From Thermococcus thermotolerans (GTDB lineage: Archaea > Methanobacteriota_B > Thermococci > Thermococcales > Thermococcaceae): a DNA stretch of 64,000 nucleotides. The notes beneath the pieces were generated by a model. That model ran no database searches, was not told the DNA's origin, and was given only the letters and a program-made list of their open reading frames with translations. Made by a program: the position numbers and the translations under genes. The first letter of the stretch is position 1. Every line of letters begins with the position of its first letter. Location of the stretch: positions 1,240,001 to 1,304,000 of the forward strand of contig NZ_CP102602.1 of NCBI RefSeq assembly GCF_024707485.1, in the 5' to 3' direction. Below are positions 1 to 64,000 of this stretch, piece after piece.

Positions 1-172
1 CCTCATAACGATACCCTACACCTACTCGATAGCCGACGGAATCGGCGCGGGCTTCATTAGCTACACACTGCTGAAGCTCTTCAGCGGGCGCGGAAAGGAG
101 CTCCACCCGCTCATGTACATCCTGGCGATAATATTCGTGGCTTACTTCGCCTACCTCGGCGGAGTCTTCTGA
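1..172 (+). CDS. C-terminal end of an NCS2/AzgA-type nucleobase permease (partial)
   Basis: Open reading from the left edge, in the frame beginning at base 2, encodes about 56 residues ending at a TGA. The visible part has a PYTYSIADGIGAGF-type segment, a short loop with SGRGKELHP, and one last hydrophobic helix ending in YLGGVF. The helix pattern and the SIADGIGAGFISY motif resemble the C-terminus of AzgA-like purine/uracil permeases, which move nucleobases across the cytoplasmic membrane. Only the end is visible, so the substrate is not assigned. Confidence 0.6.
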   Translation, partial: LITIPYTYSIADGIGAGFISYTLLKLFSGRGKELHPLMYILAIIFVAYFAYLGGVF

Positions 173-216
173 ACTCTTTTTATTTTAGAAGAGCAAAAAC
201 TTAATGAACGAAGAAA

Positions 217-663
217 TCACTCCGATTCAGCGTTCCCGGCCAGCTTCTCCCTGATGAACTGCTTCAGCACGTAGGGACACTCCTCCTGGATAAACCGCGC
301 AAACTCCCTTATCCTCTTCACGGTTATCTCGCTGACGTAGTGCTCGAACTGACAGGCATCCCTCTCGGCTATCTCCGGCGGAATGCCAAGGATGTCTATG
401 AAGAACTTCGTGAGGAGGAGGTGTTTTGAATACGTTCTTTCAGCGACCTCTCTGCCCTCATCGGTAAGAAGAATCCTGTCATACTTCTCGTATTCAACCA
501 GTCCCTTCTCATTGAGCTTTTTGAGGGCATCGACGACACTTGGGGGCTTGACCCTCATCATTTTGGCGATGTCTTTGACTCTTATCACGCCCTTGTTCTT
601 GTGGAGGATATACATCGTCTCAAGGTACTCCTCTTCCCTCTTGCTTATCTCCAACGTCCTCAC
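217..663 (-). CDS. DtxR/MntR-family metal-dependent transcriptional regulator
   Basis: The 148-residue protein begins with a winged helix (residues 5-65; SKREEEYLETMYILHK, then VKPPSVVDALKKLNEKGLVEYE) typical of DtxR/IdeR/MntR repressors. The metal-binding dimerisation domain follows, with the family's E..CxFEHYVS segment near residues 100-110. The length equals that of two-domain members without an SH3 tail. Such proteins bind Fe(II) or Mn(II) and repress metal uptake genes. It lies convergent to the permease. The specific metal cannot be read from sequence. Confidence 0.88.
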   Translation of the reverse strand: MRTLEISKREEEYLETMYILHKNKGVIRVKDIAKMMRVKPPSVVDALKKLNEKGLVEYEKYDRILLTDEGREVAERTYSKHLLLTKFFIDILGIPPEIAERDACQFEHYVSEITVKRIREFARFIQEECPYVLKQFIREKLAGNAESE

Positions 664-713
664 CTGATTAGGCTACCCAAAAATGTTTAAGTAGTTTTCG
701 CATGGGGCAAAGC

Positions 714-720
714 TTATAAA
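714..720 (+). promoter_or_regulatory. TATA box of tRNA-Lys
   Basis: TTATAAA lies about 30 bases before the tRNA 5' end at 749, the expected archaeal TATA spacing. Confidence 0.75.
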
Positions 721-748
721 ATCTCTCCGCCGTTATCCCATCGGGTGT

Positions 749-826
749 GGGCCGGTAGCTCAGCCTGGTTAGAGCGCGGGGCTTTTAACCCCGTGGCCGC
801 GGGTTCGAATCCCGTCCGGCCCGCCA
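749..826 (+). tRNA. tRNA-Lys (anticodon TTT)
   Basis: The cloverleaf is complete. Acceptor GGGCCGG pairs with CCGGCCC, the anticodon stem CGGGG/CCCCG closes a loop CTTTTAA (anticodon TTT), and the T arm carries GGTTCGAAT. Discriminator G is followed by an encoded CCA. There is no intron. Confidence 0.97.
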
Positions 827-1190
827 CACGAAAGACAAGGGGGCTCCGCCCCCTTATCTCTCTGTACTCTCAATCCCCCGGTGTGGGGCTTCGCCCCACG
901 AACCCCGTTTTTTCTAGACCTTCGGGGGGCTAACGCCCCCACGCCCCCTTTCAGCCCTTGCTTGTCCAAGCGCTGTCGGAAGTTGGTGTGCATTTTTGAA
1001 ATTGCTTGTTTTTGGGGGTTTGTTTTGCTCAAACCGCGATTTTGTGAGCGTTTCACTCTCCAAAGCGCCCTTCGGGCGCCGAAACAAAGTTGAAACTGCT
1101 TTAGGAGCTTAATTTAAAAGTTAAACCCATGTTTTGGTTGCACTTGGCCATTGCACGACTGGTTTTTGTCAGTTTAATGGAAAGGGCCCT
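827..1190. other. Gene-poor spacer with a series of short GC hairpins
   Basis: No convincing gene. Four compact inverted repeats stand out: AAGGGGGC/GCCCCCTT (837-855), GTGGGGC/GCCCCAC with a TTC loop (883-899), GGGGGC/GCCCCC with a TAAC loop (925-940) and GCGCCC/GGGCGC with a TTC loop (1065-1079). The first may terminate tRNA-Lys. ORFs on both strands here lack ribosome sites and family resemblance. Confidence 0.6.
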
Positions 1191-1222
1191 CTTTGATCAA
1201 ACTTTGCAAAGCAAAGTTTGCT
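1191..1222 (-). repeat. Palindromic tRNA-flank repeat, copy 1
   Basis: CAAACTTTGC (1198-1207), a three-base loop and GCAAAGTTTG (1211-1220) form a 10-bp hairpin. The second arm, read on the minus strand, merges into the nested palindrome TTTGATCAAA. Copies of the same design lie at 1436-1468 and 42885-42916, each directly 3' of a tRNA. This copy has no tRNA next to it; about 210 bases separate it from copy 2. Confidence 0.75.
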
Positions 1223-1435
1223 AAAGTGGGATTGCCGTGAAATTTAACCTCCAGAGTATGGGAATCCGGCAGAACATTCTATTTTGAGAGTTCTCTGTCA
1301 AATCGATGCCCGAAAGGCTCCAGAAAGAGTAACCCCCACAAGGGAATGGCCGCTTGGACAGGCCCCCTATCAAAACCAGATGTGAATCATGCTTGAAAAA
1401 CCTGGCAATTTGGAATTCAAAACAGGAACTACAGG

Positions 1436-1468
1436 CTTTGATCAAACTTTGCTCTGCAAAAGTTTGTT
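1436..1468 (-). repeat. Palindromic tRNA-flank repeat, copy 2, 3' of tRNA-Asp
   Basis: CAAACTTTGC (1443-1452), loop TCT and GCAAAAGTTTG (1456-1466), with TTTGATCAAA overlapping one arm. It sits 5 bases beyond the 3' end of the minus-strand tRNA-Asp, so a transcription-termination or 3'-processing role is plausible. Confidence 0.75.
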
Positions 1469-1472
1469 AGAA

Positions 1473-1550
1473 TGGCGCCCGGGTCGGGATTTGAACCCGA
1501 GTCACGGGAGTGACAGTCCCGTATGATGGGCCTGGCTACACCACCCGGGC
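1473..1550 (-). tRNA. tRNA-Asp (anticodon GTC)
   Basis: On the minus strand acceptor GCCCGGG pairs with CCCGGGC, the anticodon stem CGGGA/TCCCG closes loop CTGTCAC (anticodon GTC), and the T arm carries GGTTCAAAT. Discriminator G and an encoded CCA end at 1473. It follows the 5S rRNA by 5 bases and is evidently co-transcribed with it. Confidence 0.97.
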
Positions 1551-1555
1551 GTTTG

Positions 1556-1680
1556 AGTGGCCGGCGGCGTCCCCGGCTTCCCGCCCCCTCCCGGAGGGCA
1601 GTACAACCGGGATCGCTGGCGGGCTTAACTTCCGGGGTCGAAACGAGACCGGGTGTGACCCCGCCGCTATGACCGCCGTA
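1556..1680 (-). rRNA. rrf: 5S ribosomal RNA
   Basis: The minus strand starts TACGGCGGTCATAGCGG and ends GACGCCGCCGGCCACT, so the terminal helix TACGGCGG/CCGCCGG forms. The internal GAAGTTAAGCCC and CGATCCCGGTTGTACTG segments are the conserved 5S loops of Thermococcales. The length is about 125 nt. The unit 5S-tRNA-Asp, away from 16S/23S, is the usual arrangement in this order. Exact ends are inferred from the terminal helix. Confidence 0.95.
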
Positions 1681-1704
1681 CCGGTACAGACCTCCCAGGT
1701 TGGG

Positions 1705-1712
1705 TTTATAAA
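1705..1712 (-). promoter_or_regulatory. TATA box of the 5S rRNA-tRNA-Asp unit
   Basis: TTTATAAA, palindromic, is centred about 28 bases upstream of the 5S 5' end on the minus strand. Confidence 0.8.
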
Positions 1713-1822
1713 GATTACGGTCGCCAGCAGTCCACACTAGCATCTGAATCCCCACGCGGTAGCCAAAGATTTTTATAGAGCCAGAACACAAATTAACAGT
1801 TGGATACCGTGGGAGGGTCAAG

Positions 1823-2869
1823 ATGAACACCACCGTGCTCCTGCTGGGCCAGTTTTTCAGCCTCTCTGCCAAGTTGGTGGTCTCTGCAGTACTCCTCACC
1901 GTCTACATAAAATCGCGGAGAAGATCCGCGGTCGTATGGGCATTCGCATGGCTTGTGGCAGCTATGAGCATAGCCGCAGATGCGCTTGGCGTCCTCCAGC
2001 TTGTTTCATTAACAGAGGCCACATTCTCATCCCTACTCTTTCTCGGATCGCTGGCCTTTCTCTCAGAGGAACTGGGAAGGCCTGTTAGGTACCAAACCCT
2101 GTGGGCCGCACCGCCCCTTGTCGCGGCCATGTACGGAATACTACTTGGGAACGACTGGAGTTCTGTCGTGGGAATACCCTATGGTGTTGCCGCGTTTTTC
2201 ATCGTTCTCACCGGCATTATGATCATCACGACGATAAACAATGCCTTCACAAACGCCCGGAGGACTGCCTTGTTACTGTGCCTTCTGGGACTTCACAAAA
2301 TGGACTATCCTTTCCTCAGGGATGTGGAGTGGTTCGCCCCTATCGGGTTCGTCCTCGGGGCCATCCTCACAGTTTTCTCGGCGTACTTTATGGCAAAGAT
2401 GGTTCTGTCCAGGGAATTCACACACCTTGGAGGGGAGATAAAGATAACTGTCAAGCCGGGAATTGAGCTAGTCGCCAGCAGGGAGTACAGGAGGATCAAG
2501 GAGGACCTCAATGGCTATCCTGTTCTGGCATTCATACGGGAGCTCAGCGTCCCGGACAAATGGAAGGCCTATTTCCTGACCAGCCTGCCGGGAAAAGACA
2601 CCATACCCCCGACGAACCTCCCACGCATCCTTGAGCTCTCCGGGAGATACCTTCAGGAGGCGGAAACGAGGGGTATTACAGGGGTCGTCCTGATAGATGG
2701 AATAGAGTACCTGATAATCCATAATGGCATGACTGCGGTGACAAAATTCATTGGAACCCTCAGAGATTTGGTCATACTGCGGGACGGCCGTCTAATCGTC
2801 GTTGCCGATGAAAACGCGCTGGACAGAAAGGACTATCTGACGATCAAGCGCGTTCTTATGGGGGGATAA
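1823..2869 (+). CDS. DUF835 domain membrane protein
   Basis: The 348-residue protein has about seven hydrophobic helices over residues 1-195 followed by a soluble C-terminal domain. That domain (about 210-348) carries the DUF835 signature GVVLIDGIEYLIIHN...FIGTLRDLVILRDGRLIVVAD. In archaea DUF835 is often found with KaiC-like ATPases and signalling modules; its biochemical role is unknown. ATG at 1823 is preceded by GGGAGG, and a TATA-like TTTTTATAG lies near 1770. A membrane-anchored signalling role is inference. Confidence 0.85.
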   Translation: MNTTVLLLGQFFSLSAKLVVSAVLLTVYIKSRRRSAVVWAFAWLVAAMSIAADALGVLQLVSLTEATFSSLLFLGSLAFLSEELGRPVRYQTLWAAPPLVAAMYGILLGNDWSSVVGIPYGVAAFFIVLTGIMIITTINNAFTNARRTALLLCLLGLHKMDYPFLRDVEWFAPIGFVLGAILTVFSAYFMAKMVLSREFTHLGGEIKITVKPGIELVASREYRRIKEDLNGYPVLAFIRELSVPDKWKAYFLTSLPGKDTIPPTNLPRILELSGRYLQEAETRGITGVVLIDGIEYLIIHNGMTAVTKFIGTLRDLVILRDGRLIVVADENALDRKDYLTIKRVLMGG

Positions 2870-2910
2870 ACCCTATAAGGAATCGCTCAATTTTCAGTGT
2901 GGTGATAATA

Positions 2911-3513
2911 ATGGGACTCCTTGAGGACAAAGCCCTTGTCGAAGCGGCTCTTTTCGTTTCTGGAAGGCCGCTCAGTGTGAAGGAGCTTTCAAGGGCTCTG
3001 GGAATACGGTCTCTGGACTACCTTGAAAAGCTGATAGAACTTATAGCGGCCGAGTACGCGGAGAGGAAGAGTGCGATAGAGGTTGTGAAGGTTCTGGGGG
3101 ACAAGTACGTTATGCAGGTAAAGCAGGAATACAGCCAGCGCGTGGTTCACCTCATGCCGAGGCCGGACCTTAGAACAGGCGAGCTGAAGACCCTCGCCCT
3201 CATAGCGTACCTCCAACCGATAGAACAGAGCAAGGTTGTGAAGCTCAGGGGGAGTCAGGCATACGAGCACATAAGGAAGCTCCTTGAAATGGGCCTGATC
3301 TATGCCGAGCCCTATGAGAGGACGAAGCTTCTCGGGACGACGCCAAAGTTCGCCGAACTCTACGGCTTCCCTGAAAACGACCCCAACATCATCAAGGATG
3401 CCTTTAGAAAGGTTGTCCATGCCGAGTACAGTGACTTGATAGCCAAGCTCAACGGCCGGGAAGAGGAGGGTTCAGCTGAGCCGGAAGATGTCGCCGTGGG
3501 GAGCGGAGAGTAA
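2911..3513 (+). CDS. scpB: Segregation and condensation protein ScpB
   Basis: The 200-residue protein has the two winged-helix domains of ScpB: DKALVEAALFVSGRPLSVKELSRALG at the N-terminus, then the signature LKTLALIAYLQPIEQSKVVKLRG and a second wing with GLIYAEPYERTKLLGTTPKFAELYGF. ScpB is a kleisin-associated subunit of the SMC complex that compacts and segregates chromosomes. ATG at 2911 is chosen because GGTGAT lies four bases upstream; GTG at 2899 would hide that site inside the gene. No scpA is seen in this window. Confidence 0.93.
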   Translation: MGLLEDKALVEAALFVSGRPLSVKELSRALGIRSLDYLEKLIELIAAEYAERKSAIEVVKVLGDKYVMQVKQEYSQRVVHLMPRPDLRTGELKTLALIAYLQPIEQSKVVKLRGSQAYEHIRKLLEMGLIYAEPYERTKLLGTTPKFAELYGFPENDPNIIKDAFRKVVHAEYSDLIAKLNGREEEGSAEPEDVAVGSGE

Positions 3514-3607
3514 TTTCCCGGCCCTCCAGTTACTCCATTTCTTTTCAAGAGATGATATTATGCCTCTTTTCTGGAAACTCGGTCACCGGAGGGGGTTTAG
3601 AGAAAGG

Positions 3608-3615
3608 TTTAAATA
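3608..3615 (+). promoter_or_regulatory. TATA box of the RPA operon
   Basis: TTTAAATA lies 34 bases before the first codon of RPA41, with the ribosome site AAGGTGAG (3637-3644) between. Confidence 0.7.
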
Positions 3616-3648
3616 GTCCGAGCTATCATTACCATTAAGGTGAGTGTT

Positions 3649-4713
3649 ATGGGAGTGCTGACAAAGGAGCAAATTATCGAGATGATCGAGGGGCAGAAAG
3701 GCCTCTCAAGAGATGAAATCGAGAAAAAGATATCCGAGATAGCTTCGCGAGAGGGGATTTCCGAGCATGCTGCCGCTCTAATGTTGGCAGAAGAGCTCGG
3801 CGTGAATCTTGAGGGCAAGGAGGAGCTTCTCCACATAGCAGACCTCGTTCCCGGAATGACCGGAGTCAACGTTGTTGTGAGGGTTCTGAGGAAATATCCG
3901 CCCAGAGAGTACCAGAAGAGGGACGGCTCCACAGGTCAGGTGGCCAACGTAATAATATACGATGCCACAGGAAAGACTAGACTCGTTCTGTGGGACGGCC
4001 TCGTAACCAAGTACTACAATGAGCTCAACCCCGGGGATGTTATCAAGATCATCGACCCCAGCGTCAGGGAAGGAAGGAACGGAGTCGAACTCCACGCCAA
4101 CTTCAGGACGAGGATAATCCTCAACCCGGAAGACCCGCGCGTGGAGGAAATACCGCCCATAGAGGAGGTCAGGAGCTACAACTACCAGAGAAGGAAGATA
4201 GGAGACCTCATGGGCGGGGAGCGCTTCGTTGAAGTCCGCGGAACAATTGCGAGGCTCTACCGCGTCACAGTCTACGACGCCTGCCCGCAGTGCAGGAGGA
4301 AGGTTGACTACGACCCCGCAACGAACGCCTGGATATGCCCTGAGCACGGCGAAGTTCAGCCGGTGAAGATAACGATAATCGACTTCGGGCTTGACGACTC
4401 CACGGGATACATAAGGACAACCCTCTTTGGAGACGACGCTGCCGAGCTGGTGGGCAAAGACCCTGAGGAGATAGCCGAAAAGCTCAGGGAGCTAGTTGAG
4501 AGCGGCCTAACTCTGAGGGAAGCCGGAAGGAAGCTGGCCGAAGATGAGTACTACTACCTGCTCGGCAGGGAGATAATAGTCAGGGGCAGCGTCGTGGACG
4601 ACAAGTTCCTGGGCCTCATACTGAAGGCCTTCGGCTGGGACGAGGTAGATCCAAAGCGCGAGATTGCCAGGATTAGGGCCGAGCTGAAGGAGGTCCTCAA
4701 GGAGTTCATGTGA
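3649..4713 (+). CDS. rpa41: Replication protein A, 41-kDa subunit (RPA41)
   Basis: The 354-residue single-stranded DNA-binding subunit has a helical N-terminal segment (about 1-60). An OB fold follows (about 65-170; VNVVVRVLRKYPPREYQKRDGSTG...VIIYDATGKTRLVLWDG), then a second OB region carrying a zinc motif CPQC...CPEH (about residues 207-228), then a helical tail. It is the main ssDNA-binding and RecA/RadA-interacting subunit of the RPA heterotrimer of Thermococcales. The start is ATG 3649 after AAGGTGAG. It is first gene of a tight operon with RPA14 and RPA32. Confidence 0.96.
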   Translation: MGVLTKEQIIEMIEGQKGLSRDEIEKKISEIASREGISEHAAALMLAEELGVNLEGKEELLHIADLVPGMTGVNVVVRVLRKYPPREYQKRDGSTGQVANVIIYDATGKTRLVLWDGLVTKYYNELNPGDVIKIIDPSVREGRNGVELHANFRTRIILNPEDPRVEEIPPIEEVRSYNYQRRKIGDLMGGERFVEVRGTIARLYRVTVYDACPQCRRKVDYDPATNAWICPEHGEVQPVKITIIDFGLDDSTGYIRTTLFGDDAAELVGKDPEEIAEKLRELVESGLTLREAGRKLAEDEYYYLLGREIIVRGSVVDDKFLGLILKAFGWDEVDPKREIARIRAELKEVLKEFM

Positions 4714-4723
4714 GGTGTTGGGT

Positions 4724-5101
4724 ATGGAGGAAGTTAAGTTCAGGCGCAGGAAGCCCGCCGTTGAAAGGAAGATTGGAGAGATACGGGAAGACGACACGAG
4801 GGTTTCTCTCATCGGGAAGGCCTTCAAGGTTGATAAGATGGACTACACCTTCTGGCTCGACGATGGAACCGGAGTCATACTCATCGAGAGCGAGGAGAAC
4901 GTTCTTCCAGAGAACGGTCAGATAGTGAGGGTCATCGGCAGGGTAATCCGGAACGAGGAGGGAGTTCACATCTACGGCGAAGTCGTCCAGGACTTCAGTG
5001 GAGCTGACCTGGAGGCACTGGAAGAAATCAGAGAACTTGAGAAGAAGGTACTGCCCAAAGTTGAGGGCATCATAGAGTTCTTTGGGGGTGAAGAACTATG
5101 A
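4724..5101 (+). CDS. rpa14: Replication protein A, 14-kDa subunit (RPA14)
   Basis: This 125-residue single OB-fold protein (VSLIGKAFKVDKMDYTFWLDDGTGVILIESEENVLPENGQIVRVIGRVI) ends in an acidic helix (ALEEIRELEKKVLPKVEGIIEF) that would form the trimer interface. In Thermococcales RPA it is the structural third subunit. ATG 4724 follows GAGGTG at the right distance; GTG 4715 is less likely. It sits 10 bases after RPA41 and overlaps RPA32 by four bases. Confidence 0.94.
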   Translation: MEEVKFRRRKPAVERKIGEIREDDTRVSLIGKAFKVDKMDYTFWLDDGTGVILIESEENVLPENGQIVRVIGRVIRNEEGVHIYGEVVQDFSGADLEALEEIRELEKKVLPKVEGIIEFFGGEEL

Positions 5102-5901
5102 AGAAGCGCCTTCCGGCCAGCAGGGTCTACATCAAGGACATCATCGACGGCTACTACGTCAAGAGCGAGGGCGACTTCGAGCCCAACTACCTGATAACGA
5201 GGGATGCCAGAAAAGTCTATCGTGTCAAGGTCGTCGCAACCGTCGTCAGGGAGCCCATAATGAGCGAGGACGAGACCTATGGGAGGTTCCAGATTGACGA
5301 CGGTACCGGGACTCTCTGGGTCTTCGGTTTCAGGGAGAACACCCGCTTCATAAACCTCGTGAAGAAGGGAGACCTGGTCCAGATAATCGGAAAAGTTGCC
5401 GAGTGGCGCGACGACAAGCAGATACTCGTCGAGGGCATAGCGAGGGTCGAGCCGAACATGTGGATACTCCACCGCTTCGAGACGCTGAAGGAGAAGGCCG
5501 AGCACGCCAAGAAGGCCAGGATAGCCTTCGAGATATACGACCGCTACGGGATAACCGCCAAGGCCAAGGTCATAGCCAAGAACAAAGGGGTAAGCGAGGA
5601 CATGCTCATGACCATAGACGAACTCTACACCATGATGCTCGAACAGAGGAGCACCGAGGAGGCACTCTTTGAGGAGGAGATCGTCGAAGAGGAGCCTAAG
5701 GCAGAGAATCCGGAGCTTGAGAAGGCCAAGAAGGCCGTTTTAGAACTCCTCCGCGAGAAAGGCAAGGCGCTATCGCACAAGTTCATAGTCAAGAAGCTCT
5801 CGAAGGAAATCGACGAGGAACTGATTGAGGAGGCAATAACACAGCTCCTGGCTGAGGGCGAGATATACGAGCCCGAAATAGGCTACTACGAGCCGCTTTA
5901 A
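5098..5901 (+). CDS. rpa32: Replication protein A, 32-kDa subunit (RPA32)
   Basis: The 267-residue protein has an N-terminal OB fold (residues about 20-125; YRVKVVATVVREPIM...FQIDDGTGTLWVFGF...GDLVQIIGKVAEW). A middle helical segment and an acidic linker (EEEIVEEEPKAENPE) lead to a C-terminal winged helix (LLREKGKALSHKFIVKKLS...EGEIYEPEIGYYEPL). The wing is the expected protein-docking module of RPA32. ATG overlaps the RPA14 stop (ATGA), with GGGGGTGA just upstream, so the two are translationally coupled. Confidence 0.95.
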   Translation: MKKRLPASRVYIKDIIDGYYVKSEGDFEPNYLITRDARKVYRVKVVATVVREPIMSEDETYGRFQIDDGTGTLWVFGFRENTRFINLVKKGDLVQIIGKVAEWRDDKQILVEGIARVEPNMWILHRFETLKEKAEHAKKARIAFEIYDRYGITAKAKVIAKNKGVSEDMLMTIDELYTMMLEQRSTEEALFEEEIVEEEPKAENPELEKAKKAVLELLREKGKALSHKFIVKKLSKEIDEELIEEAITQLLAEGEIYEPEIGYYEPL

Positions 5902-5942
5902 GGCTCTCCACGCATTTATATTTTCTAAAAAGGGAGAGAAGC

Positions 5943-6323
5943 TCAGTACTGCTCCCGCATAGTTCTTATGACCGGGTCGTATATCAGCGTCGAGGTTATG
6001 CTGTCCACCATGCGGAAGAACTCGTCCTTTCCCTTCTCAAGGGGCATGTTTTCGACACCTATCAGTTCGCACTTTGAGCCGAGTATCCACTTGCCGAGCA
6101 CTATCTTCTCCCTGCCGCCTTTCCTGGCGTCTATTCTGGCGAGTCCATATGGTATGTCGGCGGTCCACCAGTTGGCCTTGAAGGTAACGCGCCAGCCGGA
6201 CTCTTCCACGATTTCGATGAGCTTTTCAAGAGTTTTAGCGGGCCCGTACGGTGTCTTAAATGTAATGACCGTCCAGAGTTCCTCAGATTCAAGGTTTCTC
6301 ACGACTTCGTCTTTAAACTCCAT
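5943..6323 (-). CDS. Conserved hypothetical protein, downstream of DGGGP synthase
   Basis: 126 residues, soluble, without a motif that I recognise. Notable segments are WTVITFKTPYGPAKTLEKLIEIVEESGWRV and a Trp-rich stretch ANWWTADIPYGLARID. It starts at ATG with an excellent GGGGTGGGAT site, 12 bases after the DGGGP synthase stop, so it is probably co-transcribed. No function can be assigned. Confidence 0.75.
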   Translation of the reverse strand: MEFKDEVVRNLESEELWTVITFKTPYGPAKTLEKLIEIVEESGWRVTFKANWWTADIPYGLARIDARKGGREKIVLGKWILGSKCELIGVENMPLEKGKDEFFRMVDSITSTLIYDPVIRTMREQY

Positions 6324-6335
6324 AATCCCACCCCC

Positions 6336-7166
6336 TCACACTATCGCGGCTATTATGAACGCCATAACGGCGAGGAAGATGCTCGTCTTGAGCAGCTTCT
6401 GCGCCCTGTGTGCCGATTCCCTGTCCTGGTTCTTAAGTATAATGTATGCGGCGTAGAGTATGATCAGGTCAACCGGCACCATCGCGTAGTAACCGAGGCC
6501 GACACCGGCCCTCACCGGCAGGAACGAGGCCGCAACGGTCAGGAGGGCGAACAAGGCCCCGACGTAAGCTGCCCTTTTCTCGCTCCAGATTATGGGAAGC
6601 GTTCTGGCGCCCTTGGCAACGTCGCCCTCTACGTCCTCGATGTCTTTTATCACCTCTCTGGCGACGTTTACCATGAAGGCACAGAGCGCGAGGTAGCCGG
6701 CCAAACCGATGTGCTCAACGGCAAGAGCACCGTAGAGCGGTGTCGCGCCGGTCAAACCTGCAACAACGAGGTTTCCTATAAACGGCAGAGGCTTGAGCTT
6801 CCAGGCGTAGAGAACCATCGCCGCATAGGCGATAATTGCCAGTATGAAAGCCTGGATGTTTATGAAATGAGCGAGAACCAGCCCCATTGCGAGCAGGAGC
6901 AGTGAGTAGTAGAGGGCGACCTTTCTGCCCATTGCACCCCGCGGAAGGGGCCTCTCCGGGCGGTTGATTTTATCTATCTCGTAGTCGAAGTAGTCGTTTA
7001 TAGTGTTTCCCCCGGCACAGCCAAGTGTAACAACGAGAAACACCAGGAGGGCGGTAATTGGATCCGGAAAGTGTCCTACCGCAACTATCGAGCCCAAGAC
7101 ACCCACTATCCCGGCCAGAATGCAGTTGTGGGGCCTGGTTATTTCCACGAAGGCTTTGAGTTCCAT
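6336..7166 (-). CDS. Digeranylgeranylglyceryl phosphate synthase (UbiA family)
   Basis: The 276-residue membrane prenyltransferase has about eight helices. The first Asp-rich motif NDYFDYEIDKINRPERPLPRG lies near residues 55-75, and the second, DVEGDVAKGARTLP, lies near 185-200. These bind Mg-diphosphate. Archaeal members add a second geranylgeranyl group to GGGP, the second ether bond of membrane lipids. Start at ATG 7166 is favoured by AGGTGT upstream; GTG 7175 is an alternative. Confidence 0.93.
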   Translation of the reverse strand: MELKAFVEITRPHNCILAGIVGVLGSIVAVGHFPDPITALLVFLVVTLGCAGGNTINDYFDYEIDKINRPERPLPRGAMGRKVALYYSLLLLAMGLVLAHFINIQAFILAIIAYAAMVLYAWKLKPLPFIGNLVVAGLTGATPLYGALAVEHIGLAGYLALCAFMVNVAREVIKDIEDVEGDVAKGARTLPIIWSEKRAAYVGALFALLTVAASFLPVRAGVGLGYYAMVPVDLIILYAAYIILKNQDRESAHRAQKLLKTSIFLAVMAFIIAAIV

Positions 7167-7210
7167 TAGGGACACCTAATTTGATTGGGTTATTGCCTTA
7201 AAAATCTTTG

Positions 7211-8278
7211 CTAGAGCTCCTCCCTCCGGAGGAGGCCAAGCTCCTCACCGGTTTCAAGCACCCTAATCCTGCCAAAACGGAGCTCGACTGCGTTACCAAC
7301 TTCCTGGGTCGGGAGAGGCGTCAAAACCTGCGCCTTCATCTCACTGAAGTTTATCCACTTGAGTATCCCGACGCCAAGGCAGAGGCCGTTCCTATCGATG
7401 AATCCCACAAGAAGGTTGCTGAGCCTATCAAAATCGACGGCATGGATGACCGAGCGAGTGTACTGCCTGATTCCACCCTCAGTTTCCGCCTTGACGACAA
7501 CGTAGCGCTCTCCCTTCCAGCCGGCTATGACGAGCCATCGGAAGAGCGCCGACAGCAGTTCCCTCTCCTCCTGAGTCAGAGGCCTGCCCCTGAAGAGCTC
7601 CGTTCCCGTGGGAACAGTCCCCGAAAGGTCAACCTCTACCAGTGAAGCATTTGAGAAGTATGCCCTCCACTTTTCCTTTCTAACCTCCCTGCGCTCGCCC
7701 CTTGAATGCTCCCTCACCTTCTCACTGATGGAAAGAGTCAGGGCTTCTCCATAGGGGGAGAGGAGCCTCCGAAGGTGAGATAACTCGCCGTTCCTTTCAA
7801 GGAAGACGATCAGCTCGGGCCTTACGAGTTCAGCCTTGAGGCGCTTCATCTCAATTCCCTGACCTGTGACGAAACCCGTCGTATCTATGAGAACCACGTC
7901 AGCCTTTTCGACGGCGATATCTGCAAGTCTCTTAACTCCAACGGCCATCTCTCCGGTGTAGCTTCCGGGGGTTATGGTGCCTATGAAGTAGTGGGCATAT
8001 GCCCTAAGCTCACCGATCGACTCAAACGGCCCCTCTGGAAAAGCCAGACTTACCGTAGCCGGAGGAAGGATGCCCTTCTGACCGACATCGCTGTCAACCA
8101 CCGCAACCCTGAGACCCTCCTCAATGAGCCTGTTTGCCAGAAAAGTCAGCAAAGTTGTCTTTCCGCTGTCGGTTGGGCCTATAAGCATGACCTTTGCAGG
8201 CCGCTCCAGGTTCATTATCCGTTCAAGGAGCTCAAACCTATCCGGCGGAACGTCCTCCGTGTAGGTTGCTTTGTTCAT
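7211..8278 (-). CDS. Polyribonucleotide 5'-hydroxyl-kinase (Clp1/Grc3 family)
   Basis: The 355-residue ATPase has the P-loop GPTDSGKTT near residues 33-41 and the Clp1-type VVDSDVGQKGILPPATVSLAFP segment, then LIDTTGFVTGQG (Walker B region). The C-terminal half (about 230-355) matches the beta-rich tail of archaeal 5'-OH polynucleotide kinases such as the Pyrococcus Clp1 homologue. These phosphorylate RNA 5' ends, probably for repair or for ligation of processed RNA. ATG 8278 follows AGGA. Confidence 0.9.
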   Translation of the reverse strand: MNKATYTEDVPPDRFELLERIMNLERPAKVMLIGPTDSGKTTLLTFLANRLIEEGLRVAVVDSDVGQKGILPPATVSLAFPEGPFESIGELRAYAHYFIGTITPGSYTGEMAVGVKRLADIAVEKADVVLIDTTGFVTGQGIEMKRLKAELVRPELIVFLERNGELSHLRRLLSPYGEALTLSISEKVREHSRGERREVRKEKWRAYFSNASLVEVDLSGTVPTGTELFRGRPLTQEERELLSALFRWLVIAGWKGERYVVVKAETEGGIRQYTRSVIHAVDFDRLSNLLVGFIDRNGLCLGVGILKWINFSEMKAQVLTPLPTQEVGNAVELRFGRIRVLETGEELGLLRREEL

Positions 8279-8441
8279 GTGCGTTCCTAGGAGAATTGGA
8301 ATTAAAAAGGTAACTTTTAGAAAGACTTATAAGAGTGGTAGTGGCCATAATTTATGAATCATGAAAAGTTTACATAAGACTTAAAAACGATTGGTTTAAT
8401 AAAGCTGTAAACGCTAATCTTGCAAAAGGGAGGTTTTAAAA

Positions 8442-8906
8442 ATGGAAGGGAAGACCACCCTCACTCCAAGGCAGATAAGGCTTCTAAGGAAGTTTTATGA
8501 GGAAGGAAAGACCATCGAGGTGCACACCGTTGAGAAAACTCAGGACGAGCTTGCAGAAGAGCTTGGAATCACCAGACAGGCTCTCAGCAATCACCTCAAG
8601 GTGCTTAAAGAGCTCGGCTACATAAGAACCGGAAGGGGCTTTATAGACCTGACCGATAAAGCCCTCGACCTTCTCGGGGAAAAGAAAGGCGACGTCTTCG
8701 TCTTCGTGAAGATAGAACCCACGAAGAGAAAGCACGTCTACGAACATATAAAGGAGCTTAAAATAAAGAGGATATACCGCGTTACAGGTGACATTGACCT
8801 TATCGTCGAGGCCGACAAGACCAAGCTTGATGAAATACTTGAGGAGATAGCCTCACTCGACGGTGTCAAAGAGACCATCACCCACATCGTCCTTGAGGTC
8901 CTTTGA
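8442..8906 (+). CDS. Lrp/AsnC-like transcriptional regulator
   Basis: 154 residues. The N-terminal winged helix (TQDELAEELGITRQALSNHLKVLKELGYIRTGRG, about 28-62) is followed by an Lrp-type effector domain (VFVFVKIEPTKRKHVYEHIKELK...RVTGDIDLIVEADKTKLDEILEEIASLDGVKETITHIVL, about 85-154). Archaeal members act as octamers that sense amino acids or metabolic state. The ribosome site is GGGAGGT. The 163-base upstream gap is AT rich and has facing GTTTAC (8367) and GTAAAC (8407) sequences that could be an autoregulatory site. The gene overlaps engB convergently by 54 bases. Confidence 0.88.
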   Translation: MEGKTTLTPRQIRLLRKFYEEGKTIEVHTVEKTQDELAEELGITRQALSNHLKVLKELGYIRTGRGFIDLTDKALDLLGEKKGDVFVFVKIEPTKRKHVYEHIKELKIKRIYRVTGDIDLIVEADKTKLDEILEEIASLDGVKETITHIVLEVL

Positions 8907-9476
8907 TTCAGCTGGGGGCTTTTTCCTGCCCTCTTTGAGCTTCTTCTCCATAAGCTTCCTGAGCTCCAGCAGGTTCGTTCCGAACTTCGCTGAAATGGGC
9001 ACAAACGTCTCCGGTATCTCGCTGTAGGGAACGCCAAACTTCTCGGCGAGAAAGTTTATGGTCTTCTGCAGGTTCCTTATCTTGTCCATCTTGTTTACGG
9101 CCACTATCACGGGAATCTCCAGCTCCCCCAGGAACTGGTAAAACTCAACATCAATAGGTATCTCTCCGCGCTTCTCCCAGCGCTCTATTATCTCCGGGGC
9201 GGCCTTGCCATCAACCACCAGAACAGCCAGCTCTATTTTTTCCGCGTTCTCTTCGATGAAGTGCACTATCTCGTCCTTTATGCGCTCCTGCTTAGCCTTT
9301 GGAACGCCGCTCATGAAGCCGAAGCCGGGCATGTCCACCACCAGCTTCCCGCGCCAGTTTATCTCCACTGGCTTCCTAGTGACTCCGGGCCTCTTGCCCC
9401 TCTTGACCCATTTCCCAGTCAGGCGGAAGATGAGCGTGCTCTTGCCAACGTTCGAACGTCCCACGAATATTATCAT
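8853..9476 (-). CDS. engB: Ribosome-biogenesis GTPase EngB
   Basis: The 207-residue TRAFAC GTPase shows G1 GRSNVGKS near the N-terminus, G3 DMPGFG, G4 NKMDK and the G2/switch region KRPGVTRKP. EngB/YihA proteins assist assembly of the large ribosomal subunit. ATG 9476 is preferred because GGTGAGAGG precedes it; GTG 9485 is possible. Its last 18 codons overlap the convergent Lrp gene. Confidence 0.95.
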   Translation of the reverse strand: MIIFVGRSNVGKSTLIFRLTGKWVKRGKRPGVTRKPVEINWRGKLVVDMPGFGFMSGVPKAKQERIKDEIVHFIEENAEKIELAVLVVDGKAAPEIIERWEKRGEIPIDVEFYQFLGELEIPVIVAVNKMDKIRNLQKTINFLAEKFGVPYSEIPETFVPISAKFGTNLLELRKLMEKKLKEGRKKPPAESKDLKDDVGDGLFDTVE

Positions 9477-9569
9477 CCCTCTCACCGTAAGCGATGAAGC
9501 TTTTTCGCCTTATAAGCCTTGGCGGAAAAGTTAAGTAGGCAAAGGGATAAGTCTCAACGGTGGTGTTTT

Positions 9570-10226
9570 ATGGTAGAGGGTGGCGAAACCAAGGCCAACC
9601 AGCTCATCAACAAATTCGTCATATCCCTGACCGACGGAAAGATACTGGGCTACGTTACAGATATAAACGTCGAGGTTGAGGGTGACCAGTTCTACTTCAT
9701 CCTCAAGATGAAGGAAGTGGAGAACCTAGGAAAGGGCCAGAGCATGTTCTCCAGCGAGAGGAAGCTCAAAATAAGGCCCGGGGATATAGTCAACGTTGGG
9801 CCGGACGTTATAATCCTCGGGAACGGTAAGGTCCCGCCGCTCAGGGAGATAGAGAGGCTCAACCAGATAGCCGAGGAGTATAACTCCTTGGTTAGGGAAC
9901 TTGAAGCCAAGGAGAGGCTAATAGAGAAACTCAAGGAGGAGAACTATGAGCTGACGAAGAAGCTCGACGAGATACAGAGGGAACTGAGAAAGCTCCAAGT
10001 GATGAAGGAGGACTTCGAGCACCTCAAGGAACAGCTCGTCAGGCAGGAAGGGCAGTTAGAGATGGCCAAGGACTACATAAGGCTCCTGGAGGGACTCAGG
10101 CACGACATAGACAAGATAAAGGACGACGTGGACAAGCTTATACAGACACAGCTGGAAGAAGTGGTCAGGGCAATAATCAACGAGGAGCTGAACGCAAGGG
10201 GATTAAAGAAGACGAGCTTTATTTAA
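9570..10226 (+). CDS. PRC-barrel-like protein with long coiled coil
   Basis: 218 residues. The first 80 residues look like a PRC barrel: NKFVISLTDGKILGYVTDINV, then LKIRPGDIVNVGPDVIIL. From about 95 to 190 the sequence is a charged heptad coiled coil (AEEYNSLVRELEAKERLIEKL and on), then a short helical tail. PRC-barrel proteins in archaea include factors of RNA processing and of cell division, so a scaffold role is possible but unproven. ATG 9570 follows GGTGGTG. It converges with sec61-beta; the two stop codons interlock. Confidence 0.75.
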   Translation: MVEGGETKANQLINKFVISLTDGKILGYVTDINVEVEGDQFYFILKMKEVENLGKGQSMFSSERKLKIRPGDIVNVGPDVIILGNGKVPPLREIERLNQIAEEYNSLVRELEAKERLIEKLKEENYELTKKLDEIQRELRKLQVMKEDFEHLKEQLVRQEGQLEMAKDYIRLLEGLRHDIDKIKDDVDKLIQTQLEEVVRAIINEELNARGLKKTSFI

Positions 10227-10393
10227 CCGAAAAGCTGCGGGCCGAATGCATGGAGGAGTATCTCAAGGGCAACCAGGATAAGCGTAACCGCTATGACCCC
10301 CCTCGGGCTTATTTTTATTGCCCTTGTGTCCTCGTCGAAGAACCTCATAAGACCGGCACCGGTTGGCGGAAGCGTTGCTCTTTCTTTTGCCAT
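10223..10393 (-). CDS. Preprotein translocase subunit Sec61-beta (SecG-like)
   Basis: The 56-residue protein begins MAKERATLPPTGAGLMRFFDED, continues with TRAIKISPRGVIAVTLILVALEILLHAFG and ends PQLFG. One transmembrane helix at about residues 33-53 follows a short cytosolic segment with the family's PPTGAGLMRFF motif. It is the small non-essential subunit of the SecYEbeta channel. Its TAA interlocks with the stop of the convergent coiled-coil gene. It was read directly from the sequence because it is short. Confidence 0.95.
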   Translation of the reverse strand: MAKERATLPPTGAGLMRFFDEDTRAIKISPRGVIAVTLILVALEILLHAFGPQLFG

Positions 10394-10580
10394 CCATCTC
10401 ACCCCTCAAGGAGTGGCTACCGCTGGAAGTATAAAAAAGTTTTGATTGGGAATCATCACCGGAAACACTGGAAAATTTATAAAGTTTTTTCTCGATAAAT
10501 GCAAAGTTAATACTGTCACAATCTTTATATATGATAAGGTCAATGTCCACACAGCAGGTTCTTTCTGGATGGATCAAAAC

Positions 10581-10624
10581 GGAGCGCCCGGAAACCAGCG
10601 ACACTTCTCACCCAGCGGCGCTCC
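10581..10624 (+). ncRNA. Structured 5' leader hairpin (candidate RNA element)
   Basis: GGAGCGCC (10581-10588) pairs perfectly with GGCGCTCC (10617-10624) across a 28-base loop. A TATA box (CTTTATATA near 10523) would start transcription close to 10550, giving a leader of about 120 nt before the next gene. ACA follows the helix by ten bases, so an H/ACA-type RNA was considered, but no clear pseudouridylation pocket is seen. Confidence 0.4.
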
Positions 10625-10671
10625 CTCTGGCAAAACATGCTAAGTCTTCGTCAATATGTGGGGGTGTTCCC

Positions 10672-10986
10672 GTGCCGATGTACCACATAACCCACCGCTG
10701 GCCAGGAGAGGACGACGTTATAGCGGCGAAGGAGGCCGCAGATTTCTTCAGCAAGGTCAGCCTCCCGGAAGGGTTCGAGTTCGTCGCCTCATACAACTTC
10801 AACGGTGGCTCTCATACCATCTGGAGGGCACCGAGCAGGGAAGAGCTTGAGAGGTTCCTCAAAACCATCGACGCTCCAATCTTTAAGAAAAACATGGAAA
10901 TAACGGAGGTCGTCCAGAGCTATCCGCCGACGGTGGAGTACACTGTTAGGTTATGGTACTGGCTCCACAGCCTCGGGAGGAAGTGA
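10672..10986 (+). CDS. Conserved hypothetical protein with long leader
   Basis: 104 residues (MPMYHITHRWPGEDDVIAAKEAAD...EGFEFVASYNFNGGSHTIWRAPSREELERFLKT...). Its alternating beta/alpha pattern is compatible with a small ferredoxin-like or dimeric alpha/beta-barrel fold, but I do not recognise the family with certainty. GTG 10672 is chosen because GGGGGTG lies five bases upstream; ATG 10678 is an alternative. The unusually long leader has a strong inverted repeat (10581-10624). Confidence 0.7.
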   Translation: MPMYHITHRWPGEDDVIAAKEAADFFSKVSLPEGFEFVASYNFNGGSHTIWRAPSREELERFLKTIDAPIFKKNMEITEVVQSYPPTVEYTVRLWYWLHSLGRK

Positions 10987-11085
10987 GCTCCGACAGGGGA
11001 AACTTTTTAAACACCAAGCCACAGCGCTCACTGGATAAGGGGTTTACCCAATGAATCCCGCTAATGACACAGGAGGTGGGAGGAA

Positions 11086-11463
11086 ATGGCGACCTTCAAG
11101 CTCGTTATATCCAACCCCAAGACCGGCATAGCCAGGCAGATTGAGATAAGCGGTGAAGAGGCCGAGAAGCTGGTAGGAAAGCGCATAGGGGAGGAGATAC
11201 CGGCAAGCGAGCTCGGGCTCAACCTCACCGAGATATTCGGCGAGGAGATCCCGGGCAGCGTCAAGCTCAGGATAACCGGTGGAACCGACAAGGACGGCTT
11301 CCCCATGAGGCCCGACGTCCACGGCCCGAGGAGGGTCAAGATCCTCGTTTCAAAGGGTCCGGGCTTCAGGCCGAAGGAGAAGGGTGAGAGGAGGAAGAAG
11401 ACCGTCAGGGGCAACACCATCAGCCCCGAGATCGTCCAGATCAACATGAAGCTCGTCTTCTGA
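11086..11463 (+). CDS. rps6e: 30S ribosomal protein S6e
   Basis: 125 residues, typical archaeal length: [21 protein letters not shown] at the start, the conserved [23 protein letters not shown] segment in the middle, and a basic C-terminal part [16 protein letters not shown]. The ribosome site GGAGGTGGGAGG is very strong and a TATA-like CTTTTTAAA sits near 11005. It heads a translation cluster with aIF2-gamma. Confidence 0.97.
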
Positions 11464-11570
11464 GCTTCCTCCTTTCCCCAAACTTATCGCTTTTCTGTCT
11501 TGCTCAAGTTCTCCCCATCGAGGTAACCTTAATAAACCGGCCAACGCTCTAAATTTAGGGGTGAGAGAAG

Positions 11571-12803
11571 ATGGCAAAGAAGAAGGAGTTTAGGCAGGCC
11601 GAGGTTAACATTGGAATGGTCGGTCACGTTGATCACGGTAAAACGACACTCACAAAGGCCCTGACCGGAATCTGGACTGACACTCACAGCGAGGAGCTCA
11701 GAAGGGGAATCACAATCAAGATAGGCTTCGCCGATGCGGAGATAAGGAAGTGCCCGAGCTGTGGCAGGTACTCCAACTCACCGGCCTGCCCGTACTGCGG
11801 TGCTGAGACAGAGTTCGAGAGGCGCGTTTCTTTCATAGACGCCCCCGGCCACGAGGCGCTCATGACAACGATGCTCGCCGGTGCCTCCCTCATGGACGGT
11901 GCCGTTCTCGTAATAGCCGCAAACGAGGGCGTCATGCCCCAGACAAGGGAGCACCTTATGGCCCTCCAGATAGTCGGCAACAAGAACATCGTCATAGCCC
12001 TCAACAAGATCGAGCTTGTGGACAGGGAGAAGGTCATCGAGAGGTATCACGAGATAAAGGAGTTCGTCAGGGGGACTGTGGCAGAAAACGCCCCGATAAT
12101 CCCGATATCAGCGCTCCACGGCGCTAACGTTGACGTTCTCCTTCAGGCAATAGAGGAGTTCATACCGACGCCGGGGCACGACCTCAACAAGCCCCCCAAG
12201 ATGCTCGTCCTGAGGAGCTTTGACGTCAACAAACCGGGAACCAAGCCCGAGAAGCTCGTCGGTGGCGTCATTGGCGGTTCGATAATCCAGGGCAAGCTCA
12301 AGGTCGGCGACGAGATTGAGATAAGGCCCGGTGTTCCCTACGAGGACCACGGCAGGATAAGGTACGAGCCCATAACCACCGAGATAGTCTCCCTCCAGGC
12401 CGGCGGAAGGTTCGTCGAGGAGGCCTACCCGGGCGGACTCGTCGGAGTGGGAACCAAGCTCGACCCCTACCTCACCAAGGGTGACCTGATGGCCGGAAAC
12501 GTCGTCGGAAAGCCCGGCCAGCTACCACCTGTATGGGAGGATCTGAGGCTTGAGGTCCACCTCCTTGAGCGCGTTGTAGGAACCGAGGAAGAGCTCAAGG
12601 TCGAGCCGATAAAGAGGCGCGAGGTTCTTCTTCTCAACGTCGGAACGGCCAGGACGATGGGCCTCGTCACTGGCCTCGGAAAGGACGAGATCGAGCTCAA
12701 GCTCCAGATACCGATATGTGCGGAAGTCGGCGACAGGGTCGCCATCAGCAGGCAGGTCGGCAGCAGGTGGCGCCTCATAGGCTACGGATTCATCAGGGAG
12801 TAA
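11571..12803 (+). CDS. eif2g: Translation initiation factor 2, gamma subunit (aIF2-gamma)
   Basis: The 410-residue GTPase delivers Met-tRNAi. Visible motifs are G1 GHVDHGKT (about 18-25), switch 1 with [10 protein letters not shown], the zinc knuckle CPSC...CPYC (about 64-79), G3 DAPGHEAL, G4 NKIEL and G5 SALHG. Two beta-barrel domains follow, with [24 protein letters not shown] at the start of domain II. The length is normal. GTGAGAGAAG precedes the ATG. It lies between S6e and a PIN protein, a common archaeal arrangement. Confidence 0.98.
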
Positions 12804-12836
12804 GCTTTTCTTATCCCTTTAATTTCGGTGAGGTTG

Positions 12837-13253
12837 ATGGGCGAAAGAAGAGAGTGGCTGGTGATTCCGGACACGAACTTTCTCCTGGTTCCGGGGCAGT
12901 TCGGCGTTGACATAATATCCGAGCTGAACAGGGTTCTCGACGTGAGGTTTAGGATAGCCGTTCCGAACGTCGTCCTCCAGGAGCTGGATGTCATAGAGTG
13001 GAAGTCCCGGGGAAAGGATTTACTCGCCATCAGGATGGCAAAGAAGCTCGCGGAGCGTTTTGAGGTCGTTGAGATGGGCCGCTTTGGAGAAAAACCAATA
13101 GACGACCAGATTTTCGATTTCGCAGTTAAAAACGAGCGCGTAATCGTCTGCACCAACGACAAGGGGCTGAAGAAAAGGCTGAGGGAGAAAGGCGTTCCCG
13201 TTGTATACCTCCGCTCGAAGAGGATACTCGAGCTTGAGGGCATGTTGGAGTGA
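12837..13253 (+). CDS. PIN-domain nuclease, Fcf1-like
   Basis: The 138-residue PIN domain has acidic residues at the usual places: IPDTNFLLVP near the N-terminus, LQELDVIEW, KPIDDQIFDFA and VCTNDKGLKKRL. Single-domain archaeal PIN proteins next to aIF2-gamma are related to eukaryotic Fcf1/Utp24 rRNA-processing nucleases more than to VapC toxins, and no antitoxin gene is present. The role in rRNA processing is inferred. ATG 12837 follows GGTGAGG. Confidence 0.85.
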   Translation: MGERREWLVIPDTNFLLVPGQFGVDIISELNRVLDVRFRIAVPNVVLQELDVIEWKSRGKDLLAIRMAKKLAERFEVVEMGRFGEKPIDDQIFDFAVKNERVIVCTNDKGLKKRLREKGVPVVYLRSKRILELEGMLE

Positions 13254-13360
13254 GTGTTTCGCGAAAAACGTCAAAAACACCGAAAAAACGCTCGCCTTTT
13301 TCACCGGCTTTCGTTCAAAACCCTTAAATTCTCCCCGCCGTTTGCCCCTTGGGTGGGACG

Positions 13361-14131
13361 ATGTACACTGAGGAAGGACTATTAAGCGAGATTAGGGAAC
13401 TCCTCGAAGATGAGGAGCTCTACGAGCTCTACGAGAGGGCATTCAGAGAGTACCGCTATTACTTCGAGACGACCAACTACATCGTCCTGAACGTTTACCA
13501 GTTCAACGACCACGGGCCGATCCACGTCCTCCTAACCACCAGGCGCGCGCTGGAGCTTCTGAACATCATTCGGAAGTTCGGAATCCAGACGACGGCAGAA
13601 AAGCTCGGCAAGCCCTTCCGGTGGAGCAAGTTCATAGTTGCCTTCGGGGCCCTGTTCCACGACATAGGGAACATGGTTCACCGCGTCAACCACTACGGGT
13701 TCAGTGCCTTCCTGGCAGAGCCGATAGTGGAAAAGCTCGTCGCGGAGTTCGAACGGGACGACCCGCTACTGCTCAAGGCACTGACGCTGAACGCTATATA
13801 CACCCATGACGAACATGTCCCATGCACCACCATAGAAGGCTCGCTGGTTACCATAGCAGACGGCTGCGACATGGAGGCCGGAAGGAGCAGACTGGCCCAC
13901 AAGAGGGACAGGGTCGACATACACGCCGTTTCGGCACTCGCCATAGAAAGGGTCGATATCAAGGAGGGCACCATGGAGCAGCCAATACTCATTGAGATAT
14001 GGATGAAGCACCTCGCCGGCATCTTCCAGGTGGACGAGATACTGACAAAGAAGGTGAAGAGCTCCCTCCTAAGCGGGAAGGTGAAGCTGAGGATCCACGT
14101 TGGGGAAGAGCTCATGGAGAAGGTTATTTAA
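13361..14131 (+). CDS. HD-domain phosphohydrolase
   Basis: 256 residues with the HD signature: HGPIHVLLTTRRALEL supplies the first His, FHDIGNMVHRVNHYG the HD pair, NAIYTHDEHVPCTTIEGSLVTIADGCDMEAGR the later His/Asp. HD enzymes of this type hydrolyse nucleotides or cyclic nucleotides; the substrate is unknown. ATG 13361 follows GGGTGGGAC. It ends 22 bases before the DUF434 gene, whose TATA-like box overlaps its end. Confidence 0.85.
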   Translation: MYTEEGLLSEIRELLEDEELYELYERAFREYRYYFETTNYIVLNVYQFNDHGPIHVLLTTRRALELLNIIRKFGIQTTAEKLGKPFRWSKFIVAFGALFHDIGNMVHRVNHYGFSAFLAEPIVEKLVAEFERDDPLLLKALTLNAIYTHDEHVPCTTIEGSLVTIADGCDMEAGRSRLAHKRDRVDIHAVSALAIERVDIKEGTMEQPILIEIWMKHLAGIFQVDEILTKKVKSSLLSGKVKLRIHVGEELMEKVI

Positions 14132-14153
14132 CCACCTCCCCCAAATTTTTACC

Positions 14154-14813
14154 ATGCTCTTCGAGGCCTACCGTGACCTTAAATACCTCCTCAACAGGGG
14201 CTACCGGAAGAGGTATGCCCTCGAATTCGTGGCCAACCACTACCGGCTGAGTAGGGGGGAGAGGCACCTGCTGGCCAGGTGCGTGTTCCCCGACTCATGG
14301 ATCGAGGATGTCAGGAAAAAAATTCTGGGGCCCAATGAGCTCAGGGGAAAAGTGCTGGCTATAGACGGCTTCAACGTCCTGATAACGCTCGAATCACTGG
14401 TAGAAGGAAAAGCCGTGCTCTGTGAGGACGGAATCGTGAGAGACCTGAAGTACCAGGGAAAGTACAGGCTCAGGGAAGAAACAGAAAACCTGCTCCGTGA
14501 AATAGCCAGGGCGCTCCTTGAGCTGGAGGTTTCAGAGGCGGTTTTCTTCTACGGCAGAAGCGTTTCCCAAAGCGGTCTCATCAGAAAGCTCACCGAGGAG
14601 GCACTGGAGGTCGAAGGCGTGGCTGGGGAGGCCAAACTCGTCAAGAGCCCGGATTTCGAGCTTAAAACTCACGACACCGTGGCGACCGCCGACGTCGGCA
14701 TCATCGAAAAGGTTCCCTTCGTTTTTGATCTGGCGGCCTACATTGGCCTCAGGCTGGGGAAGGAAGCAAAGCCATTTTTCAGACTTTTCAAATCGGCAGC
14801 CTTGGGAGAGTAG
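14154..14813 (+). CDS. DUF434 family protein
   Basis: 219 residues. The N-terminal RDLKYLLNRGYRKRYALEFVANHYRLSRGERHLLARCVF and the central VLAIDGFNVLITLESLVEGKAVLCEDGIVRD are hallmarks of DUF434. The core resembles a PIN/NYN-type nuclease fold (DGFNVLIT, HDTVATADVGII), which is an inference. No ribosome site precedes ATG 14154, but TTATTTAA lies about 28 bases upstream, so the mRNA is probably leaderless. Confidence 0.8.
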   Translation: MLFEAYRDLKYLLNRGYRKRYALEFVANHYRLSRGERHLLARCVFPDSWIEDVRKKILGPNELRGKVLAIDGFNVLITLESLVEGKAVLCEDGIVRDLKYQGKYRLREETENLLREIARALLELEVSEAVFFYGRSVSQSGLIRKLTEEALEVEGVAGEAKLVKSPDFELKTHDTVATADVGIIEKVPFVFDLAAYIGLRLGKEAKPFFRLFKSAALGE

Positions 14814-14900
14814 GGACATATATCCAACCGCTTCAGTTTTGTTTGAAGTCTTAGAAAGTTTTTAATATGACAAGTGACAAGAATATAACATGTCTCTACG

Positions 14901-14922
14901 ACCCGCTTCCTTTTTTGCGGGT
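14901..14922 (+). other. Inverted repeat just before the first lipoprotein ribosome site
   Basis: ACCCGC (14901-14906) and GCGGGT (14917-14922) flank a pyrimidine-rich loop and end three bases before GGAGGG, the ribosome site of the lipoprotein gene. Translational control or an mRNA-stabilising hairpin is possible. Confidence 0.35.
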
Positions 14923-14936
14923 TCGGAGGGATTTGG

Positions 14937-16091
14937 ATGAAACGTGTCGTAACGGCCGTGTTGGTATTGTTGCTCCTCGGGATGGTCGTCGCGAGCGGCT
15001 GTCTCGGGGGAGGTGGGGAGACCTCAACCACTCCCTCATCCCCAACAACCACCCCTGGAACTTCTACCGAGGCCACATCACCGTCATACACTTCCAGCAC
15101 TCCAACTTCGTCCGAGACGACCTCCTCTCCTGTAACGGAAACCCAAACAACAGTGACCGAGACCACCTCCGCCACCGAGACTGAGACTGAAACCCAGACC
15201 CCCACTGAGGAAGCCTACTGGGAGAACCCATGGGAGTACGCCCCGATAAACATCAAGGGCGAGACCTACTGGATAACCTACTACAAGTACCGCTACAAGA
15301 TTCAGCCGGATCAGAACTCACCGATTTATGAATACGTCATAGAGAAGAGCGTTGATAAGACCACCGTCAACGTTTGCGGTATGGATCTTATGGGAAACAA
15401 GAAAGACCTCGGTGAGCAGCAGGTTTACGCCTACAGAACCGTGGTGAATCCTATCAAGGCTGCTGGACTTGATGACACCCTCACCATAACAGTCTGGTAC
15501 CTCTCCAACATGAGCGAGGCGTTCATCTATCCGTGGGACGTGCTGTGGTTCTCGTACATCTCCCCGACCGGTGCCGGAGACAACATTTTTGTCGGCATCC
15601 AGTTCGACTACAAAGGACAGAGCCTCAGGGTCATGAACCCCGCCCCGTTCCAGAGCGGCCTCTTTCCGTGCTTTGAGGGGGATATGAACCTGCCCGATAC
15701 GGTAAACGAAGACCTCGGATACCTCTACATGGGCTGGGTTACCCTCCTCCATCTGGGATTCTGGTACGAATGGAGCAGCGTTAACGTTCTGGTTCCGCAG
15801 TCGGGCGTCTGGAGCGACGGAATGGGTCACACCTGGACATGGAGCACAAGCCCCGACGGCGTTACAAGCTACTCCGGATTCACCTTCAAGCTGGTCAACT
15901 ACCAGTGGAAGTACGAAGGGACTGTGGAGGGCGTCAAGCTCCAGGGAGAAGGAAAGTTCTCACCCGATCTGCCCCTGGTGATTGAGAGCGAAGGCTACTA
16001 CTCCTATAAGGATCCAAACACAGGCCAGACAACGGTCGTTTACGGCTACCTGAAACTGGAAGACCTGAAGCTGGAGAAAAACCTGCCCTGA
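14937..16091 (+). CDS. Secreted lipoprotein with Thr/Ser-rich stalk, paralogue 1
   Basis: 384 residues. A signal peptide with lipobox VASGC (Cys about 22) is followed by GGGG and a roughly 70-residue Thr/Ser/Pro/Glu-rich linker, then a folded domain from about residue 95 starting YWENPWEYAPINIKGETYWITYYKYRYKI. It is paralogous to the next gene (the same WENPW / TNPWD start and Tyr-rich strands, and a PLVIE-EGYYSY tail). The domain is not recognised. It is probably anchored to the membrane outer face by a lipid on Cys. Confidence 0.8.
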   Translation: MKRVVTAVLVLLLLGMVVASGCLGGGGETSTTPSSPTTTPGTSTEATSPSYTSSTPTSSETTSSPVTETQTTVTETTSATETETETQTPTEEAYWENPWEYAPINIKGETYWITYYKYRYKIQPDQNSPIYEYVIEKSVDKTTVNVCGMDLMGNKKDLGEQQVYAYRTVVNPIKAAGLDDTLTITVWYLSNMSEAFIYPWDVLWFSYISPTGAGDNIFVGIQFDYKGQSLRVMNPAPFQSGLFPCFEGDMNLPDTVNEDLGYLYMGWVTLLHLGFWYEWSSVNVLVPQSGVWSDGMGHTWTWSTSPDGVTSYSGFTFKLVNYQWKYEGTVEGVKLQGEGKFSPDLPLVIESEGYYSYKDPNTGQTTVVYGYLKLEDLKLEKNLP

Positions 16092-16183
16092 GGCTCTTCT
16101 CCTCATTTCTTTTACCTGGCTATGCAAATGTTTAAGTATTTCCCAGTTGTATTTGATGTAAGATAACTGGAGGTTGGGATAAT

Positions 16184-17230
16184 ATGAATGTCAAGACCAA
16201 GACTGTTTTTTCAATTTTTGTCGTTCTTTTAGTTTTTGTAAGTGTGAGCGGATGCCTGGGAGGAAGCGAGAGCACAACAACCCCTGCGACCTCGACCCAA
16301 GGAGGATACACAGGCGAGACCACTGAAACGTACAGCGAAACCGACACGGAAGAGGAAACTACCACTGCCACATCGGAATACGCCACCTGGACCAATCCCT
16401 GGGACGCATCGAAGCCAGTCCGCATTGGGAACGGCGTTTACAGGATAACGTATCTCAGGTACAACATCAAGGTCAGGCAGGCAGAGGGAGCCCCGGTCTA
16501 TGAATACGAAGTCGAAAAGAGACGCGGCCCCGGCAAGGTCACAGTTTACGGAACCGAATGGGACATGCAGACCGGGGAGGCCAAGAAGGTCGAGCTGGGC
16601 GAGTACGATGCCTACGAGTACTATGGAAAGCTGATACCAATAAACGCAGATCAGCTCGATGCACCGGTGGAGTACTGGCTGTGGGGAACCCAGCCACTGG
16701 AGTTCTATGAGGGCTTTTTCCTGTTCCCGATAGCCCAGACTTTCGGAATGGGCTATCCAGAGGTCATTGGATTCAAGATCAAGTACAAGGACAACGTCTA
16801 CGAGGTCTATAATCCGAGCGCCGTTGGAAAGGACGACTATGACTTCTACATGAGCGAGGGCTTCAGTCTCGCCGACATTCCGGACACCGACCTTACTTAC
16901 ACGGCATTCTTCGCAATGACGACGTTCGGCTTCTGGGGAGTGCTGGAGGAAGAAAACCTAATGACATCAACCGAGGGAAGCTACGGCTTCATGAACTACC
17001 AGTACAAGTACAAGATAGAGCCCCAGGGGACCACCAGCATAGGCGGAAAGACCTTCAAAACCGTGAGGGTCGAATGGTCATACATCGTTGGTGACGCAAG
17101 GGGCAACGGGTGGGCGATAATAGCACCAAACCTGCCTGTTCCAATAGAGGCGGAAGGCCTCTTCGTGGCAGGGGGAACAAACATATATTCCTATATGAAA
17201 CTTGAAGACATCGGATTCGAGGAGGAGTGA
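16184..17230 (+). CDS. Secreted lipoprotein with Thr/Ser-rich stalk, paralogue 2
   Basis: 348 residues. Signal peptide with lipobox VSVSGC (Cys about 24), a Thr-rich linker of about 45 residues, then a domain starting TNPWDASKPVRIGNGVYRITYLRYNIKV that parallels the preceding lipoprotein. The C-terminal PVPIEAEGLFVAGGTNIYSYMKLEDIGF also matches its neighbour. It has its own promoter region (GTTTAAGTA near 16131), so the pair arose by tandem duplication and may be expressed separately. Confidence 0.8.
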   Translation: MNVKTKTVFSIFVVLLVFVSVSGCLGGSESTTTPATSTQGGYTGETTETYSETDTEEETTTATSEYATWTNPWDASKPVRIGNGVYRITYLRYNIKVRQAEGAPVYEYEVEKRRGPGKVTVYGTEWDMQTGEAKKVELGEYDAYEYYGKLIPINADQLDAPVEYWLWGTQPLEFYEGFFLFPIAQTFGMGYPEVIGFKIKYKDNVYEVYNPSAVGKDDYDFYMSEGFSLADIPDTDLTYTAFFAMTTFGFWGVLEEENLMTSTEGSYGFMNYQYKYKIEPQGTTSIGGKTFKTVRVEWSYIVGDARGNGWAIIAPNLPVPIEAEGLFVAGGTNIYSYMKLEDIGFEEE

Positions 17231-17284
17231 ATTCCTTCCCCCAATTTTAGACAACTTTAAATTTTCTTAGCCATATTTCTACCC

Positions 17285-17923
17285 ATGTTTGGGGAGTACG
17301 AGCTGAAGACCCAGTTCATCAAAATCATGGACAAAAAAATCCACCTCGTTGAGAAACCCGGGGACACCGTTCTCTACAGGCGTGATGAAGTCAGGGTTCT
17401 CATAAAGAGAGGTGAGGACGGACTGTTCGTCCTTCCGGCTCCAGCTGAAGGCTACGGCGTGAGGTTCCTGATGATAAGGCTCTCCGAGAAGATAGCGGTT
17501 CCCCCAAAGGACAGGCTCACCGGATACCTATCCGCCCCAATAGACATCACCGTCAGGAGCGGTGGGACGGAGATAGACCGCTTTGTCGTCGGGAGGGAGA
17601 AGTACGCGCTTTACGGCAGGATAACATCCGGGGTCATAGCCAGGTACCACACCAGCGGGTTCTACAGGGAAGCCCCCGAGGCACCGGGTGTTGTAAAACT
17701 CATCATAAACAACCCCACCGGGGACTGGAAGCTGGTGGAGAAGGTCGTCATCCCGATAAAGGGAAGTGCCATGTTTTATTCAAGAGACAAAGCCTATTAC
17801 CCCCTGGTTGTGCTCACAACGAGGGAGCCCTACGAGGTGAACAACACGGGGAACCCGCCGGACGGAACCCTCAGAAAGACCCATGAGGCGGAGCCGATAC
17901 CCAACTTCAGGATGAGGTGGTAG
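17285..17923 (+). CDS. DUF432 family protein
   Basis: 212 residues, mostly beta strands (FGEYELKTQFIKIMDKKIHLVEK, then LSEKIAVPPKDRLTGYLSAPIDITVRS). This is the DUF432 pattern, a family commonly encoded beside MscS channels in archaea. The next gene, two bases downstream, is indeed MscS. TTTAAATTTT about 30 bases upstream and no ribosome site suggest a leaderless mRNA. A role in channel regulation is inferred from context only. Confidence 0.8.
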   Translation: MFGEYELKTQFIKIMDKKIHLVEKPGDTVLYRRDEVRVLIKRGEDGLFVLPAPAEGYGVRFLMIRLSEKIAVPPKDRLTGYLSAPIDITVRSGGTEIDRFVVGREKYALYGRITSGVIARYHTSGFYREAPEAPGVVKLIINNPTGDWKLVEKVVIPIKGSAMFYSRDKAYYPLVVLTTREPYEVNNTGNPPDGTLRKTHEAEPIPNFRMRW

Positions 17924-17925
17924 GC

Positions 17926-18990
17926 ATGGCCAACGTCACACTGCCCTGGCCGCCTCCCCTGCAGGTTGAACTTACGGTTATAGGTGCCGTCAAGGTCGCA
18001 GTAATACTTGTGGGGGCCGTTGTGATAGGGCGGGTCATCAGAAAGCTCATCATCAGGAAATCCAAAGAGACCTCCCTTAAGTGGATAATAAACCAGGACA
18101 CCGCCGACATACTTTTCAGGATGTTTGTCCTTGGGGGAGCGATCTGGGCGCTGTACGTTCTCGGGATAATGAGCTACAGCATCGGACCGACAACACTCGG
18201 GAACATCGCCTTCGCCGCAGGGTTTTTCTATTTCACGTACCTGATAGCAAGGAAGTCCAGGGACTACATGATAGAGGGCTCCGGAGGGGAGCCGGGGCCC
18301 GACGTTGTTATCAGGGCCAAGCTGTTCTACTACGTCCTCATAACCATTGCATTCTTTATGGCACTGAGCTTTGCAGGGGTTAGCGCCCAGCTCAGCGCCC
18401 TCCTGGCGGCGGCCGGGATAACGGGCATCATCCTGGGTTTCTCAGCCCAGACCGTAGTCTCGAACTTTATCTCGGGAGTCTTCATGTACTTCGATAAGCC
18501 CCTCCAAATAGGGGACGCGGTTAAAGTTGGAGACGCAGGCGGAGTCGTTGAGGACATAAGGATATTCTCCACGAGAATACGCTCCTGGGACGGGACACTG
18601 ATAAGAATACCTAACGAGAAGCTCTTCAACAGCAACATCGTGAACCTGATGCGGCACTCCGTCAGGAGGGTGGACATCCAGGTCGGGATAGCATACAGCG
18701 CCGACGCCGACAGGGCGGTGGAGATAATAAAGAAAGTACTGGATGATATGCCCCTCGTCCTGGCCGAGCCCGAACCAGCGGTGTACATAAGCGAGCTCTC
18801 AGACAGCGCCGTTGTAATATCCGTCCGGGCGTGGGCACCCAGTGAGAAGTGGTTCGACGTGAGGACGAGGATAGTGTTCGATGTCAAAAAGGCCCTGGAC
18901 GAGGCGGGCATAGAGATACCGTTCCCGCAGAGGGTCAACTGGTTCGCCAACGAGCTGAGGGTGAAGGTGGAAAAAACGAAGGAAGAATAA
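17926..18990 (+). CDS. Small-conductance mechanosensitive channel (MscS family)
   Basis: 354 residues. Four or five helices lead to the pore helix and beta domain: ALLAAAGITGIILGFSAQTVVSNFISGVFMYFDKPLQIGDAVKVGDAGGVVEDI is the MscS signature (about residues 160-220), followed by the alpha/beta vestibule domain. It releases solutes on osmotic downshock. ATG 17926 follows GAGGTGG and is coupled to the DUF432 stop. Confidence 0.93.
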   Translation: MANVTLPWPPPLQVELTVIGAVKVAVILVGAVVIGRVIRKLIIRKSKETSLKWIINQDTADILFRMFVLGGAIWALYVLGIMSYSIGPTTLGNIAFAAGFFYFTYLIARKSRDYMIEGSGGEPGPDVVIRAKLFYYVLITIAFFMALSFAGVSAQLSALLAAAGITGIILGFSAQTVVSNFISGVFMYFDKPLQIGDAVKVGDAGGVVEDIRIFSTRIRSWDGTLIRIPNEKLFNSNIVNLMRHSVRRVDIQVGIAYSADADRAVEIIKKVLDDMPLVLAEPEPAVYISELSDSAVVISVRAWAPSEKWFDVRTRIVFDVKKALDEAGIEIPFPQRVNWFANELRVKVEKTKEE

Positions 18991-18996
18991 CTGTCC

Positions 18997-21900
18997 CTAC
19001 TTACCCCTTTTTCTTCCCATCAGGGGGAGCAGTAGGGCGGCCAGCACCATAAGACCAACGCCGCACGTTCCTCCTGAGTCCTGAGTTTCTTCAGTTGATG
19101 TCTCCGATGCAGTAGATGACTCGCTCATAATCGTTTCGCTGGGAGTGGGAGAAGTTTCGGAAGGTGTTTCATGAGGACTCTCGCTCGGTACGGTTTCTTC
19201 CACCATTATGGACATCCTTACAACATCCTCTCCTCCAAGATCATCCCTCACGGTGAGCACCACCGTGTAGTTGCCAGCCCTCGTGTAGGAATGAACCGGT
19301 TCAGGGTCGGTAGAGGTTGTCCCATCCCCGAAGTCCCACTTCCAGTCCACTACCTTCCCGTCGGGGTCATAGGACTTATCCACAAAGCTAACCTCCTCCC
19401 CAACCTTCGGGTTCCTGGGAAAGACCGTGAAATCGGCAGTCGGTGGAAGATTCCTCGGGGAGACAGTTATTTCGGTACTGTACATCCCCTTCTTCCCTTC
19501 ATCATCACCCACAGTCAGCGACACCACGTAAACGCCGGGGGCGCTGTAAACGTGCTCCGGGTTCCGCTCAGTAGACACGCTGCCGTCTCCAAAGTCCCAG
19601 AGCCAGCTCTCTACGTTGCCGTCCGGATCGCTTGCGCTTGCTTCAAACCGAAGCCTGTCCCCCGCACGAATTTCCGAGGATGGACTGTACGTGAACGATA
19701 CAGTGGGAGGCTCATTATTTAGGACATTTACCGTGGCCGTACAGGTTGACTCCGCTCCCCATTCATCACGAACGGTCAGCGTAGCCGTGTATTCTCCCTC
19801 GTTGTCGTACCTGTAGCGCACCTCCGTCGAATTACTCTCAACAAAGTTTCCGTCCCCAAAGTCCAGCCTCCAGCGGGTTTTGTCGTTTTCCGGATCCTGA
19901 ACGTTAAAGTTGAACACAACGTTGAGGGGCTCCTTTCCCATGCCAGGACTTGCAGTCAGAGTACACTCCGGAGCACTGTTGTTGGCAAGGACATTGGCGA
20001 GGTTGATCTGGGTCAGAACCGGGGGCAAATAGGGGAAGTTTGGATTCACTATCGGTCTGGTCACGATTACCGGGCTCAATGTTCTCATCTTGTAATAGTC
20101 ACCCATACTGGGCACGTAGAAATCGAGAACCAGATGGCCATCCTCGCTGTCGAGATACAGAACACCCGTAACATTGTATTTTTTATCTTCCTCCTCAACC
20201 CTTCCTTTGTAGTGCACAAGTATTGCAGTCTCTTCAGAGAAGCTTACCTTGTGAGTGGTTATTTCGGTCTCTCCATACTCTCCTTCAAACTCTGCGTCTA
20301 CCCTAACCCCGGGAGAAACTACACCTCCAAATTTAAGACCTGCTTTGATGCCGATGCTGAACATATTGGTTTCCTCTTTCCAGTTCAGGGTTTTCATGAT
20401 CCTCTCATAAGAACCACTAACTTCTCCCACCATTATTGAAAACATGGCGAGCATGTTGGAAGCCTCATAGTTTCGGAGCTCGTAAACATTCGTCGGATAT
20501 GTTGTTATATCGCCAACTTTATGCAGTTCAGAATTGTACTCCTTAAAAGCAATTGACGGCGGTCCTTTTGGAACAGTCGCCAGTATGTACTGCTGTTTCC
20601 CATCGATAACCGCCAGTTCTTTAGGTGAGATTATAGGGAACTCATACACATCATAATACGTGGTTACCACAATTGCTCCATCTGCCATATCGGCCCACAA
20701 CGTGAGGGTCTGCTGGGTGGAAAAGGATTGTCCTGTTATCGAAGTTGTCTTCTTCTCCATGTTTAGCTTTAAACTTGTCTCCATACTCGCCACTTTCTTT
20801 TCTCCAAGGGTGAGCTTGAGTCCTACACTCATTTTTGAGTCCGTAATGGCTTTTACTGTGGTGGTGACTGTTTCAGTTTCCCTACTCCGATACCTGGCGT
20901 AAAAGATGCCATCATCGTTTATAACGTCATAGTCTACGGGAGGAGCATTTATCACAGCTATAACCTTCTCTTCAACTGCTAGTGTTCCCCTTCTTGGAGG
21001 CCCTACCTTTATGGAATTCCCGTCCACGTCCCCAACGGCCAAACCTGCACCGTACTGAAAGTGTGAGCTAAAGCTCTTTCCGAGAGTGTTACCTTGCATG
21101 TCATAGACCTTTATGACGTCCTGCTGGGAGGCCCACACTATCTCATCGACTCCGTCGGCATTGACGTCCCCGACGGCAATCCTATCACCTTTTTTGAATG
21201 AAATCGGGAAGCTGGAGATTTCTATATGTTTGTATCCCCCGTTTTCCCAGACAAAGGAGAAGACGTGTATCCCTATCCCCCTTCCCCTGTTCGCCATGTC
21301 CCGGGTCGCCACTATCAGCTCATCGGAACCGTCGAGGTTCACATCGCCAGTGGCTATCTCGTCCCTCGCCGTCAGGGAGAAGTAGTCGTCGGTTGAAAAA
21401 CGGCCTATCATGTCCCCGTTCATGTTGTAGATTGTTATCATGCCTTCGCTGAAATCCGCATGGACGATTTCGCAGATGCCGTCCCCATCAAAATCTCCAA
21501 CCGCTATGCCGTCCTCATCGCTGAACTCCCCGATGTGGAATTTCTTCTCGATTTCCAAGTTCTCATTAAAGGCAGTTATCCAGTCACTGCTCCTGTCTGC
21601 AAAGATAATCTCCTCCTTCCCGTCTCCATCGACATCGCCCGCGGCTAAATCATCGCCGGCCTCAAAGTTCACGTCCCTCTTGGCCAGCATCACACCGTCC
21701 TTTGTGAATATGTAGATGTCATCATCCCTGTCCCCATGGATTATTTCTGCCTTCCCATCACCGTTCACATCTCCGGCCGTTATTTCGTCCCACTTCTCAT
21801 AGTCCTTCCTAAAGGAATACAGGCGCTTCCCACTTTCATTTTCATACATAAAGAAATTGTCTCCTCTGTCCCCGATAATTATCTCCTCGTCTTTGATAAC

Positions 21901-22008
21901 CATCCCATCCTTCCAAAAGGGTATCTCCTGGCCTGCCCCACTCGACACGTAGTCTAATCCAGAGCAGAACAACAAAAATATACAGAGAAGCGTGGCTTTG
22001 CTTTTCAT
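18997..22008 (-). CDS. Large secreted FG-GAP/PKD protein with CGP-CTERM-like tail
   Basis: 1003 residues. After a signal peptide there are about eight FG-GAP/VCBS-type repeats (pattern AxGDVNGDGKxEII, residues about 50-370) that form a beta propeller with Ca-binding Asp loops. A middle domain (about 375-690) is unassigned. Three PKD domains follow (about 700-950; WRLDFGDGN, WLWDFGDGS, WKWDFGDGT). The end has a Thr/Ser-rich stalk, then GGTCGVGLMVLAALLLPLMGRKRGK-type tail: Cys-Gly, one helix, basic end, as in CGP-CTERM anchors but with Val for Pro. Start moved to the signal-peptide ATG at 22008. It is probably a cell-surface adhesin or polymer-binding protein. Confidence 0.85.
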   Translation of the reverse strand: MKSKATLLCIFLLFCSGLDYVSSGAGQEIPFWKDGMVIKDEEIIIGDRGDNFFMYENESGKRLYSFRKDYEKWDEITAGDVNGDGKAEIIHGDRDDDIYIFTKDGVMLAKRDVNFEAGDDLAAGDVDGDGKEEIIFADRSSDWITAFNENLEIEKKFHIGEFSDEDGIAVGDFDGDGICEIVHADFSEGMITIYNMNGDMIGRFSTDDYFSLTARDEIATGDVNLDGSDELIVATRDMANRGRGIGIHVFSFVWENGGYKHIEISSFPISFKKGDRIAVGDVNADGVDEIVWASQQDVIKVYDMQGNTLGKSFSSHFQYGAGLAVGDVDGNSIKVGPPRRGTLAVEEKVIAVINAPPVDYDVINDDGIFYARYRSRETETVTTTVKAITDSKMSVGLKLTLGEKKVASMETSLKLNMEKKTTSITGQSFSTQQTLTLWADMADGAIVVTTYYDVYEFPIISPKELAVIDGKQQYILATVPKGPPSIAFKEYNSELHKVGDITTYPTNVYELRNYEASNMLAMFSIMVGEVSGSYERIMKTLNWKEETNMFSIGIKAGLKFGGVVSPGVRVDAEFEGEYGETEITTHKVSFSEETAILVHYKGRVEEEDKKYNVTGVLYLDSEDGHLVLDFYVPSMGDYYKMRTLSPVIVTRPIVNPNFPYLPPVLTQINLANVLANNSAPECTLTASPGMGKEPLNVVFNFNVQDPENDKTRWRLDFGDGNFVESNSTEVRYRYDNEGEYTATLTVRDEWGAESTCTATVNVLNNEPPTVSFTYSPSSEIRAGDRLRFEASASDPDGNVESWLWDFGDGSVSTERNPEHVYSAPGVYVVSLTVGDDEGKKGMYSTEITVSPRNLPPTADFTVFPRNPKVGEEVSFVDKSYDPDGKVVDWKWDFGDGTTSTDPEPVHSYTRAGNYTVVLTVRDDLGGEDVVRMSIMVEETVPSESPHETPSETSPTPSETIMSESSTASETSTEETQDSGGTCGVGLMVLAALLLPLMGRKRGK

Positions 22009-22035
22009 AACCACTACCCCCTGCAGATGAGAGTC

Positions 22036-22063
22036 TACGAAAATCCAGAAGAGGATTTTCGTA
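22036..22063 (-). promoter_or_regulatory. 11-bp perfect inverted repeat upstream of the FG-GAP/PKD gene
   Basis: TACGAAAATCC (22036-22046), six bases, then GGATTTTCGTA (22053-22063). It lies 28-55 bases before the start codon and downstream of an AT-rich promoter region near 22095, so it may be an mRNA hairpin in the leader or a repressor operator. Confidence 0.55.
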
Positions 22064-22159
22064 AACCCATATCCTAAAAATACTTGAAAAGTAATAAATC
22101 TTTCTAAGATGTTAATCAAAACATTTAATCCAGAATCGCCATAATTGTAAAGACCATCA

Positions 22160-23515
22160 TCATGGCACTTTCTCTATCAACGCGTAGAAGAACCCTATCG
22201 TTCCGTGCCTGTGGGGCCAGGCCCTCATTGTCCCCGGCAAAAGGCCCTCATCGTAGGGGCCGTTCAAAGGCACGAGCTTCGCGTCCTCATGCCTCCCCAG
22301 GAACCACTCCACAACGCCCTCGTTCTCCTCGCGGAACATCGAGCACGTCGAATAGAGGAGCCTCCCCCCAGGCTTCAGGAGCTTCCAGGCGCTCTCTATG
22401 AGTTCCTTCTGAAGCCCCACGACTTTAGGGATGTTCTTCTCGCGGAGGCGCCACCTCAGCTCCGGGTTCTTGGCTATCGTCCCGTCGCTCGTGCATGGGG
22501 CATCGAGCATCACCCTATCTGCGATCTCCTCCCCCAGCATAGCGGGAACTTTCCTTCCGTCCGCCCTGATTGTTTCGGCAATTTCAACGCCAGTACGTCT
22601 GAGAACCTCATTCATGCGCTTTATTCTGGCCTTATCGACATCGAAGGCGTAGATTTTTCCCTCATTTTTCATCAGTTCCGCCATGTGGGCTGTCTTGCCA
22701 CCGGGAGCAGCTGCCAAGTCGACGACGGTCTCGCCGGGCTTCGGATCCAGTACAAGAGAGGCAACCGCTGCAGCTTCCTCCTGGGCTACGGCGAAGCCCT
22801 TGTTGAAGAGCCATTCCGGGTTGAAAGGGTCAAGAATCCTGATGACGGTCTCAACTCTCTTGCTCCTCTCGAAGCGGACGCTCTTTTTTCTCAGATAGCG
22901 CTCAACGTCCTCAACGCTTGCCTTCAGGAGGTTGACCCTGATGCTCGTGGGCAGGGTCTCGTTGAGTGCCCTCAGGAGATCTTCGGCCTCATCCCCAACC
23001 AGTTCCCTCACCTTCCCTATGAACCACTCCTGGAACAGGTAGTCCCACTTGAGGCGCCTCTCCTCCGTATCGATAACCGGGACGTATTCGAAAACCTCCG
23101 GAAGGAGGTCATAGTAATAATAGCCCACGTAGGGATGCGTCCTCTTCGACAGAAACTGGGCAAGGCCCCTAAGGTGCCCCCGGGTTTTTTCGCTGGGGTC
23201 TCTGAAGACTGCCACCTCGACCGCGACTCTAAGGGTAGCCCTCAGCCACGGGTCGAGTATCAGAGGGGAAACCCCAACAAGCTCCTCGATAACCTCATCT
23301 ATAAGCCCGAGCCTCCGCTGAATGGAGTAGAATACCCCCGTCAGCTTGGAGTTCTCCCATCCTTCAATCCGGTACCTCGCAAAGGCCTTCCTCTTTGCCT
23401 GCTGGCTCGGCTTTACCTCCTCGCCGAGCTTCACGGCCTCAACCAGTGCATACAGCTGTCTGTCACTGAGCTTGAGCTTCCCCAAATTGTCTCCCCCCGT
23501 GTGAGCTGGGCTCAT
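22160..23515 (-). CDS. RsmB/NSUN-type RNA m5C methyltransferase
   Basis: 451 residues. A NusB-like helical N-terminal region (about 20-170) is followed by the linker strand TSIRVNLLKASVEDVERYL and a Rossmann methyltransferase domain. The SAM motif is VVDLAAAPGGKTAHMAEL; the catalytic pair is DAPCTSDGT (motif IV Cys) and YSTCSM (motif VI nucleophile Cys). It methylates C5 of cytosine in rRNA or tRNA; the exact target is unknown. Its ATG overlaps the stop of the HEAT gene (ATGA). Confidence 0.92.
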   Translation of the reverse strand: MSPAHTGGDNLGKLKLSDRQLYALVEAVKLGEEVKPSQQAKRKAFARYRIEGWENSKLTGVFYSIQRRLGLIDEVIEELVGVSPLILDPWLRATLRVAVEVAVFRDPSEKTRGHLRGLAQFLSKRTHPYVGYYYYDLLPEVFEYVPVIDTEERRLKWDYLFQEWFIGKVRELVGDEAEDLLRALNETLPTSIRVNLLKASVEDVERYLRKKSVRFERSKRVETVIRILDPFNPEWLFNKGFAVAQEEAAAVASLVLDPKPGETVVDLAAAPGGKTAHMAELMKNEGKIYAFDVDKARIKRMNEVLRRTGVEIAETIRADGRKVPAMLGEEIADRVMLDAPCTSDGTIAKNPELRWRLREKNIPKVVGLQKELIESAWKLLKPGGRLLYSTCSMFREENEGVVEWFLGRHEDAKLVPLNGPYDEGLLPGTMRAWPHRHGTIGFFYALIEKVP

Positions 23516-25221
23516 GCAGTTTTGAACCTTTCCATGACCCTTTTCGCCACCCTACGTATCTCATTGTCGTCCGAGTTAATGAGGCCCTCAAGAATCGGCA
23601 GGAAGCTTTCCCAGTCTATTCCGGGGCGTATCCCCCACATCGTTATCGCATCGAGAACCATGAGGGCAGAGAACTGAAGTTCAGGGTTTGAAAGAGCCCC
23701 TTTCAGGAACTCCAGTACTCTAGACACCGCGTCCTCGTCCCAGGTGTAGATGAAGTAGTAACTGAAGAACTCCGGCGCAGGGAGCGGGCGCTCCGGAAGC
23801 AGGCCGAGCATCTTTTCAATGATATCCCTCCTGCCGCCTTTTGAGGCAAGGATTGCGAGGATTTTTGCCCCCTTGTTCCTCTCCCAGGGATTTCCGGAAT
23901 CAGCCACGTCAAAGAACGTGGGTATCAGGGGATACAGCAGTTCAAATTCTCCATTGTTCATCCTGTTTACAAGCCTTGAGAGTGTCCAAAGGGCGTTCGA
24001 CCTCTTTCCAGGGTCTCCCGAACGGAGGAACCCCTCAATCTCCCGAACGGAATCCGGCCGCGAGCGGAGGATATCAAGCAATGCCCCGGCGTCCCCCTCC
24101 TCCAGCACCCTCTCAAGGGACGGTAGGGATTCTCCGTCGGAAAACTTCTCTACAGTAATTCCGGCAGGTCTCCTCTGCCGTTCAGAGGGAGCTGGAGGTG
24201 AGAACTCCACAACACCCGCAGGACCACCTCTCGGGCCATCGACAACCTGAAACCTGGGGGTGAACTCCTCCGCTCCCTCTTTTTCCAGGGTCTTTGAGAG
24301 CCACTTAATGAGAAATTCATCGCCGAGTGAAATGGCCAGATCCATTGCCGTGGAGTATTCTCCGTTCAGCACAAGCCTGTGAAGGGTGTTTTTAGCCTCT
24401 TCTGGCCTGGAGCGGTAGTAATTATAGAGCGCCTCCTCGCCCATACGGGCCAGTCTTTTTGCCTTTGATCGGATAAAGAAATCATCACTGCGGGCGACAA
24501 TCCTTTTAACCCTCGAAAGAACCCGGGGAAGAACTTTCATGGCATCCTCCGGAACTCCCCTCTGAAGTGCTTCCACGAGCACATCAAGGACAAAGTCCAC
24601 CAAGATATCATCATCACTCAGAAGGAGTTCCGATGCCTCCTCAAGGAGCCTTTCAAAACTTTTAGGGTCTCCCGTAAACACAAAGATGTTGAGCAGAAGC
24701 CTGAGCCCCATTCCCTTCAAACGGGGATTGTCACTGGAAATCAACCAGGCGACTTTGGAGCGAATCGCAGGAGAAGGCTGGGCAACGGTTAGCTTCGTAA
24801 CCAGCTCGGCCATTTCAATGGAGGCAAACTCTATTCCGGGGTCTTTTACTAGCTCAACCAGTATATCCACCAGCTTCAGAAACTCCTCCTTCCTCAGGGG
24901 AAAGCCCTCCACCAGTGCAGAGAGAACCTTCAGGGATTTCGTTACGAGGCGGGATTCTTTTGACTTCAGTGCAGAAATTATGGCATCAAAACCTTCGTTG
25001 ATTACAAGAAGCCTTGTTTCTCCGTCCTCCCCCTTCAAAACCTCGTAGAGGGCAAGTAGTGCCCTGACCTTTGTATTCACATCATCCTCCCTAACCAAGT
25101 CCAAAAGCATCAGGAGGACGTCGCTGTCTTCCATAGCCAGCCTGACGGCCTCCTTTATCTGCCACGAGAGCACCAGTTCGCGCAGTTCATCTTTAGATAG
25201 GACGGCCCCTCCGGACGGCAC
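23512..25221 (-). CDS. HEAT-like repeat protein, long paralogue
   Basis: About 569 residues, almost wholly amphipathic helix pairs in two blocks (about 10-300 and 375-569), separated by a Pro/Gly/Ser linker (VVDGPRGGPAGVVEFSPPAPSERQRRP). It is homologous to the next gene upstream (DELRELVLSW against DQIRELVMSW). GTG 25221 is proposed: a TATA-like GATATAT lies about 29 bases upstream and no ribosome site precedes it, so a leaderless start fits. ATG 25254 is possible. No catalytic motif; a scaffold is likely. Confidence 0.75.
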   Translation of the reverse strand: MPSGGAVLSKDELRELVLSWQIKEAVRLAMEDSDVLLMLLDLVREDDVNTKVRALLALYEVLKGEDGETRLLVINEGFDAIISALKSKESRLVTKSLKVLSALVEGFPLRKEEFLKLVDILVELVKDPGIEFASIEMAELVTKLTVAQPSPAIRSKVAWLISSDNPRLKGMGLRLLLNIFVFTGDPKSFERLLEEASELLLSDDDILVDFVLDVLVEALQRGVPEDAMKVLPRVLSRVKRIVARSDDFFIRSKAKRLARMGEEALYNYYRSRPEEAKNTLHRLVLNGEYSTAMDLAISLGDEFLIKWLSKTLEKEGAEEFTPRFQVVDGPRGGPAGVVEFSPPAPSERQRRPAGITVEKFSDGESLPSLERVLEEGDAGALLDILRSRPDSVREIEGFLRSGDPGKRSNALWTLSRLVNRMNNGEFELLYPLIPTFFDVADSGNPWERNKGAKILAILASKGGRRDIIEKMLGLLPERPLPAPEFFSYYFIYTWDEDAVSRVLEFLKGALSNPELQFSALMVLDAITMWGIRPGIDWESFLPILEGLINSDDNEIRRVAKRVMERFKTA

Positions 25222-25277
25222 AATGTGTAGTATAACCAGCTTTGCATATATCACTTTCGCTTCTTTGTTATCGGGGG

Positions 25278-26234
25278 TTAGGGCATCCTGGAAGGCATAA
25301 GCAGCTCCATTAGTAGTTTTGGATCAGGACCATCGCCCTCACCTGCCCACAGGCTCAAAAGGAGCGAAGTTCCTCCGAGCATCAATGCCAAGTTCAGTGC
25401 CTCTTCAACGTGCCTGCCAAGGAGAAGTTCTTTTATTACCTCCAATGCCTCCTCAGTTCTAGAGCGGTAGTATGAAAACAGCACCCTCTCGACTTCAGTT
25501 CTCACACTAGAAGCCCTGGAACGGACAAGAACACTCTCGGCCCCGTTTTCAAGGTTCTTAAGAACGTGCAAGAATCTTACGAGATGCTTCATCATATCAG
25601 GAGAGAGATGGAACGCAAGGACTTCCTCCAGAAAATCCAGCCCTGCTTCAATGAGCAGGACGTTACTACTGGTCAGAAGGTCAGTGATGCACTCCAGCAC
25701 CACTTTGCTCTTCCCATCAAGGCTTCCCGAATTGAGGAGGAGGCGCATACCAAGTGTCCGCAGGTATATGTTGTCCGCATTAAGGAGCCCATCTATCTTA
25801 GCCCCCACCTTCCAGCTTAAAGGAGGCATTTGGAGTTTACGGAACAGCTCCAAGAGCGAGAGGTATATGAAAGTGTCCTCCCTTTCCGCCACAGGAACCG
25901 AGGCCTCTATCAGCGTTAGAAGTCTGTTCTCGTCTATCTGCACCCCCTCAAGAAGCCTGAGAAGAACCTCCAGAGTTCTTGAGACAATCCTGCCGTCTTC
26001 ATCGCCGAGAAGAGTCACTAAGCGGCTAAAACCTTTTTTCAACACTACGGACTTTATCTTGCCGTCAGGATCCCCGAGGAGTTTCCCGATGGCTGTGAGC
26101 GCCCGCAGACGGGTGGTTGTGTCTTCGTCTCCCAGAAGCCTGAGGAGAGATTCAACCACGTATTCATCTCCATTTGCGATATTTATTATATCCATCGCCC
26201 GCCAGGACATCACTAGCTCCCTAATTTGATCCAT
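25278..26234 (-). CDS. HEAT-like repeat protein, short paralogue
   Basis: 318 residues of helical repeats (LLRLLGDEDTTTRLRALTAIGKLLGDPDGKIKSVVLKKGF, and similar). It aligns with the first block of the following gene and has the same YYRSRTEEALEVIKELLL segment as YYRSRPEEAKNTLHRLVL there. ATG 26234 follows GGGGTGAGG. The two genes are tandem duplicates, the longer having gained a second helical block. Function unknown. Confidence 0.75.
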   Translation of the reverse strand: MDQIRELVMSWRAMDIINIANGDEYVVESLLRLLGDEDTTTRLRALTAIGKLLGDPDGKIKSVVLKKGFSRLVTLLGDEDGRIVSRTLEVLLRLLEGVQIDENRLLTLIEASVPVAEREDTFIYLSLLELFRKLQMPPLSWKVGAKIDGLLNADNIYLRTLGMRLLLNSGSLDGKSKVVLECITDLLTSSNVLLIEAGLDFLEEVLAFHLSPDMMKHLVRFLHVLKNLENGAESVLVRSRASSVRTEVERVLFSYYRSRTEEALEVIKELLLGRHVEEALNLALMLGGTSLLLSLWAGEGDGPDPKLLMELLMPSRMP

Positions 26235-26295
26235 GGGCCTCACCCCTCATTATACCCACGAGATATTGAACTTCATCCAATATATTGTTTTCGCT

Positions 26296-26907
26296 TTACA
26301 CACGTTGGAACCTGTACACGTCGACGGATATCCTTTCCAGCCTCTTCCGGTGAAAGAAGAACTGAGCCGGAATCTCAAAAGAAAGAGTTACTCTGTGCGT
26401 TATTGAAAAATTGAAGTCTTTGACAAATGCTTCGATGAAACGTCTGACCTCGGGCTTGGCGAGATGGACGGAGTAAACAACGTCGCTTACCTCAAAGGCC
26501 TTCATCAAGAACGGCCTGTCCGCATGGGGGTTTTGGCTACCAAAGGGCGGGTTCATGACGACCGTGTCGACTTTTTCCGAAAAATCTGACACATCCCCGT
26601 GAACGACATCAACGCAGTCCAGCAGGTCGAGGGATTCCAAGTTCCCGAGAAGAACCTCCACAGCATCATCGTCAACCTCAACCGCGTAAACCTTCTCCGC
26701 CCCAAGGAGACAGGCCCCGGCCGAGAGAACCCCTGTCCCTGCACCGAGGTCGGCCACAATTTTGCCCTCTATGTCCCCCTGCGAGTACGCCAGCCAGAGT
26801 AGCTCCGCCGCAACGTTCCCAGGCGTCCTGTACTGCTCAAGCTCGGGCTTTGGGTTTCTGAAGCCGTCCAGCCTTGAAAGGGCAATGGCAAGGTGCTTTT
26901 TCTTCAC
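26296..26907 (-). CDS. METTL5-like N6-adenine RNA methyltransferase
   Basis: 203 residues with SAM motif I VADLGAGTGVLSAGACLLGAEKVYAVEVD and the catalytic motif IV NPPFGSQNPHADRPFL near residues 118-133, the pattern of METTL5/HemK-like enzymes. The N-terminus LEQYRTPGNVAAELLW also matches METTL5, which modifies an adenosine of small-subunit rRNA. Archaeal orthologues are poorly characterised. Divergent from the KaiC genes. Confidence 0.88.
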   Translation of the reverse strand: MKKKHLAIALSRLDGFRNPKPELEQYRTPGNVAAELLWLAYSQGDIEGKIVADLGAGTGVLSAGACLLGAEKVYAVEVDDDAVEVLLGNLESLDLLDCVDVVHGDVSDFSEKVDTVVMNPPFGSQNPHADRPFLMKAFEVSDVVYSVHLAKPEVRRFIEAFVKDFNFSITHRVTLSFEIPAQFFFHRKRLERISVDVYRFQRV

Positions 26908-26980
26908 ATTATCCCCCTTCCAAAATTCTAACGAAATGTATTTATATTTTTACTGCAATAATATCTCCACGGGAGAAAAA

Positions 26981-27493
26981 ATGGGGCTAATAGCCACCGG
27001 CATACCTAGTCTTGACAAGGCCCTTGCTGGAGGTTTCTCCAAGGGAACCAGCATTTTGATAGCGGGAAACCCCGGGACAGGAAAAACCCACCTGGCAATT
27101 CATATTCTCTACAACAATTTGCAGAAGGGTCTAAAGGGTGCGTACGTCTCTTTTGCTGAAAGCAAAAAACAATTTTACAAAAATGCCCTGGAGAGCGGTG
27201 TGGATTTTTGGGAAATGGAAAAACAGGGGCTCTTTAGGTTTTACGACATGTTAACAATGCCAAGGGAGGAGATGAAAGAATTCATTGACTTCCTTATCCG
27301 GGATCTGATAGAATGGCAACCGGAGATAGTAGTTTTTGACTCAGTAACTGTTGTGGGCCAGATCTTTGGAGAGGTCATGCTGAGATCGTTCCTCCATTCG
27401 ATTATAGGCAGAATCGTTAATGCCCTGGATGCCCTTGCCATACTAATAGGTGAAATACCCTATGGGGAAAAAAAGGGTGGGTTTTGGCGTTGA
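26981..27493 (+). CDS. KaiC-like ATPase, first RecA domain (ends by frame change)
   Basis: 170 residues containing one RecA/KaiC domain: GIPSLDKALAGGFSKGTSILIAGNPGTGKTHLA (Walker A about 30-37) and EIVVFDSVTV (Walker B). The KaiC fold normally continues as EIPYG...GVEEFVVDGVIVL; here EIPYGEKKGG is followed by FWR and a stop, while GFGVEEFVVDGVIVLEM continues in the +1 frame. Thus this ORF and the next appear to be two halves of one tandem double-domain KaiC of about 449 residues. ATG follows GGGAG. Confidence 0.8.
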   Translation: MGLIATGIPSLDKALAGGFSKGTSILIAGNPGTGKTHLAIHILYNNLQKGLKGAYVSFAESKKQFYKNALESGVDFWEMEKQGLFRFYDMLTMPREEMKEFIDFLIRDLIEWQPEIVVFDSVTVVGQIFGEVMLRSFLHSIIGRIVNALDALAILIGEIPYGEKKGGFWR

Positions 27494-28331
27494 GGAGTTC
27501 GTCGTAGATGGAGTCATAGTCCTTGAAATGGAACGGAAAGGCGAGGTCATAAAGAGGTACCTGACAATACCAAAAATGCGTGGCAGACGGATAGTGAAAA
27601 GTGCCTATGAGTACATAATCACCAATGAGGGCATTGACGTCCTTTCAGTTCCGGAGCTAGAATTTACCGAAAGGAGAATAGACACCAGTGAGCGGTTTGA
27701 GACTGGCATACCCGTACTCGATGACCTGATTGGTGGAGGGCTATACAAAGGCAGTATTACGATGATAACAGGCCCCACCGGCAGTGGCAAAACGATACTA
27801 GCCCTCACGATAGCATCCAACATGGCTAAAAAAGGTAAAAACGTGCTCTACATAACCTTCGAGGAGTCAATTGGCGCAATACAGGAAGCCATGACCAAGC
27901 TGGGGCTCACGGGCAATATTAAAATTGTTGCCATGGTTCCGGAAGCGAAGACCCCTGTTCAGTATTACGCGACAATAAGAAGGTTATTGGATGAAACATC
28001 GTCAGATGTCCTAGTCATAGATTCCCTGTCTGCCATGAAAAGCCACATGGATGAGAGGGATTTTATAAAAGCCCTGAGATACCTCCAGCTGTTGACCAAG
28101 GAAAGGGGAATTACGTTTATCCTGACGCACACGTCGAGGAGCGCCGAGGGGTTTATTTCTACGGGGTTCAGCACATTAATGGATACAATAATAGTGCTCG
28201 ATTATCAGCTACCTCAACACCCCGGGGAATCCATGAAACGCCGCATACTTGTGCTCAAGTCCAGGCATTCTGAACACAAACCATTGCTCAAAGAGTTCTA
28301 CATAGGTGAAGGGGGTGTTATAATTGAGTAG
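27462..28331 (+). CDS. KaiC-like ATPase, end of domain 1 and complete second RecA domain
   Basis: 289 residues if started at ATG 27462; GTG 27450 is also possible. It begins with the last strands of KaiC domain 1 (VGFGVEEFVVDGVIVLEMERKGEV). A second domain has GIPVLDDLIGGGLYKGSITMITGPTGSGKT (Walker A), TFEES and DVLVIDSLSAM (Walker B). AGGTGA at 27448-27453 lies eight bases before ATG 27462, so independent coupled translation is possible. Seven A (27468-27474) and four T (27482-27485) lie in the shift zone. KaiC proteins act in archaeal signalling as ATP-driven switches. Confidence 0.8.
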   Translation: MGKKRVGFGVEEFVVDGVIVLEMERKGEVIKRYLTIPKMRGRRIVKSAYEYIITNEGIDVLSVPELEFTERRIDTSERFETGIPVLDDLIGGGLYKGSITMITGPTGSGKTILALTIASNMAKKGKNVLYITFEESIGAIQEAMTKLGLTGNIKIVAMVPEAKTPVQYYATIRRLLDETSSDVLVIDSLSAMKSHMDERDFIKALRYLQLLTKERGITFILTHTSRSAEGFISTGFSTLMDTIIVLDYQLPQHPGESMKRRILVLKSRHSEHKPLLKEFYIGEGGVIIE

Positions 28332-28620
28332 CATCGAGATAACCCCCGCATTTGTGGCCGTTACAACCCATGAAATCCTCCAGAAGTTGGGGAAACCTTT
28401 TGAAGCCACGATTAACACGTACCTTCTTTCTAAATACGGAAAAGGCATAGAAATCATAGAAGACAACCCCCGCACTTTTTACACCGCTCTCAAGGAGCTT
28501 TTTGGAGAGTTCGCGGCAAGGGTATTCATCTACGACCTCATAAAAGAACTAAACATTCCAATTAAATCAACCGATATCGAGGATATGATAACGGCCTTGG
28601 AGGAGTATCTCGGTGAATAG
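28324..28620 (+). CDS. Small KaiC-linked protein A
   Basis: 98 residues, no recognised family. The segment FYTALKELFGEFAARVFIYDLIKELNIPIKSTDIEDMITALEEYLG aligns with the next small protein (TLTMFLGEFPTKKLIQDLANENGIRVRVRTREDALNVLRSL), so the two are paralogues. The start is TTG 28324, overlapping the KaiC stop, with GGGGGTG upstream. Tight coupling to KaiC suggests a partner or output protein; this is inference. Confidence 0.65.
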   Translation: MSSIEITPAFVAVTTHEILQKLGKPFEATINTYLLSKYGKGIEIIEDNPRTFYTALKELFGEFAARVFIYDLIKELNIPIKSTDIEDMITALEEYLGE

Positions 28621-28622
28621 GT

Positions 28623-28892
28623 ATGGCCGAAGAGGTGCTCAAAACTCTCCGAAGAAAGCACAGCTTTTTGAGTGCAATGATCGAATGTGTTGAATACGCC
28701 ATGAAAGAGCTTGAGGGGCAGGAAGATCCTGAAAGTGTATATAAGACACTGACAATGTTTCTCGGCGAGTTCCCAACTAAAAAGTTAATACAGGATTTGG
28801 CAAATGAAAATGGCATTAGAGTGCGGGTAAGAACGCGGGAGGACGCCTTAAACGTTCTGAGGAGCCTTGAAAGGGGCGGTAGAGCTACCTGA
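28623..28892 (+). CDS. Small KaiC-linked protein B
   Basis: 89 residues (MAEEVLKTLRRKHSFLSAMIECVEYAMKELEG...). It is a paralogue of the preceding protein in its C-terminal 45 residues, two bases downstream of it and so in the same operon as the KaiC gene. No enzymatic motif. The end overlaps the convergent dph2 by eight bases. Confidence 0.65.
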   Translation: MAEEVLKTLRRKHSFLSAMIECVEYAMKELEGQEDPESVYKTLTMFLGEFPTKKLIQDLANENGIRVRVRTREDALNVLRSLERGGRAT

Positions 28893-29907
28893 CACTCACC
28901 CCAAGAGGCTCATCGAATTTTCGTTCAGCCCCAAGTATCTCATCGAAAGCGTAGTCCTCGCGGAGACCGAGCAGTATCTCCACCTCGGCCGGCGTCAGCA
29001 CGGGCTTTCTCCAGTTCTCGTAGTCGTCTATAGGCACGCGGGGACAGGCAACGACGACGTAGGCATCGAAGTCGAAGCCTTCCAAAGCCGGGTAGTTAAT
29101 GTGGTTCATGGCTATGAGCCTCGCGTATTTCCCGTGCTCCCGGAGGAGTTCGACGACGCGCTTCGCCTCAGCCAAGCGAAGCTGACCCTTCTTGGTGCTG
29201 GTTATGACGCCGAATTTTTGAGCATCCATGGCCTTCGCTATCTGCGCCCAGCGCTTCCTTATGAGCCTCTCAGCCTCCCGGTCCATCCATATAGCATCAC
29301 CTGAGTAGGGGTTGACCGCCAAGGTCGGTTTACCCGTCGCGACCGCAACGCCGAGGGGGTGGAAATAGCCGGCGCCGATGAAGAGGACGCCGTCGGCATC
29401 CAATTTGGCCGCCGAAAAGTTACACCCGAGAACCTGGCCGGGCCAGCTGACACGGGAGTCGCCTTTTCCAACGAGGACGTCAAAGCCTTTCTGTTCCAGG
29501 AACTCCTTTGCCTTTCCGAGCTGGTGAATATGCTGGGCCGTCGTGACGAGGGCTATCCTTTTTCCTAGCTTTCGGATTTCCCCCAGGTTCTTCTCCAAGG
29601 CCGGAACAACGTCCACCCCTGCAAAGGCCGGGACGAATATCGTTGGAACCTCCAGGTGGAGGCGCATGTAGCTGTGACCGAGGTGTATCAGCGCATCGCA
29701 GCCGAGGAGCTTTGCCTCTCTATCGGCAGGGTCACAGGCACCGTAGTTTATATCCCCGCTTATTATCGCCTCGATTCCGTTCTCCTCAAGGAAATCGGCC
29801 AGAGATTGGGCTTCCTTCTTCAGTCCCTCAGGCGTCTGGATGAGCACGCGCTTGGCGTTGAGCTCTCGAAGGGTTTCCAATATCTCGCGACTCGAAACTT
29901 CATGCAT
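28885..29907 (-). CDS. dph2: Diphthamide synthase Dph2 (radical SAM-like)
   Basis: 340 residues in three repeated domains, each supplying one Cys to the unusual [4Fe-4S] cluster: GDINYGACDPADREAK, GQVLGCNFSAAK and VVACPRVPIDDYENW. The enzyme transfers the 3-amino-3-carboxypropyl group of SAM to His of elongation factor 2, the first step to diphthamide. ATG 29907 is favoured by GGTGGG; GTG 29916 is the alternative. A TATA-like TTTAAAGG lies near 29942. Confidence 0.95.
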   Translation of the reverse strand: MHEVSSREILETLRELNAKRVLIQTPEGLKKEAQSLADFLEENGIEAIISGDINYGACDPADREAKLLGCDALIHLGHSYMRLHLEVPTIFVPAFAGVDVVPALEKNLGEIRKLGKRIALVTTAQHIHQLGKAKEFLEQKGFDVLVGKGDSRVSWPGQVLGCNFSAAKLDADGVLFIGAGYFHPLGVAVATGKPTLAVNPYSGDAIWMDREAERLIRKRWAQIAKAMDAQKFGVITSTKKGQLRLAEAKRVVELLREHGKYARLIAMNHINYPALEGFDFDAYVVVACPRVPIDDYENWRKPVLTPAEVEILLGLREDYAFDEILGAERKFDEPLGVSVR

Positions 29908-30014
29908 TGAACCCACCGGAGTCCATAGCGGAAAAGCCTTTAAATGCCCATCGGCATCGATACTATTGGAAAAGGTTAAAAACTGGAAATTAATGATAGA
30001 GATTGGTGAACAAC

Positions 30015-30773
30015 GTGGTGGAGTTTTTCAGACTCCTCGGTGAGGCATGGGGAAAGTTTGAGGAGACCAAATGGCTCCTTCCAGTGCCGGTAGTGATGAG
30101 CCTGCTTAACTACGAGAAGGTCCTGGAAGCTCTAAACGTCGAGGGCTTCCATTTCGGGATTCAGTTCCCCCTGCCCGAGCCGACACCCACCCTCTGGAGC
30201 CTCGTCTCCCTTCCGGCGAAGGCCTCAGGTGCTGTCTTTTCCCTAGAGGGCATAACCTTCACGGCGCTCTTTATTCTCCTTGGAAGCTACCTCGAAGCGG
30301 GTTACATTGGAAGCATAAGGGATGAGGTTCTGATGCGCGAGAGCGACTTTCTCAAGAACGCCGGAAGGGACTTTCCCGAGTTCCTCAAGTTTAACGCCAT
30401 GCTCTACGCGGTCATGATGTTTCTAATCCTCACCGTAATGGTCTCACCGTTTATGGCCCTCTCGGCTTTTCTGGGGCTTCTTATATTCCTTTACGCCATT
30501 TATGGGACACCTTTCTTAATTTCAATCTATAACCTCAGCTTCATGGATGCCCTAGCGGAGAGCCTCAACATGGCCAAAAACGGCGGTGAATACCTCAGCT
30601 ACGCCATCAACTATCTTGCCGTGGGGACGCTGATCTCAATTCCACTGACGCTCATAGTGACCAACATGGGGATAGCCGGTCTGGTGGTCGGTCTGCTCCT
30701 CTCCGCACCCATCTCACTGACCCTGAGCACGGCCACGGTCATATTTTTCATTAACTTCCGCCGAGGTCCCTAG
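30015..30773 (+). CDS. Conserved integral membrane protein
   Basis: About 252 residues with six hydrophobic helices and a Pro-rich outer loop (IQFPLPEPTPTLW). The central MLYAVMMFLILTVMVSPFMALSAF and the C-terminal ISLTLSTATVIFFINF helices are clear. No family is assigned. The start is uncertain: GGTGA at 30005 favours GTG 30015 or 30018, while TTG 30003 is upstream. Confidence 0.7.
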   Translation: MVEFFRLLGEAWGKFEETKWLLPVPVVMSLLNYEKVLEALNVEGFHFGIQFPLPEPTPTLWSLVSLPAKASGAVFSLEGITFTALFILLGSYLEAGYIGSIRDEVLMRESDFLKNAGRDFPEFLKFNAMLYAVMMFLILTVMVSPFMALSAFLGLLIFLYAIYGTPFLISIYNLSFMDALAESLNMAKNGGEYLSYAINYLAVGTLISIPLTLIVTNMGIAGLVVGLLLSAPISLTLSTATVIFFINFRRGP

Positions 30774-30841
30774 ACAGGGAAAAGCCTTAAATATTCTAAA
30801 GCAAATAATACCTCGAAGTTCGATGCATCGGGGTGATGAGT

Positions 30842-31180
30842 ATGGGTGAGTTCATCATAACGACCACAGAGAAAATCCCCGGCTACCGCGTGGTCGAGGT
30901 CAAGGGCCTCGCCAGGGGCGGTATCGTCAGGGCAACCCACGTCGGAAGGGACATAATGGCCTTCTTCAAGAACCTGAAGGGCGGAGAGGTGCAGGAATAT
31001 ACTCAGATGCTGGCAGAAGCTAGAGAAGAGGCGCTGAGGAGGATGAGGCTCCACGCGGAGGACATGGGGGCCAATGCCGTCATAGGGGTCCGCTTCATGA
31101 CATCCGCGGTTGCCTCGGGGATGGCCGAGATATACGCCTACGGCACGGCGGTGGTCGTTGAGAGGGTCAAGGAGGAGTGA
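30842..31180 (+). CDS. YbjQ/UPF0145 family protein
   Basis: 112 residues, the full family length. MGEFIITTTEKIPGYRVVEVKGLARGGIVRA and the C-terminal HAEDMGANAVIGVRFMTSAVASGMAEIYAYGTAVVVE are the signature of this pentamer-forming putative heavy-metal-binding family. ATG 30842 follows GGGGTGATGAG. It precedes a YhfC-type protease gene in one operon. Confidence 0.9.
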   Translation: MGEFIITTTEKIPGYRVVEVKGLARGGIVRATHVGRDIMAFFKNLKGGEVQEYTQMLAEAREEALRRMRLHAEDMGANAVIGVRFMTSAVASGMAEIYAYGTAVVVERVKEE

Positions 31181-31182
31181 GC

Positions 31183-31887
31183 ATGTACCTCCTTCCGTTC
31201 CCCATACTCGGCGGGCTGCTGGCGTGGGCAACGCTCTACTTCCTCGGCTTCGAAAAGCAGAGATGGGGAGAGTTCGTTCTCGGCTTGGCCGCGTTTTTCA
31301 TTGCAATGATCATTCAAAACCCCGTCCAGCAGCTCCCGCTCCTCGGAATGGGGATAAAGTCCAACGCAGACGTCATAGCCAGGGGAACCACCTTTATCAT
31401 AGGTGTTTCGATATGGCTCGGGCTCATCGCCGGCATAGCCCAGGAGGGGGCGAAGTACCTCCTCGTGAAGGGGAAGAGCCTGAACACCGGCCTGTTCATG
31501 GGACTGGGTTTCGGAATAACGGAGGTCTTCGTTATAGCCGGAGCGGCCCTCGCCGGAGCTATGGCAACTGGAAAGCCGCTCGACGTGCCGCTGAGCACGG
31601 CGCTCCTCTCGATGGTGGAGCGCTACTTCGTCGTCCTGTTCCACGTCGGAACCGGAATATACCTCGCGTACGCCTACAGGGAAGGCTACGGGAAGACGGG
31701 CCTTCTGGCGATGATAGGAATCCACACGGTTATCGATTCCCTGGCGGCGTACTACCAGCTCACGAAAAGCGAGCCGGTCATGTACGCGGTAGAGTTTATA
31801 ACCGCCCTCGCCGCACTGGGACTGCTGTACTACACCATTCCAAAGGCAAAGGTCGAGCTCCCGAAGGAAGAGGAAGCCCTGTGGTGA
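31183..31887 (+). CDS. YhfC/PrsW-like intramembrane metalloprotease
   Basis: 234 residues with about seven helices. Motifs lie within membrane segments: AGIAQEGAKYLLV (Glu...Lys), GLGFGITEVFVI (Glu), FHVGTGIYLAY (His) and IGIHTVIDSLAAYYQ (His...Asp). These match the CPBP/PrsW superfamily, YhfC branch, which cleaves or senses membrane peptides. ATG 31183 follows GGAGG. The PadR gene follows at once. Confidence 0.8.
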   Translation: MYLLPFPILGGLLAWATLYFLGFEKQRWGEFVLGLAAFFIAMIIQNPVQQLPLLGMGIKSNADVIARGTTFIIGVSIWLGLIAGIAQEGAKYLLVKGKSLNTGLFMGLGFGITEVFVIAGAALAGAMATGKPLDVPLSTALLSMVERYFVVLFHVGTGIYLAYAYREGYGKTGLLAMIGIHTVIDSLAAYYQLTKSEPVMYAVEFITALAALGLLYYTIPKAKVELPKEEEALW

Positions 31888-31892
31888 GCGAC

Positions 31893-32249
31893 GTGCTGGT
31901 GGACAGGAAGGAGAAAGCCCTTAAGAAGCTGAGAAAAGACCTCCGCTCCGGGCTCTACTCGTACCTAGTGCTCCTGCTCCTGGAGAGGGAAGAAGAGCTC
32001 CACGGCTACGCAATACGGAAAAGACTGGAGGAGCTCAGCGACGGCAGGATCGTGCCCAGTGAGGGCGCTTTGTACGACATCCTCAAGAGCCTGAAGAAGA
32101 CCGGCTTGGTGGGAGACACCTGGGCGGAGGTCGGGGGAAGGCCGAGGAAGTACTATTCCCTGACAAAGCTGGGCAGGGAAGTGCTGAACGAGCTGAGGAT
32201 GGAGATAGGCGCGATAATGGAGACGCTTGAAAGGATGGAGGGGGGCTGA
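31893..32249 (+). CDS. PadR-family transcriptional regulator
   Basis: 118 residues. The winged helix (SYLVLLLLEREEELHGYAIRKRLEELSDGRIVPSEGALYDILKSLKKTGLV) with the PadR wing GGRPRKYYSLTKLGREVL and a C-terminal dimer helix. GTG 31893 has GGTGAG at a good distance; GTG 31884, overlapping the protease stop, is also possible. Its TGA overlaps the ATG of the SdpI-like gene, so the regulator and membrane protein are coupled. Confidence 0.88.
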   Translation: MLVDRKEKALKKLRKDLRSGLYSYLVLLLLEREEELHGYAIRKRLEELSDGRIVPSEGALYDILKSLKKTGLVGDTWAEVGGRPRKYYSLTKLGREVLNELRMEIGAIMETLERMEGG

Positions 32250-33058
32250 TGCCAAGTCCCGATACAATTTTCGGGCTTTTCATCTCTGCCACAATGTTCT
32301 TCGCAGGATTGCTGACCTACCTCTACAGGGACAGGCCGAACCACGCGATAGGAGTGAGGATAGGCTACACGTTTCAATCGAGGGAAGCCTGGAGGAGAAC
32401 GAACGAGTTCGCGGGGAAGGCGTTTATGGTGCTCGGCGTTCTTCTTGGAATCCTGAGTTTCACCGGCAACGTTGCCCTCCTGACGGTTGCGATGCTCGTC
32501 GGGACTGCCCTTATAATCAAAAGAAGCTTCACGATAGCCAGGGAGACCGTTGAGCTGGAGGATATCTCAACGCCGGCCGTCGGCGAGCCAAAGCCCATAT
32601 CCAAAGTGGACGTCAGGCCCTACCTCGCCGTTCAGGGTGTTCTGCTCGCGTCATACCTCATTCTCCTCGCCGTTAGCTGGGGAAGAATGCCGGAAATCAT
32701 AGCGGTCCACTTCGATGCCCGGGGAATGGCCGACCGCTTCGAGCCCAAATCGATTGGAGCGTTCCTGACACCGGTGGGGGTTTCCTTCTTCATCCTCGGA
32801 CTGACGTACCTCGGAAGGGACCCCCTTGCCCTGAGAATACCCAAGGGGAATGAGAAAGTCGCCAGGATAATCCTTGAGCTCCTCACGGCGATTCAGTTCA
32901 TAATATGGAGTGCCTCCGTCTATTCAATTCTCTACAACGCGTACTCCTTCAGCTCGCCGGCATTCTTAGACGCGATAGTCCTCGGAGGGGTGGGGCTTAT
33001 AGTTATAGAGACGCTCAGGCTCATAGTGGCCGTAAGGGGTGTTAAATCAGCTCTCTAA
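32249..33058 (+). CDS. SdpI/DUF1648-like membrane protein
   Basis: 269 residues with about seven helices. The N-terminal half has NHAIGVRIGYTFQSREAWRRTNEFAGKAFMVLG, the SdpI/YfhL-type motif. The C-terminal half has WGRMPEIIAVHFDARGMADRFEPKS, the DUF1648 motif. In Bacillus SdpI gives immunity to a toxic peptide and works with the autorepressor SdpR. Here a PadR gene is translationally coupled, a comparable pairing. No toxin-like peptide gene is evident. Confidence 0.82.
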   Translation: MPSPDTIFGLFISATMFFAGLLTYLYRDRPNHAIGVRIGYTFQSREAWRRTNEFAGKAFMVLGVLLGILSFTGNVALLTVAMLVGTALIIKRSFTIARETVELEDISTPAVGEPKPISKVDVRPYLAVQGVLLASYLILLAVSWGRMPEIIAVHFDARGMADRFEPKSIGAFLTPVGVSFFILGLTYLGRDPLALRIPKGNEKVARIILELLTAIQFIIWSASVYSILYNAYSFSSPAFLDAIVLGGVGLIVIETLRLIVAVRGVKSAL

Positions 33059-33439
33059 TGCCTTTATCAGCTCCTCCCTATCGGGCTTTCTTGTTATTCC
33101 CAACTCAACGGCGTGCTCAAGCACATAGTCGGGCAGGTTCTCCTCGAAGAATGCTCTTATCCCCTTTCCCGGGAAGTAGAAGGCGTAAACGCGGACGTTT
33201 TTATCTAGGCACTTCCCCCTAGCGACCATGAACCCCTTCTCGGCGTTGACCCTCACAATATCCCAGGAGAAGACCTCCGTGAGGCCAAAGAAGGCCTCGA
33301 AGAGCTTCACCCGGGCATCCTTCAGGGCCTTGTTTACCGCCTGGCGGGAAATTCCGAGGGCCTCCGCTATCTCGACCTCGCGCATTCCCCTGGCCCTCAT
33401 CAGCCAGACCCGCCCCATGCCCTCCGGAAGTCTAAGCAT
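33047..33439 (-). CDS. Tfx-like / sigma-4-type HTH DNA-binding protein
   Basis: 130 residues. The N-terminal helix-turn-helix (RGMREVEIAEALGISRQAVNKALKDARVKLFEAF, about 17-50) resembles Tfx and sigma region 4 modules. The remainder is a small alpha/beta domain (FSWDIVRVNAEKGFMVARGKCLDKNVRVYAFYFPGKGI). It overlaps the SdpI-like gene convergently by 12 bases and its ATG overlaps the stop of a 47-codon ORF (ATGCTTAG). It could regulate the nearby palindromic promoter, but that is untested. Confidence 0.75.
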   Translation of the reverse strand: MLRLPEGMGRVWLMRARGMREVEIAEALGISRQAVNKALKDARVKLFEAFFGLTEVFSWDIVRVNAEKGFMVARGKCLDKNVRVYAFYFPGKGIRAFFEENLPDYVLEHAVELGITRKPDREELIKALES

Positions 33440-33575
33440 CTCCCATGGCCTCCCCGATGAGTTTTAGAACCTCCTTACCCCTATTCGGGGAGAGCAGACC
33501 AACTGCCCCGATTCTGAGGAGCATCAGCGTCCCGGGAGTTGAGACTAGCCATGCTTCTCTAATCCTCACCCTCAT
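33432..33575 (-). CDS. Candidate 47-residue protein coupled to the HTH gene
   Basis: A short ORF, ATG 33575 to TAG 33432, predicts MRVRIREAWLVSTPGTLMLL..., then a hydrophobic RIGAVGLLSPNRGKEVLKLIGEAMGDA-type end. It starts inside the last codons of the PH-like membrane protein (17-base overlap) and its TAG lies within the ATG of the HTH gene. The chained overlaps are typical of a coupled operon. No homology is claimed. Confidence 0.5.
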   Translation of the reverse strand: MRVRIREAWLVSTPGTLMLLRIGAVGLLSPNRGKEVLKLIGEAMGDA

Positions 33576-34233
33576 CACCTATAACGGATAACAAATTTTT
33601 CACTTCCTCCTTCGAGTCATACCTGAGTTGATAAACTCCGCGCTCGGTAACGATGAAGAGAGTGTTCATAATCATTGGACCTCCTTCCCGGACGAAAACT
33701 GCCATTATAACTCCAGCTACCAAGATAGGAACTACAAAAGATGTTTTTATAATAGAGGCAAGGAGCGAGAAAACGATTGTTATAAGAACAATAATCAAAG
33801 CCGCCCTTTTTCTTTCGGAGATGGTATAAGTTACGAGTTCAACGCTCCCAAAAAACATCCACCCAAGACCCACCCACCTGTACTGGGCTGTGAAGAATAT
33901 TCCCACCCCACCGATAAACATGCCGAGGGGGACAAGAAGGATCTCGGGCGTGTATCTAGCGAGGATGAGATATCTGCTAGATGAAGCATCGATAACATCT
34001 AAGATCTCACTGAATGATATATCAACATGACGCTTGAGTAATAATCCCCATTCCAGGGTTATTTTTCTCCCTTTGACCCTAACGGCGCGCCCATGGAAGA
34101 AAACTGGCGTTACCATGAGAAGAATGAAGAAAGCCATGATTAACAGGGTATTTTCAAGGGCAACTCCCGCGGTAAAAACCACCAGCTCGAGAAATAGGAG
34201 TATATTATATTCTCTCGCATTTCCTGTTCTCAT
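33559..34233 (-). CDS. Membrane protein with PH/YdbT-like strands
   Basis: 224 residues. Two N-terminal helices (residues about 10-45), then a strand-rich segment (RAVRVKGRKITLEWGLLLKRHVDISFSEILDVID) like bacterial PH domains. Four more helices and a C-terminal strand region (TLFIVTERGVYQLRYDSKEEVKNLL) follow. The ribosome site is GGTGAG. The promoter contains a 9-bp inverted repeat between TATA box and start (34243-34266), so it is probably repressed by a dedicated regulator. Function unknown. Confidence 0.7.
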   Translation of the reverse strand: MRTGNAREYNILLFLELVVFTAGVALENTLLIMAFFILLMVTPVFFHGRAVRVKGRKITLEWGLLLKRHVDISFSEILDVIDASSSRYLILARYTPEILLVPLGMFIGGVGIFFTAQYRWVGLGWMFFGSVELVTYTISERKRAALIIVLITIVFSLLASIIKTSFVVPILVAGVIMAVFVREGGPMIMNTLFIVTERGVYQLRYDSKEEVKNLLSVIGDEGED

Positions 34234-34242
34234 GTTCTCACC

Positions 34243-34276
34243 TTGTCAACTCATGTAAGTTGACAAAATATTTAAA
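34243..34276 (-). promoter_or_regulatory. TATA box with palindromic operator candidate
   Basis: On the minus strand TTTAAATA (34269-34276) is followed three bases later by TTGTCAACT-N6-AGTTGACAA (arms 34258-34266 and 34243-34251). The palindrome covers the expected transcription start, just before the GGTGAG site. This is the classic place for an archaeal repressor that blocks polymerase or TFB. Confidence 0.7.
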
Positions 34277-34326
34277 CCTTTCGATGGATTTAAATAATTT
34301 CACACATTCTCCCTCGTGGTGATGAC

Positions 34327-35127
34327 ATGTCCCTAGAGGAGCTCTACCGCTACATCAACTGGAGGATGGATCCAGGGGATGAAAGGGCAAGGGAGAGATT
34401 CAGGAAGATAGAGGAGCTCTTCAGGAGCATTTCGGATGAACTGCCGTCAAAGGGTCGAGTTCTGGACATATGCGCCGGGACGGGTATAGCGGGCGTTGCC
34501 ATCGCAAAGGTGACCGGGGCCAGACTCCTAACGCTCCTCGATGCGAGGAAGGACGACCTTGAGCTGGCGAGAGAATGGGTTAGGCTGGCCGGAATAAGTC
34601 CCGAACTGAGGATGGTTCAAGGAGATGCCCGGGGGGTTGCAAAGCTGGTGGACGAGCACGACGTTGCCGTGCTGTGGGGATTCACCATGCCGCACTTTGA
34701 CCCCTTCGATGCAGTCAAGCTGTTCGCGGGGGTTGCCCTATCGCTCAGTGATGATGGCGTTTTCCTGATAGAGGACATGGACAGGGTTTACTGGGTAATG
34801 TACCGTGCAGGGTACAAAAAGTTCCTGGTGGAGGGCAGAAAAGAGGGCCATACCATAGCCTCAATGCACGAGGGTTACAACTTCGTTAGGGGGACGTTCA
34901 AAAGGGGCTACTACATCCTTCCGGGATTCAAGAAGATAAGCGACGTTGACTTCCACTACTGGGACATCTCAACCCAGCTCGCAATCGGAAGGGTCTTCTT
35001 CAGAGAGGCCCGGCTCATACCCGGAGAAAGCAGGGGCGTTAAAAACGTCTGGGGTCTGCTGTACTTCAAAAAGCCAAGAAAGGACGTCGCAGAACTTGTG
35101 CTTAGAGATTTCAGCCGTCCGCTCTAA
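34327..35127 (+). CDS. Class I SAM-dependent methyltransferase
   Basis: 266 residues. SAM motif I VLDICAGTGIAGVAIAKVTGARLLTLLDARKDDLELA (about 40-77), then MVQGDARGV and VAVLWGFTMPHFDPFDAVKLF. The C-terminal part (MHEGYNFVRGTFKRGYYILPGFKKISDVDFHYWD) is specific and not assigned; substrate unknown. ATG follows GGTGATGA; a TATA box ATTTAAATAA lies at 34288-34297. Confidence 0.85.
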   Translation: MSLEELYRYINWRMDPGDERARERFRKIEELFRSISDELPSKGRVLDICAGTGIAGVAIAKVTGARLLTLLDARKDDLELAREWVRLAGISPELRMVQGDARGVAKLVDEHDVAVLWGFTMPHFDPFDAVKLFAGVALSLSDDGVFLIEDMDRVYWVMYRAGYKKFLVEGRKEGHTIASMHEGYNFVRGTFKRGYYILPGFKKISDVDFHYWDISTQLAIGRVFFREARLIPGESRGVKNVWGLLYFKKPRKDVAELVLRDFSRPL

Positions 35128-35500
35128 ACCTCATCTCTATTTCCTGGCTAACGTTGCCGTTTTTGATAACGAGGTAGTAGTTTCCGTCGGAGAGGTTGAA
35201 ATCAAGGTTCACCTCAGTGACGTTTTCCCAGCTGAGAACGACGTTATCTCCGTCAACGTCCTCAAAGTAGCCAGACTTTGAGACAACCACATAGGCTGAA
35301 AACGGGTTCTGGGCTATTATCTGGCCGCGTATATGTGAATTCGCCGGAAGAAGCTCGGCCTGGACGTTGTGGGGCCCGAAGATGCCCTTCTGGTACGAAT
35401 AGTCTGCCGGGAACATCTCGGCATTGACCACTAGTCCAATCACTAGGGCAACCGCAACGGGCACAACCAAAAGGATGTACTTCCTTTTTCTCGCCATCAT
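35111..35500 (-). CDS. Secreted or membrane-anchored hypothetical protein
   Basis: 129 residues. An N-terminal helix (KYILLVVPVAVALVIGLVV) is followed by a beta-sandwich-like extracellular domain with SHIRGQIIAQNPFSAYVVVSKSGYFEDVDGDNVVLSWENVTEVNLDFNLSDGNYYLVIKNG. It resembles small emp24/COG-type jelly-roll domains but is not firmly assigned. It overlaps the methyltransferase end convergently by 17 bases. TTTTAAG near 35520 suggests a leaderless start. Confidence 0.65.
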   Translation of the reverse strand: MMARKRKYILLVVPVAVALVIGLVVNAEMFPADYSYQKGIFGPHNVQAELLPANSHIRGQIIAQNPFSAYVVVSKSGYFEDVDGDNVVLSWENVTEVNLDFNLSDGNYYLVIKNGNVSQEIEMRFRADG

Positions 35501-35739
35501 CTAGCGTCTACTGCCCTAGTTCTTAAAATACTTTCGGAAGAGAACACAGAACCGGGAACAGAGCCCTTTGGGGGGAGTTTTATGTAGATTTTCCAACGGG
35601 CAGTGCATTCCATTGGATGTTATTGGATACTGTCCTTCAAATATTGGTGACATTACAACACGGTTGGTAATGGCCCAGGATTGGAGCAAAAAATATACAA
35701 ACACTCTAAAATACAAAGAAATGGATAGGATGGATATTA

Positions 35740-36534
35740 TCACAGCGAGTAGAACTCAGGTCGTCTGTCCCTGAAGACATCGTTTATGTCATTGAGCCGC
35801 TTGTCCCTTGCGAGCGAGAGGTCGACCTCGACAACGGCGACCTCTTCTTTATCCTCGCTGCCCATCGCGAGAACCTCTGCCTTTGGAGATGCTATGGTGC
35901 TCCTGCCTATGAAGCGCAAGCCCCTTTCCTCACCGATTCTATTGGCGGTGATGGTGTAAACACTGTTCTCTAAAGCCCGAATCGGCATCGCCCTCGGGGC
36001 GTAGAGCATGACGAGGTTGCTGGGGTGGGCTATGATGTCGGCCCCTTTGAGGGCGAGGGTTCTAGCGGATTCCGGGAAGAACCAGTCAAAGCATATCATC
36101 ACCCCAACTTTGGCTATGCCGATGTTGAAGACGTGGAAGCCGAGGTTGCCCGGCTCGAAGAAGAGCTTCTCGCGGTAGAACAGGTGAACCTTGCGGTACT
36201 TCCCTATGTAGCCGCTGCCTATCGGGCCCGTCATCACGGCGGAGTTATAGAGCCTGCCCTTCTCATCCTTTTCAGCAGTTCCGGCCACGATGAAGACCCC
36301 CAGCTCGTTCGAAAGCTCCATGAGGAAACGGGTCGTCGGGCCGTCCGGAATCTGGCCTGCAACTTCTTCAACCTCGCTCCTGCTCTCGAAGTTGTAGCCG
36401 GTATCAAAGAGCTCCGGTAAAACCACGAGTTTGGCTCCCTTATCTACAGCCTCACGAACCATCTCCTCGGCCTTGGAGTAGTTCACATCGGGCTCAAGGA
36501 GGGCCGGCTCCATCTGGACGTATGCCACTTTCAT
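35740..36534 (-). CDS. Carbon-nitrogen hydrolase (nitrilase superfamily)
   Basis: 264 residues, homologous in length and motifs to the Pyrococcus nitrilase-like amidase PH0642/PaNit. The catalytic triad is seen as Glu41 (VLPELFDTG), Lys115 (GKYRKVHLF) and Cys148 (MICFDWFFPE). It hydrolyses an amide or nitrile of a small molecule; the true substrate is unclear. ATG 36534 follows GGTGG; the upstream in-frame ATG at 36594 is rejected because the family starts at MKVAYVQ. Confidence 0.92.
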   Translation of the reverse strand: MKVAYVQMEPALLEPDVNYSKAEEMVREAVDKGAKLVVLPELFDTGYNFESRSEVEEVAGQIPDGPTTRFLMELSNELGVFIVAGTAEKDEKGRLYNSAVMTGPIGSGYIGKYRKVHLFYREKLFFEPGNLGFHVFNIGIAKVGVMICFDWFFPESARTLALKGADIIAHPSNLVMLYAPRAMPIRALENSVYTITANRIGEERGLRFIGRSTIASPKAEVLAMGSEDKEEVAVVEVDLSLARDKRLNDINDVFRDRRPEFYSL

Positions 36535-36739
36535 GCTACCACCGTTCAAAGTTGCCTCCAGAATAGATAAGATTAGCGGAAGTGTGTCTCGCATTTATCT
36601 GGGTCTTTATGAAGGATTTACCCAGAATCCTGTATCCAACATTGAATTGCAATATCAACAGTAACGCATTCATACAAAAATCCGATTTACAACACAAGAT
36701 ACGGATAAAAAGCCGTTAAAATTTTGGAAATTTTTGAGG

Positions 36740-36828
36740 GTGAGAAGCCGCTGTCTTCAGAGGTTTGTGCCCCACTGGGGCGTTGATACACCGTTTCGAC
36801 GGTTCAAAGGTAACCGACACTCTCTCAC
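36740..36828 (+). ncRNA. Candidate structured RNA upstream of L41e
   Basis: Within a 356-base gap, an outer helix GTGAGA/TCTCAC (36740-36745 with 36823-36828) encloses two compact hairpins: GCCCC-ACT-GGGGC (36769-36781) and ACCGT-TTCG-ACGGT (36790-36803, a UUCG-type tetraloop). An AT-rich box (GTTAAAATTTT, 36714-36724) lies about 20 bases before. The G+C rises sharply against the AT-rich flank, as for archaeal ncRNAs. Identity unknown; it may also act as a cis leader of L41e. Confidence 0.5.
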
Positions 36829-36834
36829 GGAAAA

Positions 36835-36845
36835 GCTTAAAAAGG
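36835..36845 (+). promoter_or_regulatory. TATA box of L41e
   Basis: GCTTAAAAAGG lies about 50 bases before the L41e ATG, giving a leader of roughly 25-30 nt that contains GGGGTGATG. Confidence 0.55.
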
Positions 36846-36890
36846 AACCGCTGGAGCTAAGGCTGGAGAGAAAAGTCAGGGGTGATGATC

Positions 36891-37004
36891 ATGAAGAGGC
36901 GCCCAAGGAAGTGGAAGAAGAAGGGAAGAATGAGGTGGAAGTGGATCAAGAAGAGGATTAGGCGCTTGAAGAGGCAGCGCAGGAAGGAGCGCGGGCTGAT
37001 CTGA
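36891..37004 (+). CDS. rpl41e: 50S ribosomal protein L41e
   Basis: The 37-residue protein is almost entirely Arg/Lys/Trp: it starts [18 protein letters not shown] and ends RRKERGLI. The composition and length are diagnostic of eL41, which bridges the two ribosomal subunits. ATG follows GGGGTGATG. It is too short for normal ORF cut-offs. A phosphoesterase gene follows 34 bases downstream. Confidence 0.95.
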
Positions 37005-37038
37005 TGCTCCTCTTCTTATCCTTTTGCCCGGTGGTTCC

Positions 37039-37686
37039 ATGTACTCTTTTGAAACCTTCGAGCGGCTCTCAATGGAGATTGAAACTTCCCGGGGAAGGAC
37101 TCTTCTAATAGCGGACCCCCACATCGGCTTTGAGCTCTCCAGAGGATTGAGGGTACGGACTCACTTCGAGGAGAGGCTCGCGGAGTTCATAGCCGAAAAA
37201 GACCCAGACCTGCTGATACTCCTCGGTGACATCAAGGAGCCGATAGGGCTGAGCTTCATGATGAAGCGCCTCCTTATGGGCTTCTTCTCAGACCTTCGGG
37301 GAACACCCACCATAATCACCAAGGGAAACCACGATGGCAGGATAGAGGAGGTAACCGAAAAGTTTCCCAACGTTGATGTCGCTGAGCACGCGCTTATAGA
37401 CGGGTTCCTCTTCCTCCACGGGCATAGGAACCTGCCAGAGATCGAGTTTTCTGAAGGCTACCTGGGGCACATACACCCCGCGTATACGTTCAAGAGGGGT
37501 GGGACATCCAGGAAAATGAAAGTCTTCTTCCGCGTGGGCAGGTTTCTCATCCTCCCCACGATCAACCCCTTCATCGAGGGCTTCGACGTGAGGCAGGGTA
37601 TAAAGATGGTGCCCTTCCTGAAGGATTTTAGGGAGGGAGAAGCTTTCCTGCCGGAGGGAATTTACTTGGGGCGTATTTCACTCTAG
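37039..37686 (+). CDS. Metallophosphoesterase, SbcD/Mre11-related archaeal type
   Basis: 215 residues with the metal-binding motifs in order: LIADPHIGFE (Asp, His), LLGDIKEP (Gly-Asp), TKGNHDGR (Asn-His-Asp), LFLHGHR and YLGHIHP (His residues). These match the small archaeal phosphoesterase family related to SbcD but lacking its capping domain. Substrate unknown. ATG 37039 follows GGTGG. Confidence 0.88.
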   Translation: MYSFETFERLSMEIETSRGRTLLIADPHIGFELSRGLRVRTHFEERLAEFIAEKDPDLLILLGDIKEPIGLSFMMKRLLMGFFSDLRGTPTIITKGNHDGRIEEVTEKFPNVDVAEHALIDGFLFLHGHRNLPEIEFSEGYLGHIHPAYTFKRGGTSRKMKVFFRVGRFLILPTINPFIEGFDVRQGIKMVPFLKDFREGEAFLPEGIYLGRISL

Positions 37687-37789
37687 GGCAATAGAGAGTC
37701 TTTATAACATTCACGGACGGGCAAAGTTTATTAAGGTTATGAAGATAATACTTCATAGGTGGGATAAAAGTATATCAGGTGACCCGAAG

Positions 37790-38131
37790 ATGAGCGACGT
37801 CTACGAGAGGCTTGAGGCACTGCTTCGCTCACTCGGTGTTAAGAAGACGGAGCTGAGGATATACCGTCTCCTGCTCGAAAAGAGTGAACCCATGAGGATA
37901 ACCGAGATACAGAGGGAACTAGGCATCAGCGAGCGCTCGGTTAGGGAGCACGTGCTCAGCCTCTACCGCAAGGGGATACTCAGGAGAAAGCTCATTGAAC
38001 AGGGCTGGCTGGGCTACGTTTACACAGCCGTCTCACCGAGCGAGGTTCTTGAACACATCAAGGAAAGCCTGATAAAGAGGATAAACGAAATCGAAAAGGA
38101 GCTCAAAAGCACATCCAGGCAGAGAAACTAG
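37790..38131 (+). CDS. Winged-helix transcriptional regulator (TrmB/ArsR-like)
   Basis: 113 residues. The winged helix (VKKTELRIYRLLLEKSEPMRITEIQRELGISERSVREHVLSLYRKGILRRKL) is followed by a strand (GYVYTAVSPSEVLEHIK) and a C-terminal dimer helix. ATG 37790 follows AGGTGA; the ORF could extend to 37739 without a ribosome site. Its stop overlaps the convergent peptidase gene by four bases. Confidence 0.82.
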   Translation: MSDVYERLEALLRSLGVKKTELRIYRLLLEKSEPMRITEIQRELGISERSVREHVLSLYRKGILRRKLIEQGWLGYVYTAVSPSEVLEHIKESLIKRINEIEKELKSTSRQRN

Positions 38132-39816
38132 AGCCTCTCTATAACCCCTATCTCCTCCAGCAGGGCCAGGAGTCTTTCGAGCTTTTCTTCTTCAACCTCC
38201 CCGAACTCTTCCCTTAGAGCGTGCATTGCTTCTTCCTTCGGAAGGAGCTCGCCGAGCATCAGGAGCTCGTGGAGGTGCACGAGCATCTTCCTGTCCCGGG
38301 TAAGCTCCTTAAACTCCTCGTAGGCATTCTCATTAACGTCCTTTATGAGCTCACCCGAGACCCTGCCCTTCCGCACCCACCGCATCCACGGCTTTCTCTC
38401 AAAGGGGTGACCGCTCTCGATGCCAAGGAACCTGGAATCTCTGGCCAGGCCCATCATCACCAGCTTTTCTGCGTTTTCCGTGTCCCTCTCCATGGAAAGT
38501 TCGCCGAGGTACTTCATGGCGTAGCCGCGTGCAAAGCGCCCGAGTTCATCCCCAGTTGCCTTGGCAAGGGCCAGGGCGGTGGCCAGAACTGCTTTACCGA
38601 TGATCTCTATGCTGGTCTTGCTCACCTTTTCAACGGTGTCCTCGCTGGAGTGGTAGAAGCGGTCGGGCCACGTTATCGGCATCACCGACGGAATTCCAAA
38701 GAAGTTGAAGACATCGTGGTCGCTGCCCATCTCGTAGGGATAGCTCTTGAGCTTTATCTGGGGGAGAGGGCTTCCCGAGAAGCTCTTCCCAGCCCCGTTA
38801 GCCAGCTCCAGGAAGTACTCAAGAACCCCAGAAACAATGGAGAAGCGAGAAATCGGAGTCCTCACGAGCATTATCGTTGAGCCGGCCCGATCCTCACTCC
38901 CTGCCACCATATCGAGGTTTATGACGGCGTAGTACTTCTCAAGCTCGGCGTATTTCTCCACGAAGGCCTGCGTGCCGTAGTACTCCGGGATCCAGAGGAA
39001 GGCAAAGCCGAAGCGGAAGGAGTCGTCGTAGAGCCGGCTGAGAACCCTCGCCAGCTCTATGAGCATCGCGCTTCCGCTAGCGTTGTCGTTGGCGCCGGGC
39101 TTCGGATGGCAGATGTGGGCGGTGAAGAGGATGAACGGCTCCTTCCCGATCTCGGCATAGAGGATCGGCAGAACCTGGCGCTCGTTTATCTGGGCTTCAA
39201 CCTCGATCCTGGCCTCAACCCTCTCCCCGGCGTTGAGCTTTCCTATTATGCCTCTGGCCAGACTTTCGGGAATGGCAACGGCGGGAATTTTCGCCCACTC
39301 AAGGTCGTCCGCGCTCAGAAACAGGCCGATGTAGGGTATAGCCCCCCCGGTTCCTTCGCGGTAAGCGATGAAGCCCACAGCTCCGGCCTCGTTGGCCTTC
39401 CTGTAGGCGTCGCGCCACTCCTTCCCAACCAGGACTATCTTTCCTCCGGCGTTCTTCCAGTCCTCCTCGCGGACTATGTGAACCACTTCGCCCTCGGCCT
39501 TTCCGCTTGGTGAGTGTGCCATGACGACGAGGGGACTTTGAGAGGTCGTCAGGGTTTTATCCAGAACCTCGACCTTTCCGTGCACCAGATCCCAGGCTAT
39601 GGGCGACTTGAGGGTCAGGAACCAGCTTTTGCCGTCGTAGAACTCCTCGTAAAGCTCCGCGTTGATCCCCCATACCCTGAGCTCCTCCCTGATGAAGCGA
39701 ACAGCCTCGGGGAGCTCTTTTGAGCCCTGTATCCTGTGGAACTGGCTTATCTCGGCTATGTAGTGGAGAACATTTGAGGAATCAAAAACCTCTGCTTCTT
39801 TTAAAAAGCGCTTCAT
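38128..39816 (-). CDS. M28-family aminopeptidase with PA insert
   Basis: 562 residues. A PA-type insert (about 110-200; GKIVLVGKEWRDAYRKANEAGAVGFI) precedes the di-zinc peptidase core: TAHICHPKPGANDNASGSAMLIEL (His, Asp), WIPEYYGTQAF (Glu), INLDMVAG (Asp) and YEMGSDHDVFN (His). The C-terminus adds a helical domain of about 130 residues. There is no signal peptide, so it should act in the cytosol on oligopeptides. ATG 39816 follows GGGGAT. Confidence 0.88.
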   Translation of the reverse strand: MKRFLKEAEVFDSSNVLHYIAEISQFHRIQGSKELPEAVRFIREELRVWGINAELYEEFYDGKSWFLTLKSPIAWDLVHGKVEVLDKTLTTSQSPLVVMAHSPSGKAEGEVVHIVREEDWKNAGGKIVLVGKEWRDAYRKANEAGAVGFIAYREGTGGAIPYIGLFLSADDLEWAKIPAVAIPESLARGIIGKLNAGERVEARIEVEAQINERQVLPILYAEIGKEPFILFTAHICHPKPGANDNASGSAMLIELARVLSRLYDDSFRFGFAFLWIPEYYGTQAFVEKYAELEKYYAVINLDMVAGSEDRAGSTIMLVRTPISRFSIVSGVLEYFLELANGAGKSFSGSPLPQIKLKSYPYEMGSDHDVFNFFGIPSVMPITWPDRFYHSSEDTVEKVSKTSIEIIGKAVLATALALAKATGDELGRFARGYAMKYLGELSMERDTENAEKLVMMGLARDSRFLGIESGHPFERKPWMRWVRKGRVSGELIKDVNENAYEEFKELTRDRKMLVHLHELLMLGELLPKEEAMHALREEFGEVEEEKLERLLALLEEIGVIERL

Positions 39817-39877
39817 GGTTATCCCCAAGGATAATCTTCCACAGAATATTTAAGGTGCTCGCATAGAAGAGAAGAGC

Positions 39878-40282
39878 TCAGTGCCCTATACGGAGCATCC
39901 TTGGAGGCTTCAGGTGCTTCATGGTATCCAGAAGGTCGGGAGGGAGAAAAAGCCGGGTGGTTTCAAGGAAGCGTGCAAACTCCGCCTCCACTCCCCCTTC
40001 CTCTTCGCCTTCAGGAAGAGCCGTCTTCGGTCCCGGGCGCTCCTCACCTGCGCCCTCCTTTCCAAGCCCCTTTCTTATCTCCTCCTCCCTCTTCTTCGCC
40101 CCCTCCAGTTTTCCACGGTTGTAGGCATTCTTTACGAGCTCGTAGACGCCGAGCTCCTGTGCTCTCGCGTAGAGCCTCTCCCTGCGCTCGCGAACCCACT
40201 CAGCCCATTCGCTGTGTCCTTTGTAGCCTACGAAGTAGCCGAACTCGTAGGCCTCCTGCATGAGCTTTTTCACTTCTTCCAT
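39878..40282 (-). CDS. KaiC-linked helical protein
   Basis: 134 residues, mainly charged helices: EEVKKLMQEAYEFGYFVGYKGHSEWAEWVRERRERLYARAQELGVYELVKNAYNRGKLEGAKKREEEI, then an acidic Pro/Gly linker and a short conserved end LPPDLLDTMKHLKPPRMLRIGH. It begins nine bases after the KaiC-like gene with GAGGTGGA, so it is probably its partner. Family not identified. Confidence 0.72.
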   Translation of the reverse strand: MEEVKKLMQEAYEFGYFVGYKGHSEWAEWVRERRERLYARAQELGVYELVKNAYNRGKLEGAKKREEEIRKGLGKEGAGEERPGPKTALPEGEEEGGVEAEFARFLETTRLFLPPDLLDTMKHLKPPRMLRIGH

Positions 40283-40291
40283 AGTTCCACC

Positions 40292-41005
40292 TCAGAACGG
40301 TGCCTCTGGATAGACCCTGAGCCCCTCTTCGGTGAAGCGAAGTTTCTTGAGGTTGCTGTCGTGGGCAACGCCATGCATCTTCAGAACCTGAAGGGCCCGC
40401 ACCATCTGGTAGTTCCTCATGAAGTGGTGGAGGACTATGACACCATCGGTGAGGTAGTAGTCCTCGGTGTAGGTCTCAGAACTCATCATCTCCGCCAGTA
40501 TAAGGCACGTAATCCCCATCCCGTGGAGCTTCCTTATGAACCTGCCCAGGGCCATCCTCTTGTGCTCGGGGTCAAGGACCGAATACTCCAGCGAGGTGAA
40601 CGAGTCTATGACGACCCTTTTAACGTCCTCCGTCTCAATAATGCGAAGGATTCTCTCAAATATCTCGCTCCATGTGAACCTTCTTCCAGCGCCAAAGATG
40701 CTCTCTCCCATGTCATAGAAGAGTATCCTCTTCGACTGGAGGTGGGTCAGGAGACCAAAGTTGTAGCGGAGCATGTCCTGTGTTATTATCTTCGGATGCT
40801 CCAGAAGGGATATAAAAAGCCCCTTCTCGTCTTTTTTAGCGCCCTCAATAAGAAACTGAATTCCAAAGGTCGTCTTCCCGCTCCCAGGGGGGCCGATTAT
40901 AAGGTAAACCCTGCCCGGGATGAATCCCCCACCGATGAGATTGTCAAGTCCCGGAACGCCAGTTGAAACCCGGTCGAGGCTCTTGAGGAGTTCTCCCACG
41001 TACAT
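40292..41005 (-). CDS. Single-domain KaiC-like ATPase
   Basis: 237 residues with VPGLDNLIGGGFIPGRVYLIIGPPGSGKTTFGIQFL (Walker A about 33-40), SLLEHP and KRVVIDSFTSLEYS (Walker B). The C-terminal strand region ends KLRFTEEGLRVYPEAPF. It belongs to the RadB/KaiC-like signalling ATPases. ATG 41005 follows GGGAGTGG. It is in operon with the helical protein downstream. Confidence 0.88.
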   Translation of the reverse strand: MYVGELLKSLDRVSTGVPGLDNLIGGGFIPGRVYLIIGPPGSGKTTFGIQFLIEGAKKDEKGLFISLLEHPKIITQDMLRYNFGLLTHLQSKRILFYDMGESIFGAGRRFTWSEIFERILRIIETEDVKRVVIDSFTSLEYSVLDPEHKRMALGRFIRKLHGMGITCLILAEMMSSETYTEDYYLTDGVIVLHHFMRNYQMVRALQVLKMHGVAHDSNLKKLRFTEEGLRVYPEAPF

Positions 41006-41252
41006 GACCACTCCCTCCGTACTACATAAACGCTCCAAGGGTATTTAAGGTTGAAGTGTCCATTGATGTCCACATGAACCTACGATGTGAAAAGCGGGTT
41101 GAAACGTGACGTAACCGAGTGACACACTGGATATCTCAACGTTACCTTTCAAAGAGCCATAGCCCGACGAAAAGAGGATATCATAACATCATGGAGCAAA
41201 CGGGCAGATAACGTCCCGAAGATTTATATGCCGGCCTGTGTTATTATCAACC

Positions 41253-41717
41253 ATGAGAACCGGAGCTTTCAAGGGAACCTTTGGGTTCCTCGCATCATGG
41301 CTCACTGCCGGCCTCTTTTTGCTGGAGGATTACTTCAACCCCTCCTGGTTCTTCAGGAAGCGCCTCTGTCTCGGGATTGCCGATCTCGAATGGAGCCTCC
41401 GGTGCCACAATTTCTTTGAGCTGCTTTTCCTTGTGCTCCCAATTGTCGTCGTGGCCCTGGTCACATGGCTTTACAGGAAGTGGAGAAACGTCGATGGACT
41501 CTTACTCTTTGCCTCCACGGCCGCCCTGGGACTTCCAGGAACGCTGGCATTTTTCATCACTATAACAATAGCGATCTCCAAAAGGCTCCCCACCGGAATT
41601 GGGGAGGACTTCGTCCTCGCCGTGTTCTTCTTGTACTTCATGACGCTGATAGGGGTTGTCATAGGGGCGCTAGCCCCACGTCACGTGCCTGTTAACGAGG
41701 AAGCGCACGACGAATGA
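41253..41717 (+). CDS. Four-helix membrane protein of unknown function
   Basis: 154 residues. Hydrophobic segments lie at about 10-30, 55-78, 85-110 and 120-143; an outer loop has several Cys (KRLCLGIADLEWSLRCHNFF) that could form a disulfide. TTTATAT (41223-41229) lies 24 bases before ATG 41253 and no ribosome site is present, so the mRNA is leaderless. Its last 48 bases overlap the convergent mannosyltransferase gene. Confidence 0.68.
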   Translation: MRTGAFKGTFGFLASWLTAGLFLLEDYFNPSWFFRKRLCLGIADLEWSLRCHNFFELLFLVLPIVVVALVTWLYRKWRNVDGLLLFASTAALGLPGTLAFFITITIAISKRLPTGIGEDFVLAVFFLYFMTLIGVVIGALAPRHVPVNEEAHDE

Positions 41718-42734
41718 AACCACGATGCCGAACATGTTCGCCACGAGGTAGTTCATCCCGAGGAGCACAAGCCCAGCGTAGATAATCCACTGGACAACCG
41801 CGCCGGTTAAGGCCGCGATGTGGAAGTTGGCGAGCCTCCTCCACAGCGGCTTTCTCTTGAGGTCTCTGAACGTCCAGAGGTCGTTCCAGGTGAAGTTGTT
41901 CAGTATGGCCAGTTCGGTCGCGGGGATGTTGGCCAGTATTTTATCCCAGCCGAAGCCCGAAACAAAGAGCCACAGAAACCCCTGGTTAACCACAACCCCT
42001 GAGAGGCCAACGAGGGTGAACTTAATCAGCCTGTCCAGCTCGCCCTCCCAGCGCATGAGCCGGTAGACGTGCCTGAGATAGTTCAGCATGGTCTTCGTTC
42101 CAAGCTTGCTCTCTCCCGCCCGCCTGAGGCCAAAGGTAAAAGGAACCTCGGTAACCTTCTTGTACCTGCCTTTAATCAGAACCTCCATCAGAATCTTAAA
42201 CCCGACTGGATTGAGCTCCACCCCTTCAACGACCTCCCTTCTGAGGGCAAAGAAGCCGCTCACAGGGTCTTTGACGTCCCTTATCCTGGGGAGTGCGAGG
42301 CGGCCCACCATAATCGCGCCTCTGGAGATAAGCTTCCGGTACCAGTACCAGTTCTTCACACCGCCGCCAGGAACATACCTGCTTGCGATTGCCACATCGG
42401 CGCCGTTTTCAATGGCGTTCAGGAGTTGGGGTATAACCTCCGGCGGATGCTGAAGGTCGGCGTCCATGACGACAAATATATCGCCATGGGCCTCTTTGAA
42501 ACCCCTGATGACGGCGGAGGAGAGGCCTTTTTCCTCGGTTCTCCGTATGACCCTGACGGGGTACCTTTCCGAAAGCTCCTGGGCAAACTCCCATGTCCTG
42601 TCCGGAGAATCGTCATCGACAACGATGATTTCATAGTCGTAGTCTTTCAAAGCCCCCCCGATTCGCTCAAAGAGCTCCTCAAGGTTTTCACGTTCGTTGT
42701 AGGTGGGAACTATAACGCTGATTTTCACTGTCAT
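41670..42734 (-). CDS. Dolichol-phosphate mannose synthase with GtrA domain
   Basis: 354 residues. The GT-A domain (1-230) has VIVPTYNERENLEELF, VVDDDSPDRTWEF, the metal-binding DADLQHPPEV and the acceptor-site loop DPVSGFFALRREV. Two pairs of C-terminal helices form a GtrA domain (about 230-354). Domain content and length match the structurally known Pyrococcus furiosus enzyme, which makes dolichol-phosphate mannose for glycan assembly at the membrane. Confidence 0.94.
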   Translation of the reverse strand: MTVKISVIVPTYNERENLEELFERIGGALKDYDYEIIVVDDDSPDRTWEFAQELSERYPVRVIRRTEEKGLSSAVIRGFKEAHGDIFVVMDADLQHPPEVIPQLLNAIENGADVAIASRYVPGGGVKNWYWYRKLISRGAIMVGRLALPRIRDVKDPVSGFFALRREVVEGVELNPVGFKILMEVLIKGRYKKVTEVPFTFGLRRAGESKLGTKTMLNYLRHVYRLMRWEGELDRLIKFTLVGLSGVVVNQGFLWLFVSGFGWDKILANIPATELAILNNFTWNDLWTFRDLKRKPLWRRLANFHIAALTGAVVQWIIYAGLVLLGMNYLVANMFGIVVSFVVRFLVNRHVTWG

Positions 42735-42764
42735 CCCTCCACCTTCATCAGACTGTTCCGTAAA

Positions 42765-42773
42765 CTTTATAAG
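42765..42773 (+). promoter_or_regulatory. TATA box of tRNA-Pro
   Basis: CTTTATAAG is centred about 33 bases before the tRNA 5' end. Confidence 0.75.
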
Positions 42774-42801
42774 TCCTGCGACTGCCCTTAACAGCGGGCA
42801 T

Positions 42802-42879
42802 GGGGCCGTGGGGTAGCTTGGCCTATCCTTCCGGCTTCGGGAGCCGGGGACCCGAGTTCAAATCTCGGCGGCCCCACCA
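42802..42879 (+). tRNA. tRNA-Pro (anticodon CGG)
   Basis: Acceptor GGGGCCG pairs with CGGCCCC; the anticodon stem CCGGC/GCCGG closes loop TTCGGGA (anticodon CGG); the T arm carries AGTTCAAAT. Discriminator A is followed by encoded CCA. No intron. Confidence 0.97.
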
Positions 42880-42884
42880 GAAAA

Positions 42885-42916
42885 CAAACTTTTCTGGCGA
42901 AAAGTTTGATCAAAAG
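42885..42916 (+). repeat. Palindromic tRNA-flank repeat, copy 3, 3' of tRNA-Pro
   Basis: CAAACTTTTC (42885-42894), loop TGGC, GAAAAGTTTG (42899-42908), then ATCAAAAG creating the nested palindrome TTTGATCAAA. It starts six bases after the tRNA CCA, the same arrangement as copy 2 after tRNA-Asp. Confidence 0.75.
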
Positions 42917-43246
42917 ACTGTGATTCTTTTTGAGTGGTCAGGTTCTTAGTGGGTTTTTGTTTAGTGGTCGGATTGTACGCTGGATTCAGTAGTTCAGGAG
43001 AACACTTTAACGGGTTCGACTTCAATCCGCGCTCCAAAGGAGCGCTAAAAAACCGAACCTTTTTAAACAAGCTTTGGAAAAAGAACCCAATCTTACCAAA
43101 AGAACAAATATTCAGAGAAAACCACTCCAAAATAAGCCACATAAAGGGGAATCACTAACTTTGATAAACCCTATCGGGCAACTTTGCCCGGCAAAGTTTC
43201 GAGGGATAAAATTTATAAATCCCACCCTGAACCTATCAACGGGCAC
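42917..43246 (+). other. Spacer between tRNA-Pro and tRNA-Gln
   Basis: No gene is supported. It holds GCGCTCC-AAA-GGAGCGC (43029-43045), a second AACTTTGC/GCAAAGTT hairpin (43180-43198) that lacks the GATCAAAG extension, and the tRNA-Gln TATA box TTTATAAA (43212-43219). Confidence 0.6.
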
Positions 43247-43322
43247 AGCCCCGTGGTGTAGCGGCCAAGCATGCGGGACTCTGGATCCCGCGACCGGGGT
43301 TCGAATCCCCGCGGGGCTACCA
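43247..43322 (+). tRNA. tRNA-Gln (anticodon CTG)
   Basis: Acceptor AGCCCCG pairs with CGGGGCT; anticodon stem CGGGA/TCCCG closes loop CTCTGGA (anticodon CTG); T arm GGTTCGAAT. Discriminator A and an encoded CCA end at 43322. No intron. Confidence 0.97.
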
Positions 43323-43729
43323 TTCAACTGGGCTCCAGACCCTCGAACCCCACCATTTTCTCTCGGCTTCAAGTTCGGTTTTCAACCCGCATATTCAACT
43401 CCACAGAGTTTCATGTAGAAAAAGGCTTTTCAGAAACCCCCACGGGAAATAATCCGAATCCCCCATTCTGCCCGAATTTTTACTGGAGATATCTCAAGAT
43501 TCTGCATGAGTTTGTATTTTTTCCAAAGTCCTGAACGCGCTCCAAAAAACCTCTATTCAATAAATGCTCCTCACCAGCAGTTCTAAACGATAATCCTCCC
43601 ATTCTCCGTAAGAGGGCACAAAACGCTAAAAAACGCGGAAATCGAACTTTTCAGGAACTTTTAAATAGTCGGCCACCAACTTATGATAATGTTACATACA
43701 CATTGCTTAACACGGAGGGAGGTGAGGAT
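43323..43729. other. Gene-free stretch ahead of the fibre operon regulators
   Basis: No ORF with a ribosome site or family likeness. The only clear signal is a TATA box, TTTTAAATA at 43659-43667, that would start the regulator transcript near 43690. Confidence 0.6.
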
Positions 43730-43945
43730 GTGAGCAAAGTAGTTAACCTGGAGGTTGAGATTACAGACCTCCTCAGAAGGCACGGATCGCTCAGTGTTGC
43801 TTTTCTGACTCGGTTTCTCAACGAAAGGGGCATCTTCTGTACAAGGCAGAAGGTCGAGAGAACCCTCAGGAAACTCGTGGAGCAAAAGAAAGTAGAGGCA
43901 TTCTACACCAACGGGAATAAAAGAAAGCATTACAGGTTGCGGTGA
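43730..43945 (+). CDS. Small winged-helix protein, fibre locus regulator A
   Basis: 71 residues forming a single winged helix (VEITDLLRRHGSLSVAFLTRFLNERGIFCTRQKVERTLRKLVEQKKVEAFYTNGNKRKHYRL). GTG 43730 follows GGTGAGGAT. It lies four bases before the next regulator and points toward the DUF1102 genes, so it may control them. No effector domain is present. Confidence 0.75.
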   Translation: MSKVVNLEVEITDLLRRHGSLSVAFLTRFLNERGIFCTRQKVERTLRKLVEQKKVEAFYTNGNKRKHYRLR

Positions 43946-43949
43946 TACG

Positions 43950-44396
43950 ATGGCTGGGAGCATTGACAGCTCAACCGTGATCCTCGGAAATACGAGGAGA
44001 ATGATGATGATTGAGTTCCTCCAACAGAGAGAGGGTCATGCCGAACTCAGAGAACTTGTGGAATACATAGCTGAAAGGGAGGGAGACACCAACCGGAAGC
44101 ACAGGAAAAGCGTCTATGTCAGCCTGATCCAGACACATATCCCCAAGCTGGAGCGGGAAGGTGTCGTAACGTTCAACCACGGCATCGTTACCCTTCTGAA
44201 GATCCCTGAAGATGTAACCGTCTACATGGAAGTTGTCAACAAGCACGACATCAGCTGGAGCACCTTCTACATGGGGACGTCGGTAATATTCATAATCGCT
44301 GGTTGGTATCTCGGCAGCATGTCCCTATTGCTGGCTGCCATGGTGTACCTGGTCATAAGTATAATCCACCACAGGAAAATTAAGAGGCTGTTCTAG
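43950..44396 (+). CDS. Membrane-anchored winged-helix protein (DUF7344-like), regulator B
   Basis: 148 residues. The N-terminal winged helix (residues about 8-90; STVILGNTRRMMMIEFLQQREGHAELRELVEYIAEREGD...RKSVYVSLIQTHIPKLEREGVVTFNHG) matches the DUF7344-type domain common in archaeal surface loci. Two C-terminal helices (about 105-140) anchor it to the membrane. GGTGATA precedes ATG. A one-component membrane regulator of the next operon is likely. Confidence 0.78.
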   Translation: MAGSIDSSTVILGNTRRMMMIEFLQQREGHAELRELVEYIAEREGDTNRKHRKSVYVSLIQTHIPKLEREGVVTFNHGIVTLLKIPEDVTVYMEVVNKHDISWSTFYMGTSVIFIIAGWYLGSMSLLLAAMVYLVISIIHHRKIKRLF

Positions 44397-44449
44397 CAGA
44401 TCACTGCTATAACTCGCCTGTTTTAATCAAATTGAGTTGTTTCACTCCT

Positions 44450-44466
44450 GGTAATGAGGGATTACC
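44450..44466 (+). promoter_or_regulatory. Palindrome upstream of the fibre operon TATA box
   Basis: GGTAAT-N5-ATTACC lies about 20 bases before the TATA element ACTATATAG (44486-44494). This is a normal activator position in archaea and a candidate site for the two upstream HTH proteins. Confidence 0.5.
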
Positions 44467-44485
44467 ACTCAGTAAGCCGGAATTT

Positions 44486-44494
44486 ACTATATAG
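44486..44494 (+). promoter_or_regulatory. TATA box of the DUF1102 fibre operon
   Basis: ACTATATAG. Transcription would start near 44515, leaving a leader of about 65 nt that contains GAGGC...GCCTC pairing bases (44516-44537) ahead of GGAGGAATG. Confidence 0.6.
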
Positions 44495-44579
44495 GTTGAC
44501 CCCGCCATAGTCAATGAGGCATCCCCATGATGGCCTCCGCCTAGGGTGTCGGTATTTGGAAAACATGGAGGAATGTACC

Positions 44580-45215
44580 ATGAAGAAAGTTTTGGCCCTC
44601 GGTATGCTGGGGCTGATGATCGCGGCGGCCTTTGCACTAGGCACGAGCGCAACCTTCAGGGACTACAGGGCCCAAAGGAGCGTTCATATCGCCGTTGTTC
44701 CAGACGACAGCGAGCTTATTGATCTAACGCCTGTCCAGCCCTACGCGTACCTTAACGATGGAGGGCAACTTGTTATTGACTTCTCAGCGGACAATCCCAA
44801 CTGGCCAGGATGGGATGATGAGAGCTGGTGGAAGTGGGACGAGGAGCAGAATATGCCAGTTCCTGCAAGAGGACTGGGACTCAGCCCACAGAGCAGGTAC
44901 AACTTTGACGAGGTATTTAACGTGAGCAACCACCTCTGGGAGCAGGAAACCATCGTAGTCAGGATTACCTCATCGGATCCCGGAATGGTCTCATTCTACG
45001 AGCCCAACGGCATGATGTACAACACAAACGGGGGCGGTCAGCCTTACAATTCGGATACAGCCGTCGGAGATGTCTGCTTCTATCTTGAACCCGGAGAGGC
45101 ACTTGGCGTTGGGATGGAACTCGCAGCAGCCAACACCTTGGGAAGCTACGACATAAACATAAACATCCAGGCATGGCCTGCCAGCGAAGCACCTATTGAG
45201 TGTGGAGGTGGCTGA
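44580..45215 (+). CDS. DUF1102 secreted fibre-type subunit 1 (TasA/AbpA-like)
   Basis: 211 residues. Signal peptide (KKVLALGMLGLMIAAAFALGTSA), then mature start TFRDYRAQRSVHIAVVPDDSELIDLTPVQPYAYLNDGGQLVIDF, the DUF1102 hallmark shared with the next gene. A jelly-roll-like beta domain follows and the end is a short ECGGG. DUF1102/TasA-like proteins polymerise by donating an N-terminal strand in archaeal bundling pili and bacterial matrix fibres; function here is by analogy. First gene of the operon, with GGAGGAATG. Confidence 0.85.
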   Translation: MKKVLALGMLGLMIAAAFALGTSATFRDYRAQRSVHIAVVPDDSELIDLTPVQPYAYLNDGGQLVIDFSADNPNWPGWDDESWWKWDEEQNMPVPARGLGLSPQSRYNFDEVFNVSNHLWEQETIVVRITSSDPGMVSFYEPNGMMYNTNGGGQPYNSDTAVGDVCFYLEPGEALGVGMELAAANTLGSYDININIQAWPASEAPIECGGG

Positions 45216-45216
45216 G

Positions 45217-45750
45217 ATGAGAAAGATCATAGGACTCTTTGCACTTATGATAGGACTCTTAGTTGCAGTAGCAGCAAGTAGCGCTCACTTTGCATACTTT
45301 GAAGCCGACAGAGGCGTCCACATCCAGGTTGTCCCGGATGACAGTGAGCTTATAGACCTACGGCCCATGCAACCCTACGCGTACATTAACGACAACGGTA
45401 TGCTGGTCATAGACCTGAGCAAGTACAACGGGAACTGGCAGGAAGGATTCGGTGAAGGCGTTAGTCCCAACAGCACGTATGTTTTCAAGGAAGTCTTCGG
45501 TGTCAGCAACGACCTTTGGGAAGGAACCCCAATCTGTATGCACATCACGTACAGCGGAGACGGTGGTGTCAAGTTCTTTGTTGGGAACTATACGGGTCAG
45601 CCCGGTGAGACCACCCTCGATGTAACCGTGATGCCCGGCGAAGTCGTGCCTATTGGACTTATTCTGGACAGCACTGGCTTGGTTGATGGAGACGCAATAA
45701 ACGGTCAGGTTCAGTTCTACGCGGTTCCTGGACCTTGCGAGGGAGAGTGA
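45217..45750 (+). CDS. DUF1102 secreted fibre-type subunit 2
   Basis: 177 residues. Signal peptide (RKIIGLFALMIGLLVAVAASSA), mature start HFAYFEADRGVHIQVVPDDSELIDLRPMQPYAYINDNGMLVIDLS, very like subunit 1. It lacks that protein's Trp-rich insert, so it may be the other fibre component or a cap. ATG 45217 directly follows the subunit 1 stop, with GGAGGTGG. A terminator-like hairpin (45764-45782) comes after it. Confidence 0.85.
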   Translation: MRKIIGLFALMIGLLVAVAASSAHFAYFEADRGVHIQVVPDDSELIDLRPMQPYAYINDNGMLVIDLSKYNGNWQEGFGEGVSPNSTYVFKEVFGVSNDLWEGTPICMHITYSGDGGVKFFVGNYTGQPGETTLDVTVMPGEVVPIGLILDSTGLVDGDAINGQVQFYAVPGPCEGE

Positions 45751-45763
45751 ACAGTTTAGTTCC

Positions 45764-45782
45764 GGAGCATTTGCTCCTTTTT
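45764..45782 (+). terminator. Hairpin-U-tract terminator after the two major subunits
   Basis: GGAGCA-TT-TGCTCC (45764-45777) followed by five T. It would end or attenuate most transcripts after subunit 2 and leave the downstream assembly genes at lower level. Confidence 0.65.
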
Positions 45783-45807
45783 ATCATATATGCAGGGGGA
45801 GAGAGAA

Positions 45808-46317
45808 GTGGAAAGGAGAACAAAGGTTGGCACGAGTATTGGAATCATCATAGTTCTACTCATAGGAGTATGGGAGATATACTCCGCAGATCCCCTAACG
45901 GTTGTCTACGCCACTCCAGAAAACGGAACATTGTCGGTTGATTATCCCGTCCCCCCGTATGCTTACTCTGATAGTGGTGTTCTTGTTATCGATATCTCAC
46001 CGGATAGCCCATTGTATCCTGGATACGGAGAGGGACTGGGTGCAAATTCCACATACGTATTTAATAACGCTTTTATCATTAAAAATAACCAGAGCCAGAC
46101 AGGATATAGCGAGATATGTGTGAGGATAGGCTCAGAGAACCAGAAGGTGGGATTTTTTGTCGGGAAGTTTGATGGGAACTGGAGCGGTACAGTTGAAGTC
46201 CAGCTGAATGCCAACGATAGCGTAGGTGTTGGAGTGAGGATTGACACCTACGGCCTCCACCTGGGAGACTACAGTGAAGGAATTACAATAGAAGCCTGGG
46301 GAGGAGGCTGCGGATGA
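45808..46317 (+). CDS. DUF1102-like minor subunit 3
   Basis: 169 residues. A signal anchor (VGTSIGIIIVLLIGVWEIYSA) is followed by PLTVVYATPENGTLSVDYPVPPYAYSDSGVLVIDIS and LGANSTYVFNNAFIIKNNQ, the DUF1102 pattern in shortened form, with several Asn-X-Ser/Thr sequons. GTG 45808 is chosen because GGGGGAG is six bases upstream; ATG 45790 has none. Its stop overlaps the signal peptidase ATG. Probably a minor or initiating subunit. Confidence 0.78.
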   Translation: MERRTKVGTSIGIIIVLLIGVWEIYSADPLTVVYATPENGTLSVDYPVPPYAYSDSGVLVIDISPDSPLYPGYGEGLGANSTYVFNNAFIIKNNQSQTGYSEICVRIGSENQKVGFFVGKFDGNWSGTVEVQLNANDSVGVGVRIDTYGLHLGDYSEGITIEAWGGGCG

Positions 46318-47378
46318 GAAGGATAGTGGAGTACCTAGCACTAACGATCGTAGGCATCCTCGTTACAGGTTCCCTCGTGGGTATGCTCCTAGACAGGCCG
46401 GTTTTTATGTCGTACGCATACTCCGGGAGCATGGAACCCACCATAAACAAGGGAGATGTATTTTTCATCAATCCCCTTTCAAGAAATCCCGGAGTGGGTG
46501 ACATTATCGTTTTTCAAACTGGAGATGTATGGACAGTTCACAGGGTTTACGCCGTTACTGAAGGTGGGTACATAACAAAAGGGGACAACAACATAGCAAC
46601 CGACCAGCAAAGCCACGATATCCCCCCGATACCCAAAGAGAGAATAGCGGGCACGGTGATTACAGTTAAAGGCACTCCCCTAAGGATACCCCAGCTTGGA
46701 AACTATCTTGGAACGGGTCTCTCAGACCGCGGAAAGGTGCTCCTTGCAGGTGCCCTAATACTAGTCGGAATTTTAGCATTCGCAGGAGACGAGACTTCAC
46801 ACTCCAGAAAAAGAAAGAAAAAAATTACAGTAAAGTTCAGGACGCTCTATGCACTAACATCAGTGTTCCTCCTAATTATGGTGGCCGTATCCACATTTGT
46901 TTCGTGGGAAACAGTACCCATAACTTATTCCGTTACCTCAGCGGGGGGACTAAGGGAGGGCTGGTATCTTCCAGGGGAGGAATTCCAGCAGGAAATTACA
47001 ATAAAGAACAGAAACCTATATCCTATGACGTATTTTGTCTCAATGGGGCCAACCATTACCGCCGTATCAGAGGACGGGTTCATGCTGAACGAGGGGGAAG
47101 AGAGATCCATCACTGTTACCCTGAAGGCTCCTCAAAAAACTGCAATGTATTCACCCAGATTACAAGTCAACGCATACATGCCAATCCTTCCAGTCTCAGT
47201 TCTGGATGAACTCTACAGAATTCATCCGATGGTGCCCCTCCTTGCCATTCTGATGGAGATTTCCCTGTTCCTTGGGGCGTTCTACGTAATCTCAGGCATC
47301 GGAAACGAGGATGTCCTTAGAATCAGGAGAAGGAGGACTTCCTTCCTTAGAGGGATATCGGAGGTGTTTAGGATATGA
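46314..47378 (+). CDS. SipW/ER-type signal peptidase I with C-terminal extension
   Basis: 354 residues. A membrane helix leads to the catalytic region: Ser39 in YSGSMEPTINKGDVFFI, His76 in VWTVHRVYAV replacing Lys as in ER/SipW enzymes, and the Asp box GYITKGDNNIATDQQSHD. After a second helix (about 140-160) there is a basic loop, a third helix, an outer beta domain (about 200-290) and a last helix. The extension is unusual and could hold subunits during assembly. It would process the adjacent secreted subunits. Confidence 0.88.
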   Translation: MRRIVEYLALTIVGILVTGSLVGMLLDRPVFMSYAYSGSMEPTINKGDVFFINPLSRNPGVGDIIVFQTGDVWTVHRVYAVTEGGYITKGDNNIATDQQSHDIPPIPKERIAGTVITVKGTPLRIPQLGNYLGTGLSDRGKVLLAGALILVGILAFAGDETSHSRKRKKKITVKFRTLYALTSVFLLIMVAVSTFVSWETVPITYSVTSAGGLREGWYLPGEEFQQEITIKNRNLYPMTYFVSMGPTITAVSEDGFMLNEGEERSITVTLKAPQKTAMYSPRLQVNAYMPILPVSVLDELYRIHPMVPLLAILMEISLFLGAFYVISGIGNEDVLRIRRRRTSFLRGISEVFRI

Positions 47379-48424
47379 AAGCTCTGTTCTCAATTATTAT
47401 AACGTTCGCACTGGCATCGCTGATTCTCGTAGGCTCCAGTGGAACCTTTGTAAACTTTGAAGCATCGAGAGAAGTCAAAGTTGCCGTCGTTCCCCATGAT
47501 AAGGAGTACCTCGGCTTTGACTGTGAAGGCGGCTATGCCGCAGTTGTGGAAGTCAGCCCATACAGCGAGACTGACTTTGATGCGCTGACGGTAAGGAACT
47601 ATCTGAACGAAATGAAGGATGTATGGATCTCGCTCGACCCGGACTACTCCGACCTTCCGGGCAACGTGGACATGTTCATAGAAACCGAAGACGGCGCCGA
47701 GCGGATGATAGCCCCAGAGGATGAGTACACCTTTGCCGGCCATGTGAACGTAAGTGATGTCGCGCCGGGGGAGTACGTAATCCCGATTACAATGCGCGCC
47801 CGCTGGAATGGCGGAGATGCCGTTGTAGAAACCTGCCCAATAAAACTCGTCGTCACTGGTGACCCGACCATAGAAAAGATACTCCTCTACGGCAACACCA
47901 GCGGGATACCCCTGAAGACGTACCAAGAATGGATCTTCCAGATACTGGTAACAAATCCAACCGGGGATGACCTCACCCTGACCATAACCGACACGATACC
48001 CGCGGAGTTCAACGTGAGTCTGAGCGGAACCAGCGCAAGTGCCGGTACGTACAGGTTCTGGGCAGCAAACGATGGCAACCAGTGCGGAGGGCACTGTGGA
48101 GGAGGACACGGGGGACACAACGCCCGGCCGGCCACAAAGATGGAATGGAACGTAACTGTTCCAGCGGGAGGGAGCGTCCACATAAACATAACAATATTCA
48201 CCAGAGTGAACCCCGGAGGACAGCAGGAGTTTACCTCGTGCGGCGAGTACAGCCTGAACGAAGGGGCCACCATAGTTCAGTACGGCATAACGAGCAATGC
48301 TCTCGTCGTGACCGTGGATTGCTGCGATGACCACGATGGGTGCTGCCAGGAGCAGGATGAATGCGGATGCAATCACGACCACAGTTCTAATCATGAAAAC
48401 GGCACAGGAGAATGTGAAGGATGA
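47375..48424 (+). CDS. Large DUF1102-related subunit with Cys/His-rich tail
   Basis: 349 residues. Signal peptide (KALFSIIITFALASLILVGSSG), then TFVNFEASREVKVAVVPHDKEYLGFDCEGG, the DUF1102 start. A second domain (about 165-300; DPTIEKILLYGNTSGIPLKTYQEWIFQILVTNPTGDDLTLTITDTIPAEFNVSLSG) is DUF11/CARDB-like. It has an insert GGHCGGGHGGH and ends CCDDHDGCCQEQDECGCNHDHSS, dense in Cys/His/Asp. Metal binding or disulfide cross-linking at the surface is suggested. Coupled by ATGA to both neighbours. Confidence 0.78.
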   Translation: MKALFSIIITFALASLILVGSSGTFVNFEASREVKVAVVPHDKEYLGFDCEGGYAAVVEVSPYSETDFDALTVRNYLNEMKDVWISLDPDYSDLPGNVDMFIETEDGAERMIAPEDEYTFAGHVNVSDVAPGEYVIPITMRARWNGGDAVVETCPIKLVVTGDPTIEKILLYGNTSGIPLKTYQEWIFQILVTNPTGDDLTLTITDTIPAEFNVSLSGTSASAGTYRFWAANDGNQCGGHCGGGHGGHNARPATKMEWNVTVPAGGSVHINITIFTRVNPGGQQEFTSCGEYSLNEGATIVQYGITSNALVVTVDCCDDHDGCCQEQDECGCNHDHSSNHENGTGECEG

Positions 48425-49443
48425 AGAAGGAAAAGTTGGTTAGGTTTATTAGAAGGAAGGAAGTCCTGGGAGTATTCCTGATTCTCTTCCTGGTCTTTGC
48501 ATTTTACTCAGTGAAGCTCATGAGCGCAAGCCCGTACGTGGTGAACACCCAGACCCTGGGAACGTTTAAGGAAGAGGGACAGCTGAAGCACGCCGCTTAT
48601 CTCAAGCCCAACGAAATCTACGGGTACATGGTCTTCAGGGACGAATATCCTATATCCCTCGTTGACAGGTTCCTGCTGACGTACACATACAGCTCAAACC
48701 CGCCGCTCAGCACCGGCACCTATGAAGTCACCGGAAAGGTTGTATACTACGTCACCAAGGGGAGCGAAGAGGTCACCATGTGGGAAGGCACGCTCTTTGA
48801 TGAGAAGGGCAAGCTCCAGAACGGCGGATTCACAGTGGAGTACACGCTCGACATGGGAGAGCTGGACAGGATGACTGCAGAGGTGTCCAATGAGCTTGGA
48901 ATGAAAAGGCTAAACAGAAGGGTAATCATAACGACAAAGGTCTCGGGAACCGGCAAAGTCGGTGGAAAGGAGATAACCAGGAGCTTTGACCATGAGGTTG
49001 AACTCATCAGGGACAGCGGAGCCGGGCTTTACTACTTCACTGACACCAGCAAGACTGCAAAGAAAACCCTGACAACGACAACCAAGGAAGAAGTCAGTGC
49101 AAGCGTTCTGGGAGTAACCAGCAACCTCGATACGGCGAAGGTAGTGACCACAGTGCTGGCACTTCTGATGCTGATACCCCTGGTGGGCTACGTTTACACA
49201 TCAAGACCGCCCAAGGATGAGCTGGCCAAGATAAGGCCGTACATAGTCAAGGGCGCACCCGGGCCCGTCCAGAAAAGGGTCGTCCTGAAGACCCCCAAGG
49301 ATTTGGAGACGACCTTCGAGCTTGTGGACAAGCCGATACTACACTACATAGACGGTGAGGACGAGGTCTTCGCCATAATAGACGACGGAATATCGTACGA
49401 GTACCGGAAGCCATTGCCCCAGGGAGGGGATGAGGCCAGCTGA
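48421..49443 (+). CDS. DUF5305 membrane protein of the fibre operon
   Basis: 340 residues. One N-terminal helix (VLGVFLILFLVFAFYSVKLM), an extracellular beta domain (about 45-240; FKEEGQLKHAAYLKPNEIYG...RFLLTYTYSSNPPLSTGTYEVTGKVVYYV), a second helix (VVTTVLALLMLIPLVGYVY) and a cytosolic tail (about 260-340). This is the DUF5305 layout, repeatedly found with SipW-like peptidases in archaeal loci. An assembly platform role is inferred. Starts by ATGA overlap; last gene of the operon. Confidence 0.82.
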   Translation: MKKEKLVRFIRRKEVLGVFLILFLVFAFYSVKLMSASPYVVNTQTLGTFKEEGQLKHAAYLKPNEIYGYMVFRDEYPISLVDRFLLTYTYSSNPPLSTGTYEVTGKVVYYVTKGSEEVTMWEGTLFDEKGKLQNGGFTVEYTLDMGELDRMTAEVSNELGMKRLNRRVIITTKVSGTGKVGGKEITRSFDHEVELIRDSGAGLYYFTDTSKTAKKTLTTTTKEEVSASVLGVTSNLDTAKVVTTVLALLMLIPLVGYVYTSRPPKDELAKIRPYIVKGAPGPVQKRVVLKTPKDLETTFELVDKPILHYIDGEDEVFAIIDDGISYEYRKPLPQGGDEAS

Positions 49444-49552
49444 GGGCCCTCCCCTTCCCCCACGCTTTTCTGATTTTCGTAACCAACAACTTTAAAAGCA
49501 CTATCCGAAAGGCTAACCTAGAAGTTCTACAAGAGGTAAGAGGTGGTTAGAG

Positions 49553-50089
49553 ATGAACCCGTTCCACGAGCTTGAGCCCGGACCGGAGGTTCCAGAGGTC
49601 GTTTACGCTCTCATAGAGATACCGAAGGGGAGCAGGAACAAGTACGAGCTTGACAAGAAGACCGGACTCCTTAAGCTCGACCGCGTCCTTTACAGCCCGT
49701 TCTTCTACCCGGTGGACTACGGAATAATCCCGCAGACCTGGTACGACGACGGCGACCCCTTCGACATAATGGTCATCATGCGCGAGCCGGTCTATCCGCT
49801 CACCATCATCGAGGCGAGGCCTATAGGCATCATGAAGATGGAGGACAGCGGAGACAAGGACTGGAAGGTCCTGGCCGTTCCCGTCGAGGACCCCTACTTC
49901 GAGGACTGGAAGGACATCGACGACGTTCCCAAGGCCTTCCTCGACGAGATTGCCCACTTCTTCCAGCGCTACAAGGAGCTCCAGGGCAAGGTCACGAAGA
50001 TAGAGGGCTGGGGCAACGCCGAGGAGGCCAAGAGGGAGATACTCAGGGCCATCGAGATGTACAAGGAGAAGTTCGGCAAGAAGGAGTGA
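49553..50089 (+). CDS. ppa: Inorganic pyrophosphatase (family I)
   Basis: 178 residues, the normal size of soluble family I enzymes: [31 protein letters not shown], the signature [11 protein letters not shown] (metal-binding Asp triplet) and [18 protein letters not shown]. It drives biosynthesis by hydrolysing PPi in the cytosol. GAGGTGG precedes the ATG; CTTTAAAAG near 49490 is the TATA box. Confidence 0.97.
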
Positions 50090-50128
50090 TTTTCTCTTTC
50101 TATTCCTATTCCAAGGGGAGGTAAAGGC

Positions 50129-50689
50129 ATGTACAAGCTCCTGAAGATTAAGGACGTTGTGAGAATCCCGCCCAGGATGTTCACGATGGACCCAAAGGAA
50201 GCCGCCAAACTCGTCCTCCGTGAGACCTACGAGGGAATATACGACCGTGACGAGGGCGTTATCCTGGCGGTAATGGACGTTGAGGAGATAGGCCAGGGAG
50301 TCATCGTGCCCGGAGACGGTGCAACCTACCACGAGGTTGTCTTTGACGTCCTCGTATGGAAGCCCGAGATGCACGAGGTCGTTGAGGGCGAGGTGATCGA
50401 TGTAGCTCCGTACGGTGCCTTCATCAGAATCGGCCCGATGGACGGTCTCGTCCACATCAGCCAGCTCATGGATGACTACGTCGTCTTCGACGAGAAGAAC
50501 AAGCAGTTCCTCGGCAAGGAGACCAAGAGGGTCCTCAAGCTCGGGGACGAAGTCAGGGCAAGGGTCATCGCCATAAGCATCAAGAGCAGGGTAATCAGAG
50601 AGAACAAGATAGGCCTCACCATGCGCCAGCCCGGTCTCGGAAAGAGGGACTGGATAGAGAAGGAGAAGCGCAAGGAGGCTGAGGCATGA
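50129..50689 (+). CDS. rpo7: DNA-directed RNA polymerase subunit Rpo7 (RpoE')
   Basis: 186 residues. The N-terminal RNP-like domain (MYKLLKIKDVVRIPPRMFTMDPKEAAKLVLRETYEGIYDRDEGVIL) precedes an S1 domain (about 80-165; VVEGEVIDVAPYGAFIRIGPMDGLVHISQLMDDYV). It forms the RNA-exit stalk with Rpo4, which is not in this window. The stop overlaps the start of spt4. Confidence 0.97.
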   Translation: MYKLLKIKDVVRIPPRMFTMDPKEAAKLVLRETYEGIYDRDEGVILAVMDVEEIGQGVIVPGDGATYHEVVFDVLVWKPEMHEVVEGEVIDVAPYGAFIRIGPMDGLVHISQLMDDYVVFDEKNKQFLGKETKRVLKLGDEVRARVIAISIKSRVIRENKIGLTMRQPGLGKRDWIEKEKRKEAEA

Positions 50690-50874
50690 CGAAGGAGAGA
50701 GCCTGCAGGCACTGCCACTACATAACGACCGAAGACCGCTGTCCCGTCTGCGGCAGCAGGGACCTCAGCGACGAGTGGTTTGACCTCGTCATAATCACCG
50801 AGCCAGAGAAGTCGAGGATAGCCCAGAAGCTGGGCGTTAAGGTTCCAGGAAAGTACGCCATAAGGGTCAGATGA
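50686..50874 (+). CDS. spt4: Transcription elongation factor Spt4 (RpoE'')
   Basis: 62 residues with the zinc ribbon ACRHCHYITTEDRCPVCGS and the conserved end [38 protein letters not shown]. Spt4 pairs with Spt5 to keep RNA polymerase processive. ATGA overlaps on both sides couple it to rpo7 and to the dephospho-CoA kinase gene. Confidence 0.96.
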   Translation: MTKERACRHCHYITTEDRCPVCGSRDLSDEWFDLVIITEPEKSRIAQKLGVKVPGKYAIRVR

Positions 50875-51404
50875 TGCTGTTCGTATTAACGCCAGAACTC
50901 AGGAGGGAGCTGAAGGCTCCCCTCGGTGAGCTCGTAGAGGGCGAGATTCCCGAGCCGTACCTCCGGATTAGGGGGGAGCTTGAAAAAGCGCGACACGTTG
51001 TTACGGTCGGAGACGTGGTCACAGAAAACGTCCTCCGGCTCGGGATAAAGCCGAGCGTGGCGATATACGACCACAAAACGAAACGCCGGGAGTACAACCC
51101 AGACATCGAGACCGGCGCTGTGGTGATGACGGTTCAGAACCCGGCCGGGACGATAACGAAAGCTTTATTAAACGCAATCAGAAAGGGCTTTGGACTGGCC
51201 GAAAGGGGCCGGAGGGTTTACATAAAGGTGTGTGGAGAGGAAGACCTGGCGGCCATTCCGGCCGTGCTCTACGCCCCCTACGGGAGCATCGTGCTCTACG
51301 GCCAGCCGGATGAGGGAGTAGTGCTTATAAGGGTAACACCCGAATGCAAGCTCAAGTGTGGGAAGCTCATGTCGAAGATGGAGGTGGTTCGCGATGGAGA
51401 TTAA
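50871..51404 (+). CDS. GTP-dependent dephospho-CoA kinase (DUF359)
   Basis: 177 residues of the DUF359 family: [56 protein letters not shown], then [21 protein letters not shown] and [19 protein letters not shown]. The Thermococcus orthologue, in the same position after spt4, was shown to phosphorylate dephospho-CoA with GTP, the last step of CoA synthesis. It overlaps rps24e by 11 bases. Confidence 0.93.
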
Positions 51405-51690
51405 GGTTACCGAGATAAGGGAGAACAAGCTCCTTGGGAGAAAGGAGATATACTTCGATGTCATCCACGAGGGTGAACCGACACCGAGCAGGGCCGACGT
51501 CAAGGGCAAGCTCGTCGCCATGCTCGACCTCAACCCGGAGACGGTCGTGCTCCAGTACATAAGGAGCTACTTCGGTAGCCGCGTTAGTAAGGGCTACGCG
51601 AAAGCTTATGAGAGCAAGGAAAGGATGCTCTACATTGAGCCCGAGTACATCCTCATCAGGGACGGAATAATCACAAAGGAGGAGGAGTGA
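51394..51690 (+). CDS. rps24e: 30S ribosomal protein S24e
   Basis: 98 residues: [44 protein letters not shown], then [28 protein letters not shown], the S24e signature. The start lies within the preceding gene; GGAGGTGG precedes the ATG. Confidence 0.97.
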
Positions 51691-51691
51691 A

Positions 51692-51847
51692 ATGGGGCAG
51701 AAGTGGAAGATGTACGAGGTCCAGGGCGGTAAGGTCAGGAGGAAGAACAAGTTCTGCCCACGCTGCGGTCCGGGTGTCTTCATGGCCGAGCACAAGGACC
51801 GCTGGAGCTGCGGAAGGTGCGGCTACACCGAGTGGAAGAGGAAGTGA
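51692..51847 (+). CDS. rps27ae: 30S ribosomal protein S27ae
   Basis: 51 residues with zinc ribbon CPRCGPG...CGRCGY: starts [20 protein letters not shown] and ends TEWKRK. ATG follows GGAGGAG, one base after the rps24e stop. It is the archaeal protein without the ubiquitin fusion. Shorter than usual ORF cut-offs. Confidence 0.97.
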
Positions 51848-51911
51848 TTTCTTTTTCTCTTCTCCAAAATCGACCCAGAACGTTTCTTGAGAATCGCCCC
51901 TAAACCGTTCT

Positions 51912-51959
51912 GGTTAGCCGTAACTTGCATGAAGTTTGTAAACGTCGTTACGGCTAACC
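51912..51959 (-). ncRNA. Large hairpin at the tnpB 3' end, omega-RNA scaffold candidate
   Basis: GGTTAGCCGTAAC (51912-51924) pairs perfectly over 13 bp with GTTACGGCTAACC (51947-51959). It spans the tnpB stop codon. TnpB guide RNAs (reRNA/omega-RNA) are made from the tnpB 3' end and the element end, with a guide taken from flanking DNA, so this should be the scaffold stem. The guide would read left of about 51890. Confidence 0.65.
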
Positions 51960-53095
51960 TTCCCCACTCCCATCTTCATTGTGGAGCTTTCAGGGGGAAC
52001 GGAAACTCCCCACATCTTCAGGGCTCTCAAACGAATATTCCAACTCCCAACCACATCACGGTCGGCTTCAAAACCACAGTTTGAGCACTTCAAGACCCTG
52101 CCCCCATTCGGGCTTAGTTTCTCCCCACATACCGGGCACAGGGAGGAAGTATGAGCAGGATTCACGAAAACAATCCTAACACCCTTCAGCTTAGCCTTGT
52201 ATTCAATAATTGATTGAAGCTTCCTAAAACTCCAACGGTGAAGACGACCATTCATTTCAGCCGAATACCTGATTGAATCCCTGATTTCAGTCAAATCTTC
52301 AAGGGCAATTCCACCGTATTTTTCCGCCAATTCCACTATTTTGTTAGCAAGCTTGTGATAAAGGTCGTTAAGCCTGTTCCTCTCCCTCCGCCCGTATTTT
52401 TCAAGGAGTTCCTCCCTCTTCCTTCCAGCCCTGATTTTCCCCTGTATTCTCCGCCTCTTCACAAAGTAGCCCGTCCTAATCTCCCGCTCGTGAGTGATTA
52501 TTTGAACGAATTCCCCGTTTGGAAGACTGAGCGTTACGTTGTTCTCATTCAAATCAACTCCAACAAAAGCTTTCGGCTCGCTAACTTCAACCTCTTTCGA
52601 GAAAACAACGTTGAGAAAAGTTCCTTTCGGCGTTCTAACCAACCACGCCTGCCCAACCTTCCAGTCCCTGAATTTCTCATGGTATTTTGCAGGATAAAAC
52701 TCTAATTGAACCCTCCCGTCCGGAGTGGAGAGTTTTACAGTTCTATTCTCCAAGTCGAGTTTGAACAGGTGGTCGTCGAGCATTATGACGTCCCTCTTGA
52801 AAACTGGCCTGCCTTTTGCCTTCCCCTTCTTCTTCCGCTTCCTAAAGCTTTTGAAGATTGATGTAGCCATCTGGCAAGCCGTGTAAAGGTAATGACTCGG
52901 AAGCTCTGAATACTCATTACGAAGGCTCTTGTAGGTTTCCTTTTTGAGCCTGTAAAAGCTGGTTATGTTGTTCTCAAAAGCGTGAGTGATGAGGTAGTTC
53001 ACGATTTCCCGATAAGTTTGGAAAAGCTCTTCTAATCCCTCTGGAGTTTCCTTGAGTTTGAATTTGGCGGTGAGCTTAATCGTCTCTGAGGGCAT
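51914..53095 (-). CDS. tnpB: TnpB RNA-guided nuclease (IS605/IS607 type)
   Basis: 393 residues. The N-terminal helical/beta part has TAKFKLKETPEGLEELFQTYREIVNYL; the RuvC-like nuclease has Asp181 (FVGVDLNENN), Glu266 (IALEDLTEIRDS) and the Asp345/Asp347 region (FEADRDVVGSWNI). The zinc ribbon lies between (CPVCGEK...CSNCG, Cys320-Cys340). All are intact. TnpB is an omega-RNA-guided DNA endonuclease, ancestor of Cas12, that favours element retention. Confidence 0.95.
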   Translation of the reverse strand: MPSETIKLTAKFKLKETPEGLEELFQTYREIVNYLITHAFENNITSFYRLKKETYKSLRNEYSELPSHYLYTACQMATSIFKSFRKRKKKGKAKGRPVFKRDVIMLDDHLFKLDLENRTVKLSTPDGRVQLEFYPAKYHEKFRDWKVGQAWLVRTPKGTFLNVVFSKEVEVSEPKAFVGVDLNENNVTLSLPNGEFVQIITHEREIRTGYFVKRRRIQGKIRAGRKREELLEKYGRRERNRLNDLYHKLANKIVELAEKYGGIALEDLTEIRDSIRYSAEMNGRLHRWSFRKLQSIIEYKAKLKGVRIVFVNPAHTSSLCPVCGEKLSPNGGRVLKCSNCGFEADRDVVGSWNIRLRALKMWGVSVPPESSTMKMGVGKVSRNDVYKLHASYG

Positions 53096-53681
53096 TCTTT
53101 ACCGCCTCGACAAGGCGTTTTTTCCTGTGAGAACGCATACCATAAAGCTTTCCGGCGAAGGAGGTTACGATGGCTAACAAATCTTCAACAAGTTCTTTTT
53201 CTATGGCTTCCTCATCGTCGAAGATTACTTCAATCTCAACACCGTGTGAGTTGAAGTATTGTTCGAGGTATTTGAAGCCGAAGCGGGTGAGCCTGTCCCT
53301 GTAAGTTATGACAACTTTTCCAACTTCTCCGCTTTCGACGAGTTTGAAGAGCTGTTTTAACCCTCTCCTGTTCTCGTTCAGGCTGGAAGAAATGTCGGTG
53401 AGGATTTTGGCCACTTGGTAGCCTCTGGAGGAGCAGTAGTTCTTGAGGTATTCGATTTGTCTTTCTAAGTCTTCTTTCTGGTCTCGGCTTGAGACTCTGG
53501 CGTAAATGACGACTTTATCAGGGATTTTACCCTCAAGAATTCTCTTGATTTCGCTTTCAGGGACTCGGTATTCTCTCCCGATACGGTAAGCTTTAATCTC
53601 GCCGGATTTAATCTTCCTAATCAATGTTGGTTTGCTGATGCCTAAGAGTTGTGAGGCCTCCCCCGTCCGATAAAGCCTCAT
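53076..53681 (-). CDS. tnpA: IS607-type serine recombinase TnpA
   Basis: 201 residues. A MerR-like helix-turn-helix (MRLYRTGEASQLLGISKPTLIRKIKSGEIKAYRIGREYRVPESEI) precedes the serine recombinase domain, with the catalytic Ser near 64 (YARVSSRDQKEDLERQI) and VITYRDRLTRFGFKYLEQYF. The small size with N-terminal DNA-binding domain is diagnostic of IS607. ATG 53681 follows GAGTGGAG. Confidence 0.94.
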   Translation of the reverse strand: MRLYRTGEASQLLGISKPTLIRKIKSGEIKAYRIGREYRVPESEIKRILEGKIPDKVVIYARVSSRDQKEDLERQIEYLKNYCSSRGYQVAKILTDISSSLNENRRGLKQLFKLVESGEVGKVVITYRDRLTRFGFKYLEQYFNSHGVEIEVIFDDEEAIEKELVEDLLAIVTSFAGKLYGMRSHRKKRLVEAVKNALRDD

Positions 53682-53816
53682 ACTCCACTCTACCAAAATG
53701 AATTATGAAATGAAAACACTTAAACTTTACGCTTTTAACTATCTATGAAACAGCCCAGGACCTCTGGTATGTTGCAAGCTTTTAAGGGGAGCCAGCGGAA
53801 AAATAGAGAACGAAAA

Positions 53817-55085
53817 TCAGCCGATGGCCACCTGAACGGCCAGATCAGCCCTGACTATTCCGTAGCCATAGTATATGTCCCATCCAGGGTCCCCAAGGTC
53901 ATCTGCGGTGGAGTGGAGAATACCCCTGACAGTGCTGGTTCCAATATCGTCGAAGGTTCCGACCGGGAGAACCCTGCCGTACTTGTTGTAGTATGCAGCC
54001 TGTATGAGGGCAACAACACCGCTGACGTGTGGCGTTGCCATGCTCGTTCCACTAAGGGTTTCGTAGGTATCGTCCGGATAGGTGCTTAGAATGTCAACGC
54101 CTGGAGCACTAACTTCCGGCTGTCTGTTGCTCCAGGAAGCGATCTGATCGTTTACATCACTCGCACCAACGGCGATGACCTCAGGATATGCGGCGGGATA
54201 GCTGGGACTGGAAGCCCCTTCGTTGCCGCTCGCTGCCACTATAACCACACCGTAGTTGTATGCCTGGATTATCATATCGTGGAGATACTGGTCGTCCGTT
54301 GGGCCTCCAAGGGACATGCTTATAACTTCTGCGGCGTCGTCATCGGGGTCGCCGACGATTATCCCATCGCCGTCCTTGTCGAGAATTCCATCGGGGCCAA
54401 GGAGAGCCTGCTCGATTCCGATGGCTATATCGCTGTAGGAACCGCTCCCGCTTGCATCCAGAACCCTGATGGAGTATATTTCAACCCCGGGAGCAACGCC
54501 AACAACGCCGATGTCATTGTTGAGCGCGGCTATTGTCCCTATAACATGTGTCCCATGACCATTCTGGTCTTTACACTGGGCTGGATTTGTTGTAACCCTG
54601 CCCCGGAGAGTGCTAACACACCATGCTATATTACCAGCCAGGTCCGGATGGTCGTAGTCAACCCCAGTATCAAGAACGGCGACCTCAATAACACCTCCAG
54701 AGCCATCGGTTATGCCCCATACATCGGGGGCCCTGACTCTGCTGATTCCCCACGGAATCTGCTGGGAGGGCTGTCCACCTCCGAGCCAGGAGGGTGGCCC
54801 GACGAGTATCCTTGCCTTGTGGTCAAACTCTATCATTTTGACTCCCGGAAGCTTCTTGAGCCTTCCAACGGCTGTTGAAGGCACCTCCACTACTACCGCG
54901 TCTATCAGCTTAAACTGATAAACAACGTGGCCGCCTATTGTGGCAACGTCTGCCGTGTTGAAGTGTCCCCTGTCCACGTGCACTATCACTCTAATAAGTT
55001 CAGGCTTCTCTGCCGTCGCTGGAACCCCCAAAAGAGAAAGCACAATCAGGGCCACTAAAGCAATTGTCATATCCTTCCTGCTCAT
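53817..55085 (-). CDS. Subtilisin-like serine protease (Tk-subtilisin type)
   Basis: 422 residues: signal peptide (about 1-24), propeptide (about 25-93) and S8 catalytic domain. Catalytic residues are Asp139 ([14 protein letters not shown]), His177 (NGHGTHVIG) and Ser348 (SGTSMATPH), with oxyanion Asn288 (AASGNEG). The Asp-rich insert [19 protein letters not shown] (about 235-253) is the calcium-binding loop needed for folding in Tk-subtilisin, which has the same length. Secreted, hyperstable peptidase. GGGGGTG precedes the ATG. Confidence 0.96.
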
Positions 55086-55291
55086 TTACATACACCCCCA
55101 AGCAGTCAAGAACATCGATGACAAATAATTTAAGCCTTGGGTTGCGACCAGTGGAAAAATTGAAAGTTCTGAGGATGAGATGTTGTCCCGGATTCAACTT
55201 GAAAAAAAGAACGTGTCAGATTTACAAAGTATCGGCGGCTTCGGTTAACACTCTCCGTTAAGTTCAAAAACTGAACATCATACCCCACGTC

Positions 55292-55879
55292 ATGCCCACA
55301 TACTACGGCATCAAGCTCAGGCTCCATCCGCAGGTCTACGAGCCCGCTGAGGATACCTTCCTCTTAGCTGAAAACCTCGCGATCAGGGAAGGAGATACCG
55401 CCCTCGACGTCGGCACAGGAACGGGGCTTATAGCACTCCTGATGGCCAGAAAAGCCCGCTTCGTTCTGGGAGTGGATATTAACCCCCTCGCAGTTGAACT
55501 GGCGAGGGAAAACGCAGAGCTGAACGGCATCCAAAACGTTGAGTTCCGCCTGAGCGACCTCTTTGAGAACGTTTCCGGAAAGTTCGACGTGATAACGTTC
55601 AACGCCCCTTACCTCCCCGGCGAACCGGAGGAGCCAATAGACCTGGCACTGGTTGGGGGCAAAACTGGAAGAGAAGTCCTCGACAGGTTTATCCAGGAAG
55701 TCCCAGAGTACCTTAAACCCTGTGGAATCGTCCAGATAGTCCAGAGCTCGATAACAGGGGTGGATGAGACCCTTAAACAGCTGGAAAAAGCCGGGCTAAG
55801 GGGAAAAATAGTAGCTAGGAGGCATGTATTTTTCGAGGACATCGTCCTGATAAACGCTACGCTGAGTGATTGCGTTTGA
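55292..55879 (+). CDS. HemK/PrmC-like methyltransferase
   Basis: 195 residues. SAM motif I LDVGTGTGLIALLMARKARFVLGVDINPLAVELARENAELNG; motif IV FNAPYLPGEPEEPID, where Ala replaces the first Pro of NPPY. The size and the YEPAEDTFLLAENL start match archaeal Mtq2/HemK enzymes that methylate Gln of the aRF1 GGQ motif. No ribosome site; a leaderless start at ATG 55292 is likely. Its end overlaps a small antisense ORF. Confidence 0.88.
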   Translation: MPTYYGIKLRLHPQVYEPAEDTFLLAENLAIREGDTALDVGTGTGLIALLMARKARFVLGVDINPLAVELARENAELNGIQNVEFRLSDLFENVSGKFDVITFNAPYLPGEPEEPIDLALVGGKTGREVLDRFIQEVPEYLKPCGIVQIVQSSITGVDETLKQLEKAGLRGKIVARRHVFFEDIVLINATLSDCV

Positions 55880-55994
55880 CCTCGAAGAGGAATTTAATCC
55901 TGGGCCTCTCAACCGGCTCAACCTCGTCCTCAAAGAAGTCAATTTTAATCTCCCTTGCATCCAGCGCGGGTTCTGGCTTTATCCTTTCAAACAT
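55857..55994 (-). CDS. Candidate 45-residue acidic protein
   Basis: ATG 55994 to TAG 55857 predicts MFERIKPEPALDAREIKIDF, then FEDEVEPVERPRIKFLFEVKRNHSA. CTTTAAAAG (56016-56024) lies about 25 bases before the ATG, so a leaderless transcript is plausible. Overlaps the methyltransferase end convergently by 23 bases. No family recognised. Confidence 0.5.
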   Translation of the reverse strand: MFERIKPEPALDAREIKIDFFEDEVEPVERPRIKFLFEVKRNHSA

Positions 55995-56152
55995 GAAGGA
56001 AAAAGCGACGGCCAGCTTTTAAAGTTTTCGCAGATTGCCGAACTATTTTTCGACGATAAAATATCGTCCCATGAAAATTCCACACACCCGACCCATCACC
56101 TTTTTAAAAGGATTCCATGAGTTGAACCCAGAGAGAGATTTAGGTGAGGCTA

Positions 56153-57154
56153 ATGGCGATAACGTTCAAGTCTGACCCAAACATGCCCGATGAGATTGCG
56201 AGACTGTTTAAGAAGCAGCACTACGCCCTGGTGGGAAGGCACAGCTCGGTCAAGCTATGCCACTGGCTAAAGGAGAGCATAAAAAAAGGCAGGTTCTGCT
56301 ACAAGCAGAAGTTCTATGGCATCCACTCGCACCGGTGCCTGCAGATGACACCCGTTACAGCTTGGTGCAGCCACAACTGCATATTCTGCTGGCGCCCGAT
56401 GGAGGGCTTCCTTGGAACCGAGTTGCCTCAGCCTTGGGACGATCCAGCCTTCATCGTCGAGGAGAGCATAAAGGCCCAGAGGAAGCTCCTAGTAGGCTAC
56501 AAGGGCATGCCGGGCATAAACATGAAGAAGTTTGAGGAGGCGTGGAACCCGAAGCACGCCGCCATAAGCCTCTCCGGCGAGCCGATGCTCTACCCCTACA
56601 TGGGCGACCTGGTGGAGGAGTTCCACAAGCGTGGATTCACCACTTTCATAGTCACCAACGGCACCGTTCCGGAGAGGCTGGAGGAGATGATACGGGAGGA
56701 CAAGCTCCCGACCCAGCTCTACGTCTCTCTGACCGCCCCGGACATCGAGACCTACAAGGGCGTCAACGTTCCCATGGTGCCCGATGGATGGGACAAGATA
56801 AAGGAGTTCCTCAGACTTATGGGCGGCGCTGATACGAGGACGGTGGTCAGACTCACCCTCGTCAAGGGCGAGAACATGCACAACCCGGAGGGCTACGCGA
56901 AGCTGATAAAGCTGGCCAACCCGATGTTCATCGAGGCCAAGGCTTACATGTTCGTCGGCTTTTCGAGGAACAGGCTGACCATCAACAACATGCCCCGCCA
57001 CGAGGAGATACGGGCCTTCGCTGAGGAGCTCGTCAGGCACCTCCCAGGATACCACATCGAGGACGAGTACGAACCGAGCAGGGTCGTGCTCATCATGAGG
57101 GACGACGTTGATTCCCACGGCTCCGGCAGGGAAGGCAGGTTCATAGGACACTGA
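56153..57154 (+). CDS. taw1: TYW1-like radical SAM enzyme (wyosine biosynthesis)
   Basis: 333 residues. The N-terminus has LFKKQHYALVGRHSSVKLCHWLKES and the Cys residues for the extra cluster; the radical SAM motif is CSHNCIFCWRP (CxxxCxxC), followed by LSGEPMLYPYMGDLVEEFHKRGFTTFIVTNGT. Taw1 condenses pyruvate with N1-methylguanosine-37 of tRNA-Phe to make imidazopurine. ATG 56153 follows AGGTGAGG; a TATA box TTTTTAAAAGG lies near 56100. Confidence 0.94.
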   Translation: MAITFKSDPNMPDEIARLFKKQHYALVGRHSSVKLCHWLKESIKKGRFCYKQKFYGIHSHRCLQMTPVTAWCSHNCIFCWRPMEGFLGTELPQPWDDPAFIVEESIKAQRKLLVGYKGMPGINMKKFEEAWNPKHAAISLSGEPMLYPYMGDLVEEFHKRGFTTFIVTNGTVPERLEEMIREDKLPTQLYVSLTAPDIETYKGVNVPMVPDGWDKIKEFLRLMGGADTRTVVRLTLVKGENMHNPEGYAKLIKLANPMFIEAKAYMFVGFSRNRLTINNMPRHEEIRAFAEELVRHLPGYHIEDEYEPSRVVLIMRDDVDSHGSGREGRFIGH

Positions 57155-57228
57155 GTCCCCTCTTCTCCCCATTATGGAAAAAGTTTATTTATTCTGGCCG
57201 CTTAGAATGAGTTTAGGGGTGTAAGGTG

Positions 57229-59448
57229 ATGAAGAAGGTTCTGGCTCTAGTAATGATTGTTCTCATGCTGATTCCAGCCGTTAGCGCCGGAGCAATAGAC
57301 GGCTCCGCAAGGTTTCTCAAAGATGCCGCCAAATCCACCCAACAGACGAGGGAGATAAGTCTGGCCATAATGGCCCTCTCGGTGGGGGCCAGTGACCTGA
57401 ACTGGGACATAACCCCCGACCTCGTTACCCTTGTCAACAGCATGCTCAGCTATCAGAACCCGGACGGCGGATGGGGTCTCTATCCCGGGGAGACCAGCAA
57501 CGTGCTCGACACGGCCTATGCCGTCATAGCCCTCAAGAGGGCTTATCCGCACCTCAAGACCATGGAGAGACTGGAGATAAAATCAGCCCTCAACCGCGGC
57601 CTTTCATACCTCCTCTCTGCCGAAAACAAGGCGGGTTGGGGATACGTGCCCGGAACACCGAGCTCCTGCTATCCGACGTTGTTGGCTATCTGGGCCTTAG
57701 GAGAAAACGGATACAGCTACAACAGCAGGGTAGTCAGAAACGCGGTTGAGTACGTGGAAAACGCCACCTGCGAGATCCCGGAGTACGAGGCACTCGCCCT
57801 CAGGCTCATAGCCTACCACAGCATAGGCTACCAGGTATCCAACGAGACGTTGGAGACCGTAAAGGAGCTCCTCCTCAACGAGGACAGCCTGAAGATGAAG
57901 GAGCGTGCCATGCTCACGTACGCCCTTGTCCTGTACACTCCCGTGGATTTTGACACCGCGAGAATACTAATCAAACTCGAATCATACGGCAAAAGCACAA
58001 ACGACCTCGTGTACTGGATGAACACCCCTGACCTGTTCTCATCAACGGAGCTCATAGCCACCACCTCCTACGCCCTCATGGCCCTTTCAACCACCTTCGA
58101 ACTGCCCCCTGCAAAGGAGGTCAAGAACCCCTACGAGATGCCGTGTCAGGAGCTCAAAAACATGCAGAACCCCGACGGCGGATGGGGCCTCGGACTCAAC
58201 AAGCCCTCTGACGAAAAGGCCACCTATTATGCACTGACTGCGATTCAGGCGTGCTATCCTGAGAAGGAGAGCATAGAGAAGGCCCTCGCGTGGACAAGGG
58301 AGGCATTTAAGAACGACGCGGCCTGGATGGAGAAGAACCGCAGGATGTCCGTCGGATACTACTATGCCCTTAAAACGCTTATCATGTACAGCAACATAAC
58401 CGCCGAGGAGAAAGCCCAGGCGGAGGAACTGATACGGAGTGTCCAGCTCGACTACGGCCTCTGGGGCAACACTGTACTTGGGCCGCAACCCTATGAGACC
58501 TCCCTGGCAATCAAGGCCCTCCGTGAGCTCGGGGTTCCTGCAAACGATGCCATTATCCAGAAGGCAAAGGACTGGCTCCTGAGCATAAGCAACGGTGGGT
58601 GGGGGACATACGTAACCACCGAGTACTACTCCTACATGCTCAAACCGGACGTACTGACGACCATAACCGTCCTGGAGGCCCTGGAGGGAATAGCCACCCC
58701 CGAAGAGCTTAAGCCCCACATCGAGTGGCTTATCGATCAGAGACTCGATGGTGGCTGGCCGTACTGGAAGACTTACTACGTCTGGGAAAAGAACAGGGAA
58801 TTTCCCGGAACCCCGACAGTGGAACTAACGGTAAGGGCGACAGACCTCCTCATCGGCTACGGTTACAACTACACCAACGAGACCCTGGACTTCGTCATGA
58901 ACGCTAGAGACTCCAGTGCCATAGACAAAAAGACGATAGAAGTCGCCAGTGCAATAAACTACCTCTCACGCTTCCAGTACGTTCCCCCCGTGAGCCTCTA
59001 CGACATAAAGGACGCCCTTGACAGCGATGTGTTTGGAATAATAGCGCCCGGCATGGACAACGAGAGCATCGGGGAGATAATAAATACCCTCAACGACCTC
59101 TTCAGCGGCGGCTTTATCCAGCTCAACACGACCTCGATTGGCGAGGACAGCTACATAGTTATGGCGAACTTCGGGGACTACCAGCTCAGACCGTACAACC
59201 CATACCTGAAGTTCTACGTGGAGGAAGGAACCGTAACCGTCGGAAACATCACCGTACCCACCAACAAAGCTGTCGTCCTTATTCCGGGCAAGACACCCAA
59301 GGGAGTCGTCCTCTTTGTGCTCTACGAACCGGAGAACGCCGAAATTGCTAAAGAAATATTCACCACCGGTTTCATCAGATACATAAGAGGGGACGCGATG
59401 GTCCTCCTCATCGAGAACGGAAGGGTGAGGGTAATAGTGGTGGGGTGA
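57229..59448 (+). CDS. Secreted alpha/alpha-toroid (prenyltransferase-like repeat) protein
   Basis: 739 residues. A signal peptide (KKVLALVMIVLMLIPAVSA) is followed by about ten helix pairs with QW-like motifs: QNPDGGWGLYPGE (about 84), AGWGYVPGT, QNPDGGWGLGLNK (about 312), NGGWGTYV and DGGWPYWKT. This is the squalene-cyclase/prenyltransferase barrel fold, without the DxDD catalytic motif. The C-terminal 170 residues are beta rich. It is extracellular, so a binding role is more likely than cyclisation. It ends seven bases before the CetZ gene. Confidence 0.8.
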   Translation: MKKVLALVMIVLMLIPAVSAGAIDGSARFLKDAAKSTQQTREISLAIMALSVGASDLNWDITPDLVTLVNSMLSYQNPDGGWGLYPGETSNVLDTAYAVIALKRAYPHLKTMERLEIKSALNRGLSYLLSAENKAGWGYVPGTPSSCYPTLLAIWALGENGYSYNSRVVRNAVEYVENATCEIPEYEALALRLIAYHSIGYQVSNETLETVKELLLNEDSLKMKERAMLTYALVLYTPVDFDTARILIKLESYGKSTNDLVYWMNTPDLFSSTELIATTSYALMALSTTFELPPAKEVKNPYEMPCQELKNMQNPDGGWGLGLNKPSDEKATYYALTAIQACYPEKESIEKALAWTREAFKNDAAWMEKNRRMSVGYYYALKTLIMYSNITAEEKAQAEELIRSVQLDYGLWGNTVLGPQPYETSLAIKALRELGVPANDAIIQKAKDWLLSISNGGWGTYVTTEYYSYMLKPDVLTTITVLEALEGIATPEELKPHIEWLIDQRLDGGWPYWKTYYVWEKNREFPGTPTVELTVRATDLLIGYGYNYTNETLDFVMNARDSSAIDKKTIEVASAINYLSRFQYVPPVSLYDIKDALDSDVFGIIAPGMDNESIGEIINTLNDLFSGGFIQLNTTSIGEDSYIVMANFGDYQLRPYNPYLKFYVEEGTVTVGNITVPTNKAVVLIPGKTPKGVVLFVLYEPENAEIAKEIFTTGFIRYIRGDAMVLLIENGRVRVIVVG

Positions 59449-59455
59449 TTAAGAG

Positions 59456-60628
59456 GTGAGGGCTCTAATCATCGGGGTCGGCCAGTGCGGGACGAAGATA
59501 GCCGACCTCTTCGCTCTGGTTGATTTCGAGGCTCTGGCCATAAACACATCGAAGGGAGACTTGGATTACCTCAAGCACGTCCCCCATGAGCGGAGGATAC
59601 TGATAGGCGAGAGCCTGACCGGCGGCAAGGGGGTCAACGCGAACCCGGTACTCGGCAGGGAGGCCATGAAGCGCGACCTACCACTGGTCATGCGCAAGAT
59701 AGGTTCAATAATAGGCTACGAGGACGTCGATATATTCTTTCTGACCTTCGGTTTCGGAGGCGGAACGGGCGCCGGAGGAACGCCCGTCCTGGCCGAGGCG
59801 CTTAAAGAGGAGTACCCAGATTCCCTTGTGGTGGCGATAGGAGCGCTTCCCCTCAAGGAGGAGGGCATAAGACCAACCATAAACGCCGCAATAACCATCG
59901 ATAAGCTCTCCAAGATCGCCGATTCCATAATAGCCATAGACAACAACAAGCTCAAGGAGGGTGGCGATGACATAACGCGCGCCTACGAGAGGATAAACTA
60001 CACCATCGTTGAAAGGATAGCATCGCTCTTAGCCCTGGTTGACGTCCCCGGCGAACAGACCCTCGATGCAAGCGACTTGAAATTTGTTCTGAAGGCCTTC
60101 GGAAGCTTTGCAACCGTTGGCTATGCCAAAGCCGAGGCGAACAAAGTCAAAAGCCTCTCCAGGTTAATAATAAAGTCCTTCGAGAGCGAGGGCCTGTACC
60201 TTGAGGCGAACATTGAGTCAGCACTCTATGGATTGGTTGCCATTCACGGGCCGCCGGAGGTTCTGAAGGCGGCGGAGATCTTTGAGGCCCTGGATTACCT
60301 CACAAACAAGATAAGAGGCAAGCAGATATTCCGCGGCTTCTATCCAGACCCGCGCGAGAGGGAAGTAGAAGTCGTTACGCTCCTCAGCGGCATCTATGAG
60401 AGCAGGAGCATAAAGGACATAATCATCACCGCAAAGAGGTACGCCCAGTCATTCATGGAAGCGAAGGAGGAAGCGGAAACCAAAAAGAAGGAGCTCCTAA
60501 GCGGCCTGCCCGACTTCGACGACGTGTACGCCAAGGGGGGAAGTGAGCTCAAGGAGATATCCCAGGACGGGGAGTATCCGGACATAGAGGGGATAAGCAG
60601 GAAACTCAGGAGGGAGAAGGATGACTGA
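59456..60628 (+). CDS. CetZ/tubulin-FtsZ superfamily GTPase
   Basis: 390 residues. GTP-binding signature FGFGGGTGAGGTPVL near residues 97-111, IGVGQCGTKIADLF at the N-terminus and NNKLKEGGDDITRAYERINYTI in the middle, all of the CetZ branch. The C-terminal extension is charged and ends SRKLRREKDD. CetZ proteins control cell shape in haloarchaea; those of Thermococcales are uncharacterised. GTG start; eight-base overlap with the next gene. Confidence 0.92.
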   Translation: MRALIIGVGQCGTKIADLFALVDFEALAINTSKGDLDYLKHVPHERRILIGESLTGGKGVNANPVLGREAMKRDLPLVMRKIGSIIGYEDVDIFFLTFGFGGGTGAGGTPVLAEALKEEYPDSLVVAIGALPLKEEGIRPTINAAITIDKLSKIADSIIAIDNNKLKEGGDDITRAYERINYTIVERIASLLALVDVPGEQTLDASDLKFVLKAFGSFATVGYAKAEANKVKSLSRLIIKSFESEGLYLEANIESALYGLVAIHGPPEVLKAAEIFEALDYLTNKIRGKQIFRGFYPDPREREVEVVTLLSGIYESRSIKDIIITAKRYAQSFMEAKEEAETKKKELLSGLPDFDDVYAKGGSELKEISQDGEYPDIEGISRKLRREKDD

Positions 60629-61250
60629 ACCCATCAGGGACTCGGTAGAGGTCGCCCTGGAACTGGACGAGAAGGAGGTCTATTCCCACATAGCCCACGA
60701 GAGTGCCGAGGACATCATCAGGATTATATCCTCCCTCGATGCGGAGAGGGCAAAGCTCCACGGGGAGGTAATCTACTACAAGGACGACTGGGACGACCTC
60801 ATCAGGGAGCGGATAGCGAAGGGAAAGCGCCATACCGCATTTGATTTTTACAACCCTGCCCTGCTGGACATCTGGGAGCAGAAGGTCAAGGAGATCAAGG
60901 AGGCAAAGAAGAGGGAAAAGATGAGCTACGCCGCAATAGGTGCGCTTATTGCTGCCACCGTGGCTGCTACGGTATTCTTAGGCCAGCCCTATATCGTACT
61001 GGGACTTGCAGTGCTCCCCACGGTTCTTCTGATAAGGGATTCCACCCGGGAAAAGCTTGATTTAATTTACTACGAGCTAACGCAGTTCTTTATTGATGAA
61101 CTGAAAGGGCTCATTGAAAAGCACTCCCTTCCGCCGGAGAGGTATAAGTTCAAAATATTCAGCGGTGATTACTTCGGTGTCAGGACTATAAAGGTCGGAA
61201 CGGGTCTTTTCGCCGTCGTAAACGCCGAAAAGCCCGAGAGTAACGATTAA
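60621..61250 (+). CDS. CetZ-linked membrane protein
   Basis: 209 residues. A cytosolic N-terminal part (about 1-95) is rich in charged helices (IREAAKK-type segment VKEIKEAKKREKMSY). Two adjacent helices (about 98-140; AAIGALIAATVAATVFLGQPYIVLGLAVLPTVLLI) and a C-terminal cytosolic alpha/beta part (DLIYYELTQFFIDELKGLIEKHSLPPERYKFKIFSGDYFG) follow. It overlaps the CetZ gene, suggesting a membrane partner or anchor. No family recognised. Confidence 0.75.
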   Translation: MTEPIRDSVEVALELDEKEVYSHIAHESAEDIIRIISSLDAERAKLHGEVIYYKDDWDDLIRERIAKGKRHTAFDFYNPALLDIWEQKVKEIKEAKKREKMSYAAIGALIAATVAATVFLGQPYIVLGLAVLPTVLLIRDSTREKLDLIYYELTQFFIDELKGLIEKHSLPPERYKFKIFSGDYFGVRTIKVGTGLFAVVNAEKPESND

Positions 61251-61288
61251 ATAGATGTTCGGAGATATACCATACTGAGGGGAGAAAT

Positions 61289-61921
61289 ATGGTGATAAAA
61301 AAGCGCGGTCAGGTCTCACTTGAGTTCATGCTGATCTTCGGAATGATGCTCATCCTCCTGCTGTACTCGGTAAACAACATAACCTTCAGGGAGGGCTCCA
61401 CATCAACCGAGACCCTGCGCATCCAGATAAGCCTCGAAGAGAAGAACCTCGCCAACGCGATATCAAATACCATCTCCCAGGTTTACGCCCAGGGTCCTGG
61501 AGCAAAGTCGACCACCTACGTGAGGATCACGTATCTGCGAGACCCGGATATGCTCCTGAAAGGCCTGGGTGTGAACAGCCCCAAGGTCTTCATAACATAC
61601 GGAAACTACAGCACCGAAGGAAACGGTACGTACGTTACCGTCGTGGGGACCAATGTTGATGCTGTCCTCAGTGGCGGAGATAAAAACGTATTCTGGAGCC
61701 GTGCCATGTACCAGGCCGTCCTTTACACCAGTCCTTCCGTGTGGTCTCCTTCAGGAAGTACCACGTTCAACGCAACCACAGTTTACGGCCTTGAGATCGA
61801 TCCAACCGACCTTCCCGGAACCCTTGAGATAGTCGTGGAGTGGAATCCCGACAATCCCAACTCATGGACATTTGATTCAGTGGCCGGTGAGCTCCACATA
61901 AACATAAACCCCGGTGGCTGA
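61289..61921 (+). CDS. Type IV pilin-like protein, class III signal (1)
   Basis: 210 residues. KKRG then QVSLEFMLIFGMMLILLLYS is a class III signal (cleavage before Gln, QxSxE motif) followed by the pilin hydrophobic helix. The remainder is a beta-rich domain with several Asn-X-Ser/Thr sequons (NYSTEGNGTYVT, FNATTVYG). A prepilin peptidase would cleave it. It begins 38 bases after the CetZ partner; GGGGAGA precedes it. Confidence 0.85.
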   Translation: MVIKKRGQVSLEFMLIFGMMLILLLYSVNNITFREGSTSTETLRIQISLEEKNLANAISNTISQVYAQGPGAKSTTYVRITYLRDPDMLLKGLGVNSPKVFITYGNYSTEGNGTYVTVVGTNVDAVLSGGDKNVFWSRAMYQAVLYTSPSVWSPSGSTTFNATTVYGLEIDPTDLPGTLEIVVEWNPDNPNSWTFDSVAGELHININPGG

Positions 61922-61923
61922 AG

Positions 61924-62364
61924 ATGAAGCGGGGACAGATTAGCCTTGACTTCCTCTTTGCAGTGACCCTGATAACCATCACAATGCTCAACCTAGTCTA
62001 TATTGCCGACAGCGAGAGAGCCCATTCCGAAACCTTTGACACCATCGCAAAGCTGAAGGCATTCTCCATCGATATCAGGGACTCTGTTGTCAAGGTCTAC
62101 ACCGCCGGAGAGGGATTTACCGTGAGGAAGGAACTCCCGATAAACCTGGATGCAGGGGACAGGGTAACCGTCAGTCTTGTTGCCCCGGATAGCGTCGTTG
62201 TTAACGCCACAATAGGGGGGAGGGGATACCGGGTGATCCAGAAGAGCCCAGTACCGATATACGAGAACACCTCTGTGACCCTTACAGCGACGGATAAGGA
62301 CTTTGGAATAGTGGCAACGTACAACGAAACGGAGGGGAGGCTGGATGTCACCCTCTCGCCGTAA
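61924..62364 (+). CDS. Type IV pilin-like protein, class III signal (2)
   Basis: 146 residues. MKRG then QISLDFLFAVTLITITMLNLVYIA gives a short class III signal and hydrophobic helix (Asp at the Glu-5 position). A compact beta domain follows. Two bases separate it from gene 1 and it overlaps gene 3 by 20 bases, so the set is one operon. Probably a minor pilin. Confidence 0.82.
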   Translation: MKRGQISLDFLFAVTLITITMLNLVYIADSERAHSETFDTIAKLKAFSIDIRDSVVKVYTAGEGFTVRKELPINLDAGDRVTVSLVAPDSVVVNATIGGRGYRVIQKSPVPIYENTSVTLTATDKDFGIVATYNETEGRLDVTLSP

Positions 62365-62818
62365 GGCACAGACGGCCATAGAGGTTCTATTCATAACAGC
62401 AATAATTCTCGCAGGGATCCTTCTGGTTGTTCCCACGTATCTGGACGAGAACACAGCTTCTTCGATAATATCCTACGTTAGAGGTTCCGCCTCAGATGCA
62501 TGCGCCTACCTGAATACTGGAGTCATTATTAACGAGAGCATCTACACTCCCCTTAACGCAATAATAAACGCCAGTAACTACACGTACAGGGCGTTTCAGC
62601 TCGCAGGGGTGCGCACGGCAGAGATTAACGGCACGATACAGGTCAACGTCACGATAACCTATACTGGAGCCGGGCTTCCTGAAAGCACCGTTGAGGCAAA
62701 CATAAAACAGTACATCGAGGATGACCTGACATCCAAGACCAATGTGGTCAAACAGGATGGAAAGCTCTACCTCGGTGGGAGAGAGATTGAGATAAACGTG
62801 GATGTGGTGAGAGTATGA
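62345..62818 (+). CDS. Type IV pilin-like protein, class III signal (3)
   Basis: 157 residues. SPSRRKA then QTAIEVLFITAIILAGILLVVPTYL: Gln+1 and Glu+4/5 with a hydrophobic helix. The remaining domain is beta rich with many Asn-X-Thr sites (NASNYTYRAF, NGTIQVNVTITYTGAG). Its TGA overlaps the ATG of the next gene (ATGA). Confidence 0.82.
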   Translation: MSPSRRKAQTAIEVLFITAIILAGILLVVPTYLDENTASSIISYVRGSASDACAYLNTGVIINESIYTPLNAIINASNYTYRAFQLAGVRTAEINGTIQVNVTITYTGAGLPESTVEANIKQYIEDDLTSKTNVVKQDGKLYLGGREIEINVDVVRV

Positions 62819-64000
62819 GGAGAGGCCAGCTTCTCTCGCTCGATGCGATGCTGTCGATGGTCATAATAATCCTGCTACTTGGCACTATCACCACCACCTC
62901 AAGCGCCCTGAAGGGAGAGATAACAACCGTACTTGGCTGGTACGAAAGAGCTAATGTTGGAGATAATATGCTGGACATACTCGTCAAAAACCCAGGAACT
63001 CCAAACAACTGGCAGACCGACCCCAGCAATCTGGCTTTCATCGGGCTGGAGAACAGCCAGTATCCCACAACCATAGACTATTCAAAGATAGAAGCCCTAA
63101 GTGAGGCCGTTGCCAACGACAACCCCACAGTACGGGCGTTGTTGGCAAACATTAGCATGGGAAAGGACTTCACCCTAGGGTTCTACCTCACAAGGGTCGA
63201 GATCGAGGGGAACGTAACAGTCATACCCCCCCAAACCGAAGGCTCTGTGGACATTCCATCCGGGGGTCATCTCTCTGTTACTCCCCGCACTGGATACGCA
63301 TACGGGCTGGGGCTCATCGCTGAGTGGATAAGCCCCGAGAGGAGCGACGCTCCCGGTGTGGGGAACATAGCAAACGTTACAAATGTAACTGCTGGAGAAA
63401 GCTTCGTCTTCAAGCTCGCGGAGGACGGGAGTGTCAGGCTTGATCTCGTCGGTCCAGGAAATCAAGGTGGCCCTGTGAACTACAACATACCAGCGGGTTC
63501 AATCGTCCACATAGACGTTGAGACCGGGTACCTTCTTATAGGATGGAACAGGCTCGCAGACGGCACCTACGAGCTCTGGATTCCCCTGCACCGTCTGGGA
63601 CAGCAGATATGGACCACCTGGACGGGAACAGTATGGTGGGGACAGGGGGGAACCGTCTCCTCAACAAACCTGACGATCAGGTACGTCTACGCAACCAGGG
63701 TTGTGAACGCAGACTACAACATAACTATGATAAACGGCACTTTCGTGAGTGACCCGGCAACGATAACGGCCTCCAGGGAGCGTTCACCGTGGGTAACCTA
63801 CACCGAGAGGAGAATCCCACTGACAAAGATGGTCTACAATCGGAGCTACACCATCACCACCGATTCTCTCCCAGCTGAACTCTACGTTGGGACAATATAC
63901 ACTCCAATCCCCGACTACATGGCGCTCAAAGTTGCATTCAACGGCACCGGTCACGTTGTTGCCGTGGCGTGGATGAGGGGCACCAACATATCTGGATACT
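62815..64000 (+). CDS. Large pilin-like surface protein (partial)
   Basis: More than 395 residues, cut by the window end. MRRG then QLLSLDAMLSMVIIILLLGTITTTSSAL is again a class III-like signal with a hydrophobic helix. The large outer domain is rich in Asn-X-Ser/Thr and in strands and has a Trp-rich patch (QQIWTTWTGTVWWGQGG). As the fourth member of this operon and much larger, it could be a tip adhesin. Confidence 0.78.
   Translation, partial: MRRGQLLSLDAMLSMVIIILLLGTITTTSSALKGEITTVLGWYERANVGDNMLDILVKNPGTPNNWQTDPSNLAFIGLENSQYPTTIDYSKIEALSEAVANDNPTVRALLANISMGKDFTLGFYLTRVEIEGNVTVIPPQTEGSVDIPSGGHLSVTPRTGYAYGLGLIAEWISPERSDAPGVGNIANVTNVTAGESFVFKLAEDGSVRLDLVGPGNQGGPVNYNIPAGSIVHIDVETGYLLIGWNRLADGTYELWIPLHRLGQQIWTTWTGTVWWGQGGTVSSTNLTIRYVYATRVVNADYNITMINGTFVSDPATITASRERSPWVTYTERRIPLTKMVYNRSYTITTDSLPAELYVGTIYTPIPDYMALKVAFNGTGHVVAVAWMRGTNISGY

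Follow-up and report, generated by a model that had tools for sequence, protein, structure and literature searches.

TasA, the protein of the Bacillus biofilm fibre, carries phenylalanine at the P2' position of its cleavage site and is processed by a dedicated ER-type peptidase, SipW (PMC10269814). AbpA, the subunit of an archaeal bundling pilus, is related to TasA and assembled by strand donation between subunits (PMC9674648, PMC10151520), and a dedicated peptidase is not reported for the gene cluster of the Sulfolobus thread (PMC9715654). Here we describe an operon in a 64-kb window of Thermococcus thermotolerans DNA (the whole stretch analysed) that was originally predicted to be a complete TasA-type fibre system. 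Judged by sequence, this equation with the TasA system is only partly right; the operon is built around proteins of the family DUF1102, and it probably builds a Sec-exported surface fibre of the donor-strand type, a reading drawn from its genes and one predicted model.

Organization and distribution of the DUF1102 operon

All eight open reading frames of the predicted operon were found between positions 43730 and 49443, arranged with their associated elements as follows.

43730..43945, + strand: HTH1, 71 aa from a GTG start, putatively a small winged-helix regulator; weak Pfam HTH matches
43950..44396, + strand: HTH2, 148 aa, winged-helix protein of the DUF7344 family with one or more membrane segments near the C-terminus; Pfam DUF7344 E 4e-19
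44450..44466, no strand: putative palindromic operator, GGTAAT-GAGGG-ATTACC (RGTAAY-N5-RTTACY)
44477..44494, + strand: putative S1 promoter element (BRE/TATA), CCGGAATTTACTATATAG, from close-relative conservation and the archaeal promoter consensus
44580..45215, + strand: S1, DUF1102 subunit, 211 aa, predicted cleavage A24|T25-F26; Pfam E 2e-40
45217..45750, + strand: S2, DUF1102 subunit, 177 aa, predicted cleavage A23|H24-F25; Pfam E 2e-37
45764..45782, + strand: S2-S3 hairpin, GGAGC-ATTT-GCTCC followed by T5; possible attenuator or mRNA processing element
45790..46317, + strand: S3, 175 aa, DUF1102 protein whose N-terminus holds a membrane segment, without A-x-F site or donor-strand extension; Pfam E 3e-29
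46314..47378, + strand: ER-type (Ser39/His76) signal peptidase, 354 aa, with C-terminal TM-extracellular domain-TM extension
47375..48424, + strand: S4, 349 aa, site G23|T24-F25, DUF1102-related N domain, DUF11/Ig-like second domain, Cys/His-rich tail
48421..49443, + strand: DUF5305 membrane protein, 340 aa, TM 9-27 and 241-259; Pfam E 6e-11

Inspection of the open reading frames confirmed the ATGA overlaps predicted between the last four genes, at 46314, 47375 and 48421, which link S3, the peptidase, S4 and DUF5305. Most starts in the operon have a G-rich ribosome-binding site upstream, the S3 start being without one, and the single match in an Rfam scan near the operon is a tRNA.

DUF1102 proteins are present in 87 of 94 Thermococcales genomes, and in 72 of the 74 of good quality. 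The proposed gene-neighbourhood search for DUF1102 with a SipW-like peptidase and DUF5305 was run and found at least two DUF1102 genes together with the peptidase and DUF5305, in conserved order, in all 19 Thermococcales loci inspected; a search for related loci shows that the Archaeoglobales also keep the gene order. Conservation of the operon far exceeds chance. No mention of DUF1102 was found in the 5.39 million papers searched, and this near-universal gene cluster of the Thermococcales is apparently undescribed so far.

The Archaeoglobi peptidases fall within two parts of the tree of DUF1102-operon peptidases, and this nesting suggests lateral transfer; several of these genomes are MAGs, and binning errors are therefore possible.

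Subunits, peptidase and DUF5305 protein

The prediction of three small DUF1102-type proteins holds, with S1, S2 and S3 scoring 138, 129 and 103 bits respectively against the curated cut-off of 22.2 for Pfam DUF1102 (PF06510). S4, also proposed to be DUF1102-related, has no direct match to the Pfam DUF1102 model; its relationship is recovered by profile-profile comparison (hhalign, E 4e-14 with the signal region and 1e-5 for the core alone). The SipW-like cleavage motif is found on S1, S2 and S4, in the form of an A/G-x-F site with Phe at P2' that is present in 78 of 78 S1/S2 homologues and 31 of 31 S4 homologues, while all 17 S3-type sequences are without the A-x-F motif. The N-terminal extension that follows the cleavage site is conserved in the subunits and absent only from the membrane-anchored paralogue S3.

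The peptidase matches archaeal signal peptidase I (TIGR02228, E 4e-18), and 12 diverse orthologues all keep Ser39, His76 and the GD/D91 box, which bears out the claim that the operon has its own SipW-like enzyme; the SipW model scores it at 37.8 bits, under the cut-off of 190. The terms 'complete' and 'platform' are not supported as originally worded, and from its sequence the DUF5305 protein resembles an anchor that has two TM segments and a sizeable external domain.

The commonest weak profile matches of DUF1102 members are to the NCBIfam fimbrial families TafA (NF052520, 47/95) and TafE (NF052522, 18/95), with a best E of 1.5e-6. These matches are far under the curated cut-offs (about 25 against 190 bits), and a large share of the TafA similarity lies within the signal/N-terminal region. 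No match to the Taf families above cut-off was found in 115 genomes of the phylum, nor a source description of Taf fimbriae in the literature searched.

Predicted fold of S2

Searches of PDB sequences with S2 and with DUF1102 profiles gave chance matches only; because they find no solved relative, the link by fold rests on one predicted model. This AF2 model of S2 (pLDDT 84) is an all-beta sandwich after the cleaved signal, with a disordered mature N-terminus; the extension here is conserved across homologues and of low confidence in the monomer model. In a Foldseek comparison with 350,542 chains, the first rank is the AbpA bundling pilus (7ueg; E 8e-5, prob 1.00), ranks 2-8 are FimA, several of them self-complemented, and rank 9 is the Sulfolobus thread (7pnb), such that the top matches are mostly subunits of donor-strand filaments. 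Structural alignment of this single monomer model with 7ueg gives a global TM-score of 0.43 and 14% identity. The fold check proposed for the TasA hypothesis places the S2 model closest to AbpA, at a TM-score of only that value, and TasA is not among the 50 best matches. For S4, a sequence search of the PDB gave no match, and its model finds generic Ig-domain proteins in Foldseek, which we do not count toward a fibre.

Regulators, operator and hairpin

Two HTH proteins had been predicted at the head of the operon. This stands for HTH2, in which a hydrophobic segment spans residues 121-139, while the identification of HTH1, which is kept upstream of HTH2 in most Thermococcales, depends on weak Pfam HTH matches (E at least 0.006). 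The palindrome RGTAAY-N5-RTTACY, new here and putatively a regulator site, lies beside the S1 TATA box and has one copy in the whole genome (0.02 expected in the window). It is found in 86 of 94 genomes and is situated at the locus in 38 of 40 hand-compared DUF1102-bearing genomes, with invariant half-sites and a variable spacer in 39 loci; the BRE/TATA element is kept in close relatives. The operator is present in 30 of 33 loci with HTH1 against 7 of 22 without a detected HTH1, a comparison confounded by lineage. Because of this, and because some loci carry HTH2 alone, we do not assign the operator to either protein.

The predicted hairpin 3' of S2, also new here, is single-copy in the genome and covaries: among 27 distinct sequences every pair is kept, with two-sided changes in three of the five pairs. 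Single-sequence folding of this region is not unusual (z -0.24) and a terminator scan found no excess, as would be expected if the operator and hairpin had arisen by chance or were ordinary parts of promoters and terminators; however, we consider this very unlikely given the uniqueness of both elements in the genome, the position of the operator at nearly all compared loci and the covariation of the hairpin.

Proposed assembly of a surface fibre

A donor-strand-type fibre is the best reading of the locus because the S2 model matches AbpA best, followed by self-complemented FimA and the Sulfolobus thread. HTH1 and/or HTH2 would act on the one operator to regulate the S1 promoter. S1, S2 and S4 would be exported as membrane-tethered precursors and, to judge by the motif and the catalytic residues, cut before x-Phe by the operon peptidase. 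The cut would free an extension of ~20 residues (T-F-R-D-Y-.. or H-F-A-Y-F-..), which, as the AbpA/FimA fold match and TasA suggest, may insert as the missing strand in the beta-sandwich of the next subunit. S3 would accept a strand and donate none, and could thereby anchor or terminate the fibre; for S4, the role of a tip, an adhesin or a minor adaptor is suggested, and DUF5305 may either assist assembly or serve as a membrane anchor. The hairpin after S2 may set the production of many subunits against few assembly proteins.

We put forward more tentatively, as possible rather than probable, that DUF1102 represents an undescribed donor-strand pilus lineage, near-universal in Thermococcales and found also in Archaeoglobales, on a chassis that also carries TasA subunits, and distinguished by the non-donating, membrane-anchored base S3, a dedicated one-site regulon and an RNA hairpin that sets subunit dosage.

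The same genes might instead produce a secreted complex or a surface coat that is not fibrous, with a peptidase that merely serves odd signal peptides. Fibre assembly by DUF1102 proteins is a prediction from genes and one model, members of the camelysin family are known from cell surfaces too, and the Ig/DUF11 domains of S4 are typical of surface coats; we nevertheless consider this fairly unlikely, as it is pilus subunits in particular that the fold search retrieves, and the post-cleavage extension is conserved in all but the membrane-anchored S3. Type IV pili and archaellum-like filaments do occur in Thermococcales, and the operon has small proteins with N-terminal hydrophobic segments, but we reject such a system as extremely improbable: the eight genes include no secretion ATPase, TadC-like platform or class III signal peptide peptidase, with signal peptidase I in place of the latter, and the S2 model shows a signal to be cleaved followed by an all-beta sandwich, where a pilin would have a helix plus head.

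That the operon is itself the TasA/SipW-type system of the Thermococcales is suggested by the TasA operons, which have the same subunit order, a dedicated ER-type peptidase, DUF5305 and the A-x-F cleavage site, and by common ancestry of the chassis: DUF5305 is homologous between the two operons (E 1e-20), and their peptidases are related (profile E 1e-16), yet form two separate groups. We find this reading unlikely, since the subunits are not of the TasA family by sequence; the TasA/camelysin model PF12389 matches 3 of 95 DUF1102 members, with a best E of only 0.14, and the SipW-signal model TIGR04088 matches none of the 95 at E<=10. Both models match a separate operon of the same order, TasA-SipW-DUF5305, in about 11 of 94 Thermococcales, and it is this operon, with its PF12389 subunits, that is the true counterpart of tapA-sipW-tasA. 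It coexists with the DUF1102 operon in some genomes (G013, G030, G031 and G071), and in the present genome an orphan PF12389 gene stands alone about 112 kb downstream of the DUF1102 operon.

If the donor-strand reading is correct, nearly every Thermococcales genome, including those of species open to genetic manipulation, Thermococcus kodakarensis among them, would encode a second kind of surface fibre besides archaella, with its own peptidase and switch. DUF1102, DUF5305 and DUF7344 would gain a role, the TasA and DUF1102 subunit families would be tied to one peptidase/DUF5305 chassis, and a heat-stable, self-assembling fibre would be on offer.

Comparison with known systems

The Taf families (TafA, TafE, TafF) resemble DUF1102 as its commonest weak profile matches and differ in that all scores are far under the curated cut-offs. 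The Sulfolobus acidocaldarius thread (Saci_0406, 7pnb) is, like the fibre proposed for S2, a donor-strand filament of Sec/SPase I-processed subunits, although its fold match to S2 is weaker than that of AbpA. AbpA of Pyrobaculum calidifontis, from a fellow archaeal hyperthermophile, is the best fold match; it has no sequence match to S2, and the structural agreement is limited to the identity and TM-score given above. The Bacillus tapA-sipW-tasA and B. cereus sipW-calY operons share with the DUF1102 operon subunits with P2' Phe, an adjacent dedicated ER-type peptidase, a minor subunit and regulators, but have no described counterpart of DUF5305, S3 or S4. In the Thermococcales TasA-type operon (for example L097:7184-11447 and L099:6906-11084), two A-x-F subunits, a further A-x-F protein, a SipW-like peptidase with a TM extension and DUF5305 follow in the shared order; it differs in its PF12389 subunits, its peptidase group and its occurrence in about 11 of 94 genomes against 87. 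About 10 other loci combine the peptidase/DUF5305 chassis with two genuine TasA-family subunits and, on the sequence comparisons made here, this chassis is common to the DUF1102 and TasA operons.

Gene content and conservation of the operon

The eight open reading frames of the original prediction, a complete TasA/AbpA-like fibre operon with its own SipW-type peptidase, are all present in the window sequence, and the ATGA overlaps said to join the last four genes are seen at the S3/peptidase, peptidase/S4 and S4/DUF5305 junctions. The best starts of S1 and S2 lie at 44580 and 45217, giving the N-termini MKKVLALG and MRKIIGLF. Pfam and NCBIfam assign the second HTH protein (HTH2) to DUF7344, S1, S2 and S3 to DUF1102, the fourth structural gene to archaeal signal peptidase I (also Peptidase_S26) and the last gene to DUF5305. 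Other features in and around the operon are:

43247-43319, (+) strand: tRNA gene just upstream (Rfam)
44450-44466: palindrome RGTAAY-N5-RTTACY, 10 bp upstream of a BRE/TATA-like CCGGAATTTACTATATAG
45764-45782: hairpin GGAGC-ATTT-GCTCC followed by T5, in the S2-S3 gap
47390-48394, (-) strand: 334-aa open frame opposite S4, probably an artefact of codon composition
51914-53095, (-) strand: 393-aa TnpB-like protein (IS605/IS200-type) with a C-terminal zinc-finger motif, from a reading of the translation only

DUF1102 occurs in 87 of 94 Thermococcales genomes, including 72 of the 74 good ones. The predicted neighbourhood recurs: 19 inspected loci keep the order of at least two DUF1102 genes, peptidase and DUF5305 (S3 in 14; S4 absent from one), and a search across 84,980 species genomes gave 39 additional loci, all from Thermococci or Archaeoglobales/Geoglobus, most of which retain the operon; in five Archaeoglobi DUF5305 lies upstream on the opposite strand. 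Because the Archaeoglobi peptidases (L044, L045, L053, L064; Archaeoglobus/Archaeoglobaceae MAGs) occupy two places among the Thermococcales ones, lateral transfer or misbinned contigs are suggested. In one genome (G073, L020:6272-7338) two overlapping ORFs, of 228 aa and 147 aa, take the place of the single peptidase gene, through a frameshift or a true split.

Peptidase and cleavage sites

Ser39 and His76 of the operon peptidase are invariant, and the GD box is conserved. Its C-terminal extension has two TM segments flanking an external stretch of about 110 residues that bears the conserved motif T.AGG.R..W..P. At the predicted cleavage site, P1 is Ala and P2' is Phe in all 78 S1/S2-type sequences; S4 has Phe at P2' in 31 of 31, with Gly or Ser at P1, and the motif is absent from all 17 S3-type sequences. 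Bacillus TasA also carries a P2' Phe and is processed by a dedicated ER-type peptidase, SipW; E. coli LepB processes such sites poorly (PMC10269814). It is mainly on these grounds that we pair the operon peptidase with S1, S2 and S4, which it would cleave. Two further archaeal-type signal peptidase genes lie at 1720175 and 1708081 of the genome; at about 1.708 Mb (L080:7659-8630) a small secreted beta-rich protein of 128 aa directly precedes a signal peptidase I of 188 aa, possibly another peptidase-substrate pair.

Predicted fold of the subunits

The AlphaFold2 model of S2, built on an alignment of 95 homologues, has a mean pLDDT of 84 and consists of a signal helix followed by an all-beta region; disorder covers residues 22-29, where the cleavage site and the new N-terminus lie. 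A Foldseek search of 350,542 PDB chains ranked AbpA of Pyrobaculum (7ueg) first (E 7.8e-5, probability 1.00; TM 0.43 with high rmsd, from a single monomer model), followed by FimA structures at ranks 2-8, several of them self-complemented or N-terminally reversed, and a Sulfolobus thread at rank 9. For the modelled S2, this unbiased search yields mostly donor-strand filament subunits; TasA is not among the top 50 matches. The S4 model (pLDDT 83) has Ig-like domains with generic Ig matches. Profile comparison relates its first domain to DUF1102, with E 4e-14 when the signal region is included and 1e-5 on the core by itself; its second domain is DUF11-like in 19 of 31 members.

Relationship to TasA

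PF12389 (TasA/camelysin) matches 3 of 95 DUF1102 members, at best with E 0.14, and TIGR04088 (SipW-dependent signal) matches none of the 95. Within the phylum, PF12389 proteins are nevertheless present in 73 of 115 genomes. The one such gene in our genome (L094:7119-7715, ~1401.1-1401.7 kb; E 8e-7) is an orphan with unrelated neighbours, one a HAD-family phosphatase-like gene; its product matches TasA structures 5of1/8aur weakly (phmmer, E 0.07) and has a degenerate SipW-type site, ..AKSLFTD... This neighbourhood is conserved in L096 and partly in L098.

Other Thermococcales carry a complete TasA/camelysin-SipW-DUF5305 operon, separate from the DUF1102 operon:

L097:7184-11447 (G013): TasA-type operon
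L099:6906-11084 (G030): TasA-type operon

It encodes two PF12389/TIGR04088 subunits, a third A-x-F protein, a SipW-like peptidase (308-332 aa, extended by a TM segment) and DUF5305; in most cases a small membrane protein is encoded as well. Eight more loci were found (L102-L109; L104 without detected TasA1/TasA2), and the operon occurs in about 11 of 94 Thermococcales genomes, as counted by strong DUF5305 matches; G013, G030, G031 and G071 carry both types. Between the two operon types the DUF5305 profiles match with E 1e-20 and the peptidase profiles with E 4e-11 (full-length profile E 1e-16; extension alone only 5e-4), and the peptidases form one group per type. One peptidase/DUF5305 chassis thus carries two subunit families.

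Regulatory elements

No second copy of the palindrome exists in the 2.07 Mb genome (expected in the window, 0.02). Across 39 loci its half-sites are invariant and its spacer variable; it is present in 86 of 94 genomes, and hand comparison placed it at the operon locus in 38 of 40 listed DUF1102-bearing genomes (none in G012; G029 not checkable). The two good genomes that lack DUF1102, G026 and G041, lack the palindrome too. The obvious candidates for binding it are HTH1 and HTH2, which may regulate the operon.

The S2-S3 hairpin is also single-copy in the genome, and about 35 loci have a stem capped by an NTTT loop 13-36 nt past the S2 stop. Every one of the 135 pair cells is kept across 27 distinct sequences, with two-sided changes in three of five pairs; the rows were gathered by a pattern fixing the loop and closing C-G pair, so the outer pairs alone form the independent test. 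The covariation score was reached by none of 500 shuffles and was lost on sliding; a single-sequence fold of the region is unremarkable. Many Archaeoglobi loci have T-rich tracts in this gap instead. We read the hairpin as a dosage element that would let S1/S2 outnumber the assembly proteins; it could equally well serve in processing or stabilisation.

A probable variant archaeal fibre

Mature subunits would polymerize by donor-strand exchange, with S3 as a putative non-donating anchor, S4 as an adaptor or tip, and DUF5305 as an anchor or assembly factor. The operon itself is confirmed, and its reading as a fibre operon is partly supported, by its genes and their conserved order, the catalytic residues, the cleavage motif and the predicted similarity of the S2 fold to AbpA, but not in TasA family membership: the profile results and the separate TasA operon argue against the DUF1102 operon being TasA itself, while the common chassis supports its working like a TasA/AbpA fibre. 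We infer that it belongs with the donor-strand, SPase-I-processed archaeal fibres, as a variant.

Follow-up and report, generated by a model that had tools for sequence, protein, structure and literature searches.

Within the window, by which we mean the whole stretch of 64,000 nucleotides of Thermococcus thermotolerans DNA that was analysed, a TYW1 gene is followed by genes for a secreted toroid protein (TOR), for the tubulin-superfamily GTPase CetZ, for a membrane protein (MP), and then for a series of pilin-like proteins (table 1). The initial annotation had described the toroid protein, CetZ, and the membrane protein as a cluster with an eight-base overlap between the last two genes, and both statements were recovered as given, the stretch shared by CetZ and MP being exactly 8 bases long (60621-60628). 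Beyond the window, 3' of pilin-like protein 4, the cluster continues with a 702-aa protein, a 1124-aa DUF2341 protein, a DUF2101 membrane protein, and an 86-aa ORF, after which it is bounded by convergent purine genes.

Table 1. Genes and sequence elements of the TOR-CetZ-MP locus and of the adjacent pilin-like genes (positions in the window)
Feature	Position	Strand	Basis or remark
TYW1	56144-57154	+	TIGR03972 above cut-off; upstream of TOR
BRE/TATA-like promoter element GGAAAAAGTTTATTTATT of the probable TOR-CetZ-MP unit	57176-57193	+	box class upstream of TOR in 65/73 loci
TOR, secreted double alpha-toroid, squalene-cyclase-like, with C-terminal beta domain	57226-59448	+	GTG 57226, alternative ATG 57229
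CetZ, tubulin-superfamily GTPase	59456-60628	+	PF00091, PF21011
CetZ C-terminal peptide codons LLSGLPDFDDVY, residues 347-358, proposed docking peptide	60494-60529	+	motif in 75/75 loci
MP, two-helix hairpin membrane protein, proposed CetZ anchor	60621-61250	+	co-occurrence and overlap with CetZ
MP N-terminal domain, predicted cytoplasmic, residues 1-102	60621-60926	+	most conserved part; RxRxxKGKRHTxFDFYNPxLLDIWE
MP predicted transmembrane hairpin, residues 103-138, external turn of ~5 residues	60927-61034	+	hydropathy, model helices, K/R flanks
TATA-like box TTAAATA, probable separate pilin promoter	61247-61253	+	overlaps the MP stop codon
Pilin-like protein 1, class III signal peptide	61289-61921	+	PF04021; position conserved
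Pilin-like protein 2	61924-62364	+	position conserved; class III-type N-terminus by eye
Pilin-like protein 3	62345-62818	+	weak PF04021; position conserved
Pilin-like protein 4, 495 aa	62815-64000, continuing beyond the window to ~64302	+	class III signal by eye

The core association of CetZ with a cyclase-like protein and type IV pilins is already published. Indeed, Makarova 2016 (PMC4858521) placed CetZ (arCOG02202), a "squalene cyclase" (arCOG03396) that corresponds to TOR, and pilins in one conserved Thermococcales region, citing Szabo 2007 for this association, and Brown & Duggin 2023 (PMC9856176) reported that all analysed Thermococcales cetZ regions are pilus-associated and proposed a scaffold role for CetZ in pilus assembly. 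The link between CetZ and a surface structure suggested by the initial annotation had thus been stated in both papers, for type IV pili, and its claim that Thermococcales CetZ is unstudied holds for experiments, of which we found none in the literature, but not for this genomic link. A literature search for squalene cyclase together with Pyrococcus and pili likewise returned nothing. Neither main text draws attention to MP or its overlap with CetZ, to the C-terminal peptide of CetZ, to either promoter-like box, or to the exchange of TOR alleles described below, and no main text that we searched names MP as a partner of CetZ or describes an exchange of TOR alleles. What is new here is in the first place the universal pairing of CetZ and MP in Thermococcales.

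The CetZ protein matches PF00091 (108.4 bits) and PF21011, CetZ_C (59.8 bits), both above cut-off, and scores 121 bits against the NCBIfam equivalog model of FtsZ, far under the cut-off of 295. Its best matches among solved structures are 4b46, 4b45, and 3zid, which bear the PDB names FtsZ or tubulin/FtsZ GTPase and which we take to be CetZ2, CetZ1, and a Methanosaeta CetZ, respectively. Among the 94 genomes of the order examined, MP is present in all 89 that have CetZ, and the other five (G016, G033, G088, G089, and G112, all draft assemblies) have neither. The two genes are adjacent in each of the 75 fetched Thermococcales loci and overlap in 73 of them, so that the conservation of the pair, proposed as a check in the initial annotation, is borne out. 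The order TOR-CetZ-MP-pilin is itself kept in nearly all of these loci, with gaps of 4-26 bases between TOR and CetZ (73 loci) and of 5-101 bases between MP and the first pilin; TOR is missing in two. Outside Thermococcales, no full-length MP was found among 21 further genomes of the class, all devoid of CetZ, and three of these gave weak matches to the C-terminal part of MP, in two-helix proteins that do not lie beside CetZ. In another archaeal phylum, for which 120 genomes were searched, there were two hits, both weak C-terminal matches, and no MP relative adjoining CetZ was found in another CetZ-rich phylum, where an empty answer proves little.

Since gene order is generally conserved within Thermococcales, co-occurrence of CetZ and MP is by itself weak evidence, and the three genes might be independent passengers that have stayed together through the slow rearrangement of these genomes, as the loss or exchange of TOR by itself would allow. 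We regard this as improbable, for six Pyrococcus-like loci (L077, L078, L079, L085, L086, and L103) keep TOR, CetZ, MP, and the pilins together even though the stretch fetched for each gave no match to TYW1, and the short TOR-CetZ gaps and CetZ-MP overlaps suggest a single transcript. The TOR-CetZ-MP-pilin arrangement exceeds chance.

The distribution of promoter-like elements is consistent with such a transcript. A TATA-like box is found ahead of TOR in 65 of 73 loci, at a median of -43 from the start (2.3 expected from shuffles), and in both TOR-less loci a GAAAACTTTATGTATT box is found ahead of CetZ. A second box, TTAAATA, lies -30 to -46 from the start of the first pilin in 72 of 74 loci (1.6 expected from shuffles; background, 5 of 1763 coding windows). 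Given these separate boxes, TOR, CetZ, and MP probably form one transcription unit and the pilins a second. The initial annotation had placed the three genes directly before a pilin operon; pilin-like genes do start at 61289, but they possess a conserved TATA-like element of their own and the cluster holds no motor gene.

TOR has a signal peptide evident from its sequence, its Pfam matches are to toroid families of squalene-hopene cyclases and prenyltransferases, and its structural model (pLDDT 88.5) has two halves, each a toroid, and a beta domain at the C-terminus (residues ~600-740); the model is similar to squalene-hopene cyclase and, to a lesser degree, to TED domains. It shares QNPDGGW-type repeats and fold with squalene-hopene cyclases and other alpha-toroid proteins, including the TED of alpha-2-macroglobulin and complement, but differs from the former in being secreted, in lacking the DxDD acid motif, and in its extra beta domain. 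This motif of class II cyclases is missing in 69 of 73 TOR homologues, the other four containing D-x-D-D strings at scattered late positions, and on this ground TOR as an active cyclase was rejected. A prenyltransferase-fold protein without a catalytic motif, as initially annotated, is thus right as to the motif, and the protein is better described as a squalene-cyclase-like double toroid with a C-terminal beta domain. TOR is accessory and dispensable, because the two genomes without it retain CetZ-MP behind a promoter-like box.

TOR alleles are, moreover, replaced by divergent ones. Between the draft genomes of loci L136 and L137, identity is 0.96-1.00 until 450 bases inside TOR, 0.41-0.68 from there to the end of TOR, and 0.98 from CetZ onward; between loci L069 and L070, from near-complete genomes, an identity of ~0.96 drops to 0.43-0.57 over TOR and then returns to ~0.9. 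The divergence of TOR therefore arises largely by allele replacement between near-identical neighbours. When types are placed on a TYW1+CetZ tree, TOR with its ten types takes 14 changes where 9 would be the minimum, whereas MP takes 22 at one threshold and 11 at another, the minima being 22 and 10. With CetZ distance taken into account, the distances of TOR and of the pilins still correlate (0.27-0.60). A single matched set of TOR and pilins inherited together was nevertheless rejected, as their alleles are exchanged independently: TOR in the two pairs above, and only the pilins between L070 and L116, where TOR and CetZ-MP are unchanged. The exchange at TOR suggests a surface component on which diversifying pressure probably acts, perhaps exerted by viruses or other cells.

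The MP family has no match in Pfam, NCBIfam, or PHROGs, none in a PDB sequence search, and none in Foldseek at E <= 0.001; Vipp1/PspA-like helices returned by Foldseek at E near 2 were not counted as evidence. In line with the two-helix protein of the initial annotation, hydropathy delineates one hydrophobic hairpin as the membrane part of MP, flanked on both sides by lysine/arginine-rich sequence, and the AlphaFold2 model of MP alone (pLDDT 78.9, pTM 0.74) contains long helices at residues 8-46, 79-120, and 132-168. From these features we infer a topology in which the N- and C-terminal domains are both cytoplasmic. As only ~5 residues would lie outside, MP could hold CetZ at the membrane or at a pilus platform but could hardly contact TOR. 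The 102 N-terminal residues include 37 invariant positions; their mean modal frequency is 0.82, while the hairpin reaches 0.41-0.53 and the C-terminal domain 0.64. Within them, residues 61-80 are invariant yet modelled with low confidence, a pattern as expected for a docking surface that would fold on its partner.

CetZ, too, has a conserved region. The motif LLxGLPDF[DE]D[IVL]Y occurs at the CetZ C-terminus in 75 of 75 fetched loci and is followed by residues of diverse sequence and of a length from a few to ~30; it is not found at the C-termini of the two other tubulin-family (FtsZ-type) proteins of the genome. By analogy with FtsZ, this pattern is that of a putative partner-binding C-terminal peptide. 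Mean pairwise distances are 0.14 for CetZ and 0.40 for MP; TOR is more variable, at 0.61, a value similar to those of the pilins (0.51-0.66). The alignment of 3zid to CetZ reaches the same tail position and the Methanosaeta tail, ...NDLEEIY, is partly similar, so that part of the peptide may predate the pairing with MP.

In the reading that we favour, CetZ is a cytoplasmic tubulin-like GTPase, probably filament-forming, whose invariant acidic peptide (GLPDFDD-Y) would be received by the N-terminal domain of MP, which is likewise invariant but basic (RxRxxKGKRHT...) and would be held at the membrane by the hairpin, much as the C-terminal peptide of FtsZ is received by SepF, FtsA, or ZipA. The likeness to these systems (PMC8178401, PMC8187382), among which SepF is the archaeal FtsZ anchor (PMC8178401), lies in a tubulin-superfamily filament that carries a conserved short peptide at its C-terminus, and in a membrane protein proposed as its holder. 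The difference is that MP is a two-helix transmembrane hairpin that pairs with CetZ, the binding being proposed here, and that it shows no detectable sequence or fold similarity to solved anchors, nor the sequence family or fold of SepF-type anchors (Pfam/NCBIfam, PDB, Foldseek E <= 0.001).

The invariance of the CetZ tail may also stem from a different partner. MP could then be a platform-type part of the pilus machine, co-regulated with CetZ, and the tail would bind, for example, SepF or a MinD-like protein, an unlikely reading in our view. Clade 1 pilus loci do hold at least two further membrane proteins (Makarova 2016, PMC4858521), and MinD does control the localisation of CetZ1 in Haloferax (PMC11621097). 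But MP overlaps CetZ and not the pilins, the promoter-like box of the pilins leaves it with TOR and CetZ, and, as weaker evidence, MP matches appear in only 2 of the 120 genomes of the other archaeal phylum; it is because these were so few and so weak that MP as a generic pilus part is kept only as a rival to MP as an anchor.

With regard to the pilus itself, two traits of a clade 1 type IV pilus system are present in the locus: pilins with class III signal peptides, the first of which matches PF04021, and the adhesin-like protein with DUF2341. In that system, the secretion ATPase and TadC-like proteins are encoded in the same locus, which is not so here: no pilus motor gene was found when the cluster was followed until the purine genes. 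The only clade-1-type motor genes, a T2SSE ATPase and two T2SSF proteins, form a group ~290 kb from the cluster, and the other clear secretion ATPase of the genome sits in an archaellum-like cluster. The link of CetZ to the pilus thus rests on adjacency, given the promoter-like box of the pilins and the distance of the motor genes. The same two observations suit a pair CetZ-MP that serves general cell shape or envelope organisation, the pilins being an old neighbour with no functional tie, as do the exchange of pilins between L070 and L116 that left CetZ-MP unchanged and the role of Haloferax CetZ1 in cell shape (PMC8187382, PMC11621097). This reading is doubtful, though the strongest of the competitors: the adjacency of CetZ and pilins is maintained across the whole order, and in Halobacteria CetZ2 adjoins another pilus regulon (PMC9856176), an independent recurrence.

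The reading that we prefer, at a probability of about 45%, is that MP serves as a membrane anchor dedicated to CetZ and organises a pilus-associated membrane patch, the three-gene unit standing beside a pilin unit and TOR being an accessory on the outside. For the anchoring step, support comes from the co-occurrence and overlap of the two genes and from their matched conservation; the charge-complementary docking would follow the two conserved regions, and the anchored CetZ patch would organise how the type IV pilus-like structure of the neighbouring genes is assembled, with TOR as a secreted, non-enzymatic, variable, exposed component. The initial idea that CetZ positions a surface structure through the membrane protein is thereby partly supported. 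The wider claim, that MP is the first dedicated CetZ anchor, of a new hairpin family, in a membrane-tethered tubulin system that is independent of FtsZ, positions a type IV pilus, and has a swappable secreted toroid as its exposed face, is put forward more tentatively.

To our knowledge, no route by which CetZ filaments reach the membrane has been described for any archaeon. The Thermococcales member T. kodakarensis is genetically tractable, and together with the universal overlapping MP gene and the short conserved peptide this makes the question directly testable. If MP were a genuine anchor of CetZ, archaea would have a second membrane-tethered tubulin system, independent of FtsZ.

Outside the CetZ neighborhood of Thermococcus, an operon in which three tubulin-superfamily genes lie in tandem was repeatedly found in another archaeal phylum, with a gene for a single-pass protein (~272 aa, signal peptide and C-terminal helix) inserted between the second and third tubulin genes. 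The CetZ C-terminal domain, CetZ_C, is present in 21 of the 23 genomes searched of that phylum; outside Halobacteria, CetZ was reported only from Thermococcales, Archaeoglobales, Methanomicrobiales, and Methanosarcinales (Brown & Duggin 2023, PMC9856176).

The C-terminal domain of MP, the hairpin membrane protein encoded next to CetZ, is weakly similar to two-helix proteins found elsewhere in the class, in genomes without CetZ; these two-helix proteins may represent an older family from which MP arose.

The window also holds an IS607-type element, whose TnpB-like protein carries Cas12f1-like_TNB and OrfB_IS605 domains, and a subtilase gene. The pilin genes undergo allele exchange of their own, not tied to that of TOR, the secreted toroid protein encoded before CetZ. 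TOR itself occurs as discrete divergent alleles, cleanly swapped between the conserved TYW1 and CetZ flanks, a pattern that may be likened to that of loci pressured by viruses or other cells.

Features in the window and in loci of other archaeal genomes (L; locus-internal coordinates)
Feature	Location	Detail
Three-tubulin operon	L203 7353-11551	
Three-tubulin operon	L204 6673-11783	
Three-tubulin operon	L205 7208-11351	
Three-tubulin operon	L206 7554-11680	
Three-tubulin operon	L207 1486-5653	
Three-tubulin operon	L209, L212	partial
Two-helix protein	L168 6135-6836	
Two-helix protein	L169 8640-9380	
Two-helix protein	L170 8679-9581	
IS607-type element	window 51914-53696	resolvase with HTH, TnpB-like protein
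Serine protease, subtilase family (Peptidase_S8)	window 53817-55085	- strand
TOR allele replacement	window 57226-59448	locus pairs L069/L070, L136/L137, L126/L133, L081/L088, L105/L108
Pilin allele exchange	window 61289-64000	locus pairs L070/L116, L096/L111
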